A stretch of DNA of 39,218 nt from positions 1 to 39,218 of IMG/VR virus record IMGVR_UViG_3300044634_003656, one strand, 5' to 3'. The notes under the pieces were generated by a model. That model did no database searches, was not told the origin of the DNA, and saw nothing but the letters and a program-made list of their open reading frames with translations. Both the position numbers and the translations under genes were made by a program. Numbering within the stretch: position 1 is the first letter of the stretch; each line of letters starts with the position of its first letter. Positions 1 to 39,218 of the stretch are shown here, piece by piece. The DNA is from a virus.

Positions 1-520
1 CACGGATTTCGATCGGTCGGTCCCGCTCGAACAAACCGGCAAGACGGTCATGGGCGAGGTGTTCAACGTGTTCACCGACAACCCCGCCAAGACCGGCCAA
101 CCCATCCCGTTCCGGATCGTCGACGACGCCGTGACGATCGATCTCGGGCTGGTGTCCGTGTGGGTGGACTATCGGCTCCGGCCCAGTGAGATGAGCGCCA
201 CCACGCATTCCACGCTCACCACGTATGCCGCCGGGGATCGGGTGTATCTCGCCGCAACGGGGCAAACGTATCGGGCCCTTGCGACCAACACCAACCAGGT
301 GCCCAACGTGGCGCCGACTTTCTGGGCGGTGGAACCTTTCCCGTATGTGCTCGCGCCGCATGTGACCCATGCCGCGTATGCCGACGCCCTGCGCGAGGAC
401 GGGCAACACGACAAAGCCCGCATCGAACGCAGCGAGGCCGAGAGCCTGCTCGACGATGAGATGGACAAAATCAACCAGCAGCAACGTCAAACCGCCCGCG
501 CATTTGCGCGTCTGGCCTGA
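1..520 (+). CDS. Head-tail adaptor-like protein, C-terminal part (5' truncated by window edge)
   Basis: The reading frame is open from base 2 and stops at TGA 518-520, so the start lies outside the window. The visible ~172 residues contain a VFTDNPAKTG segment typical of phage head-completion/adaptor-type proteins, then the motif TTYAAGDRVYLAATGQTYRA followed by an FWAVEPFPY element, and an acidic, Gln-rich helical C-terminus ending in a run of Gln and Arg. The N-terminal fragment at 38936-39218 ends in a very similar TTYALGAEVYG..GYYQSL element, so I infer that both are pieces of one gene split when a circular genome was cut. The role as connector/adaptor between portal and tail is inferred from its position just after the capsid genes; structural proof is lacking. 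The next gene follows after 12 bases. Confidence 0.6.
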   Translation, partial: TDFDRSVPLEQTGKTVMGEVFNVFTDNPAKTGQPIPFRIVDDAVTIDLGLVSVWVDYRLRPSEMSATTHSTLTTYAAGDRVYLAATGQTYRALATNTNQVPNVAPTFWAVEPFPYVLAPHVTHAAYADALREDGQHDKARIERSEAESLLDDEMDKINQQQRQTARAFARLA

Positions 521-532
521 GCCACACATTTT

Positions 533-2707
533 ATGAAAAGCCTAATTTACGGTCACACCTCCACGGGCAAAGCGTTGCCGGTCAAAGTCGACAACGACGG
601 AGCCCTCATGACGGGGAACGTCGAGACGCCCTTCCGCGAGACGTTTGAATCTTGGCCCTCGCCGGAGTGGACCGAGACCAAAGCCCCGGGCGACATCGTG
701 ACCGTCGACGGCAACGCCCTCGGAGCGTCCTACCTAGCAATTTCTCTGAGCCCGCTGACCGCCGGAACCGAGACGTTTGTCGATACGGTGGACACGTTCA
801 GCATGCCGTTCGAGATGGCTGTTGGTTTGCACCTGAGTCAGAACACATGGGGTCAAGATTGTTCGGTTGAATTTATCGACGTCGAGGAAATCCCGGCGGT
901 GGCGGACATGGAGATTTCCGCGATTTCGCAGACCACTACGGTTTTGACCGTGGACACCGTGCTCCCGCACAACCTGGTCCCGGGGAAACGCATTGGGATC
1001 CGGGGGTGCTCGAACGCGGTGGTTAATTACCCGTCTGTGGTTGTGGCGGCGATCGCCAGCCCCACGCAGTTCACCGTTACCGGCGGTCCGAACTCCACGA
1101 TCCCGTCACAGACCGTGACCAATCCGGCAGGGGCAAAAGGGTTTGTGTATTTCCGGCCCGCGCTGTCCAGCCGGCGCAACGGAACCGCCCTGCATTTCGA
1201 AAGCACGACCGCCACGCTCGGGTTTGTGTATGCCCGAGCTTCTGCCGGTGACGCGCTCCCGTTTGCATCGGGCTCCGGCAACGCGCTCAACGCACGGCAG
1301 GCGGCATCGGTGGGCACCACCGCCAGTGTGCCGCTGGTGGCCAGCTCGCCCTACACGTACACTTTTACCCCGACCAACGAATACCGGCTGACGCTGATGG
1401 AAGATCGGCTCCAGTGGTCAGATACCCTGGTTGATTCCATTGCAGCCAGCAACCCCCGCATGACGCGCACGCAAGTCGTGCCGAATCCGGCGAAACGCTA
1501 CCGGGTGCGCTTGAAAGCGCGCAACGAGCCTTCGCTGACGGTCCCGTCCGCGCAGGTCGTGACGGTGAGCAAAGCGGGGGCAACCACCGCGACCGTGGTC
1601 ACGGCAGCGGCGCACGGATTGGTCACGGGCGATTTGATTGTGGGTTACGGGCAACGCGACACCGGCACCGGTTTTTATCCCGCGCTGACCACGCCCGCAG
1701 CGGTGACGGTCGTTGACCCGACCACGTTCACCGTGGTGTGGGGAACCGCCGCCACCAACACCAGTTTTGGCGGCTTCATCGCCAAGGTCAACGCGGCGTG
1801 CCCCGTGCCAGGCGCCGTCTCGCAGTCGATCCAATCGGCGGTGAAAACCACCTTGGCAGACGGCCAACACCAGATCGTTCTCGTGGGTTCGGCTACTTGG
1901 GCCGGCTTGGTGATTGGGGACGAGGTGGAAGTGCTCGGCGCGCGGGATGCCGTCAACGGCCTGACGAGCATCGGAATTGACGGCACCTGGAAGGTGGCGA
2001 ACCTTGCGACGACCACGCTGACGTTGGTCAACGTCCCTGGATCTTCGCCGACGGTGCCGGATTTCGCCTTGGTCAACTGCGGAGGGGCGGTCATCAAACG
2101 CACCACGATGCGGGTTTCGTATCTGCGGCCAACTGAATTCGAACGCAACCGTGTGGAAATGTTGCCAAGACCCTCGGGCGACGCTGCCAGCTCGGTGCCT
2201 GTTTCCGGAGCCGTGACCGTTTCTTCGGGAACCGTCGCCGCAGCGGGCACCGTGGCGGTGGACGCCGCGATCGGCAACCCGGTGACGGCAGGTTTGCGGG
2301 CATCCAGCGCCAACATCACGGCCATGTCAGCCGCAGGCGACAGCGTGGGTTGGATGGGCACCATGATCGGTGCGGGCGTCGTCAAGCCGTATGCCATCCC
2401 CGAAGCCGGCTTCAACGCATCGCTGGCCCTGACCACCACCACGGCCGCCCAAATCCAAGCCGCTGGCGCCGCCGGCATCAAACGGCATTTGACTGCGGTG
2501 CAGGCGATTAACACCGGCGCCGCCGCCGTGGATCTCATCCTCCTCGACGGTGCCACCGAACGCTGGCGTTTGCCGTTGCCCGTCAACATCCCGGTGGCCT
2601 TCGAGTTCCCGACCGAAATCGTGACGACAGCGGCCACCGCTCTCAACGCCAACCTTTCCGCCGCCGGCACCGTGCGTGCGAACTTCCAAGGCTACACCGC
2701 TCCGTAA
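533..2707 (+). CDS. Tail structural protein with repeated beta-sandwich domains
   Basis: Encodes 724 residues, rich in Thr, Ala and Val, with almost no charged clusters, typical of a beta-structured virion surface protein. Three tandem modules share the pattern 'hydrophobic strand, (A)HxLxxGDxVxxxG, xxxNxxxxx, T-Fx(V)': around residues 125-185 (LPHNLVPGKRIGIRGC), 345-410 (AHGLVTGDLIVGYGQR) and 440-505 (GLVIGDEVEVLGARDAVNG). Similar modules occur in phage tail and baseplate proteins. The N-terminal 30 residues (HTSTGKALPVKVDNDGAL) look like a virion anchor, and the Ala/Thr/Val-rich C-terminus could be a fibre stalk. It starts at ATG 533 with ACATTTT directly before it and no Shine-Dalgarno sequence. 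It lies between the adaptor and the lysis genes. Tail spike or head decoration are possible alternatives. Confidence 0.55.
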   Translation: MKSLIYGHTSTGKALPVKVDNDGALMTGNVETPFRETFESWPSPEWTETKAPGDIVTVDGNALGASYLAISLSPLTAGTETFVDTVDTFSMPFEMAVGLHLSQNTWGQDCSVEFIDVEEIPAVADMEISAISQTTTVLTVDTVLPHNLVPGKRIGIRGCSNAVVNYPSVVVAAIASPTQFTVTGGPNSTIPSQTVTNPAGAKGFVYFRPALSSRRNGTALHFESTTATLGFVYARASAGDALPFASGSGNALNARQAASVGTTASVPLVASSPYTYTFTPTNEYRLTLMEDRLQWSDTLVDSIAASNPRMTRTQVVPNPAKRYRVRLKARNEPSLTVPSAQVVTVSKAGATTATVVTAAAHGLVTGDLIVGYGQRDTGTGFYPALTTPAAVTVVDPTTFTVVWGTAATNTSFGGFIAKVNAACPVPGAVSQSIQSAVKTTLADGQHQIVLVGSATWAGLVIGDEVEVLGARDAVNGLTSIGIDGTWKVANLATTTLTLVNVPGSSPTVPDFALVNCGGAVIKRTTMRVSYLRPTEFERNRVEMLPRPSGDAASSVPVSGAVTVSSGTVAAAGTVAVDAAIGNPVTAGLRASSANITAMSAAGDSVGWMGTMIGAGVVKPYAIPEAGFNASLALTTTTAAQIQAAGAAGIKRHLTAVQAINTGAAAVDLILLDGATERWRLPLPVNIPVAFEFPTEIVTTAATALNANLSAAGTVRANFQGYTAP

Positions 2708-2712
2708 ACTTC

Positions 2713-2925
2713 ATGAAACTCATATCCATCGCCATTTCCTACCCAACCGGATCCGTCACCTGTCAGTGTATGCTCCTGGTGCAAGACAACCCGGTTGTGG
2801 TCCCGTTCACCGTGGCCGAGTCGTTGCTTTACGCGGCGGCCGCCGATCGTGGGGCGGACACATGGGAGAACGAAGACGTGTGCCTCGTGGGCTCGCAGAT
2901 CGTCGGGCAACCCATCACCCTCTGA
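2713..2925 (+). CDS. Small hypothetical protein (70 aa)
   Basis: A 70-residue protein starting MKLISIAISYPTG with no recognised domain. It begins 5 bases after the preceding stop without a Shine-Dalgarno site (TAAACTTC before ATG). Its stop TGA 2923-2925 overlaps the A of the next ATG at 2925, so it is probably translationally coupled to the holin-like gene. The sequence is beta-rich with two Cys near residues 17-19 and an acidic centre. No function can be assigned; position suggests a late structural or lysis-associated protein. Confidence 0.5.
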   Translation: MKLISIAISYPTGSVTCQCMLLVQDNPVVVPFTVAESLLYAAAADRGADTWENEDVCLVGSQIVGQPITL

Positions 2926-3194
2926 TGTCCGCCGACCCGGATCTCCTCACGCTGCTCCCGGAAGCGGGCCCCACGGTGCTCTTGGCCGTGGCGGTGCTGG
3001 CCCTCTGGAAACGGGACGAGAAACGCGACAAGGAACGGTTGGAGATCGGTGCCCGCAGGGATGAACGCATCTCGGCGCTGGAGGCCAAGCAGGATCTGCA
3101 CGCTTCCCAATACCGGGAGCTCGCCGAACGCATGGCCGATGTGGTGTCGGAAACCAAACACGTCATGGAGAAGGTGCTCCAAAAGCTGGGATGA
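2925..3194 (+). CDS. Holin-like membrane protein (89 aa)
   Basis: An 89-residue protein with one hydrophobic segment at about residues 15-28 (GPTVLLAVAVLALW), then a strongly charged KRDEKRDKERLE stretch and a predicted coiled coil to the C-terminus. This one-helix-plus-coiled-coil layout is common for small phage holin or antiholin-like proteins placed just before endolysins. It overlaps the upstream stop and its own TGA overlaps the next ATG at 3191. I infer a role in membrane permeabilisation at lysis from topology and neighbours; no holin family motif proves it. Confidence 0.5.
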   Translation: MSADPDLLTLLPEAGPTVLLAVAVLALWKRDEKRDKERLEIGARRDERISALEAKQDLHASQYRELAERMADVVSETKHVMEKVLQKLG

Positions 3195-3403
3195 ACCGGT
3201 GGCTGGTGCCGTGGCTCGTGGCGGCGGCCCTTTCGGTGCCCTGCGCACGGGCCGGGCGCCAATGTTACCGCGAGTGGACCGGCACCCATTGGATTTCAAG
3301 CAGCGGGATCCGACACAACAAAGAGTGCCGTTACTTTAAAAACTGCCGGGGCCGACTCGGTCCTTCCAACGAATGTCAACCATGCAACCTCTGCGGCGGA
3401 TAA
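3191..3403 (+). CDS. Secreted Cys-rich small protein
   Basis: A 70-residue protein with a clear N-terminal signal peptide (MNRWLVPWLVAAALSVPCARA, cut likely after ARA at residue 21). The mature part has the pattern HWISSSGIRHNxxCRYFxxC and ends CQPCNLCGG, giving several paired cysteines and a His that could bind a metal ion or form disulfides. Small exported proteins with this RHN..CRY..C..C..CGG layout are, from memory, recurrent in phages and environmental bacteria without known function. It overlaps the holin-like gene by 4 bases and the DUF1353 gene by about 31 bases, so it sits inside the lysis cassette and may act as a periplasmic or spanin-like accessory. Confidence 0.55.
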   Translation: MNRWLVPWLVAAALSVPCARAGRQCYREWTGTHWISSSGIRHNKECRYFKNCRGRLGPSNECQPCNLCGG

Positions 3404-3837
3404 CCCGGTTCTCCGGAAGCGCGTTCACCCGGCACCTCGCACGCCGGGAGATCCTCGACCGTGGATTGCCCCTGCGCTGGTGGAGCGAGTTTCAATCCGA
3501 CCTGCACGTTTACACCGTGGCCGCCGCCGGGTTTATCGTGCCGGCCGGGTTCCTCACCGACGGCGCCAGCGTGCCCCGGGCCGTGTGGGCGCTCCTTGCC
3601 AGCTCGGATCCCGACATTCTCTACCCGGCGTTTGCCCACGATTACCTTTACGCCGTGTGGGGGAAGATCCCCAACGGGCTCACGCTCACCCGGCAACAAT
3701 GCGATGAGACCCTGCGCGAGCTCATGCTCGCCATCGGCGCACCCGCGTGGAAAGCCGCCCTCGTGTATGCCGCCGTCCGGGCCGGGGGACAGTCCGCTTG
3801 GGACCGGGACGACACCAAGAAACTCATGTTCACCTGA
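3373..3837 (+). CDS. DUF1353 family phage protein
   Basis: A 154-residue protein that I recognise as DUF1353-like. The hallmarks are a beta-strand with FIVPAGFLTDGASVPRAVW, then AHDYLYAVWG with a conserved His-Asp, then a helical segment (QQCDETLRELMLAIGAPAW) and VYAAVRAGGQSAW near the end. DUF1353 proteins are widespread in phages close to lysis or tail genes; their activity is unknown. ATG 3373 gives the longest form, but ATG 3382 (MQPLRR) is equally possible. The start overlaps the 3' end of the secreted protein gene in another frame. Its stop TGA 3835-3837 shares a base with ATG 3837 of a possible 22-residue membrane peptide. Confidence 0.75.
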   Translation: MSTMQPLRRITRFSGSAFTRHLARREILDRGLPLRWWSEFQSDLHVYTVAAAGFIVPAGFLTDGASVPRAVWALLASSDPDILYPAFAHDYLYAVWGKIPNGLTLTRQQCDETLRELMLAIGAPAWKAALVYAAVRAGGQSAWDRDDTKKLMFT

Positions 3838-3905
3838 TGCCCCTCTTTCACCGGCACCTCCTCGCAGCGGGCCTCTTCGCTCTCTACCTATGGCTGACTC
3901 TCTGA
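3837..3905 (+). CDS. Possible 22-residue membrane miniprotein in lysis cassette
   Basis: ATG 3837 overlaps the DUF1353 stop (TGATG) and opens a 22-codon frame, MPLFHRHLLAAGLFALYLWL followed by TL and TGA 3903-3905. Residues 7-22 are an uninterrupted hydrophobic helix after a His/Arg-rich N-terminus. The frame overlaps the first 16 bases of the endolysin gene. Tight overlap at both ends is the same coupling used by neighbouring genes. It could be a second holin or antiholin, or a translational leader that only carries ribosomes to the endolysin start. Confidence 0.35.
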   Translation: MPLFHRHLLAAGLFALYLWLTL

Positions 3906-4450
3906 TCCTTCCCCCGGCAAAGCCCAGGCTCACCGCCAACGCGATCCGGAAACTGCTGGCAAACCACGGCGTGACCGAGGCCGTGGCCATGCTCGGGGTG
4001 CGCGGGTATTACCGCGACACCATGGGGGTGCCCGGCCAGAACGACCGAGGGATCTATGACGACGCGATCTTCATCCAGGCCCCGTCGGTCACCGCCGCGT
4101 TCAACGCCAACACCGACCCCAGCCGGCACAGGCAAGGGATCGCCTCGCTCCGGTGCGGCACATGGCGGTATCGGATCGGCATCCACGGCCTGAGCAAACC
4201 GCGCAAGGATCAATACGTCGCGCTCGTCCAAGCGGCGCCTGTCACCGTGGACCGCGACAACGCCGCCGCCGAGACCGGCTGGTTCGGCATCAACATCCAC
4301 CGGGGCGGGTTTGGAACGACCTCCTCGCTCGGGTGCCAGACCATTTACCCGGACCAATGGAAGGCTTTCATCGCCTCGGTCCAAGACCAGCTCGCCCGCA
4401 ACAATCAACACACGCTCCCTTACGTTCTCATCCAAGGCCCCGTCGCATGA
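3890..4450 (+). CDS. Endolysin-like protein with L,D-transpeptidase (YkuD-type) signature
   Basis: A 186-residue protein. The C-terminal half carries the arrangement INIHRGG (His137) followed by TTSSLGCQTI with Cys149, matching the His-...-S-x-G-C signature of L,D-transpeptidase/YkuD-type catalytic sites. The N-terminal half (YYRDTMGVPGQNDRGIYDDA) resembles the lead-in of phage-encoded versions of this fold. In phages these proteins probably act on peptidoglycan cross-links and are placed with the lysis genes, as here, directly after the holin-like and DUF1353 genes. No export signal is visible, so it would need a holin. ATG 3890 lies inside the miniprotein frame; the 3' end overlaps the portal start (ATGA at 4447). 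The exact bond attacked cannot be read from sequence. Confidence 0.6.
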   Translation: MADSLILPPAKPRLTANAIRKLLANHGVTEAVAMLGVRGYYRDTMGVPGQNDRGIYDDAIFIQAPSVTAAFNANTDPSRHRQGIASLRCGTWRYRIGIHGLSKPRKDQYVALVQAAPVTVDRDNAAAETGWFGINIHRGGFGTTSSLGCQTIYPDQWKAFIASVQDQLARNNQHTLPYVLIQGPVA

Positions 4451-6564
4451 ACGATTTTCTGACCTCCGCCGATCCCGCAGTGTCCGACATTTTGAAGGAA
4501 CTCCAGGATTGCCTCACCAACTCCAGCGGGTTGACCAATCAGCAGGAAGCCGACTGGCGCACCCGGATGTGCCTCTGGACCGGGCAGAGCGACGATGGGA
4601 GGAAATGGAAGGATCGCCTCGGGGTGGATCCCATGCCGTGGAACGGCGCGAGCGATCAGAGGGTGCGCGCCGTGGACGAGGTGATCAACGAACAGGTCGC
4701 CCTCATGCTGGAGGCGTTCTCGCGTTCCATGGTGCAGGTCACCTCCAGCCGAGGGGACAGCATGGGTGCGTCCCAGCTCGTGAACCATATCCTGACGTGG
4801 CTGTTCAAGGTCCATCTCCGGAGCGACCTGGAACGCGAGCTGGAGCTCTATGCCAATTACCGCCAGCAATACGGCATGGCCGTGATGGGGGTTTGGTGGG
4901 AACAACGGCGTCAACTGGAGAACGAGGAGATCGACCTGGAGAAGACCTATGCGGACGCCCAGGAAGATCCCGAGAAACTCACCAGCCTCGCCCTGCTCGT
5001 GGAGAAACTCCAGGACCCGCTGGCCGAGGAGGAAATGCTGGCGTTCATCCGGGGATATTCCGAGAGCATCTCCAAGAAACAGGCCCGGGTCATCCTCAAC
5101 GAATTGCGCGAGACCGGCCGCAGCCTGGTGCCCCGCGAGACGATGCTTTCCTCGCTCCCGTGCTGGGAAGCGCTCCGCCCGTTTGTGGACGTGTTCTTTC
5201 CCGTGGCCACCAAGAGCATGCAGGCGGCCCGCTGGATCGCGAAGATCGAATGGGTGACCGCCACCGAGTTGGCCGACAGGGCCACCACGGACGATTACGA
5301 CGAGGCGTTCATCGACGCCGCGCTCAAGACCAAGGGCAAAGATTGGGAGGGCAACATCCTCCAGACCGCCACGGACTGGACCCGGGCCCGCCGTGGGTCC
5401 ACCAGCCCGTTCCTTGAGGATGTGGAGGATCTCATCCAAATCTTCCACGTTTACCGCCGGGGCACGGACACCGACACGGGTGTGCCCGCGATTTATTGCA
5501 CGGTCATTTCGCCGCATGTGCCCGAGCTGGCGGCGAAACATGAGTTGCTCCCCTACAAACACGGCCGGTTCCCGTTCGTGGCCGGGGTGCGCGAATACGT
5601 GGGCCGGTCCATGAGCGAAAGCCGGAGCGTGCCGGAGCTGGGGAAATCCCTTCAGGACAGCATCAAAGCGCAGAGCGATGCGCGGACCGACTACACCAGT
5701 ATCGCCACCATCCCGCCCGTGATCGTCCCGCCCAACCGGGGCAAAACCCGCCTCGAGTTCGGGCCCGGGGTGCAACACACCGAACGCCGCTCGGGCGAAC
5801 TCCGCTGGATGGCGCCGCCGCCGGGCAACCTCGGGGCGTCGGTGGAGGTGGAACGCAGCAGCCAGGAACGGCTTGACCGGTATTTCGGACGGAACACCCA
5901 GAGCGTCAACCCGGTGCTCTCGCAGCTTTTGCAGACCCGTTTGGTGAACAAGTTCCTGAGCGAGGTGCAGGAGATGGCGACCCAGACCGTGCAGCTTGCC
6001 CAGCAGTATCTGCCGGAAACCACCGTGGAACGCATCACGGGCGGGCAACGGGTGCCGTTCACCGTGAGCCGGGACGAGATCCAAGGGCAGTTCGATATCC
6101 GGATCGCGTTCGACGTGGCCAATCTCGACCGGGAATTGCTCAAGCAAAAGCTGGAGTTTCTCCAGGGGGTCATGGGCATGGATCAAACCGGACAGGTGGA
6201 CCGGGCCGGCGCGGTCAACTGGGCGATGGGTTCGTTCGATCCGCTGCTTGCGCAGCAGCTCGTGGGCGATCCCCAGGCGGTGGCCGCCAACGAGACCGAG
6301 GACGAACAGAAGAACTTCGCGCTCATCACCAGCGGGGTGGAACCGCCCATGCGCGAGTCCGGCCAGAACTATCAGCTCCGGTTGCAGACCCTCTTGGGGA
6401 TCGTCCAGCAAAACCCGGCAGCGGCGCAGAGCCTGGAGATGCGGGCGGATCGCAAGGCGCTGTTCGAGAACCGGGTGAAACATCTCCAGTTCATGATCCA
6501 GCAGCAGACGAACGCCAACACCGGACGCACCGGGGCGGAGCCGCTCATGGAGCCGACCGCCTGA
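4447..6564 (+). CDS. Portal protein (P22/podovirus type)
   Basis: A 705-residue protein, close in length to P22-type portals. Recognisable features are the N-terminal segment PMPWNGASDQRVRAVDEVIN followed by a helix near residues 55-95, a long charged clip/stem region, an ETMLSSLPCWEALRPFVDVF segment (with P-FPVAT), and a C-terminal crown rich in Gln and acidic helices (QQQTNANTGRTG). The portal forms the dodecameric ring through which DNA is packaged and ejected. It overlaps the endolysin stop by 4 bases. Its placement about 10 kb downstream of capsid and after the lysis genes differs from the usual TerL-portal-scaffold-capsid order. Confidence in portal identity rests on the N-terminal motif and length. 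Confidence 0.8.
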   Translation: MNDFLTSADPAVSDILKELQDCLTNSSGLTNQQEADWRTRMCLWTGQSDDGRKWKDRLGVDPMPWNGASDQRVRAVDEVINEQVALMLEAFSRSMVQVTSSRGDSMGASQLVNHILTWLFKVHLRSDLERELELYANYRQQYGMAVMGVWWEQRRQLENEEIDLEKTYADAQEDPEKLTSLALLVEKLQDPLAEEEMLAFIRGYSESISKKQARVILNELRETGRSLVPRETMLSSLPCWEALRPFVDVFFPVATKSMQAARWIAKIEWVTATELADRATTDDYDEAFIDAALKTKGKDWEGNILQTATDWTRARRGSTSPFLEDVEDLIQIFHVYRRGTDTDTGVPAIYCTVISPHVPELAAKHELLPYKHGRFPFVAGVREYVGRSMSESRSVPELGKSLQDSIKAQSDARTDYTSIATIPPVIVPPNRGKTRLEFGPGVQHTERRSGELRWMAPPPGNLGASVEVERSSQERLDRYFGRNTQSVNPVLSQLLQTRLVNKFLSEVQEMATQTVQLAQQYLPETTVERITGGQRVPFTVSRDEIQGQFDIRIAFDVANLDRELLKQKLEFLQGVMGMDQTGQVDRAGAVNWAMGSFDPLLAQQLVGDPQAVAANETEDEQKNFALITSGVEPPMRESGQNYQLRLQTLLGIVQQNPAAAQSLEMRADRKALFENRVKHLQFMIQQQTNANTGRTGAEPLMEPTA

Positions 6565-6645
6565 CGAGCCTTCATTTCCCGCTTTTCCGTGGTTTCCGCA
6601 CCGCAGCTTTGCCAGCGGTGCCGCCCCGCTTTCACTGTCTTTCCC

Positions 6646-8364
6646 GTGCGTTACGAACGAGCCACACAGAACGATGCCGAGAGCCGCGTGGACGGCGATT
6701 CTGTGTTCCTCGGCGTGAACACGAAGCTCCGCAAGGAATTGCTGGACCCGGGCTGGTGCGCGGGGGCGACGAACAAGGTGTTCGCCACGGGCGCAGCCGA
6801 CACACGGCCCGGGTTCCGGATGCCGGTGAGTCACCGGATCGGCACGGCGGCGCTCCCGGCCAACACCTACATTCGCGGCTCGGGGGTTTACTCCGACCCG
6901 GACGGCGTGGAATACATCGTGCACGCGGCAAGCGACCGGGCTTATTTCACCCGGGAAAACAGCTCGGGGTTCAGCATCGCTTACACGGGACTCGTGACCG
7001 CCAACCCCATCGATGTGGTGCAGGCGTTCAACCAGGTGCTCCTGTTCCGGGGTCCGGGCAAGGTGCCTTGGGTGTGGGATGGCGACATCAACACGACGTT
7101 TGTGCAGGCCTCGCAGGTGGACCCGGGCGCGGGGCTCAGCCCGATCCCGGGCGCGACGACGGCGGAGCTCATGGCGAACCGGCTTTTCATCCCCTACAGC
7201 CGGGACCAAATCGCGGTGTCGGATCTGCTCGACTACACGGCTTACGACGCGGCGCTCAATGATTTCAACGTGAACTCCGGGAGCGACGACGCGATTGTGC
7301 GCGTGTTCCCGTTCACGAACAATTCGCTCCTGGTGTTCAAGGACCAGAGCACGCATCTCATTTCCAACATTTACGGCGACCTCTCCGAGGTGCGGCTCGA
7401 CCAGATCAACGCGGAGATCGGGTGCGCGGCCCGGCGTTCGGTGGCGATGGTGGGGGGGGACGTGTTCTTTCTGGCGTCGGACGGGGTCTATCGGGTGCAA
7501 CAGATCATCCAGGGCCGGCTGCAAACGGGGGCCACTCCAGTGTCCGACCCCATCACCCCGTTGATCCGGCGGATCAACGAGAACGCCCGGGGCCTGTGCA
7601 CGGGGGCGGTGTTGGGGCGTTACTACTACCTTGCGGTGCCGCTCGACACGGCGACCCGGCCCAATGCGCTCCTGGTGTACGACACTGTCACGGACGCCTG
7701 GCAGGGCATCCACAAAGGGCCCGTGCCGCAGTCGGCCACGGACCAGGGATTGTTCTTCGATAACCTGCTCATCTCGGATTGGGGCGGGGAGAAACGGCTT
7801 TACGGGATGTATCACGGACCGGCCGGGGGGTCGGACAATGCGCAGTCCGGGGCGTTCCTGCTTTACGACGGGGTGACGGATCAATGGAACGGGGTGGAGT
7901 ATCCCGTGGCGGACCAGATCGAGACCCGGGGTTACACGTTCAAAGATCATCAGCCGAAGGTGCTGCGCCGGATCAGTTTCAACCTGGAGACATGGGCGCC
8001 GAGTGTGACGGTGGATCTGCTCACGGACGGTTACAACGAGACGACGAGCACGGGCCCGGCCATCACCAAAAGCCGGAGCCGCTACTACACGCACGGTGTG
8101 CCCGACTGGAACCCGAGCAACGCCGCGCTCGATCACGCCACGCCGCGCCGGGAGGATTACTCCGTGGATCTGGCCGTGCCGATTCTGCTCGACCCGCCCG
8201 GGGTGGATTTCGACGCCCGGCAAACGCTCCTTGAGAAACGGGCGGTGTCGGCCACGGCGCGGTCCGTGTCGATGCGGATCAGCAACACGCAAGGCGTCTG
8301 CGCGGTGACGGCCACCACGGTGGAGGCCACCAACCCGCAGCGCACCCTGAAACCACTCGCATGA
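6646..8364 (+). CDS. Tail protein, beta-propeller-like stopper/tubular protein
   Basis: About 572 residues. I choose GTG 6646 (M-RYERATQNDAESRVDGDSV); an upstream GTG at 6589 adds 19 residues of low-complexity sequence and is less likely. The product has repeated short beta blades such as YIVHAASDRAYFT, VLLFRGPGKVPWVWDG, NRLFIPYSRDQIAVSDLLD, LLVFKDQSTHLISN and VFFLASDGVYRVQ, i.e. regularly spaced propeller-like strands. Podovirus tail tubular protein B and P22 stabiliser-type proteins have this architecture and sit below the portal. It immediately follows the portal and overlaps the fibre gene by 4 bases. The precise family is inferred from repeats and position, not from a single decisive motif. 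Confidence 0.65.
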   Translation: MRYERATQNDAESRVDGDSVFLGVNTKLRKELLDPGWCAGATNKVFATGAADTRPGFRMPVSHRIGTAALPANTYIRGSGVYSDPDGVEYIVHAASDRAYFTRENSSGFSIAYTGLVTANPIDVVQAFNQVLLFRGPGKVPWVWDGDINTTFVQASQVDPGAGLSPIPGATTAELMANRLFIPYSRDQIAVSDLLDYTAYDAALNDFNVNSGSDDAIVRVFPFTNNSLLVFKDQSTHLISNIYGDLSEVRLDQINAEIGCAARRSVAMVGGDVFFLASDGVYRVQQIIQGRLQTGATPVSDPITPLIRRINENARGLCTGAVLGRYYYLAVPLDTATRPNALLVYDTVTDAWQGIHKGPVPQSATDQGLFFDNLLISDWGGEKRLYGMYHGPAGGSDNAQSGAFLLYDGVTDQWNGVEYPVADQIETRGYTFKDHQPKVLRRISFNLETWAPSVTVDLLTDGYNETTSTGPAITKSRSRYYTHGVPDWNPSNAALDHATPRREDYSVDLAVPILLDPPGVDFDARQTLLEKRAVSATARSVSMRISNTQGVCAVTATTVEATNPQRTLKPLA

Positions 8365-9443
8365 TTCTCACAGTCACACCAGGCATCAATCTTTCGAGCG
8401 TCACCGGGCCGATCAGCAAGGCGCAGCTCAACCAACTGGGGCAGCCCACGGTGGGGTTGGTGCCGGGAAGCGTGGTGACGGCGGACACAAATTTCGTTTC
8501 GTTGAGATGCACGGATGCATCCTTCCCGAACTACGAGCTCTACAATACCGCCGGGCCGGTCGATAAGAAACGCGCTCGGCTAGCACACGACGCACTTGGA
8601 AATATCGTAATAGACCGCGTCAACGACGCTTACACGAGCGCGGCCGGCGTTGTCGGGTGGGACGCGTCAAACAACATGACGCTTTATGGGCCCAGCTTGA
8701 CCGTCAACGGGTCGATTAAGAATGTGACAGGCGCGGTTACCGGTGCTTCGGACGCATCCGCGTGGACGATTGGCGCAGGATCCAGCGTACCGGGCACCGG
8801 AACGGGTGGGGGATATGTCCAACTTTTCGGTGGCACTCATTCCACATGGCCGGGCCGTGTGTTCTTCGGGACGGGGACCAATACCCACGGCGGATTCGAC
8901 GACAGCGGGAACCTTGGCGTCGGGACGCTAACCCCAGCCGCAAAGCTGCATGTGGCTGGTGATATTCTCATAGAGAACACTCGCGCGTTTAGGTTTTTGG
9001 ATACAGCGGGCAGCTCTCCCGGATTTGCGTGCCAAGTTGATAACCATTTTATTTTTACAGGATCAAGCAGCACGGGAGGCGGTAGGCCAATTTTTGGATG
9101 CGTCATGCAGAGCGACACCTCCGCGTTACAAGTCTTCGCGCCGCTGAAGATCGGCGCGGCGGGGGTGGAATTCAAAAGCGTGCTCAAAGCCACCGTCACG
9201 CAAACCCCCAACAGCGGGTCGCCGTTGGCAGCGGGAACGCTCTATCAAGTAACAGCGACGGTCACAGGCGCATTGCCCGGCGCTCTGATTATCGTCAAAG
9301 ACTCCTTAGCAAATAAACCAAACCTCGTGCTCAGCGCCGCGTGCCTCTCGGCAGATTCGGTGATTGTCTACTACCTCAACGAAGGCACCTCCTCATTCAA
9401 CTGGGGAACCCAAGCGATCGACCTTTACGTCTTCAACACATGA
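8361..9443 (+). CDS. Tail fibre protein
   Basis: A 360-residue protein with a typical fibre segment GNLGVGTLTPAAKLHVAGDI at about residues 184-203, the beta-repeat module seen in many trimeric phage fibres. It is rich in Gly, Thr, Ser and Asn. An N-terminal portion (LTVTPGINLSSVTGPISKAQ) probably anchors to the tail and a C-terminal beta domain ends in IDLYVFNT. It starts at ATG 8361 overlapping the previous stop. Bases ~8490-9080 look visibly AT-richer than the flanks and use rare-looking codons (ATA, TTA), which fits exchange of a receptor-binding segment. Receptor unknown. Confidence 0.7.
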   Translation: MILTVTPGINLSSVTGPISKAQLNQLGQPTVGLVPGSVVTADTNFVSLRCTDASFPNYELYNTAGPVDKKRARLAHDALGNIVIDRVNDAYTSAAGVVGWDASNNMTLYGPSLTVNGSIKNVTGAVTGASDASAWTIGAGSSVPGTGTGGGYVQLFGGTHSTWPGRVFFGTGTNTHGGFDDSGNLGVGTLTPAAKLHVAGDILIENTRAFRFLDTAGSSPGFACQVDNHFIFTGSSSTGGGRPIFGCVMQSDTSALQVFAPLKIGAAGVEFKSVLKATVTQTPNSGSPLAAGTLYQVTATVTGALPGALIIVKDSLANKPNLVLSAACLSADSVIVYYLNEGTSSFNWGTQAIDLYVFNT

Positions 9444-9904
9444 TTACCATCGAATCCCCGCACAGCGTCCTGGTCAACGGCAGCCATTACGGGGCCGTGT
9501 GCGACACCATCGCCAACAATCCGCAGCTCGCCTCCGACATCCAGCGCGCCCTGGTCGCCTACGACACCGCGCTCCGCGACGAACACGCCGCGCAGATCGC
9601 CGCGCTCAACCAAACTCACGCCGAAGCGCTCGCCGTCGAAGCCGACAAAGCCGCTGCGCTCAAAGCCGAGCGGACCGTGCTCCAAGCCGAGCTCGACGCG
9701 AACCTCGCTTATCAAGCCCAGGTGTTGGAGAAGGCGGCCGTGGTCGTGCCCGAGGCGGTCAAGACCGGGAAGTTCGACGCCGTGCTCGAACTGCTCGCGT
9801 TCGCAGGCAAACCCCTTGCCGATAAACGCCGCGACGAGGAAGCCGCCAAACTGCGCGAGCTCGAAGCGGAGCTCGCCGAACGCCGCGCCAAACTCGGCCT
9901 CTAA
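9440..9904 (+). CDS. Coiled-coil protein, possible fibre-associated factor
   Basis: A 154-residue protein. The first ~45 residues (MITIESPHSVLVNGSHYGAV) are beta-like; the rest is an Ala/Glu/Lys/Arg heptad-rich coiled coil (AQIAALNQTHAEALAVEADK, then ELEAELAERRAKLGL). The ATG overlaps the fibre stop by 4 bases. Position directly after the fibre gene suggests a fibre chaperone or a fibre-associated trimerisation partner, but there is no family motif, so the function is inference only. Confidence 0.5.
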   Translation: MITIESPHSVLVNGSHYGAVCDTIANNPQLASDIQRALVAYDTALRDEHAAQIAALNQTHAEALAVEADKAAALKAERTVLQAELDANLAYQAQVLEKAAVVVPEAVKTGKFDAVLELLAFAGKPLADKRRDEEAAKLRELEAELAERRAKLGL

Positions 9905-9908
9905 CTTT

Positions 9909-11018
9909 ATGTCGCGCTCCTACACGCTTTCGCCCAAGAAGAAGAAGAAGAAAAGTGCGCCGTCTTACAAAGACTCGCGCAACCAGCAGAGCGCGCAGGA
10001 TTACGCCAACAGCCTGCTCGACTCGTTCCAGCAACGGCAGGAACAAACGCTGAGCTCCGCGATCAAGCAGACCCCCAAGGCGATCGCCGCCACGGCGGCG
10101 GCGATGGAGAAAGCGGACCGAACCTCGCGCACGAACCGGATCGGGTTCCTGGAGGAGTTCGGGCAACGGGCCCGTGCGGCGGCGTTCAAGGCCAACCCGG
10201 AGCTGCGCAGTGCGCTCGACCGTTACAACTCGGGCACGACCGACGCCGCCGATGCGCTGGGCGATGCCGCCACGGGCCGCAGTGCGTTGCTCGCTTCGCT
10301 GAACGAGGACGCGCTGGCCGCAGGGCCGAGCGCGATCTCCCGGGCGCTCGAGCAAAATGCGCTCGATGAACTCTCCCTCGGGGGCAGGCTCTCGGCGGAT
10401 GAAGCCCGGCTGGTGGATCAAACCAGCCGCGCCGCGTTTGCGGATCGCGGGTTGGTGCGGTCCAACCCGGCCATTGTGGCCGAGGTGATGAACCGCGATG
10501 CCGCCCAACGCGCCCGGATGCGGGAACGCCAGGGGTTTGCGGGATCGGTGAACCAGCAGTTGCTCGGGGAACAGGCGCAGAACCGGGACTTCGGCACCAA
10601 CGTCGAACAGCTCAACCGGGCCGACGCGGCGCAACGGGCCGGGTTCCAAACCCAACGGGCCGGGCTGCTCTCCAACGCGGTGACGATCAACCAGGCGATC
10701 GATCCCGCGCAGCAGATTCTGGCCGGGCCGACCAACGCCGGCGGCGCAACCCAGAGCGGGCTCAGCCTGCTCAACATGAGCCAGAGCACGCCGACGATGC
10801 TCACCGGTCTCCAAGACCAGGCTTACGGGGCGTTTCTCAACCGGGACGAAAGCCGATACAACGCGGCGCTCAACGCGGCCACGGCGCAGGACGCGGCAAA
10901 CAAACAACTCGCAGCCGCACGGTCCGCCGGGAAAAGCGCGATGATCGGTTCGGGCATTCAAGCCGTCGGATCGCTCGGCGGCGCTGCGATCGGTGCGGCG
11001 GGGCTTGTCATTTTCTGA
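9909..11018 (+). CDS. Internal virion / DNA-ejection-type protein
   Basis: A 369-residue protein with a Lys-rich N-terminus (six consecutive Lys after MSRSYTLSP), long Ala/Gln/Arg-rich helices, and a Gly-rich hydrophobic C-terminus (SGIQAVGSLGGAAIGAAGL) able to enter a membrane. This resembles T7 gp14-type or P22 ejection proteins in organisation: DNA-binding or packaged N-terminus, helical body, membrane-active tail. The motif RSNPAIVAEVMNRDAAQRAR recurs, to my memory, in similarly placed podovirus proteins. ATG 9909 is preceded by AACTTT with no Shine-Dalgarno. It is followed after 3 bases by the PAPS-reductase-like gene. Confidence 0.55.
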   Translation: MSRSYTLSPKKKKKKSAPSYKDSRNQQSAQDYANSLLDSFQQRQEQTLSSAIKQTPKAIAATAAAMEKADRTSRTNRIGFLEEFGQRARAAAFKANPELRSALDRYNSGTTDAADALGDAATGRSALLASLNEDALAAGPSAISRALEQNALDELSLGGRLSADEARLVDQTSRAAFADRGLVRSNPAIVAEVMNRDAAQRARMRERQGFAGSVNQQLLGEQAQNRDFGTNVEQLNRADAAQRAGFQTQRAGLLSNAVTINQAIDPAQQILAGPTNAGGATQSGLSLLNMSQSTPTMLTGLQDQAYGAFLNRDESRYNAALNAATAQDAANKQLAAARSAGKSAMIGSGIQAVGSLGGAAIGAAGLVIF

Positions 11019-11021
11019 GCC

Positions 11022-11858
11022 ATGCCGCGACTCGACGAACTGATTGAGGCCAGCCAGGCGCAGATCCGCGAGGCGTTGGAACAGTCCACCGCACCCGTTT
11101 TGCTCTGCTCGTTTGGCAAGGACTCGATGGTGCTGCTCCATTTGCTCCGGTCGATGGGGCTGGACCTGCCCGTTGTGTTCCATCGGGATCCGTGGTTTCC
11201 CCACAAATACGCGTTCGCGGATCGGATGATCCGGGAATGGAACCTCACCGTTTGGGATTGGCAGCCGGTGGCGGTGAGCCTCTGGCACGGGAAAGGCATC
11301 GTGGCGTTCACGAATCATTATCAGATCGGCCAGACGCCCACGGGTGAACCGGTGACGTGTTCGGTGCCGAAGAACATTCTCCCGCCCGTGGAGGGTAAAC
11401 CTTACCTGTGCGGGTTGGCGGATCTCATGCACCGGCCTACGGGCACGTTCAAATACCCGTGGGACCTGGCGTTCATCGGGCACAAGTCCAGCGACCAGGA
11501 TCAGATCGCCGGCCGGGTGCCGTTGCACACGGACCTTGTCCGGGTGGACCACGGGCCGACTGGAGCGTTCCCGCTCCGGCACTGGACGGACGATGATATC
11601 TGGGACTACACGGACCGGTTCGCCGTTCCCGTGCAGACGGATCGGTATTACCGGGATGATCTCGGGTGGGATGAGTTGCCGGATAAGACGCATAACTCGG
11701 ATTATTGGACGGCCTGCATGGCGTGTATCGACCGGCGCAACGGGCCGACGGTGCATTGCCCGAAGCTCAAACGGCAGGTGCGCAATGTGTCCGGAACGGT
11801 GGCGCATATGGAACTCCGGGCGTCGTATTTCGGGGAGGAGGCGCCGACGTGCTCTTAG
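11022..11858 (+). CDS. PAPS-reductase family PP-loop ATPase
   Basis: A 278-residue protein. The PP-loop SFGKDS is at residues 30-35 after a beta strand (PVLLC), followed by HLLRSMGLDLPVVFHRDPWF, the arrangement of the PAPS reductase/DndC-like adenine-nucleotide alpha-hydrolase family. Near the C-terminus Cys232, Cys235 and Cys246 (CMAC ... HCP) could hold a metal or Fe-S cluster or a catalytic thiol. Family members reduce PAPS or activate substrates for sulfur transfer (DNA phosphorothioation, tRNA thiolation). No DndB/D/E partners are present, so the substrate is unknown. It lies within the virion-protein block and overlaps the following SET gene by 10 bases, suggesting coupled translation and a shared job. 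Phage PAPS-reductase-like genes are common but mostly uncharacterised. Confidence 0.8.
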   Translation: MPRLDELIEASQAQIREALEQSTAPVLLCSFGKDSMVLLHLLRSMGLDLPVVFHRDPWFPHKYAFADRMIREWNLTVWDWQPVAVSLWHGKGIVAFTNHYQIGQTPTGEPVTCSVPKNILPPVEGKPYLCGLADLMHRPTGTFKYPWDLAFIGHKSSDQDQIAGRVPLHTDLVRVDHGPTGAFPLRHWTDDDIWDYTDRFAVPVQTDRYYRDDLGWDELPDKTHNSDYWTACMACIDRRNGPTVHCPKLKRQVRNVSGTVAHMELRASYFGEEAPTCS

Positions 11859-12247
11859 TCCCCACGTTCATCGCGGCCTCGGGGATTCACGGGATCGGGC
11901 TCTTCGCCGCCCGCGACATTGCCCGGGGGGAACCGCTCTGGGAGTTCACCCGGGGGATCGATACGCGGTTTGAGTTCGAGGACGTCGGCCGGTTCCCGCT
12001 CCATGTGCAACGGCGGGTCCGGCATTACTGCTATGTGAACCCGGCCCGGCCCGGCGCCCTGGTGCTGTGCGGGGACGACGCACGGTTCTGGAATTTCGCC
12101 GCCGATCCCAACGCGATCGAGGACGCGCCGCCCCGGCACGACCGGGAGAGTGTGCTCGTGGCCGCCCGCCCGATTGCGGCCGGGGAAGAGCTCACTGTGG
12201 GGCTGGAGACCGATGCCGACGCGGCCCGCAAACTTTCACACCGATAA
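11849..12247 (+). CDS. Small SET-domain protein (putative lysine methyltransferase)
   Basis: A 132-residue, essentially SET-only protein. GTG 11849 is chosen because GGAGG at 11834-11838 sits 10 bases upstream; a longer ATG form would run antisense to nothing but through the PAPS-reductase gene in another frame. Motifs: GIHGIGLFAARDIARGEPLW (residues 12-31, SET-N), WNFAADPNA (81-89, the NHSxxPN pseudoknot element with H and S replaced), and AAGEELTVGLE (110-120, where the catalytic-type Tyr of ELTxDY is absent). SET proteins transfer methyl groups from S-adenosylmethionine to lysines. Whether this divergent version is active is uncertain. It overlaps the PAPS-reductase-like gene by 10 bases and is followed after 6 bases by a virion-type protein gene. 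Confidence 0.7.
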   Translation: MLLVPTFIAASGIHGIGLFAARDIARGEPLWEFTRGIDTRFEFEDVGRFPLHVQRRVRHYCYVNPARPGALVLCGDDARFWNFAADPNAIEDAPPRHDRESVLVAARPIAAGEELTVGLETDADAARKLSHR

Positions 12248-12253
12248 CACGCC

Positions 12254-13027
12254 ATGCAATACAACCCTTCTGTCAACGACAACCGCGGGAACATCATCGC
12301 GAACTCCGCCGACAACGTCGCCCGCACGACTTTGGCCGGGTATCAATCCATGGCCGACGGGATCTCCCAGGCGGGGCGGTCGGTGGCCGGGGGGATTATG
12401 GGGTACGGTCAGGAGCGGGATCGGCTGGAGAAGGAGTCGGCGCTCATTGACGGGAAGACCCGGGCTTACGCGCAGATGGGGGTGCTATCGGACGCGGATT
12501 ACGCGGCGATGGCGAAGGGCAATCTGGCGAAGAAACGGGAGATCCTTTCCCAGGCGGATGCGATTTATCTGGATCAGATCCAACGGCAGAATCAGGGGTT
12601 GCAGGAGCGGAAACTGAATGAGGATATCCGGCAGTTTGATGTGAATCATCCGGCGGGGTGGGAGCCAACGGCGAAGATCATGCAAAAGAATGGGGCGACT
12701 GTGGTGATGCAGCAGACCAGCCCGTTCCAAGGGTCGGTGCGGGTGCTCGATGAACCGGCAATGCCTGAACCTGTCATTGATCCGACTACGGGGAAACCTA
12801 TGGCCGGGTGGTTGAAGATAGGAAACCGATTGGTGAACACGAACGCGCCGCAGGGAGGCTTGTGGGGTCAGGCATTTCCCGGCACTACAGGTTCAGGAAC
12901 GACTGCGCCCGGGTCCGCGACTCCGGCACCCACAGCCGCCGGCGGGAATGTGGTGGTGGGCACGATCCGCACCCAGAACGGGCGCCGGTATCGGTACGAC
13001 GGCAGTGAATGGAAGGAGATCAAGTGA
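12254..13027 (+). CDS. Internal virion-type protein with C-terminal QNGxxYRY motif
   Basis: A 257-residue protein. The N-terminal half is helical (ANSADNVARTTLAGYQSMAD; RDRLEKESALIDGKTRAYAQ), with a Gly-rich bend GISQAGRSVAGGIMGYG; a Pro/Gly/Thr linker follows and the C-terminus is IRTQNGRRYRYDGSEWKEIK. That last motif also closes the unrelated 23378-23782 protein (IRIQNGHSYRYNAATGRWE), pointing to a shared small binding module. The gene precedes and overlaps the giant polyvalent gene (GTGA at 13024). From position I infer an ejection/internal head protein partner; no known family identified. Confidence 0.5.
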   Translation: MQYNPSVNDNRGNIIANSADNVARTTLAGYQSMADGISQAGRSVAGGIMGYGQERDRLEKESALIDGKTRAYAQMGVLSDADYAAMAKGNLAKKREILSQADAIYLDQIQRQNQGLQERKLNEDIRQFDVNHPAGWEPTAKIMQKNGATVVMQQTSPFQGSVRVLDEPAMPEPVIDPTTGKPMAGWLKIGNRLVNTNAPQGGLWGQAFPGTTGSGTTAPGSATPAPTAAGGNVVVGTIRTQNGRRYRYDGSEWKEIK

Positions 13028-16000
13028 CGTTCGATCCGAGCCAGCCTTATACGGAGGAGGTGCCGTTTGATCCGGCGCAGCCGTTCACCGAGGAGGTGCC
13101 GTTTAATCCCAATGCGCCTTCGTCGCTGGCCGCCGGTCGGGCACGGGTGACGGTTTACAACAACCACGAAGATCAATACGGCTCGGAGTCCGCCCGGAAG
13201 AACCCGCTCACGGGCAAGCGGCAGTCGCAGGAAGGCGTGACGATCGCGGTGGACCCCAAGGTCATTCCCTACGGGAGCCGGGTGAAGATCCCGGCGCTGG
13301 CCGAGATGAGCGCGAACAAGGACGGGGTGTTCATCGCCCATGACACGGGCGGCGCGGTGAAGAGCCGGAAGGCGTCCGGCGGGAAGGAGCCGGTCATCGA
13401 TGTGTATGTGGCCGGGCAGAACCGGGCGGAGGCGAATGCGCGCATGGCGGCGCTGGATTCCGCGATCGCGCAGATGAGCAACGGCTCAGGAAATTTGGAC
13501 TTTGAGTTGCTCGATCCGCCGCCCGCTCAGAAACTCGACGGGGACACGGGCACAAACCGGATCCGATCGGGTCTCTCGACTTTCGCGCAGACGGCCGAGG
13601 CCGGGCTGGGCAAGGCGGTGGAAGGACTCGGGACGCTGGGCGCTCAGGTGGTGTCGGCTGTGCAAGGCACGGGCACGCCGCAGGAGGCGGCGGCGGAGGA
13701 GCGCAGTTTGCGCCAGATCATCGCCAAGGCGAAGGCCGCGCCGGACTTTCCCCAGAAAGACGCCCGGCTCGCGGAGCTGGAGCAACGGCTGGCCACGCTC
13801 GGTTCGTCGAAGGAGATTCTCGAGGTGCCGGATGCGATCCGGGCCGCAGGCCGTGCGGTGGTGGCCGATGCGGAAGATCGGTTTACGCCCAACCCGGCTT
13901 ATGCAGGGGAGTTTTTCGCGGAGACGGTGCCGCAAGTGGCCGGGAGCGCGGTGCAGTCGGTCGCGCCGTTCCTTGTGCCCGGGGTGGGCCCCGCGCTCGG
14001 GACTGCGCAGATGTTTGCGCAGACTTACCAAGACACTTACGAGAAGAACCGCGCCAAGGGGGTGGATGAAGAGGAGGCGATTCGGAGAGGGTTGCTCAAC
14101 GGGATTGTGTCCGGTGGCCTGGAGCCGATCGGCGGCGGGATTGTGGCGGGTGCAATGAAGAAGCTGGCCGCTGGAAAGGCGGCGCAAGGGGTGGGCCGGG
14201 CGATCGTGCAAGGCACGATGGGCGAGGGGGTGACGGGTTCGTTGCAGGAGACGGCTTCGCAGGTGATCAGCCAGGAGCAGCTCAACCCGATGGAGATTGC
14301 CAAGGCCGGGGCCCTGGAGGCGCTCGGGGGTTTCATGATGACGGGCGGGGCCGCCGGTGTGGGCAGGGTGGCGCAACGCTTTGCCACGCCGCAGCCAGGC
14401 GACCAAGCCGCCGCGCCCGCTACCGCAAACCTCGCTTCGCTTTCGGTGGGTGCCACGGAGCTCACGCCCGAGGAAGCCGCGCTCTTTGCCACGGCACCCG
14501 CAGCGCAGGCGGTGCCGGTGGCCGCGCCTGCTCCGGTGGCAGCGGTTGCTCAAGATCCGACCGATCGGTCAGATCCGACCGATCCGACCGATCCGCAACC
14601 CAATGAGCAGAACAACCAAGCGCCCTTACCGGGGCAGCCGCAGCTTCGACCCGACCTGCCGGAACAACAACAGTTGCCCGTGGTGCCGGAGCAACCGGCT
14701 CCACAAACACCGCAAGCGAATGCTGCAAGCGCAGCTCCCGCAGAGCCCGCCGCCCCCGTAGCGCCCCCGCGCAAACCCACCCAAGCCGAGCTGGCCGAAG
14801 CCGCCTACCGTGCCGAGCTCCAAGCCGAGCTCGACGCCGTCAACGAAGAGCACACCGTCGGCCTCGCCGACGCCCTGCGCCGCATCGGCGGGCTCCCTTC
14901 CAAGAAGAGCCGCCACTTTGGCGAATGGTCCGGCGAACTCGCCATGCTCATCGAAGAACGCCAAGGCGCACGCAAACGCTTCGGCAACAAACGCCTCTTC
15001 GAGAACCTCTTCGACGACGAAGCCCGCTCCATGGACACCGTCGCCGAAGGCCTGCGCGAAGAAGGCTTCGACGTGGCCGGGGCCGACGACGTGTTCCGCC
15101 TGGTCGACGAATGGATGCGCACCGGCAAAGAACCCAGGGCCGCCCTCACCAACATCGGCGCCGAGGAATCCATGGCCGGGATGCCCTTCTCCAAACAGAC
15201 CGCCACGGCCGGCGCCCCGGCGCTCCCGCCCGGCGTGCTCACCCAAGCCAAGGCCGCAGTCAAGACCCTCTTCTCCCGGGCGGGCATGAACCCCTCGACC
15301 GTCTGGCACGCCAGCCCCGCCGCCATCCCCGCCGGGGTGGGCGGCGACTTGGTCCGCGCCGAAGCCGCCGCCGGGCGCGCCGTCGAAGGCTTCTTCCTCG
15401 GTGGCCGCGTGCATCTCGTGGCGTCCGGCATCGCCCAGGGCGCCGCGCAGTTCGGCATCCCGTTTGAAACCCGGGCCCAACAGGTGGCACTCCACGAAAC
15501 CGTGGGCCACGACGGACTCGGGGCCGTGCTGGCCGCCAAAAGCCGCCGCGTTTTCAACTCGATCGTGGATGGCGTTTACACCCGGATCCCCAAAGCCGAG
15601 CTTTCCCAGATCGCCCGCGACTACCAGGCCAACGTGGCCACCCCGCAAGGCCGGGCCGACGTGGTCACCGAATATCTCGCCCGCCAAACCGAGCCGGGAA
15701 TTCCCAGCCAAGGCATTGTGGCCCGCGCCATCGCCAAGATCCGCGAGCTTCTGCGCGAGGTGTTCCCCAAGCTCCGCATGACCGACGGCGACATTGTGGC
15801 GTTGCTCAACGCAGCACGGAACCGGGTGCAGGCCGGGCGCTCCAATCCAAACGGGATCCGGTTTTCCATGCGCGCCTTTCACGGCACGCCCCACAAGGTG
15901 GATCGGTTCAGCCTCGACAAAATCGGCACCGGAGAAGGGGCGCAGGCTTACGGATGGGGGCTGTACTTTGCGGAGAATAAGGAGGTGGCAGATCAATACC

Positions 16001-19000
16001 GCAAAAGCATCAAGCCTGAATGGCGAGTAACGCCTACAAAAGACGGGTTTCGAGCAATGGTTTTAAATGCCAATTTGCAACCCAAGGCTGCACGCAATTT
16101 CACAACTGAAGCAGAAGCATCTCAATGGGCAGAAAATGAAGCGGCCTACACTGGCGGAAACATCTACACCGTCGAGCTCCTGCCCGATGAGGCGGAGTAT
16201 CTGGACTGGGACAAGCCGCTTTCAGAGCAGAGTGAGAAAATCCGAAATGCCATGGAGCCACTTCTCGCCAATGATGAAGTTTGGCAGGCATGGAAAACCA
16301 ACGGCACGCACGCAGCCGGGGTAGCTAATAAAGGGGGGGACGCATACGCTCGGTTAGCTGGCCGAAATGGCATGACAAGAAGCGGGATGGACGGAAGAAA
16401 ATCCGCATCAAAAGCGCTTCTAAATGCTGGCATCCCTGGCATCCGTTACCTGGACAGCAACAGCCGCGACGGCGGCAGCGGGACTTCTAACTTCGTTATC
16501 TTCGACGAAAACCTTGTTCAGATCCTCGAAGAAAACGGAGCGGTGGTGACCAAAAATCCCGACGGCTCCAAGCCGCAGGAAATCCGCTTTTCCAAGGTGC
16601 CATCGCAGGCGCAGACCGAAGCCGCCGCCGCGTCCCCGGAGAAACGCCGGGGCCATGTGGAGACCGTGCGCCGGATGCTGGAGGTGACGCCCTCGGTCTC
16701 CGACAACGTGGAGAGTTTCTACCGGGCAACCACCGCCGAGGAAGTCAACGCCCGTGCCAACGAGAGGATCGACACCGCCGGGTTGGACGTGACTTTGAAC
16801 GATTGGCTGGCCAATGCCGGGTCCGACGAGCTGAGCATGGCCGTGGGGCATCACCTCGCCCTGCGGCTCCAAGCCATGGACCGCCACGCTGAAGCCACCC
16901 AGGTGCGGATCAAGATGGCCGAGAACCTCACGTCCCCGGCGCGGGCTCTGTGGTATATTTCCACCATCGCCAAGACCACGCCCGAAGGCATCCAAGCGTT
17001 TGCCGAGAGCGTTACCCGGACGGCAGCCAAGGATATGGGGCCCGAGCTGGCCGCAGCTTACGAGAACATCGCCGCGCTCCAGGCCGAGCTGGCCAAGGTC
17101 AAGCGCAAGCTCGGCGCGGAGACTGTGCTGGAGATTCAAGACTACCTCCGCTCCCTCAAACTCACCCCCGAACGGCTCACCGAACTCAACACCAAGCTGC
17201 GCGACGCGCTGGTGCTCAGCCCGGAGAACCCGGGCAACGCCCGGAACAAGATCGTCGGGATGCTAGTCAACTTCGGGATGGAGAACAAACAGGCAACCAA
17301 GCTGGCCGAACAGGCGATCCGGCAGTTCACCGCCAAGGCCAAGAAAGTGCGCGAGAGCCTCATCAAAAAGATGTTGGCCGGGGTCAAAGCCCGCAAGGAA
17401 CGGGTGCCCAAGAGCGTGCTGGAGAAGCTGATGCTCCTCAACAACGAGGGCAAGCTCACCGATGAGACCCTGCACGCGCAGATCGCCAAGGCGCTGGGCG
17501 TGCCGGTGTTCACGAAGGAAGCCGCGGACAAAGTCGCCAAGCTCCAGAAGGATTACGAGTCCGCGCCCGAGGGCACGATGAAGATGGTCAAGGGCGCGCA
17601 AATGCTCGAAGCCGTGCATGAGCTGGTGCCCACTTCGATGTGGAGCAAGGTCCGGGCGATCCAGAACATCTCCATGCTGCTCTCGGGCAAGACGATCCTG
17701 CGCAACGTGGTCGGCAACGCCGGGATGTTCCTGCTCAACACCACGGCCGACACCGTGGGCGCTTTTGCGGTGGACCCGGTGACGTCGGTCTTCACCGGTC
17801 AACGGTCCACGACCGCTCCGCAGCTTTTCGCACGGGTGCGCGGGCTCGCTGAACCCATCCGGGTAGGCAAAGCCGGGTGGCAATGGGCCGCAGACCAAGG
17901 GTTGCCCGTGAGACAACGCTTGTCCGAGGCGCTCCGCACGGTGATCGACACGAGCCGGATGCTCAGTTCCCAGGTGACCGATTTAAAGCAACTCACCCAG
18001 CAGTTCAAACACACGTTTTCTTCATGGCTCGGGCGGAAATTTGAAGACGGTCTCGGCTTGGTTCTGGGCGCGGCCGACTTGGCATTCTGGGGGAGCGCCT
18101 ACCAAGCCAGCCTCGCCCGGAGCATCGCGGCGGCAAAGGCCAACGGTCAGCCGCAGATCGCCCCCACGGAAGCGATGGTGGAACAGGCCCTCTGGGACGC
18201 CCAACGCGCCATTTTCCAGGACGACAACATGGCCAGCGCCGCCCTGAAGCATGTGCAGAAAGGGCTGAACCTTCCCCGGCGCGATGCCGATGGGCGGATC
18301 GTGTTTGACCGTCAATTCGGGCTGGGAACTGCGACGGTGCCTTTCACACAGGTGCCAGGCTCGATCCTTATGCAAGGCATCGAGGCCTCCCCGGCGGGTG
18401 TGGTCAACGTGGTGAGCAAGCTCCACGATCTTTACGGGGATCTCCGCAGCGACACGACCGGCCCCGAAGCCAAGGTGATTTCGCAACGCCGGTTTGTGGA
18501 AGCCATGTCGCGCTTCCTGGTGGGTTCGGCCGCCACGGGGCTCATGGGTTGGATGCTCCTCAAGCTCGGCATCCTGTCCGGGGCGCCCGATGAGGACAAA
18601 GACGTGGAGGCGATGCGCCGCACGATGGGCATGGGCGGGTATTCATTCAACTTCTCCGAGCTTAAACGGCGGGCGTTGTCCGGGGATTGGGCCACCCCGA
18701 CCAAGCTGCACCAAGCCGCGCAGGAGGGCGACATTCTCTTTGGCTACGATTGGTTCCAACCGGCCGCATTGCCGGTGATGTTCGGGGCCGCTCTCGCCCA
18801 GGCGCAGGACAAACTCACGGCCAAAGGCGGCACGGTGTCGGGCATGGACACCACGCTTTCCATGGCCAAGTCGGCCTCGGACAGCATCACCCGGCAATCG
18901 ATGTTGGCCGGGGTCAACCAGATGATGCGCGACGTTTCCGCCTATGGTCCGGGAGAGGCGGCGGTGCGCAAGCTGATCCAGATCCCCGGCAACTTCGTGC

Positions 19001-19629
19001 CCGCTGTGGTGCGTCAGACCCAGCAGAGCATGGCCGAGGGCGTGGCCGAAACCCGGGGCGGTTCGGTGCTCGATCAGGAATGGAACAAGATCCAAGCGAA
19101 GATCCCGTTCCTAGGGAACAGATTCCCGGCCAAGCTCGATGCGTTCGGTCAGGCGGTGCAGCGTTACAACTACGGCGGGGACGGGTTTGTGAATACCTGG
19201 ATCAACCCGTTCACGATTGCCGAGGCCAAGCGTAACCCGGCAGCGAACGAGATGATGCGGCTCTATGATGCCACCGGTGAAAAGCGCGTGATGGCGCCCA
19301 TCCAGCAGCCCAAGGTGAATGTGAACGGTCAACCGCTCCAGCTCACCAACGAGCAGATCGTGCAGATGCAGAACTACACGGGGAAACTCGCCAGTGAAAC
19401 GATGATCCGGCTGATGAGCAGCCCGCAGTTCGCGGCGTTTCCCGATGAATACAAGGCCCGGGTCATTTCCGGGGTGCTCGGGGATATTCAGAGCGCCGCG
19501 AAGATCGAGTTGCTCGGACAACAGCCGGTGAAGGTGGACCGCTACACGGGCAACGTGTCCCGCCCGGACGATGGCACGCTCTTTATGGTGCTCCTGGGTC
19601 GGGCTCGAGGGCTCGTGCCTGGGCGGTAA
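13024..19629 (+). CDS. Giant polyvalent virion protein: 3D murein domain, HExxGH peptidase, ART-like domain
   Basis: A 2201-residue protein. GTG 13024 is the start: AAGGAG at 13013-13018 lies 5 bases before it; ATG 13009 would add five residues over that site. Order of parts: tandem FDPxQPxTEEVP repeats (2-30); a 3D-type beta-barrel domain (~42-132, with DTGGAVKS and IDVY), as in MltA-like lytic transglycosylases; glycine-rich helices (~360-450) that could enter membranes; a Pro/Ala linker with DPTD repeats (~480-590); a helical polyvalent-type domain; HETVGH (824-829), a zinc-peptidase signature; an ADP-ribosyltransferase-like region (~950-1175: AFHGTPHKVDRF, then GWGLYFAEN); long helices; a hydrophobic helix (~1832-1852). 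Phage polyvalent proteins carry such mosaics and are injected with DNA. It ends the late operon. Confidence 0.8.
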   Translation: MTFDPSQPYTEEVPFDPAQPFTEEVPFNPNAPSSLAAGRARVTVYNNHEDQYGSESARKNPLTGKRQSQEGVTIAVDPKVIPYGSRVKIPALAEMSANKDGVFIAHDTGGAVKSRKASGGKEPVIDVYVAGQNRAEANARMAALDSAIAQMSNGSGNLDFELLDPPPAQKLDGDTGTNRIRSGLSTFAQTAEAGLGKAVEGLGTLGAQVVSAVQGTGTPQEAAAEERSLRQIIAKAKAAPDFPQKDARLAELEQRLATLGSSKEILEVPDAIRAAGRAVVADAEDRFTPNPAYAGEFFAETVPQVAGSAVQSVAPFLVPGVGPALGTAQMFAQTYQDTYEKNRAKGVDEEEAIRRGLLNGIVSGGLEPIGGGIVAGAMKKLAAGKAAQGVGRAIVQGTMGEGVTGSLQETASQVISQEQLNPMEIAKAGALEALGGFMMTGGAAGVGRVAQRFATPQPGDQAAAPATANLASLSVGATELTPEEAALFATAPAAQAVPVAAPAPVAAVAQDPTDRSDPTDPTDPQPNEQNNQAPLPGQPQLRPDLPEQQQLPVVPEQPAPQTPQANAASAAPAEPAAPVAPPRKPTQAELAEAAYRAELQAELDAVNEEHTVGLADALRRIGGLPSKKSRHFGEWSGELAMLIEERQGARKRFGNKRLFENLFDDEARSMDTVAEGLREEGFDVAGADDVFRLVDEWMRTGKEPRAALTNIGAEESMAGMPFSKQTATAGAPALPPGVLTQAKAAVKTLFSRAGMNPSTVWHASPAAIPAGVGGDLVRAEAAAGRAVEGFFLGGRVHLVASGIAQGAAQFGIPFETRAQQVALHETVGHDGLGAVLAAKSRRVFNSIVDGVYTRIPKAELSQIARDYQANVATPQGRADVVTEYLARQTEPGIPSQGIVARAIAKIRELLREVFPKLRMTDGDIVALLNAARNRVQAGRSNPNGIRFSMRAFHGTPHKVDRFSLDKIGTGEGAQAYGWGLYFAENKEVADQYRKSIKPEWRVTPTKDGFRAMVLNANLQPKAARNFTTEAEASQWAENEAAYTGGNIYTVELLPDEAEYLDWDKPLSEQSEKIRNAMEPLLANDEVWQAWKTNGTHAAGVANKGGDAYARLAGRNGMTRSGMDGRKSASKALLNAGIPGIRYLDSNSRDGGSGTSNFVIFDENLVQILEENGAVVTKNPDGSKPQEIRFSKVPSQAQTEAAAASPEKRRGHVETVRRMLEVTPSVSDNVESFYRATTAEEVNARANERIDTAGLDVTLNDWLANAGSDELSMAVGHHLALRLQAMDRHAEATQVRIKMAENLTSPARALWYISTIAKTTPEGIQAFAESVTRTAAKDMGPELAAAYENIAALQAELAKVKRKLGAETVLEIQDYLRSLKLTPERLTELNTKLRDALVLSPENPGNARNKIVGMLVNFGMENKQATKLAEQAIRQFTAKAKKVRESLIKKMLAGVKARKERVPKSVLEKLMLLNNEGKLTDETLHAQIAKALGVPVFTKEAADKVAKLQKDYESAPEGTMKMVKGAQMLEAVHELVPTSMWSKVRAIQNISMLLSGKTILRNVVGNAGMFLLNTTADTVGAFAVDPVTSVFTGQRSTTAPQLFARVRGLAEPIRVGKAGWQWAADQGLPVRQRLSEALRTVIDTSRMLSSQVTDLKQLTQQFKHTFSSWLGRKFEDGLGLVLGAADLAFWGSAYQASLARSIAAAKANGQPQIAPTEAMVEQALWDAQRAIFQDDNMASAALKHVQKGLNLPRRDADGRIVFDRQFGLGTATVPFTQVPGSILMQGIEASPAGVVNVVSKLHDLYGDLRSDTTGPEAKVISQRRFVEAMSRFLVGSAATGLMGWMLLKLGILSGAPDEDKDVEAMRRTMGMGGYSFNFSELKRRALSGDWATPTKLHQAAQEGDILFGYDWFQPAALPVMFGAALAQAQDKLTAKGGTVSGMDTTLSMAKSASDSITRQSMLAGVNQMMRDVSAYGPGEAAVRKLIQIPGNFVPAVVRQTQQSMAEGVAETRGGSVLDQEWNKIQAKIPFLGNRFPAKLDAFGQAVQRYNYGGDGFVNTWINPFTIAEAKRNPAANEMMRLYDATGEKRVMAPIQQPKVNVNGQPLQLTNEQIVQMQNYTGKLASETMIRLMSSPQFAAFPDEYKARVISGVLGDIQSAAKIELLGQQPVKVDRYTGNVSRPDDGTLFMVLLGRARGLVPGR

Positions 19630-19672
19630 TTCAACGATTCCAAATGGATCGGGAGAGCCCGGTCGGCGTCAC

Positions 19673-19697
19673 GGCCTCGGTGAGTTTCACCGGGGCC
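19673..19697 (+). terminator. Probable terminator after the late operon
   Basis: GGCCTCGGTG (19673-19682), a 5-base loop AGTTT, and CACCGGGGCC (19688-19697) form a 10-bp stem with one G-U pair followed by TTTCG. The T-run is short. It lies between the end of the plus-strand giant gene and the convergent integrase gene, so it may act on both strands. Confidence 0.5.
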
Positions 19698-19711
19698 TTT
19701 CGCTGGGGGCG

Positions 19712-20884
19712 TCACAGGTCCGCCGCGCTGATCGAGGGCAGCTCCCGGAGCCGGTAGGCATACCACTTTTGCGTGGTCATGACGTCCGCGTGCCTGAGGA
19801 AATCCCGCACCGCCATGATATCCCCGTTGGTCAGCTTGAGAATGAGGCTGCCCGCGTATCGGCGCAGTTCGTAGGAAGTCTTCGACCGGTCTTTGATCCA
19901 GCGACCGATCCAGGCGGAGTGACGCCGGTCCACGATCTCGGCCCGCTCCGACTTGTGCCGGGCCGGGACGATGTGCCCATCCGTGCTCAACGCCCGGAAC
20001 TCCTCGAGCTCCGCCAGGGTATCGGCCGAGATAGGCACCCGGCCCTCATTGCCTTTCGGGGAGAACCCTTCCTCTGGCCGTTCGATGATCGCCATCACCG
20101 CGCCGCGCTCGGTGCGTTCGATCCAGTCCCACCGGGCCGCCTCAATTTCCACATTCCGCATGCCCATCCTGGAGAACAGGAGGAACGCCACGTAACACGC
20201 CGGGTCCGCCCGCTTGAGCTCCGGCGCCGCCGCCATGATCGACCGGATCACGCCCTCATCCAGCGCCCGAGGCAACCGGCGGTCCGGTTGCTCCACCTGG
20301 GCGCCGAGGAAACTCTTCAGATCCGGGATCTTGAGCCCAGCGTCTTCGTAGTGCGGCAGGAATTTCCGGCCCAGCACACACTTCGCCTTCACCCAGTTGC
20401 TGGCGAGGCTGTGCGCGCTGATCTGCTCCTTGCGCTCCCGGACCCATTCCCGGACGAGCGCCCCGGTAAGGACCGTCAGCCGTTGTTTGTCCGGATCCCC
20501 GCCCTTCACCGACACGACCGAGCGCAACGCCGCCGCGTTCTCCCGCGGGGTCCGTGTGGGCCCGCCGTGTTTGGCGTAGATCTCGAGGAGTTGCCCCACC
20601 GTCCCGTATTCCGACCGGCTTTTAGACGCCGCATCCGCCTCATGATCCCCCGACAGGATATTGCGCACGATGACCTTGGCCCGGCTTGTGGCAATGGCCC
20701 GGACCGTGGTGCGCAGGCTGCGCAGGTAGGCCTTGCCCTTAAGCTTGAACCTCAGATAGTAACAAGACCGTTCCGGGGGATTAAAGACCCGGTATGTGAG
20801 GCCCTCAACCGTGACCTGGAAACCATCCGCGTCCTCGATTTCGGGCGTCACACTGTTCTTTGAGTCGGTTTCGAGAGAGTTCAT
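19712..20884 (-). CDS. int: Tyrosine recombinase / integrase
   Basis: A 390-residue protein. The C-terminal catalytic domain shows Arg243 (SRMGMRNVE), Lys277 (SPKGNEGR), SYELRRYAGS with Arg341, His365 (RHADVMTTQ) and Tyr375 (KWYAY) as the likely nucleophile. The position normally held by the first His of HxLR is Tyr338, a known but less common substitution. The N-terminal ~200 residues hold arm-binding and SAM-like core-binding helices. It would catalyse recombination between attP and a host tRNA-Thr site. The start ATG at 20884 is only 12 bases from the first TGATACG repeat of the attachment region, so Int binding may repress its own gene. It is convergent with the late operon and on the same strand as the 21197-23077 cassette. 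Confidence 0.9.
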   Translation of the reverse strand: MNSLETDSKNSVTPEIEDADGFQVTVEGLTYRVFNPPERSCYYLRFKLKGKAYLRSLRTTVRAIATSRAKVIVRNILSGDHEADAASKSRSEYGTVGQLLEIYAKHGGPTRTPRENAAALRSVVSVKGGDPDKQRLTVLTGALVREWVRERKEQISAHSLASNWVKAKCVLGRKFLPHYEDAGLKIPDLKSFLGAQVEQPDRRLPRALDEGVIRSIMAAAPELKRADPACYVAFLLFSRMGMRNVEIEAARWDWIERTERGAVMAIIERPEEGFSPKGNEGRVPISADTLAELEEFRALSTDGHIVPARHKSERAEIVDRRHSAWIGRWIKDRSKTSYELRRYAGSLILKLTNGDIMAVRDFLRHADVMTTQKWYAYRLRELPSISAADL

Positions 20885-21196
20885 ACTGTTTTAGCTGATA
20901 CGACTGATACGCTTTTTGATACACCTTGCGTGTGTCACTTGATGTCAAAAGGCACCCTACAGCGCCCGACAAGGTGCGCAAGGGAAAGCGTATCAATCAG
21001 CGGATTCTACTCTGTAAACCGACCAAAAAGCAGGCGCTCACAGAGAAAATGCCGGTATAGCTCAGTTGGTAGAGCAGCTGATTTGTAATCCAAGCCCCTG
21101 CCAGAGTAAAAAGGGCAACTGATACGCCTTATGATACGACTTGCGTTTTCACCCCCCCGGGGGGCCAACGCGGTTTGTGGGTCGGCGGTAATTCAA
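20885..21196. other. Attachment region (putative attP) between integrase and minus-strand cassette
   Basis: This ~310-base gap has no gene. It holds six TGATACG-type sites: TGATACG at 20896 and 20905, TGATACAC at 20917, the inverse GCGTATCA at 20988-20995, TGATACGCC at 21120 and TGATACGAC at 21132. They flank a tRNA-Thr 5' half (21051-21090). Also present are CACCTTG (20922) and its inverse CAAGGTG near 20970. Arm-type integrase sites flanking a tRNA-derived core is the classic layout of a phage attP. Exact crossover bases cannot be fixed from one molecule; TTTGTAATC is the best guess. Confidence 0.7.
21051..21090 (+). tRNA. 5' half of tRNA-Thr(UGU), attachment core (not a complete tRNA)
   Basis: GCCGGTATAGCTCAGTTGG and the bases after it fold as acceptor 5' strand, D-arm and anticodon stem/loop up to TTTGTAATC, with anticodon TGT at 21084-21086. 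After 21090 the sequence diverges; no anticodon 3' stem, T-arm, TACCGGC acceptor 3' strand or CCA end follows. It is therefore a fragment, best explained as the part of the host tRNA gene copied in attP. Confidence 0.75.
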
Positions 21197-21493
21197 TCAG
21201 GCCGTGGACCGCCGGGCCGTTTTCGCGGGTTTTGGCGGTTTTCCGCCGTTTTGCTCCCGCTCCAGGAGCAGGCCGAGAGCGTTCAGGGCAGCCGCCGAGG
21301 GTGGGCGGTTAAGCTCCCAGCCCTGGACGGTGCGCGGGGAACAGTCGCAGAGCGCGCCAACGTCGCCCACGGACAGCCCGAGCCGGGCCCGGATCGCCCG
21401 GAACCCGTCCGGGTAATCCATGACGGTTCCGGCGTCGTCCAGGATGACCGGCACGCCGTAGTTGCTTGCAGGGTGGTGTAGGGTTATTTTCAT
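21197..21493 (-). CDS. XRE-like helix-turn-helix protein
   Basis: A 98-residue protein starting MKITLHHPASNYGVPVILDD at ATG 21493, chosen because this ATG overlaps the stop of the upstream gene (ATGA); an upstream start at 21526 would be buried in that gene. Residues ~28-70 form an XRE/Cro-like HTH (GFRAIRARLGLSVGDVGALC, then SPRTVQGWELNRPPS); the C-terminus is basic. It is the last gene of the four-gene minus-strand cassette before attP. It could be the phage repressor, or a regulator of the cassette itself. The fixed N-terminal extension (NYGVPVILDD) before the HTH suggests a defined but uncharacterised family, one I vaguely associate with mobile elements. Confidence 0.65.
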   Translation of the reverse strand: MKITLHHPASNYGVPVILDDAGTVMDYPDGFRAIRARLGLSVGDVGALCDCSPRTVQGWELNRPPSAAALNALGLLLEREQNGGKPPKPAKTARRSTA

Positions 21494-21957
21494 TTTTGCG
21501 AGTCGAGAATTGTAAACGCCAGGCACCGCTCAAAATCGCCCAGCCATGAGACGTCAGACTGTGCCGAGGTCGCCAGCCCTGGGAGGATGACCACGCCCAG
21601 CCACGGCAGATCTCCCGGCATCTCCGGGGAGTGCGCCACAGATTCCGCCAGCGCTCCGGCACGGGCGAGAGCCTCGCTTTGTTGGTGGTGGACCCGCTCC
21701 AGGGCGGTCCACACCTCAGCGGCACCCGCCGCCGTCCACGCGAGCCCGCAGAGCACCGCATGCGGCTGAGTGCCCCTGCTGATGCTCCACACTGCGCACC
21801 CGTTGCCGGGCGTGATCTGGACCCGCCACGGGGCAACCCCCGGGATTGGCCCGCCGCCCGCTTCGACGAGCGGACGGCAGGCGGCGATGGCCTCGGGGCT
21901 GATGTCGCCGGGATTATGGCGCACGCTGTGCCCGGTGTTGATGGTGAGATGGATCAT
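21490..21957 (-). CDS. Hypothetical protein, MIHLTINTGHS-type, cassette gene
   Basis: A 155-residue protein beginning MIHLTINTGHSVRHNPGDIS. ATG 21957 overlaps the previous gene's stop (ATGA) and its own stop overlaps the XRE start, so it is translationally coupled on both sides. It contains an N-terminal His/Asn-rich beta segment, a VAPWRVQITPGNGCAVWSIS core and a helical middle. I recall related proteins beside similar XRE genes on plasmids and integrative elements, always unannotated, but cannot verify this. No catalytic signature is visible. Function unknown. Confidence 0.55.
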   Translation of the reverse strand: MIHLTINTGHSVRHNPGDISPEAIAACRPLVEAGGGPIPGVAPWRVQITPGNGCAVWSISRGTQPHAVLCGLAWTAAGAAEVWTALERVHHQQSEALARAGALAESVAHSPEMPGDLPWLGVVILPGLATSAQSDVSWLGDFERCLAFTILDSQK

Positions 21958-22415
21958 TTGGCGAGTTGATAGACGGTGATCGGGCCGAACTCGCCGTGGC
22001 CGCTGGCCCATTCTACCAAGCCGAATTGGTCTGCTATTTTCTGCGCCGTGCCGTCCCGCTGAGACTCCTGCCGCCACTCGCCCAGGTTGACGAGCAGGGC
22101 CGGGACCTCGGGGTCTTCGCTCTCGCTCAACTGGCTGTCAGGGGTGAGGCTGCCCGCCTCGACTGCGTCGGCAACCGCCGTTTCGATTTCCTGGCGGATG
22201 TTGCGACCGGCAAATATGACGGAGGAAACCCGCTCCCACTCGGCGGACTCCCAGCCGTCGCAGACGCCCTCGCCGGTTTGGAAAACGATTTGCAGCCCGA
22301 CAAGAGCGAAGAAATCGGCTTTGCTGTCGCCGTCGATAACGGTCAGGTTTTCCGCCGTAAATTCGAGGGTGTATTCGCGTCCGTTGATGGTGATTTTAGC
22401 TTTTTTTGAGTGCAT
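21954..22415 (-). CDS. Hypothetical acidic protein, cassette gene
   Basis: A 153-residue, strongly acidic protein (MHSKKAKITINGREYTLEFT at the start; SESEDPEVPALLVNLGEW in the second half). The first ~30 residues resemble a small beta-hairpin domain; the rest is mixed. Its 3' end overlaps the next cassette gene by 4 bases; upstream there is an 89-base gap containing a hairpin. No known family. The charge suggests a partner for a basic or DNA-binding protein, or a DNA-mimic, but that is speculation. Confidence 0.5.
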   Translation of the reverse strand: MHSKKAKITINGREYTLEFTAENLTVIDGDSKADFFALVGLQIVFQTGEGVCDGWESAEWERVSSVIFAGRNIRQEIETAVADAVEAGSLTPDSQLSESEDPEVPALLVNLGEWRQESQRDGTAQKIADQFGLVEWASGHGEFGPITVYQLAK

Positions 22416-22458
22416 GTTGAATTTGTGGTTGTGATTGCGGAGGCCGGACCGGCTCCCT

Positions 22459-22485
22459 ACTGCCCCAGGGGATTCCGGGGGCAGT
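22459..22485. repeat. Inverted repeat in the cassette's internal gap
   Basis: ACTGCCCC (22459-22466) and GGGGCAGT (22478-22485) are perfect complements around an 11-base loop. They lie in the 89-base gap between two minus-strand genes, without a T-run on either side. It may be an operator, an RNA stability element or an attenuator. Confidence 0.4.
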
Positions 22486-22504
22486 GTGGGAACTGGTTAG
22501 GCGG

Positions 22505-23077
22505 TCATTCGTCATCCCCGGTCTCGACGCTGACGCCGTAATTGCTGCTTTCGATCGCCTCCCATTCCTCCTCGGTGGTGTCACTGGATGACCCCCTCTC
22601 TACCAGCAGGGCGTCGATGCTGTTCCCGCATCCGGGTCCATTGGTCCGGATGTTGCCGGACAGGCTTCCGTACCATCCTGCCACCTTATACACGGTGTCG
22701 GTGTCGGCGTCATAGCATAGCTCGCCTATGTTCGGCAGGCCGTTGCCGTTTTCGCTGATGGTCGCCTTGATTAGTGGGGCGATGGGCCCCAAAGCCGAAC
22801 CGTCGCGCCATGATTCTGGGAGATCCTCCCATCTAACCACCCCGTGCCCGCTGACGACCGCTAGCGGACGGAGTCGCCCGCAAATAGCGGCATATTCCTC
22901 CTCGGACGCGTCATCTAGGTCACCCAACGTCCAGGCGTCCTCTGCGGTGAGTTCGGCGCGGTCGCCGATCCAGCAATATTGGCCATCATCGCACAGGAAC
23001 AGCCGGCGAGGGTCGAGGCGACTGACCTCGAGGAATCTGCGGATTTCAGCGACTGCGTTTTTTTCGATGGTTGTCAT
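22505..23077 (-). CDS. Hypothetical acidic protein, first gene of minus-strand cassette
   Basis: A 190-residue acidic protein. ATG 23077 (MTTIEKNAVAEIRRFLEVSR) is preferred over an upstream start that would run through a low-complexity KPKPKPKKRK stretch and a terminator hairpin. It has a helical N-terminus, a W/D-rich middle (YCWIGDRAELTAEDAWTLGD) and an EEEWEAIESSNYGVSVETGD C-terminus. No known domain recognised. It begins the leftward transcription unit that continues through the XRE gene toward the integrase; a leader of ~100+ bases upstream holds T-rich (plus-strand) sequence and a hairpin. Could be an accessory (moron or defence-type) gene; no direct evidence. Confidence 0.5.
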   Translation of the reverse strand: MTTIEKNAVAEIRRFLEVSRLDPRRLFLCDDGQYCWIGDRAELTAEDAWTLGDLDDASEEEYAAICGRLRPLAVVSGHGVVRWEDLPESWRDGSALGPIAPLIKATISENGNGLPNIGELCYDADTDTVYKVAGWYGSLSGNIRTNGPGCGNSIDALLVERGSSSDTTEEEWEAIESSNYGVSVETGDDE

Positions 23078-23149
23078 AGTGAGTTTGCGTTTTTTTGGTT
23101 TTGGTTTTGGTTTTGTGCATTCCCTCGGCGTTGTGCCTTGGGTTTGCGT

Positions 23150-23189
23150 CCCCCGGTCAGCCGTTCGAGCGGCTGGCCGGGGGTTTTTT
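23150..23189 (+). terminator. Strong plus-strand intrinsic terminator without an upstream plus-strand gene
   Basis: CCCCCGGTCAGCCG (23150-23163), loop TTCGAG, and CGGCTGGCCGGGGG (23170-23183) make a 14-bp stem with one G-U pair, followed by six T. This is a textbook intrinsic terminator for rightward transcription. All genes to its left back to 19712 are on the minus strand, so it would end an antisense or small RNA. In the leftward transcript the same hairpin would lie in the leader of the 22505-23077 gene without a U-run. Confidence 0.75.
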
Positions 23190-23377
23190 GTCGGTCGCTT
23201 TTGGCTAGTGTCTCCCGCCGGGGCGGAGAAGGTTTTGCACAGCGGACTTGCTATCGACAGGGCACACTCTACGCAAAAAGGCGCAACAGGCAAGCGGAAT
23301 TTTGCTTAATTTTGCGCAATGCCCGCGAATGCTGATTGGAGCTTGATTTGCGGGCGATGGTTTGCGCATGTAAAACC
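23190..23377. promoter_or_regulatory. Divergent control gap with TTGCGC motifs
   Basis: A gap between the leftward cassette and the rightward 23378 gene. It contains GCGCAA (23281-23286), the palindrome TTGCGCAA (23312-23319) and TTGCGCA (23362-23368), with a local AT-rich stretch (TTTTGCTTAATTTTGC). These are plausible operator half-sites for divergent promoters. I cannot assign convincing -35/-10 boxes. The hairpin of the orphan terminator lies directly left. Confidence 0.4.
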
Positions 23378-23782
23378 ATGCGAACGATCCGTTTTTGCGC
23401 GGTTTTGGTGTCGGGCTGCGCAGTTTTTGCCGTGGGTGTTGCCGTCGGTGGAGCCGGGCAGGGGCTCCAGCGGTATCAGATCGTGACTCACTCGGGGCAG
23501 GCGGCGGGGATTTCGCACCGGCTCGACCGTTGGACGGGGGAAACGTGGGTGTGCATGCCTGCAGTACACCCGGGGAGCCGTTGGCAGTGGCATCCCATGC
23601 CCGTGGCCGGATACCCGTGGGAGGCGGCGCAACCCGTCGCGGCGCAGCCTGTGCCTCCGGCTCTCCCGCAGTCATCTGGCAACGTGCAGTTTTTACCGAC
23701 ACCGCCGCCGATGGATGGGGCGATCCGGATCCAAAACGGCCACAGCTACCGATACAACGCGGCAACGGGGCGCTGGGAATAG
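23378..23782 (+). CDS. Putative lipoprotein/exported protein with QNGxxYRY C-terminus
   Basis: A 134-residue protein from ATG 23378. It opens MRTIRFCAVLVSGCAVFAVG: a basic start, hydrophobic stretch and VSGC, which could be a lipobox with acylated Cys14, or the region may simply be a membrane anchor. Next is RYQIVTHSGQ...RLDRWTGETWVC, a compact beta module, a Pro/Ala/Gln-rich linker, and the terminal IRIQNGHSYRYNAATGRWE that also ends the 12254-13027 virion protein. As the first rightward gene beyond the control gap it may be expressed in the lysogen; surface proteins of prophages sometimes alter superinfection. Function unproven. Confidence 0.55.
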   Translation: MRTIRFCAVLVSGCAVFAVGVAVGGAGQGLQRYQIVTHSGQAAGISHRLDRWTGETWVCMPAVHPGSRWQWHPMPVAGYPWEAAQPVAAQPVPPALPQSSGNVQFLPTPPPMDGAIRIQNGHSYRYNAATGRWE

Positions 23783-23860
23783 CTCCGGCCCGCACACAGG
23801 GCGGCGCGGTTTGTCCGTTTTTTGGTCGCGCTTTGGCTGGCTTTGTGTTCCCCTGAACAC

Positions 23861-24052
23861 ATGCCGCGCAAGTCTGCCCGCATATCCCTGCCCCCTGAAT
23901 TTGTCGCCGCGGCCAGTCGCTACGGTATTGCCCCGGACGTGCTCGCGCTGCGCGTGCTGGCAGCCTGGTCAGCCGATCCGCCCGAGGAGCTCACAATACG
24001 GGCGGCCGTTTGTGCGCGGCGTCGACGACGAGCTGAGCGATGTCGTAGTTGA
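23861..24052 (+). CDS. Small protein with ribbon-helix-helix-like segment
   Basis: A 63-residue protein: MPRKSARISLPPEFVAAASR then GIAPDVLALRVLAAWSADPP and a very basic end (CARRRRRAERCRS). The first 45 residues fit a short basic strand plus two helices as in RHH DNA-binding proteins. Its last ~60 bases overlap the convergent 23991-24230 gene on the other strand. Real but of modest certainty; the basic tail may be an out-of-constraint extension. Confidence 0.45.
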   Translation: MPRKSARISLPPEFVAAASRYGIAPDVLALRVLAAWSADPPEELTIRAAVCARRRRRAERCRS

Positions 24053-24230
24053 CTCGCGCTAGGTCCTCCAGGCCTACGCGGGCGGCCAACCGCAACACGT
24101 CGGCCCGAGAGATGCCCATGATCTCCGCAACGTCCTCCATGCGTTGTAACAGCGCCTCCGGAAGTATCACAGGGATCGGCTTGCCCGCCGGTCTCGGGTC
24201 AGGTCTGCGCCGTGGCGTTTTTTGTGTCAT
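23991..24230 (-). CDS. Ribbon-helix-helix-like DNA-binding protein
   Basis: A 79-residue leftward gene. After a basic, Pro-rich N-terminus it has PIPVILPEALLQRMEDVAEI and MGISRADVLRLAARVGLEDL, i.e. a beta strand, helix, turn with GIS, helix: the RHH (CopG/Arc) pattern, where the strand would contact DNA. It is divergent from the rightward RHH-like gene at 24314 across an 83-base gap containing an inverted repeat, the arrangement of a two-regulator switch. It overlaps the 3' end of the 23861 gene by 62 bases. Confidence 0.55.
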   Translation of the reverse strand: MTQKTPRRRPDPRPAGKPIPVILPEALLQRMEDVAEIMGISRADVLRLAARVGLEDLARVNYDIAQLVVDAAHKRPPVL

Positions 24231-24281
24231 AGCCAGTCAAAAATAGCACCTAGCGAGCCGTTGCGCATCATTTTGGTTGCG

Positions 24282-24310
24282 CCGGGTGTCCACGAAACGT
24301 ATACACCCGG
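24282..24310. promoter_or_regulatory. Inverted repeat, candidate operator between divergent RHH genes
   Basis: CCGGGTGT (24282-24289) and ACACCCGG (24303-24310) are perfect inverted copies 13 bases apart, ending 4 bases before ATG 24314. The gap also has TTGCGC at 24261 and 24277. Dimeric RHH proteins bind such symmetric sites; in mRNA the same sequence would form a hairpin covering the start of 24314. Confidence 0.5.
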
Positions 24311-24313
24311 GCC

Positions 24314-24493
24314 ATGAGCAAAACGCACAACCGGCCCATGACCATCCGGATCGCGCCGGACCAGTATGAGCGACTCCGCGCAGAGTCCGACCGCACGGGG
24401 CTGTCCGTGCAGGACATCGTGCGCCTGTGCATTGCCCGGTCCATTGACTCGTGGCACGCAGCACTCGCACCAACGCAGGAGGTCGCACAATGA
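24314..24493 (+). CDS. Ribbon-helix-helix protein (59 aa)
   Basis: A 59-residue protein: MSKTHNRPMTIRIAPDQYER gives the DNA-binding beta strand (RPMTIRI), and LRAESDRTGLSVQDIVRLCI gives helix-turn-helix spacing of the RHH family (CopG/Arc-like). Such small proteins act as dimeric repressors. It is the first gene of the long rightward early block and its stop overlaps the next ATG at 24490. Together with the divergent 23991 gene it is the best candidate for an early regulatory switch; an orphan antitoxin is an alternative, but no toxin gene is adjacent. Confidence 0.7.
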   Translation: MSKTHNRPMTIRIAPDQYERLRAESDRTGLSVQDIVRLCIARSIDSWHAALAPTQEVAQ

Positions 24494-24672
24494 GCGGCGG
24501 GGATGTTTTTCTGGCGGTGTTCGTGCTGGGGGCGATCACGTCGCTGCTGCGGTGGAGGCTGGATGTCGCGTGGAGAGAGGGGAACCGGCAGGGGCTCGCA
24601 ACGGGTTATTTGGACGGGCGCCGCGCAGAGCGGGCAGACCAGGAGCGCCTCCGGCAGGAGGTGGCCCGATGA
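24490..24672 (+). CDS. Small membrane protein (60 aa)
   Basis: A 60-residue protein from ATG 24490, with GGAGG at 24478-24482 properly spaced. An N-terminal hydrophobic helix (FLAVFVLGAITSLLRW) is followed by a charged helical cytoplasmic tail containing REGNRQGLATGYLDGRRAER, a G-x-x-x-G type pattern. Coupled by ATGA overlap to the genes on both sides. Function unknown. Confidence 0.55.
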   Translation: MSGGDVFLAVFVLGAITSLLRWRLDVAWREGNRQGLATGYLDGRRAERADQERLRQEVAR

Positions 24673-24947
24673 GATACGCTGTTTTTTCCATGCTGGCTGC
24701 GGATGCTCCGTGGGCCATGTGTGTGGGCATGGCCATGCTCGTGAACGACGCGGAGGCCATGGCCGCTCGATCACTGGCCGAGGGGCGTGTGGTCTCGATA
24801 CGCAGCATCTCACATGCAGCGGCGCAGCAACTGGCCTCGCTGGACACCTGGTGCGCATGGGTGCGGGCCAACGAATTGCCGGGGATCGAGTTTTTGCCCG
24901 TCCTCAATCGTCACGGATGGCCGCTGGACGAGGAGGGCGAGCGATGA
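24669..24947 (+). CDS. Hypothetical protein (92 aa)
   Basis: A 92-residue protein, MRYAVFSMLAADAPWAMCVG at the start, with EGRVVSIRSISHAAAQQLAS in the middle. The latter resembles a segment of the next gene's product (GEAVSLRSLEAMDARQRLSI), including the V-S-(I/L)-R-S core, so the two neighbours may be diverged paralogues. It overlaps its neighbours by 4 bases each. No known domain. Confidence 0.5.
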   Translation: MRYAVFSMLAADAPWAMCVGMAMLVNDAEAMAARSLAEGRVVSIRSISHAAAQQLASLDTWCAWVRANELPGIEFLPVLNRHGWPLDEEGER

Positions 24948-25180
24948 TGTTTCTCCTTTTTGCCTCTTACGGGGGCGACACCGGTTTTTTTGTGGGCTCG
25001 TTTTTCGACCGAGCCGACGCGTTGACGGTGGCCCAGAGTCGGAAATCAGCCGGTGAGGCCGTTTCTCTGCGGTCCCTGGAGGCCATGGACGCCCGGCAGC
25101 GGCTCTCCATTATGGCCGGAGCGGCACGGGCATTTTTTTCGCCCATGGCAACCCTCCCAGGTGAGGAGGTGCCGCTGTGA
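24944..25180 (+). CDS. Hypothetical protein (78 aa), possible paralogue of its neighbour
   Basis: A 78-residue protein, MMFLLFASYGGDTGFFVGSF at the start; residues ~22-55 (RADALTVAQSRKSAGEAVSL onward) align by eye with the equivalent part of the 24669 product. ATG 24944 overlaps the previous stop; a second ATG at 24947 is also possible. The gene contains two runs of seven T (near 24982 and 25131). Its stop overlaps GTG 25177. Function unknown. Confidence 0.5.
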   Translation: MMFLLFASYGGDTGFFVGSFFDRADALTVAQSRKSAGEAVSLRSLEAMDARQRLSIMAGAARAFFSPMATLPGEEVPL

Positions 25181-25380
25181 GCCGGGCACCCGCCATTGAG
25201 GGGCTGGAGATGATGTACACCCCCGCGCAGATCGCGGCCGTGTATCAGCTCCACCCGAGAACGATCTCACGGGAGATCCAGCGCGGGAATCTCCGGGCCG
25301 AGAGCATCGGCGGAGAGCTCCGCATACCGGCCAGCGCGTTGATTGCCTGGAGGCGCAGCAACAACCCGCTCCCTAACTAG
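25177..25380 (+). CDS. MerR/excisionase-type helix-turn-helix protein
   Basis: A 67-residue protein. Start GTG 25177 is supported by GAGGAGG 8 bases upstream and the 4-base overlap with the preceding gene. The sequence MMYTPAQIAAVYQLHPRTIS then REIQRGNLRAESIGGELRIP matches the winged-helix of excisionase/helix-turn-helix family 17 proteins: 'helix-turn-helix, wing, R-IP'. Such proteins act as recombination directionality factors or small regulators. Given the integrase it could be the excisionase, but it lies 4 kb from attP and in the early block, so a regulator role is equally possible. Confidence 0.65.
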   Translation: MSRAPAIEGLEMMYTPAQIAAVYQLHPRTISREIQRGNLRAESIGGELRIPASALIAWRRSNNPLPN

Positions 25381-25385
25381 CACCC

Positions 25386-25502
25386 GTGCGGATCCTGGCC
25401 ACCCCTCCGCACCGCCTGACACTGGCGCAGCTCCAGACGCTGCGCTCACGGCCCGCCATGGCCGACGCATACGCCGCCCGTTGGCGCGTGTGCCTTTTTT
25501 AG
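25386..25502 (+). CDS. Possible small protein (38 aa), low confidence
   Basis: GTG 25386 opens a 38-codon frame ending TAG at 25502, with LTLAQLQTLRSRPAMADAYA as a helical, phage-like core. There is no clear Shine-Dalgarno. It starts 5 bases after the HTH gene and ends in a T6 run, so the T-run could instead be part of a weak transcription stop. The rest of the gap to 25550 is T-rich and shows no other frame. Confidence 0.25.
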   Translation: MRILATPPHRLTLAQLQTLRSRPAMADAYAARWRVCLF

Positions 25503-25550
25503 CGGCTCGCCCGCCGCCGTTCATTTTTTTTGCCAATTTCCGGCCCCCTT

Positions 25551-26384
25551 ATGTCTCGACCAGAGGACAGCCTTATTGCACGACGCGCCGAGCAGGTTGC
25601 TTCCGCGCCTCCTCTTTTTTCGGAGGAGGTGCTGGATGCGCTGGCGAGTGCAGAGGCTCGGGGCGAGTTCACGGGCGAGCGCCTTTTTTCGCAGAGGCCT
25701 GACATATACAGGGCCGTGGTGGAGTTGCTCGGCCAGGGAGTTGGCGTCCGGCAGATCGCCCGGACGCTGAGAGTCAGTCACAACACGATTGCCGCCGTGC
25801 GGCATCGAGAGGGCCAGACAGTAGACACACTAAAAGAGCAGACCATTGCCACGCTGGCGCGGTTTGTGGGCGCGGCATCCGAGCGCCTTCTCGAAGAGGT
25901 GCAGACCATAAAGCTTGAGTCGCTCCCGGTGGCCCTCGGCATTGCAGCGGAGAAGCTGCTCCTGCTCTCTGGGCAGGCCACGCAGCGCATTGCGCACGTT
26001 GATGAGGCGCCACAGGTCCCAGCGTTCGCAGCCTGGCTCTCCGAGAAAAGAGCCGACGCCGTGGAGATCGAGAGCGAGACCGTTTCAATGGGTTTCTCTG
26101 GGCGGGAACGCGGACAAAGGGCCGCTGCAGCCGCGGCCGGAGACGACGCCGCGCAGGCTTCGGCGCACCCGGTTGACCAAGCTGGGCCGACGGACGGCGC
26201 AGACCGGGCCGCTGATTCGGAATCATCTGCTTTTGGTGACTTGTCCAGAGTAACACCCGCCGCTGATACACTTTTGGATGCGCCTTGCGGCTTGGAAACG
26301 GGCACGGCAGGGCAGGAAGAGGCCGCTCCTCGGCGGCGGAAACGGCAGGCCTCAGAGGGGGGGCGGGGGTCGAGCGTTTCGTGA
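25551..26384 (+). CDS. HTH-containing protein (277 aa), regulator or small-terminase candidate
   Basis: A 277-residue protein from ATG 25551 (MSRPEDSLIARRAEQVASAP). Residues ~65-90 form a helix-turn-helix: GVGVRQIARTLRVSHNTIAA then VRHREGQ, as in Hin/homeodomain-like resolvase HTHs and some small terminases. A long helical segment follows (LARFVGAASERLLEEVQTIK), then an Ala/Gly-rich, low-complexity C-terminus with basic end. The HTH followed by an oligomerising helix is compatible with a small terminase subunit, but it is far (6 kb) from TerL and sits before the replication genes, so an early transcription regulator is more likely. Two TTTTTT runs lie in the 5' part. Confidence 0.5.
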   Translation: MSRPEDSLIARRAEQVASAPPLFSEEVLDALASAEARGEFTGERLFSQRPDIYRAVVELLGQGVGVRQIARTLRVSHNTIAAVRHREGQTVDTLKEQTIATLARFVGAASERLLEEVQTIKLESLPVALGIAAEKLLLLSGQATQRIAHVDEAPQVPAFAAWLSEKRADAVEIESETVSMGFSGRERGQRAAAAAAGDDAAQASAHPVDQAGPTDGADRAADSESSAFGDLSRVTPAADTLLDAPCGLETGTAGQEEAAPRRRKRQASEGGRGSSVS

Positions 26385-26439
26385 CCCCCCCCATCCTTAG
26401 CAACCATCACCCCTTTCGAGATTTGTCACAAACGCACCC

Positions 26440-26931
26440 ATGGAAAACACCCAACTTGAACGCGACTTCGCAGAGGCCCTCGGGCTGCGCGAGGAACACA
26501 TCCGCGCCCTCCGAAAGGCGCATCTCACCGAAGGCCTCCACTGGAAAAAGGAGGGGCGGGACATTGTGATGTCCGAGGCAGGGCAGGAAAAAATCCGCGC
26601 CGTTCTGGAGCTTGAAAAAACGCCCCAAAAAAAAGACGGCGCGGAGGGGTCGCCAGTGGCGCAGGGGGACGCACAGGGCGTGTCTGACCCCGTGCCCGCT
26701 GTGGTCACCCTCTGGGTGGTTTCAAAGCCCCAGAATCCCCGCGTCCTGTGGTGCAGCGACGTGGAGCCGACGCTGTGGGTGGAAAAAAAACCGCCCGCCC
26801 TGCTCACCGTGCGGGTGAGGTCGTCTGAGAATTTCCGGCCCCGGATGGCGCTCCGGGCCCGGCCATGTCCCGTGCGCCCCAACACATTTGACCTCGAGGG
26901 CCGGTGCCCTCGCTTCCCTGGGAGATACTAA
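26440..26931 (+). CDS. Phage protein with N-terminal DNA-binding-like domain
   Basis: A 163-residue protein. The N-terminal ~55 residues, FAEALGLREEHIRALRKAHL followed by TEGLHWKKEGRDIVMSEAGQ, look like a small winged-helix recognition domain. A Lys/Gln linker contains two runs of eight A, and the C-terminal part (VLWCSDVEPTLWVEKKPPAL; DLEGRCPRFPGRY) is a compact beta region with conserved-looking W and GRCPR. I have seen this composite in uncharacterised phage proteins. It ends one base before the initiator-like gene's start context. The A8 runs are candidate slippage sites. Confidence 0.5.
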   Translation: MENTQLERDFAEALGLREEHIRALRKAHLTEGLHWKKEGRDIVMSEAGQEKIRAVLELEKTPQKKDGAEGSPVAQGDAQGVSDPVPAVVTLWVVSKPQNPRVLWCSDVEPTLWVEKKPPALLTVRVRSSENFRPRMALRARPCPVRPNTFDLEGRCPRFPGRY

Positions 26932-26932
26932 G

Positions 26933-28159
26933 ATGCAGACGAAAATTGATCCGCAAATCTGGCTAACGTGGCAGCCCTATCCCGTTGGCACGCGGATGGC
27001 CATGATCTGGATGCTGACCAACAGAGATCTGACCACCGCAGGCTTCTGCTTGGCGACAAAAGCTCAGTTTGAATTTGAGACACTGCTGGATTGGAGCCAC
27101 TTCGAGCGCGCTTGCGAGGCATTCGAAGACGAAATCTTCATCGTTCCAGAAAAACCCAAAGCCCCATCTATCCCGGATGCATCCGGGGGGCATCCCGCAT
27201 CTATCCCGCATCTATCCCGGACGCATCCCGCATCTATCCCGGATGCATCCGGGACCAATACAGCATCGGTGTTGCCCGGGGAATCGACGCCTGCGCCACT
27301 CATTGCGCGGCGGTATTGGCTCAAGAACTTCATCCGGAAACAATACGCGGAAGACGGGCCGCGCCTCTGTAAAAACAAGGTTTCTGGGGCGATCGTCCGG
27401 GCCGTTGTCGCGGCGCATAGCGAACCTTTGAAGGCGGCCGTGCTCGCCGAATACCCGTCTCTCAAGCCTCTTTTCTCTTCATTCTCCGACGAAAAAACCA
27501 ACACCTCCGGAAGCGGGATGCATCCGGGATCTATCCCGGATGCATCCCACCAGAGAGGAGAGGAGAGGAGTGGAGAGGAGAGGCATGGAGAAGAGGGAGT
27601 CCAGAGGGAGAGCCAAGAACCTCACGCACCCTCTTCTCCCGAAAATAAAAAACCCGGGGGCCCGGAGGACATCGTGCCCGCCCCGGAAGTCCTCCAGCGA
27701 CTCGGCCCGATTTTTGGCCGGCAAAAAAATGCGCGGTTCTCGGACGTCGAGGAAAACCTCGCCATGAGCCTGCACGCCAGCGAGGAGGAACTCGCCCTGG
27801 TCGAAGCCTACTACCGCGTGGCCGTGGCCGAACCCAAGGTCTTCTTTCCCAAGCGCAGCCTCTACGCACTGCTCGCAGATTTCCCCAGCCAATGCGACCG
27901 GGCTCGGGGTCACTTCGCTGAGGACCCGCTTTTTAGCCCCCAAAAAAATTCGGCGGCGGCCCCGGAACCGGAAGGCTGGCGGGAAGTCGTCTTGGCGAAA
28001 TACCCCCGGGCATTGGTGCACGAATACCGTTCCTGGTTCGACCTAAGCCGGGACATCCGTCGGGAGTTCCCGCAGTTCCCCGAGGACCGGCACCCCGCGA
28101 AAAAACCCGCCAGCGCGCCCGAACCCGCCGTCTGCGGTCCCACCCCTGCCGCCGCCTAA
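26933..28159 (+). CDS. Replication initiator / helicase-loader-like protein
   Basis: A 408-residue protein. ATG 26933 has GGAGA about 7 bases upstream. The N-terminal ~75 residues (PQIWLTWQPYPVGTRMAMIW) form a winged-helix-like domain; residues ~80-110 are a repetitive SIPDASG/HPASIPHLSR tract encoded by a DNA repeat array; a second helical part (RRYWLKNFIRKQYAEDGPRL) and, after a charged EERSGEERHGEE linker, a helical DnaD/loader-like C-terminus (FSDVEENLAMSLHASEEELA). Position directly before DnaB (with one small gene between) and the internal repeats make a lambda O-like initiator, with origin within its own gene, the best reading. No strict family motif seen. Confidence 0.55.
   Translation: MQTKIDPQIWLTWQPYPVGTRMAMIWMLTNRDLTTAGFCLATKAQFEFETLLDWSHFERACEAFEDEIFIVPEKPKAPSIPDASGGHPASIPHLSRTHPASIPDASGTNTASVLPGESTPAPLIARRYWLKNFIRKQYAEDGPRLCKNKVSGAIVRAVVAAHSEPLKAAVLAEYPSLKPLFSSFSDEKTNTSGSGMHPGSIPDASHQRGEERSGEERHGEEGVQRESQEPHAPSSPENKKPGGPEDIVPAPEVLQRLGPIFGRQKNARFSDVEENLAMSLHASEEELALVEAYYRVAVAEPKVFFPKRSLYALLADFPSQCDRARGHFAEDPLFSPQKNSAAAPEPEGWREVVLAKYPRALVHEYRSWFDLSRDIRREFPQFPEDRHPAKKPASAPEPAVCGPTPAAA
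27165..27250. repeat. Iteron-like repeat array inside initiator gene (candidate origin)
   Basis: CATCTATCCCG occurs at 27165, 27198, 27209 and 27231, interspersed with the perfect 10-base palindrome GGATGCATCC at 27175-27184 and 27241-27250. The array is in frame and encodes SIPDASG/PASIPHLSR peptides. Direct repeats within an initiator gene are typical of lambdoid origins. A second cluster lies at 27516-27547. Confidence 0.6.
27516..27618. repeat. Second GGATGCATCC cluster followed by a purine-rich tract
   Basis: GGATGCATCC recurs at 27516-27525 and 27538-27547 around ATCTATCCCG. From 27552 to about 27618 the plus strand is nearly all purine (GAGAGGAGAGGAG repeats, only a few pyrimidines). 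It encodes the Glu/Arg linker of the initiator-like protein. Such asymmetric tracts near iterons can act as unwinding or structure-forming elements; this is inference. Confidence 0.5.
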
Positions 28160-28198
28160 GGCGAAGCCCCAGGCCCCGCTGCTTTCAAAAGCCACCCT

Positions 28199-28450
28199 AT
28201 GCAAAACACCATCACCCAACTCATCGCCGACCGGCTCAACCACGCCTCCCTCAACGAAAAACCCGAGGTCGCCGCCTACATGGGCGAACTCCTGGACCGG
28301 ATCAACGCTCTGACCCCCGCCCCGGACACCCGCGTTTTCCGCATTCTGGCCAACGGCCAAACCACCCTCGCCGCCGGGGACGACGTGTTGGCCCGCCTCG
28401 CCGACGCCCTGCGCGAACCACGGCCGACGTTCTTCCTCATCACCGCATGA
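28199..28450 (+). CDS. Small hypothetical protein upstream of DnaB
   Basis: An 83-residue protein (MQNTITQLIADRLNHASLNE at the start) with two predicted helices, a short beta part (TRVFRILANGQTTLAAGDDV) and a final helix-strand. It starts without Shine-Dalgarno (CCACCCT before ATG) and its stop overlaps the DnaB ATG. A small DnaB-linked partner is suggested by coupling only. Unknown family. Confidence 0.5.
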   Translation: MQNTITQLIADRLNHASLNEKPEVAAYMGELLDRINALTPAPDTRVFRILANGQTTLAAGDDVLARLADALREPRPTFFLITA

Positions 28451-29913
28451 GCCAGCGCCTCTTCCCTGCCAGCCCGGACGCCGAAAAAGCGTTGCTCGGC
28501 TGCATGCTCATCGGGGGGCCGGACGTGATCGAGGAGGTCGCCGCGGCGCTCACCGTCGAGCATTTCCACACGCCCGGGCAAGCGGTGGTGTTCGGCGCCA
28601 TCATCGCCCTGCACACGGCCCGCAAACCGGTGGACCTCATCACCCTCACCCAACATCTGCGGGACGCGGACGAGCTGGACCTCGCGGGCGGCCCGGCCGG
28701 GGTGACCGATCTCCAACTGTTCATGCCCACGGCGGCGAACTTCGCCGAATACGTGCGGATCTTGCGGGAGAAAAACATCTTGCGGCGGATCATCAAACTC
28801 GGCACGCAGTTCAGCTCCCGGTGTTACGAGGAGCAGGACAACACCGAGGCGTTGCTGGAGGAGTTCCAGGGCGAGGCGATCGACATCGGCGGGCTCACCG
28901 CCGACGCCGAATCCCTCAAACCCATCTCCAAACAGGAGGTCATGGACGCCGTGGACCGGATTCAGGCGCGCTACAATCAGCGCGGGAAAACCTCCGGCCT
29001 GTCCACCGGGCTCAACGACCTGGACCGGATGCTCGACGGGCTCAAGCCGAAATACGTCTACGTGTTCGCGGGGCGTCCCGCCATGGGCAAAAGCGCCGCC
29101 GGGATCAACATCGCGGAGAACATCGCGCTCGGAGTGGAGGCCGTAGCCGCCACCCTCGAAAACGACCGGCGCGCCGCCGTGGCGTTGTTCGCCGTGGAGA
29201 TGACCCGCGAGCAGATCATCGACCGGCTCATCTGCGGGCGCGCCAGGATCGACATGCAACGGCTGCGCGACGGGTTTCTCGCCGACTCGGATTTCCCGAA
29301 AATCACCGCGGCGGCATCGGCCATGGTGCAGGGGCGGATCATCCTGGACGACACGGCGGGGCTGACCATCGCCCAGTTCCGGGCGCGGGCGCGGCGTGCG
29401 GTGGTCCTGCACAAGGCGAAGCTGATCGTCATCGACTACGTGCAGATCATGAAAGGGAGCTCCAAGCGGGCCCGGGACAACCGGAACCTGGAGCTGGCCG
29501 AGATCATGCAAGGCATCCGGGAAACGGCCAAACAGCTCAACGTGCCGATCATCGTGCTCGCGCAGCTCAACCGAGGCGCGGAGGAGCGGCGGGACAGCCG
29601 GCCGACGATGGCGGACCTGAAGGAGTGCGGAGCGATCGAGGAGGAGGCGCACGTTGTGGGCCTGCTGTATCGGCCGATCTACTACGCGAAGACCCAGGAG
29701 CAGCGGGAGAAGCTCCTTGAAAAATACCAAGCGGATGAAGCCGCCAACGTCTCCGACATGAACGACCTGGAGAACTACGCGGAGATAATCATCGACAAAC
29801 AACGCGACGGCGCGACGGGCACCGTGCGCCTGAATTTCTTCGGCAAAATGACCCGGTTTGAGAACCGCACCAGCAAGCTCTTCAGCAACAACCCAGACGA
29901 ACGCCAACGATAG
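28447..29913 (+). CDS. dnaB: Replicative DNA helicase, DnaB family
   Basis: A 488-residue protein with the normal DnaB layout. N-terminal helical domain: SPDAEKALLGCMLIGGPDVI and the following HTPGQAVVFGAI pattern. RecA-type domain: STGLNDLDRMLDGLKPKYVY, Walker A GRPAMGKSA (about residues 209-217), a Walker B-type strand LIVIDYVQIM (~322-331), LAQLNRGAEERRDSRPTMAD (H3/arginine region) and an I-I-D-K-QRDGATGTVRLNF end. It unwinds the fork as a hexamer. There is a ~20-residue extra segment (VEAVAATLENDRRAAVALFA) after Walker A. It overlaps the small upstream gene and follows the initiator-like gene, the expected loader-helicase order. Confidence 0.95.
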   Translation: MSQRLFPASPDAEKALLGCMLIGGPDVIEEVAAALTVEHFHTPGQAVVFGAIIALHTARKPVDLITLTQHLRDADELDLAGGPAGVTDLQLFMPTAANFAEYVRILREKNILRRIIKLGTQFSSRCYEEQDNTEALLEEFQGEAIDIGGLTADAESLKPISKQEVMDAVDRIQARYNQRGKTSGLSTGLNDLDRMLDGLKPKYVYVFAGRPAMGKSAAGINIAENIALGVEAVAATLENDRRAAVALFAVEMTREQIIDRLICGRARIDMQRLRDGFLADSDFPKITAAASAMVQGRIILDDTAGLTIAQFRARARRAVVLHKAKLIVIDYVQIMKGSSKRARDNRNLELAEIMQGIRETAKQLNVPIIVLAQLNRGAEERRDSRPTMADLKECGAIEEEAHVVGLLYRPIYYAKTQEQREKLLEKYQADEAANVSDMNDLENYAEIIIDKQRDGATGTVRLNFFGKMTRFENRTSKLFSNNPDERQR

Positions 29914-29923
29914 AAACCACCCT

Positions 29924-30139
29924 ATGACACCCGAACATCCCGAGCATCCCATTGTCACACAGTCCGCTCTCGAATGGCGCACGAAAGCGTTGCTCAGAGC
30001 GGAAAACAAAAACACGAGCGAGGAGCAATTCGAGGCGGCGCTGATGCTCAAGTCGTTTGCCATGCCGATCCTCGAAACCGCAACCAGGCTCGAACGCGAG
30101 GTGCTCCATTTCCTGAACGTCCAACGGAAAACAGAATGA
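29924..30139 (+). CDS. Small hypothetical protein (71 aa)
   Basis: A 71-residue, mostly helical protein (MTPEHPEHPIVTQSALEWRT; AMPILETATRLEREVLHFLN). Start without Shine-Dalgarno (CCACCCT before ATG), 10 bases after dnaB. Its stop overlaps ATG 30136. Function unknown; a replication-block accessory by position. Confidence 0.45.
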   Translation: MTPEHPEHPIVTQSALEWRTKALLRAENKNTSEEQFEAALMLKSFAMPILETATRLEREVLHFLNVQRKTE

Positions 30140-30321
30140 GCCGCCACCCTCTGATCCGGCGCATGTCGCACGACCTGCAAAAACAAGTGCGCGACACGCT
30201 CGCCGCCCAGGAGACCGACATCCTCAAGCAGATCACCGAGGAGCTCCAAGAGAGCCGCGAGACCGGCGAACCCGTCACCATGGAATTTACCATCACCCTG
30301 CAAATCCAACACACCCCATGA
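30136..30321 (+). CDS. Small hypothetical protein (61 aa)
   Basis: A 61-residue protein with a long amphipathic helix (HDLQKQVRDTLAAQETDILK) and a short beta end (VTMEFTITLQIQH). Coupled by ATGA overlaps on both sides. No family recognised. Confidence 0.4.
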   Translation: MSRHPLIRRMSHDLQKQVRDTLAAQETDILKQITEELQESRETGEPVTMEFTITLQIQHTP

Positions 30322-30596
30322 CCGAACGCGCTCAACTGAGCCTGATGCTCGGAGACCCAGGGGTGTTGCTCGCGGGATTCGCGGAACGATCCCAGAGGCT
30401 CCAGGGCATCCTCCGCCAAGCAGGCTACCAGAGGCGAGGAGGAGTTTCCGGTCAAGGCCTGCGCCTTGTGTCTCGCGTGGCCCGTGCCGCCGGGTTGCGC
30501 GACTGGACGAACACAAACACTTGGGCGGACTACGACGCTCTGATCGCCGCCGTCTCCACACAAATCCAATCACACACCACCACCCACACCCCATGA
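30318..30596 (+). CDS. Small hypothetical protein (92 aa)
   Basis: A 92-residue protein (MTERAQLSLMLGDPGVLLAG) with a basic centre YQRRGGVSGQGLRLVSRVAR and a His/Thr-rich C-terminus. ATGA overlaps on both sides show coupling in the early operon. Unknown function; its basic region might contact nucleic acid. Confidence 0.4.
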   Translation: MTERAQLSLMLGDPGVLLAGFAERSQRLQGILRQAGYQRRGGVSGQGLRLVSRVARAAGLRDWTNTNTWADYDALIAAVSTQIQSHTTTHTP

Positions 30597-30880
30597 CAAG
30601 CGAAGCCATTCAACTCATCTGGACCGAACGGGAGCGCCAGCTCGCGCTCGGTTACGACGCCGCACACGACGACAAACGCCCGGAGGGCGCGCTCGTGGAC
30701 GCCGCCCTCTGCCACGCCATGACCCCGCAAGGGCACAACGTCGCCATCGCCAAAAAGCTCTGGCCGTATGCGTCGAAATTCACACCCGCCCCCACGCAGA
30801 AAGAGGCGTTGATCCGGGCCGCCGCGCTCCTGCTCGCTGAGATCGAGCGGATGCTGCGCAAAGAAGGGGGCGCGAAATGA
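30593..30880 (+). CDS. Conserved phage protein, 'ERxRQ...GYxxxHDD' family
   Basis: A 95-residue all-helical protein with the recognisable pattern TERERQLALGYDAAHDD, then ALVDAALCHAM, a Trp-containing KLWPYASKFTPAPTQKEA and ALIRAAALLLAEIERMLR. From memory this arrangement is widespread in phages and prophages, usually unannotated, and resembles small NTP-pyrophosphatase-like helical bundles; I do not claim that activity. It ends in KEGGAK with the GGGGGCGCGAAATGA junction that recurs downstream. Confidence 0.65.
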   Translation: MTSEAIQLIWTERERQLALGYDAAHDDKRPEGALVDAALCHAMTPQGHNVAIAKKLWPYASKFTPAPTQKEALIRAAALLLAEIERMLRKEGGAK

Positions 30881-31062
30881 GCGAGGAGTTGAGCGCGGTT
30901 TTGTGTTTGGCAAGCCTCTTGTCCGTTGGATTTGTCTGTGGGCGTGTTGCCTACCTACTAGGTTTTTCGCGAGGTTTTTCGCGAGGTTTCAACGAGGGTT
31001 GGGATGAGCGCACACGTTGTTGCCGGCATTGTTACGACAAAGAGGAAGGGGGCGCGCAATGA
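30877..31062 (+). CDS. Small membrane protein with glycine-rich repeats
   Basis: A 61-residue protein. One hydrophobic helix (LCLASLLSVGFVCGRVAYLL) is followed by GFSRGFSRGFNEGW, encoded by a tandem 12-base repeat (TTTTTCGCGAGG) near 30961-30990, then a Cys/His-rich tail CCRHCYDKEEGGAQ. Similar one-helix plus G-x-x-x-G proteins are common in phage early operons. Start at ATG 30877 overlaps the preceding stop. Role unknown. Confidence 0.5.
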   Translation: MSEELSAVLCLASLLSVGFVCGRVAYLLGFSRGFSRGFNEGWDERTRCCRHCYDKEEGGAQ

Positions 31063-31379
31063 GAGACCGACCTACACCGGAGACGGATGCGCTCGAACGC
31101 TGCCAAGACATTCACTGGAAAGCGTCACCCCGTAACCCCCTATTTTTAATTAGGGAGGCGCTCGACCAAATGAGAGCCTTGGCTCGCAAACTGGAGCGCG
31201 AGCGCGATGAGGCGAGGGAAAAGCTACAGGCCGCAGAAAAGCCCGCCACCGAGGACGACTTAACTCCGCCCGCCATTCGGCAAATGTGGGCCAACGTGGA
31301 TGCCAAGATGATCGCCGCCGGATTCCAGAAGGGCGAATACGGGCTTTGGTTGTGGCCCAAAAAGGAGGGCGCGCAATGA
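31059..31379 (+). CDS. Conserved phage coiled-coil protein
   Basis: A 106-residue protein. It opens MRDRPTPETDALERCQDIHW and contains a charged coiled coil (RALARKLERERDEAREKLQA), the 'TPETDA ... LERERDEAR' combination I recall from many prophage proteins of unknown role. The C-terminus QKGEYGLWLWPKKEGAQ is W-rich. It ends in the same GGAGGGCGCGCAATGA-type junction as its neighbours. Confidence 0.55.
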   Translation: MRDRPTPETDALERCQDIHWKASPRNPLFLIREALDQMRALARKLERERDEAREKLQAAEKPATEDDLTPPAIRQMWANVDAKMIAAGFQKGEYGLWLWPKKEGAQ

Positions 31380-31459
31380 CCCCGGACACAATCGACTTGC
31401 TCACCATCCCGGCGGCTCTTTTGGCCTTGGCCTACCTGTTCGCCTTTCACGCCGACTAA
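31376..31459 (+). CDS. Membrane miniprotein (27 aa)
   Basis: ATG 31376 overlaps the preceding stop, with AAGGAGG seven bases upstream, a strong translational context. The 27-residue product is MTPDTIDLLTIPAALLALAY followed by LFAFHAD: nearly all one transmembrane helix. It is below usual gene-calling limits. The following 114 bases to SSB hold no clear gene or strong promoter. Confidence 0.45.
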   Translation: MTPDTIDLLTIPAALLALAYLFAFHAD

Positions 31460-31573
31460 CCCCTTTACCTCTGCGGGCAAAACGCCGGGCGCGTGCCTCC
31501 CTGTGAGCTGTGAAGCGCGTCTTCCGAGCCGACCGGCTTGGACGCAGAGACCTTTCAAAACAACACCAACACC

Positions 31574-32014
31574 ATGCCAAATCTCAACAAAGTCATGCTC
31601 ATTGGGAACCTCACACGGGACCCTGAACTTCGCCGCACGCCCCGCGGCACCGCCGTCACCCAGATCGGGCTGGCGGTCAATCGCTCGTGGAAAAACGACG
31701 CGGGCGAGCAACAGGAGGAAACCACGTTTGTGGACGTCGAGTTCTTCGGACGCACCGCCGAGGTGGCCAAGGAATACCTCGCCAAAGGCCGGAGCGTTTA
31801 CGTCGAAGGCCGTCTCAAGCTGGACCAATGGGACGACAAGGACACCGGCCAGAAACGCCAGAAAATGCGGGTCATCGGCGAGACGCTCCAGATGCTCGGG
31901 GGCCGACCGGCCAACACCGGCGGGCAAACCGCCCCGGCGCCCGCGCCTGGATCGACCCGGCCCACCCGGCCAGCGCCGCCGCAAGACGACCACGAGGACG
32001 ACATCCCGTTTTAA
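31574..32014 (+). CDS. ssb: Single-stranded DNA-binding protein
   Basis: A 146-residue SSB. The OB-fold is complete: NKVMLIGNLTRDPELRRTPR, QIGLAVNRSW, FVDVEFFGRTAEVAKEYLAK (residue ~55-75), GRSVYVEGRLKLDQWDDKDT and MRVIGETLQMLG. A Pro/Gly/Thr linker leads to the acidic tip DDHEDDIPF, the conserved hook for replication partners. It coats single-stranded DNA during replication. ATG 31574 lacks Shine-Dalgarno (CACCAACACC upstream), unlike the preceding early genes. Confidence 0.97.
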   Translation: MPNLNKVMLIGNLTRDPELRRTPRGTAVTQIGLAVNRSWKNDAGEQQEETTFVDVEFFGRTAEVAKEYLAKGRSVYVEGRLKLDQWDDKDTGQKRQKMRVIGETLQMLGGRPANTGGQTAPAPAPGSTRPTRPAPPQDDHEDDIPF

Positions 32015-32048
32015 GCGCAACCCCCGCGCAGAAACCCCACTCCACGCA

Positions 32049-32324
32049 ATGCTTCGAATCACTCTCGAACTCATCCCGCGCGGCGACGAAAGCCGCAAGC
32101 GGATCATCGGCACGCTTGAAATTGAAAACACAGGCGACCATCCCAAACACCCCGTTTTGGCTCATTACAGATACACAATGACCGGCCCGTGTCACGGCGG
32201 CGGAGTGGACCTTTGGCACTCAGGAACGCTGCGAGATGTTCAGCGCCATCGCGGTTACTGGGCACACGTTAAAGACGTTTTCCTCGCCGTCGATTGCGAG
32301 CCGCAGCCGGTTGAACCCCTGTGA
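32049..32324 (+). CDS. Conserved small phage protein (91 aa)
   Basis: A 91-residue protein, MLRITLELIPRGDESRKRII then GTLEIENTGDHPKHPVLAHY, all-beta, with a WHSGTLRDVQRHRGYWAHVK end. The pattern 'LIPxGDExxxRxIGxxEIxNxG' and a terminal 'HxRxxGxWxL' resembles phage small proteins placed between SSB and terminase; no function is known. It overlaps the GTG start of TerL by 4 bases. Confidence 0.55.
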   Translation: MLRITLELIPRGDESRKRIIGTLEIENTGDHPKHPVLAHYRYTMTGPCHGGGVDLWHSGTLRDVQRHRGYWAHVKDVFLAVDCEPQPVEPL

Positions 32325-34033
32325 TCCCGCCTTTTAAACCGCACCCCATGGTGCCCATCCCGGCAGAGGCCGAGATCGACGCGCTGATCCGGCGCGTCGG
32401 CATCGACCGGGCCGCCGTGATGCTGGCCGAATACGAGGCCACCCGGTTGGAGCGGATCCGCAAATCGATCGAGGACCCGTTCCATCACGGCTTTGTCATC
32501 GAACCCTCGTGGCGGGATGCCGACCGGCTCCTGTCCGAGGGCGCCGGATTGCTGTGCATTTTCGGCGGGAACCGCGCAGGCAAGACCGAGTATTGCGTGC
32601 GCAAAGCCGTGCAGACGTTGGTGAACGGATTCGACAAACGGGTGCTCATCCTGCACGAGGCCGAGCCCACCAGCATCGAGCTCCATCACAAGGGCGTTTA
32701 CAAATACCTCCCCAACGAATGGCGCGGGCTCAAGCGGAGTCAGACGGCCAACATCAAATACGACGACAAGAACGGCTTCTCGAACAACAAGTTCACCACG
32801 CCCAACGGCGGGGTGTGCATGTTCGGGTGTTACTACCAGGACCCGCGCATTTACGAGGGGCTCGCGTTTGATCTCATCATCGGGGACGAGAACATGCCGC
32901 TCCGGTGGTTGGAGGGGCTCAAGCGGGGATTGGCCGACCGGAACGGGAAATTCCTCTGGCCGTACACCGCGATTGACGGGATGACCCCCGCTATCAAGGA
33001 CGTCACCTCCGGGGCCGTCACGATGCAGAGTCTGCCGGTCGATCCGGCCGTGTTGTCGCCGGAAGAGATCCACGTCGAGGACTGTCCGCCGGGCCACATG
33101 CCCTACATTCAAAAAGGCGCGGGCGCGAACAACTGGATCATCTACTTCCATTCCAAGCTGAATCCGTTCTGCAACTACACGCGCCTGGTTGAGGACTACG
33201 GGCACAAGGAGAAGGTCGTGCGGGAACGCCGGTTCTACGGGTATGCGCGGAACACGATCCGCACGACGTTCCCGAAGTTCGGCGCGCACAACATCATCGA
33301 CGAACGGCTCGTGCCGCAGAAGGATGTGAGCCGCTACTTGATCCTCGACCCCGCGGGGGCCCGGAACTTCTTCCTGATCTGGGTGGCGGTGGACAACGCC
33401 GGGCGGCATTTCGTTTATCGGGAATGGCCGGACATGCCCAGGCACGGCGAATGGGCGTTGCCCAGCGAGGATTCGCGGAAATGGGACGGCGCGCCCGGTC
33501 CGGCTCAGCCCGCGCTCGGGCACGGGGTGAAGGAATACAAGCGGATGATCCTGGAGGAGGAAGGCAACCGCTGGACGGGCACGGCGTGGGACGAGAAAGG
33601 CGAGTGGATCGATACCCGTTACATCGATCCCCGGTCTGGCTCCGCGCAGTCGGTGGCGGAAGACAGCGGCGGCACGTCGCTGATCGACCGGTTCGCCGAT
33701 GAACAGACCGACGCGAAGGGCGTTGTGGATGGGCCCTCGCTGTATTTCCTCCCGGCTCCAGGCTTGCGGGAGGAGGAAGGTCTGGGGGCGATCAACAGCC
33801 TCCTGGACTTCGACCGCACGGCGCCCATCACGGCGCTGGTGAACGAACCCAAGCTCTACGTGTCGCGCCGCTGCGCGAACGTGATATGGGCGATGCAGAA
33901 CTACACAGGGCACGACGGCGAGAAAGCCGCGTGCAAAGACCCGATCGATTGCCTGCGCTACATGGCGACGGCCGATCTTCAACACACCCCGGCAGATCAA
34001 CTCAAAGGCTTCGGTTCCCGAGGCTCGTACTGA
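32321..34033 (+). CDS. terL: Large terminase subunit (TerL)
   Basis: A 570-residue protein if GTG 32321 is used, 561 from ATG 32348; the GTG overlaps the upstream stop and is slightly preferred. N-terminal ATPase: Walker A FGGNRAGKTEYC at about residues 82-93, Walker B-type LIIGDENMP (~186-194), and a GLADRNGKFLWPYTA coupling segment. C-terminal nuclease: ILDPAGARNFFLIWVAVDNA with the catalytic-type Asp, and DCLRYM near the end. It cuts concatemers and pumps DNA into the prohead through the portal. No obvious small terminase precedes it, which is unusual. It opens the packaging/head block. Confidence 0.92.
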   Translation: MIPPFKPHPMVPIPAEAEIDALIRRVGIDRAAVMLAEYEATRLERIRKSIEDPFHHGFVIEPSWRDADRLLSEGAGLLCIFGGNRAGKTEYCVRKAVQTLVNGFDKRVLILHEAEPTSIELHHKGVYKYLPNEWRGLKRSQTANIKYDDKNGFSNNKFTTPNGGVCMFGCYYQDPRIYEGLAFDLIIGDENMPLRWLEGLKRGLADRNGKFLWPYTAIDGMTPAIKDVTSGAVTMQSLPVDPAVLSPEEIHVEDCPPGHMPYIQKGAGANNWIIYFHSKLNPFCNYTRLVEDYGHKEKVVRERRFYGYARNTIRTTFPKFGAHNIIDERLVPQKDVSRYLILDPAGARNFFLIWVAVDNAGRHFVYREWPDMPRHGEWALPSEDSRKWDGAPGPAQPALGHGVKEYKRMILEEEGNRWTGTAWDEKGEWIDTRYIDPRSGSAQSVAEDSGGTSLIDRFADEQTDAKGVVDGPSLYFLPAPGLREEEGLGAINSLLDFDRTAPITALVNEPKLYVSRRCANVIWAMQNYTGHDGEKAACKDPIDCLRYMATADLQHTPADQLKGFGSRGSY

Positions 34034-34036
34034 AAA

Positions 34037-34234
34037 ATGAACACACCCGAACTCATGCGGCGGCGCGACGTCATCGCGCTGATGGAACGCTCCGGATTCC
34101 CCAATGCGGAGTATGTGATCGAACGCCTGATCGCCACCGGGGCGTTGCCTCGCAAAACATTGCCCATCCCCGGCACCCGTGGATGGTATCTCAAAACCGA
34201 CGTGCTGCGCGTCCTTGGAATCAACCCACAATGA
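34037..34234 (+). CDS. Small winged-helix-like DNA-binding protein
   Basis: A 65-residue protein: MNTPELMRRRDVIALMERSG then YVIERLIATGALPRKTLP and TRGWYLKTDVLRVLG. The two helices, hairpin wing and final helix match the excisionase/MerR-like mini-HTH fold. It follows TerL after 3 bases and overlaps the next gene. It could be a packaging-site recognition protein (small-terminase role) or a regulator; sequence does not decide. Confidence 0.5.
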   Translation: MNTPELMRRRDVIALMERSGFPNAEYVIERLIATGALPRKTLPIPGTRGWYLKTDVLRVLGINPQ

Positions 34235-34596
34235 AAACAACCACCCGTAAAAAACCCATGCGTAAACCCGGGACCAAACCCGGGACCAAACCCGACCGGC
34301 CGGTGATCCGGCTGACCGGCGAACAGCGGCTCTCGGATGAGGAACTCCACGATGCGCTCTGCCAACTGCACGAGGGGCATCCGGTGCTGCTCGCGGTGCG
34401 GCAGATCCTCACCGAACACGTTGAGAACGCCATGAGCCAGGTGAGCCGTCCGGAGCTGGCGGAGTCGCCCGGGGCGCTGTCGCACACGGCGGGCGGGTTG
34501 GAATGGCTGCGGTTTTTGGCGCAGGATTTCGAGGATGTGCGGGCGGGCCTGCGCGCCACCCGCCGCAGCGCGGCGCAACCGGAGGAGGGGGTATGA
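34231..34596 (+). CDS. Hypothetical protein (121 aa) with Lys-Pro-Gly-Thr repeat
   Basis: A 121-residue protein. The basic N-terminus has a tandem KPGTKPGTKPDRP coded by CCCGGGACCAAA repeats (~34267-34294); the remainder is helical (SDEELHDALCQLHEGHPVLL; EHVENAMSQVSRPELAESPG). Tail EGV* lies at the repeated gene-end junction. A basic tail plus helical oligomer could suit DNA binding; unproven. Confidence 0.45.
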   Translation: MKTTTRKKPMRKPGTKPGTKPDRPVIRLTGEQRLSDEELHDALCQLHEGHPVLLAVRQILTEHVENAMSQVSRPELAESPGALSHTAGGLEWLRFLAQDFEDVRAGLRATRRSAAQPEEGV

Positions 34597-34892
34597 GCGA
34601 GGCAAACGATTTTGACCTGATCGCGGTGACGTTGATGCGGGTGCAGAGTTCAACGATTTACGTGGAGGTGCCCAAAGGGTGGACACCGGCTCTGTGGCAA
34701 CTGCGGATGCTTGCGGAGCCGTTGAACGCGATGGTCCCTGACAGCGTGCGTCGGTGGTCTGAGATTAAGGATACCGTCCTGCCGCACAACTGGTATCCGA
34801 TGAGAGAGGGCTCTCTTACTCCCCACCAAGTCGACGGTCGACCGCTGATTGCCAAGCTGCCGACTGCGGCGCAAGCGGAGGAGGGCGTATGA
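34593..34892 (+). CDS. Tandem paralogue A (99 aa)
   Basis: A 99-residue protein. It shares with the next gene the blocks RVQ...(Y)VxVPKGWxPxxxxLxML(A) and DxRPLIAKLP (here VEVPKGWTPALWQLRMLAEP and QVDGRPLIAKLP), so the two arose by duplication. Upstream GGAGGAGGGG gives a good ribosome site. Function unknown; no relation to known virion proteins seen. Confidence 0.55.
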   Translation: MSEANDFDLIAVTLMRVQSSTIYVEVPKGWTPALWQLRMLAEPLNAMVPDSVRRWSEIKDTVLPHNWYPMREGSLTPHQVDGRPLIAKLPTAAQAEEGV

Positions 34893-35269
34893 GCGAGGAG
34901 GAGGTGGATTACATCTTGTTGCACGTCAGCCGGGTGCAGGTGGATGACTATTGCGTGGCGGTCCCAAAAGGCTGGTGGCCATCGTATCAAGAGCTGCAAA
35001 TGCTTGCGCCCGCTCTGGAGAAGATGCGGCCTGAACACCTTACGACATGGCGCAACATGAACAACTCCATCAGCGGCGAAGGCTGGGATCCATTACAGAA
35101 AACTTCTGGAACTCCCTACCACATCGACGCCCGGCCACTCATTGCGAAGTTGCCACCCAGGTATGATCCGGAGGAGCTGAAGGAGTTGATCGAAGAGGGA
35201 ACAAAGGCGTGGGCTGATGTTCCAGACGCGGCGGCTTGGGTAAGGGAGCTCAGAGGAGGGAAGCCTTGA
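34889..35269 (+). CDS. Tandem paralogue B (126 aa)
   Basis: A 126-residue protein, the longer copy: VAVPKGWWPSYQELQMLAPA and HIDARPLIAKLPPRYDPEEL, plus an extra C-terminal helix (ELIEEGTKAWADVPDAAAWV). The 31 bases around its start (34868-34898) match those around the start of copy A (34572-34602) with two differences, fixing this as a gene-plus-junction duplication. Function unknown. Confidence 0.55.
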   Translation: MSEEEVDYILLHVSRVQVDDYCVAVPKGWWPSYQELQMLAPALEKMRPEHLTTWRNMNNSISGEGWDPLQKTSGTPYHIDARPLIAKLPPRYDPEELKELIEEGTKAWADVPDAAAWVRELRGGKP

Positions 35270-35291
35270 CTGCCAGCATTTCCGCCCCGGT

Positions 35292-35540
35292 TTGGCGCAA
35301 GGTCAACAGCCCTCGAATAGCTCGTGCGGGGTCGACCTCGACAAGCTCGATTGGTCGAACTGGTGGACGGACAGCCTCCACGGGGTTCATTACCTCAAGG
35401 TGAAAGAGCCCAGGTGGGGAACGGTTCAGCGCGTTTACTGTAAGCACGCCAACGCCCCGCGTGTGGGGGTTCGGAACGGCACGTTGTGCTGGCTCATCGA
35501 CATCCCGAAATCTGTTTCGGGATCATCCTCGCCGCCATGA
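35292..35540 (+). CDS. Possible protein (82 aa), uncertain start
   Basis: A frame opening at TTG 35292 gives SSCGVDLDKLDWSNWWTDSL, then HGVHYLKVKEPRWGTVQRVY and RNGTLCWLID, a plausible beta-rich protein sequence. There is no Shine-Dalgarno before the TTG, and the 22-base gap after paralogue B holds no better start in frame. It may be a decayed gene or have a start I cannot identify. Confidence 0.3.
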   Translation: MAQGQQPSNSSCGVDLDKLDWSNWWTDSLHGVHYLKVKEPRWGTVQRVYCKHANAPRVGVRNGTLCWLIDIPKSVSGSSSPP

Positions 35541-35823
35541 ACTGTTAAGCATTCCTTGACAGCTCTCCGAGGATTCCTCGGCAACTCACCCGCCAAAGGC
35601 GCAGGGCTTTCATGCTCTGCGCCTTTTGTCGTTCCAGGGGCTAACGAGCATTGTTTTCCCGGTTTTCCGTTGTTCTCAGGGCGGCGGCTTGAAGGGGCCT
35701 CGGGCAATCCCCCATTGCTCCCCTCATGCCGAAGTTTCTGCGCGCACTTCCCATTGCTTCCCGCCTTCACGGCCGGGTCGCCCCAAGCGCGTTGACCCAC
35801 TCAACCCCTTGGAGGGTTTCTCC
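35541..35823. promoter_or_regulatory. Control gap before the head genes
   Basis: 283 bases without a convincing gene. It holds an intrinsic terminator (35595-35627) and, near the end, GGAGG at 35811 serving scaffold ATG 35824. It separates early/packaging genes from the head genes, so a late promoter is expected downstream of the terminator; I cannot name its boxes. A TTGACA at 35556 lacks a matching -10. Confidence 0.45.
35595..35627 (+). terminator. Intrinsic terminator before scaffold gene
   Basis: AAAGGCGCAGGGC (35595-35607), loop TTTCAT, and GCTCTGCGCCTTT (35614-35626) pair over 13 bp with one G-U, ending in TTTT. A clear intrinsic terminator for rightward transcription, separating the terminase unit from the head unit. 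Confidence 0.8.
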
Positions 35824-36849
35824 ATGACCAACGATCTCATCGCTTTGCTCGACCCGCAGGAACGCGAGTTCCTCGCCCAGCAAACCACAGCAGAAAATCC
35901 GACCACTCCGGCCGATGTTCAAGATCCGACCGATCCGACGGATCAGCCCGATCCGACCGATCTTCAGGAGCCGACCCCGGAAGCCGAGCCAGAACAGAAG
36001 GCCCAGCCCGAGGAGGAAGACGACATCGCCGAGAACGATCCGCGCGCCATCGCCAAGATGCTCAAGCGGATCAACAAACTCACGGCCCGCGCTAAGACTG
36101 CCGAGGAGACCTCCGCGAAAGCGGTGTCCGATGCGGTGGCGGAACGCGAGGCCCGCATCGCCGAGCTGGAAGCCAAGCTCACCCAAACCACCCCGGCCTC
36201 TCCTGCCGAGGCGCCCGTGCCGACGTCTGCGGAAACCCCGCTGGCCCACGTCGAGAACGCCGCGCAACTCCAGGAAGAAATCGCCCGAGCCAAACGCATC
36301 CGCGCGTGGGCCATCACGCACTGGGACGGTGTTGACCCGGAAACGGGCGATCCCGTGGAAGTGCCCGACGGCAACGGCGGCACCCGAGTAGCCACGGCGG
36401 CGGAGATCCGCAGCCATTTCTCGCGGTGCGACGAGGTGCTCAACGAACACGCCCCGGCGCGAGCGGAGTTTCTCCGGCAACGCACCGAACAAATCGAGCT
36501 GGCGCGCACGGAGTATCCGGCGCTCTTCGACACGAAGAGCGACGAACACCGGCTTTTCCAGCAAGTGCTCCAGGCGTTGCCCGAGATTCGGCGCTTCGCC
36601 GATCCCGAGGTGTTCGTGGGCGAATGGCTCGAAGGTCACCGGGCCCGGATGCAGCGCGGCGAAACGCCCAAGCCCACACCCATCAAACAACCCGAGCGCG
36701 CACCTGCTGCGCCGGTCACCAAAACGCCCGTGCCCAAAGTCGCCACCGACAAACTGGTGAGGACCAAGGCCCTTGAAGAAGTGTTCCAGAGCGGCGGCAG
36801 CGCCGACGCGATCGAGCGGTTCTTCTTGGCCACAGCGAGCCGGGCATAA
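35824..36849 (+). CDS. Capsid scaffold protein
   Basis: A 341-residue protein from ATG 35824, with GGAGG 8 bases upstream. An acidic, Pro/Asp-rich N-terminus contains DPTDPTDQPDPTDLQEPTPE, then EEEDDIAENDPRAIAKMLKR and a long coiled coil (AKTAEETSAKAVSDAVAERE), a disordered PxPT region, and a C-terminal basic helix (APVTKTPVPKVATDKLVRTK). Acidic N-terminus, coiled coil and position just before the capsid gene are the hallmarks of phage scaffolding proteins, which template prohead assembly. It ends 15 bases before the capsid ATG. Confidence 0.75.
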   Translation: MTNDLIALLDPQEREFLAQQTTAENPTTPADVQDPTDPTDQPDPTDLQEPTPEAEPEQKAQPEEEDDIAENDPRAIAKMLKRINKLTARAKTAEETSAKAVSDAVAEREARIAELEAKLTQTTPASPAEAPVPTSAETPLAHVENAAQLQEEIARAKRIRAWAITHWDGVDPETGDPVEVPDGNGGTRVATAAEIRSHFSRCDEVLNEHAPARAEFLRQRTEQIELARTEYPALFDTKSDEHRLFQQVLQALPEIRRFADPEVFVGEWLEGHRARMQRGETPKPTPIKQPERAPAAPVTKTPVPKVATDKLVRTKALEEVFQSGGSADAIERFFLATASRA

Positions 36850-36864
36850 CCAGACCCTGTTTCT

Positions 36865-37866
36865 ATGCCTTACACCAACCAAGTCGCCCAAGTCGGCGCA
36901 CGCGAGGATCTCTCCGACATCCTCGCCGTGGCCGATGCCAAGCAAATGCCTTTCATGTCGAAGCTGCCGAAAGGCGACACTCCGACCAACATCATCTACT
37001 CCTTCCAGGTGGACCGCTACGCGGACCCGAAGGCGGGCGGGGTGCCCGACGGCAAAGACGTCGACACCTTCTCCAACTCCGCCGAACGCCGGGCCCGTCT
37101 CAGCGCCCGGTGCGAGGTCTACCGTGAAGCGCCCATGGTGGGCTTCATCGCCGAGAACGTGCAGACCGTCGCGGGAGTTCCCGAGCGCGAGTTTGCCCGC
37201 GCCAAGCGCAAGAGCATGTACGAGATCAAGCGCAACATGGAGATTGCGATGCTCTCCAACCAGGAGTCCGCAGAGGACAACGGGCAGGACGGCAGCAAAC
37301 AGCGCGGCTTCCAGAAATGGGTGCAGTCCGCCGTGCAGACCGATCTGCCCATCACCGACGCGGCTTATCGCACCCCGGCGGCGAGCATCTACAGCGGCGC
37401 AATGACGGACTTCGACGAGGACGATTTCCGCGCCATTCTCCAGAGCCGTTACGAGCAGACCGGCGTTGCCAAGGAACTCGTGTTGTTCGCGGGCACCCAG
37501 GTCAAAAACGCCATCACCGACTTCGGTCGGTATGCGCCGAACAAGGCGAGCAACACCGTGATCCGCCAATTCAACGGCGAGCTCAAGGACCGCGCCTTTG
37601 TGACGGCGATCGACCTCTACGAAGGCGACTACGGGGTGGTTGAAATCATCCCCGACCTGTTCGTCGGCGCCACCACGGGGGGCGGCACGCCCAACATGAA
37701 ACACGCGGCCCTGGTGGACATGGAGTTCATCGAGCTGCGCACCCACACCGCGCCTTACTTCCGGCCCTTGCCCGACGGTGGCGGCGGCCCTCGCGGCGTC
37801 ATCGACGCCATCGTGTCCCTCTGCGTCACCAGCCCTCTTGCCCACGGTAAAATCGCCGCTTCCTAA
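36865..37866 (+). CDS. Major capsid protein (DUF5309/SU10-like, HK97-fold type)
   Basis: A 333-residue protein. N-terminal REDLSDILAVADAKQMPFMS, a central EFARAKRKSMYEIKRNMEIA spine-like helix, a loop with DITDxxYRTPAASIY-type sequence, and the terminal segment DLFVGATTGGG then HAALVDMEFIELRTHTAPYF match DUF5309-type capsid proteins. It forms the icosahedral shell. It lies between the scaffold and a decoration-like gene. ATG 36865 has GTTTCT before it and no Shine-Dalgarno, which is notable for what should be the most highly expressed protein. Confidence 0.85.
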   Translation: MPYTNQVAQVGAREDLSDILAVADAKQMPFMSKLPKGDTPTNIIYSFQVDRYADPKAGGVPDGKDVDTFSNSAERRARLSARCEVYREAPMVGFIAENVQTVAGVPEREFARAKRKSMYEIKRNMEIAMLSNQESAEDNGQDGSKQRGFQKWVQSAVQTDLPITDAAYRTPAASIYSGAMTDFDEDDFRAILQSRYEQTGVAKELVLFAGTQVKNAITDFGRYAPNKASNTVIRQFNGELKDRAFVTAIDLYEGDYGVVEIIPDLFVGATTGGGTPNMKHAALVDMEFIELRTHTAPYFRPLPDGGGGPRGVIDAIVSLCVTSPLAHGKIAAS

Positions 37867-37869
37867 GTT

Positions 37870-38322
37870 ATGAGCCAAGTCATCGAACTTCCCATCGAAG
37901 AGAAAGTGTCCACCGGGTGCAGTCACCTCATCAAGGTGGACCACACCGACCTGACCGAGACCACCGCAAACACCGCGCAGGCGATCAACATCGCCCTGGC
38001 CGCCGGGTATGCCGTGGGCGACTTGGGCCTGTTCAAGCTCAAGACCCCGTTCCGCAACAGCGCGGACGCGGCCCACAACACCACCACGCTGAGCATCGGC
38101 GACAACGCATCGGCCACGACCTGGCGGACTGCGGCCGAGCTCAACGCCAACGGGAGCAAAGTGGATTTCGGCGTGTTCACCGCGACGACCGGCAAAGCCT
38201 ACACGGCGGCCGACACGTTCAAGCTCACGTTCGGGTCCATGTCCGCAAAGAACCTCGCGGCACTCAATGAGGGCGAGGTGCACCTGTTCGTGCAGCTCAT
38301 CAACCTCAACAAGGCGTCCTAA
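37870..38322 (+). CDS. Capsid decoration-type protein
   Basis: A 150-residue, Ala/Thr-rich beta protein (MSQVIELPIEEKVSTGCSHL; FKLTFGSMSAKNLAALNEGE VHLF at the end). It follows the capsid gene by 3 bases, with AAGTT before the ATG and no Shine-Dalgarno. Size, composition and position suit a head decoration or stabilising protein; no named family seen. Confidence 0.55.
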   Translation: MSQVIELPIEEKVSTGCSHLIKVDHTDLTETTANTAQAINIALAAGYAVGDLGLFKLKTPFRNSADAAHNTTTLSIGDNASATTWRTAAELNANGSKVDFGVFTATTGKAYTAADTFKLTFGSMSAKNLAALNEGEVHLFVQLINLNKAS

Positions 38323-38379
38323 CCGATGCGTCCTAACTGATTCCACACCCGGCGCGCTTGGATGCCGCCAGGTGACCTC

Positions 38380-38416
38380 CTCCGTCCGGGGTGTTTTTCA
38401 TCCGCCCCGGACGGAG
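38380..38416. terminator. Perfect 12-bp hairpin after the capsid genes
   Basis: CTCCGTCCGGGG (38380-38391) and CCCCGGACGGAG (38405-38416) are perfect complements around TGTTTTTCATCCG. There is no T-run downstream; the T5 lies in the loop. It sits between the decoration-like gene and the 38425 gene, so it may stabilise or attenuate the abundant capsid mRNA. Confidence 0.55.
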
Positions 38417-38424
38417 CCCCTTCT

Positions 38425-38754
38425 ATGATTCATCAGATCGACTGGAACGAGGAGCTTGCCCCGCTTGCGGCGGAGTTTCGCGCTGGCTGGAACGCACGGG
38501 CCGCCATGGCCGAGGTGCAACAGGCGCAGATCGCCTCCGCCAACGAACGGCTCCAGCGGGCACACGTCGAGGGGTTGGGTCAATGCACGCTCTCCGTGCA
38601 TCCGGACATTTATTTCGGGCTCGAAGCGCTGCACGGCAAAGGGTGCTGGGCGGACAAAGATTTCCGGAAACGGTATCTGCGCGACAACCCGCATCTCCGG
38701 GTGAAGAGCCAGAGCAAGAACACCACGCTGCGGGTGAACGGACTCCGAGCATGA
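38425..38754 (+). CDS. Hypothetical late protein (109 aa)
   Basis: A 109-residue protein, helical at the start (MIHQIDWNEELAPLAAEFRA) and with a compact HPDIYFGLEALHGKGCWADK and KRYLRDNPHLRVKSQSKNTT region. It starts 8 bases after the hairpin. The stop overlaps ATG 38751. The 'YFGLEALHGKGCW.DKDF..RYLRDNP.LRVKS' pattern resembles proteins I recall next to head genes of related phages. No role known. Confidence 0.5.
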   Translation: MIHQIDWNEELAPLAAEFRAGWNARAAMAEVQQAQIASANERLQRAHVEGLGQCTLSVHPDIYFGLEALHGKGCWADKDFRKRYLRDNPHLRVKSQSKNTTLRVNGLRA

Positions 38755-38939
38755 CGTCGCCCAGTCCCCAACAGTGCAAAGCCATGAGTGTGCTCGGGTT
38801 CCTCCAGGTGCCCGCGCCCGAGGGCAAATGCGCGTGGGAACTGGAGGGGCACATCATTGAACTCGAACCCGACGCCGAGCCGCGGCTCCGGAAGATCGTC
38901 GAGGAACTGCTCAAACGCGAGAAAGCCCTGCGCCGATGA
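38751..38939 (+). CDS. Small hypothetical late protein (62 aa)
   Basis: A 62-residue protein (MTSPSPQQCKAMSVLGFLQV) with a helical, charged C-terminus (LRKIVEELLKREKALRR). Coupled by 4-base overlaps to the genes before and after. It precedes the adaptor gene. Unknown function. Confidence 0.45.
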   Translation: MTSPSPQQCKAMSVLGFLQVPAPEGKCAWELEGHIIELEPDAEPRLRKIVEELLKREKALRR

Positions 38940-39218
38940 GGACCGTCACGTTCAAGAGCGTTCTGCACGGGGTCGCCAGTGCGCTGGGGCTGGATCCCGC
39001 AACCAATTTCACCTCGGCCCAAGCCGAGGGTCTCACCCGGTATATCAACAAACATCTGCGCCGGGCTTGGGAGATTTATCCGTGGCCGGAGCTGAGCCGG
39101 AGCGAGCAACGCTTCTTCCGGGACGCTTACTCGGCCGCGACCACCTACGCGCTCGGCGCCGAGGTGTATGGGAACGGCGGGTACTACCAGAGCCTCCAGG
39201 CGGCGAACCTCAACCACG
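38936..39218 (+). CDS. Head-tail adaptor-like protein, N-terminal part (truncated by window end)
   Basis: The first 94 codons of a gene running off the window. ATG 38936 overlaps the previous stop. The sequence has helical MRTVTFKSVLHGVASALGLD and GLTRYINKHLRRAWEIYPWP, a pattern of phage connector/adaptor proteins, then TTYALGAEVYGNGGYYQSLQ. The same element appears in the partial gene at 1-520, which I take to be its C-terminal remainder. Position just after the capsid genes suits a head-completion role. One base (G) of the next codon ends the window. Confidence 0.6.
   Translation, partial: MRTVTFKSVLHGVASALGLDPATNFTSAQAEGLTRYINKHLRRAWEIYPWPELSRSEQRFFRDAYSAATTYALGAEVYGNGGYYQSLQAANLNH

Follow-up and report, generated by a model that had tools for sequence, protein, structure and literature searches.

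A PP-loop enzyme that is reductase-like but lacks the reductase catalytic motif is common to many uncultured short-tailed phages, where it is encoded in the virion block. In one lineage its gene adjoins a gene for a SET-domain protein with an altered active site, and the coupling of the two genes is well supported. We describe the pair in a virus DNA of 39,218 nt (IMG/VR record IMGVR_UViG_3300044634_003656, positions 1–39,218), hereafter the window. Our tentative reading, to which we give somewhat less than even chances, is that the pair forms a module that modifies or matures an adjacent protein of the ejection type.

The two genes overlap by 10 bases (11849–11858). A preliminary description of the window had proposed this arrangement, with an SFGKDS protein followed by a 132-residue SET protein that has its own Shine-Dalgarno sequence. 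The open reading frames, Pfam scores above the cut-offs and a ribosome-binding site 7 nt before the GTG start bear it out. The features of the locus are as follows.

9909–11018, plus strand: upstream gp14-like virion gene; its product has a C-terminal tail that is hydrophobic and Gly/Ala-rich, GAAIGAAGLVIF (position and tail as in almost all clusters; function from synteny)
11022–11858, plus strand: PP-loop (PAPS-reductase-fold) protein, 278 aa (PF01507, 8.6e-11; PHROG_424, 3.8e-8; AF2 pLDDT 92.7)
11109–11126, plus strand: PP-loop motif SFGKDS, residues 30–35 (S30, G32, K33, D34 and S35 in 68/68 representatives)
11409–11411, plus strand: conserved Cys130 of the PP-loop protein (68/68 representatives)
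11715–11726, plus strand: conserved CxxC of the PP-loop protein, Cys232 and Cys235 (68/68 each)
11757–11759, plus strand: conserved Cys246 of the PP-loop protein (68/68 representatives)
11832–11841, plus strand: Shine-Dalgarno sequence GGGGAGGAGG of the SET gene, within the PP-loop gene (read from the sequence)
11849–12247, plus strand: SET-domain protein, 132 aa, GTG start (PF00856, 2.2e-9)
11888–11908, plus strand: SAM-binding motif HGIGLFA of the SET protein, residues 14–20 (H14, G17 and A20 invariant in alignment A1)
12089–12112, plus strand: WNFAADPN, residues 81–88 of the SET protein, replacing the canonical NHxxxPN (N82, F83 and N88 invariant in alignment A1)
12182–12208, plus strand: GEELTVGLE, residues 112–120 of the SET protein, with Leu at the catalytic Tyr position (Tyr in 0/14 readable clusters)
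12254–13027, plus strand: downstream gp15-like virion gene (synteny; no family match)
13009–19629, plus strand: giant polyvalent-type protein of 2206 aa with a 3D domain (PF06725, 1.2e-8; syntenic with DC1 gp67)

Close relatives (L003) carry ATG at the corresponding position, which makes the GTG start of the SET gene credible. Purifying selection acts on both genes: in comparisons with L003 and L004, NG86 dN is 0.014–0.029 and dS is 0.08–0.20. Elsewhere in the window, a DnaB-type helicase is encoded at 28447–29913 and an SU10-type major capsid protein at 36865–37866 (PF17236, 2.4e-36). The giant protein also has a sub-threshold ART-PolyVal match.

The PP-loop protein scores 42.6 bits against Pfam PAPS_reduct (PF01507; cut-off 22.5) and has CSFGKDSM at residues 29–36. 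The SxGKDS motif and four cysteines are invariant in all 68 full-length representatives among the matches listed. Where three C-terminal cysteines had been described, the conserved set thus consists of C130, C232, C235 and C246; C277 is not conserved. In VIA-align, the AF2 model matched CysD best (1zun, Z 15.4, 29% identity over 160 residues), followed by APS reductase (4bwv, Z 14.0) and TtuA (5b4e, Z 11.7), and it also resembles FAD synthase and PAPS reductases. However, the curated CysD cut-off is missed (45.5 bits versus 195), and the four invariant cysteines are a feature of the phage family. The likeness to the Fe-S tRNA thiolases TtuA and NcsA (Z 10–12) includes cysteines that could bind a cluster, with a fold match limited to the PP-loop core of about 165 residues. 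APS reductases carry a set of cysteines that binds Fe-S. The four cysteines of the phage protein are probably the site of an Fe-S cluster or of a persulfide, and the modelled fold together with these cysteines makes an Fe-S or persulfide sulfurtransferase plausible.

IMG/VR was scanned with the PP-loop protein and alignments derived from it, and with the SET protein. The scans yielded at least 246 loci in at least 69 PP-loop clusters at 88% identity, with 68 full-length representatives. We count clusters, not loci, because many loci repeat one contig. One IMG/VR scan confirmed at least 404 relatives, so that the family extends beyond these clusters. It is essentially viral. A tblastn search of cultured phages at 1e-5 with the window protein and two divergent members gave no match. 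A scan of bacterial genomes found a single clear homologue (L116), its other hits being distant PP-loop proteins, and in a sample of the gammaproteobacterial class only the genome of L116 itself matched (1/369). In this gammaproteobacterial MAG, a class I methyltransferase (5620–6702) with an Rv2258c-like winged-helix domain is encoded 4 nt past the chromosomal homologue (4800–5615).

Among the matches listed, the SET gene is present in 17 of the 69 PP-loop clusters, always overlapping or abutting the PP-loop gene, and absent from the other 52. The pair is hence not unique to the window; the preliminary description had named uniqueness as an outcome that would count against its proposal. A search with a SET motif found a PP-loop partner at all 26 loci; this search is partly circular, since the motif was derived from paired loci, although two contigs were new and both had the partner. 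Likewise, when the upstream virion gene from the SET-first clade was used as query, every locus with a PP-loop gene that it retrieved also had SET (15/15). On the PP-loop tree, a quick tree on which the SET-clade branch has a support of 83, the SET-bearing proteins form one clade (one change versus 14.5 in shuffles, which were never as clustered as the observed pattern). This corresponds to a single gain of SET, with no loss in the sampled clade. The gene order flipped once, giving one clade with SET first, and the genes still adjoin. Pairwise distances of the PP-loop and SET proteins are correlated (r 0.84, n=16, Mantel p 0.0005). This is expected for a linked pair evolving together, but shared descent of linked genes alone can give the same result. 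The earlier proposal of a coupled two-enzyme system therefore stands as far as the coupling is concerned, by virtue of the single gain, absence of loss, order swap and correlated divergence, whereas the chemistries it assigned to the two enzymes are not established.

At one phage locus (L064), the place of SET is taken by an unrelated class I SAM methyltransferase (7111–7776), which overlaps the PP-loop gene by 4 nt and scores well above the Pfam cut-offs. No second case of such a replacement was seen in phages. Within PHROG_424, positions 7–84 are matched by the L064 methyltransferase and about 122–381 by the PP-loop proteins, a split that hints at fused methyltransferase/PP-loop members of that family; a search for such a fused protein in known phages located none.

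The SET protein scores 38.1 bits against PF00856 (cut-off 22.4). Its model is of moderate confidence (pLDDT 71), and the best Foldseek/VIA matches of the model are SET domains (Z 9–11). It shares the fold and the SAM-binding motif with SET lysine methyltransferases such as MLL1 and chlorella virus vSET. In contrast to these enzymes, the phage proteins have lost the catalytic Tyr and the H of NHxxxPN throughout the clade. The position of the Tyr, after GEELTxx, is occupied by L, Q, T, F, P or A in 14/14 readable clusters, and the remaining three clusters read EEITIPP, TELTVPP and TEITVPP in this region. We regard the active site as altered, because NH has become NF and the Tyr is replaced in every readable cluster. 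Because of the loss of the Tyr, lysine methylation cannot be assumed, which weakens the suggestion in the preliminary description that the SET protein methylates lysine.

Possibly, although we would not call it likely, the SET protein serves the PP-loop enzyme as a catalytically dead adaptor or a SAM-sensing subunit and is no methyltransferase, which would be compatible with the module that we propose. This would fit the pattern of change, in which Tyr and NH are replaced but the SAM-binding motif persists, together with a new SDxDxxxK tail. It would also fit the SET protein of a huge phage, which has no adjoining PP-loop gene and retains both NH and Tyr; this phage was the sole match when cultured phages were searched by tblastn with the window SET protein. 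Yet another residue could serve in catalysis, the model is of moderate confidence, and L064 has a well-scoring class I methyltransferase in the place of SET.

The module occupies a fixed slot, with a gp14-like gene on its 5' side and, on its 3' side, a gp15-like gene that is usually accompanied by a very long one. The Gly/Ala-rich hydrophobic tail ends the product upstream of the module in about 60 of the 68 clusters among the matches listed, while the bodies of these proteins are often unalignable. GNAT-like or similar small proteins are encoded one gene further upstream. Other genes visit the slot as well, namely the class I methyltransferase of L064, CxxCxxCC proteins (PF03692) and HNH proteins. 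The CxxCxxCC proteins, putatively zinc- or iron-chelating, lie 3' of the PP-loop gene in L273 (6804–7091), L282 (6804–7100) and L292 (7294–7578).

The same slot is known from the Bcep22-like podophages DC1, JC1 and BcepIL02. Their PP-loop gene, gp65, lies in the same slot, after a GNAT gene and a virion gene and ahead of a further virion gene and the gene for a giant multidomain protein. It differs in that it has no SET gene beside it, and its product is too divergent for the window protein to find it by tblastn. Bcep22-like phages are already known for PP-loop proteins encoded at this place, as supposed sulfate-reduction morons (PMC9144972). Synteny with these phages, whose flanking products were found in virions in the case of JC1, supports the location of the pair in a virion block. 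The more specific earlier wording, between internal virion protein genes, is putative, because no family model names either flanking gene.

In the best-sampled family of upstream virion genes (A6), which lacks SET and is not the window's own clade, the PP-loop gene alternates with a Peptidase_S74 chaperone domain. All 11 informative loci without a PP-loop gene carry this domain at the C-terminus of the upstream protein (PF13884, 3e-11 and 6e-14), and none of the PP-loop-bearing loci has an S74 tail. After removal of duplicates, 60 distinct sequences have the PP-loop gene and 11 have S74, never both. The tree of A6 implies nine parsimony changes between PP-loop gene and S74, at least five of which fall on well-supported branches. 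Examples of the swap are provided by the upstream virion genes of L309, L323, L326, L343, L346 and L363 versus those of L042 and L034; across one swap, between L042 and L309, the flanking DNA shows identities of 81 and 92%. In family A5, the single locus without a PP-loop gene is also without an S74 domain. The PP-loop protein may replace the role of the S74 chaperone, or the site may merely be where modules recombine at the end of the virion gene.

In the module that we propose, the PP-loop protein would bind ATP and, by means of an Fe-S cluster or persulfide on its four cysteines, would activate a group, most likely sulfur, and transfer it onto a target. The SET protein would bind SAM, and would then either modify the same target or recruit it. 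The target would most likely be the product of the adjacent virion gene, a putative ejection-type protein with a Gly/Ala-rich hydrophobic C-terminus, which would be modified during maturation. The folds, motifs, adjacency and co-evolution of the two proteins, their fixed slot and the exclusion of S74 in one family are the direct observations behind this proposal. Fixed slot and S74 alternation lend indirect support to action on a virion protein, one of the targets suggested in the preliminary description. Against the module, the S74 alternation comes from a family without SET, a SET protein without the Tyr may not methylate anything, most PP-loop clusters (52/69) are without SET, and the class I methyltransferase in its place is a single case among phages. 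Furthermore, virion proteomics of JC1 gives no sign of physical association: it found the products flanking the PP-loop gene, whereas the PP-loop and GNAT products are both absent from its list (PMC9144972).

Two N-terminal features of upstream proteins were considered as possible substrates. Cap9 and QatC are QueC-family PP-loop enzymes that modify, or need, an N-terminal glycine of a protein and are encoded beside a protein starting with MG (PMC13279940). Many upstream genes here start with MGG, and this start is found in 58 of 375 genes near the PP-loop gene versus 2 of 231 farther off. Neighbours that start with MGG and are otherwise unalignable occur up to three places from the PP-loop gene (L256, L280, L282, L292, L300), sometimes three in a row. 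However, Cap9 and QatC belong to a different PP-loop subfamily. An N-terminal MGG as substrate of the PP-loop protein was not adopted, because MGG is kept in 11/11 informative loci of one family without the PP-loop gene and is missing in the window, where the upstream protein starts with MSRS. The Lys-rich N-terminus of that protein (KKKKKK) was dropped as a substrate of SET, as it is not common to other SET phages.

The strongest rival to a module acting on a virion protein, though one we consider doubtful, is modification of nucleic acid. The PP-loop protein would thiolate a position in tRNA or DNA and a SAM-dependent partner would methylate the product, in counter-defence or translation control, so that the slot would reflect late expression only. 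The resemblance of the fold to TtuA and NcsA speaks for this explanation, as does the association with unrelated SAM-dependent folds. A weak similarity to the DndC profile also does so, although it is confined to distant family members (20.7 versus a cut-off of 290.4 in one of them) and the window protein gave no match to the DndC model. Conversely, no Dnd/Ssp partner was seen alongside, and neither the PP-loop nor the SET protein was matched by PADLOC. Our analysis found no pointer to thio-modification of DNA, and SET domains are not known to act on nucleic acids. Moreover, nucleic-acid modification does not predict the fixed place in the virion block or the alternation with S74.

A more far-reaching version of the virion-protein module is, in our judgement, rather unlikely to hold in full. 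It would be a phage-specific system of post-translational modification: the neighbouring ejection protein would be matured chemically by the PP-loop enzyme, joined in one lineage by a SET-derived partner, and the enzyme would thereby do the work of the S74 domain in sister phages. Many of the viral genes called 'cysH' would then be parts of such systems and not of sulfur metabolism.

It is improbable that the two genes are functionally unlinked morons, each inserted on its own at a hot spot behind the gp14-like gene. Presence of the PP-loop gene is indeed polymorphic among close relatives, and the CxxCxxCC and HNH proteins show that other small genes enter the slot. But the SET of this subfamily was never seen without the PP-loop gene and was never lost in its clade despite the change in order, and the two proteins diverged in parallel, a correlation that linked descent also produces.

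A CysH-type auxiliary metabolic gene that raises the supply of sulfite or cysteine, with SET as a passenger, is unlikely: the Pfam and PHROG names and the publication of viral cysH as auxiliary metabolic genes, and of phage homologues as PAPS reductase (PMC9144972, PMC10269572), favour it, whereas the fixed slot, the coupling with SET in a single clade and the sequence of the protein itself oppose it. The PP-loop protein has the fold and PP-loop of CysH PAPS/APS reductases (Z 12–14), but the C-terminal catalytic motif ECG[LI]H is absent from all 68 full-length representatives among the matches listed, and curated cut-offs are missed by wide margins (25.5 bits versus 165.1 for NCBIfam cysH; 34 versus 154 for PRK02090). 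By these sequence criteria the protein is not CysH.

Searches of the open-access literature found no publication on a PP-loop/SET pair, in agreement with the earlier statement that no such pair had been described. The pairing with a Tyr-less SET protein, the flip in gene order and the alternation with S74 were not found in open-access papers either. Genes for CysH or PAPS reductase have repeatedly been reported as viral sulfur-metabolism genes. This usual reading probably does not hold for the virion-block genes described here. At least this family needs another reading, because it lacks the CysH motif, keeps to a single slot and, among the relatives of one upstream gene, alternates with a chaperone domain of a virion protein. 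The pair also brings to light a group of SET proteins whose active site is altered and that appear to be linked to a PP-loop partner. Two small genes and a single candidate substrate make the function of PAPS-like proteins of phages directly testable.
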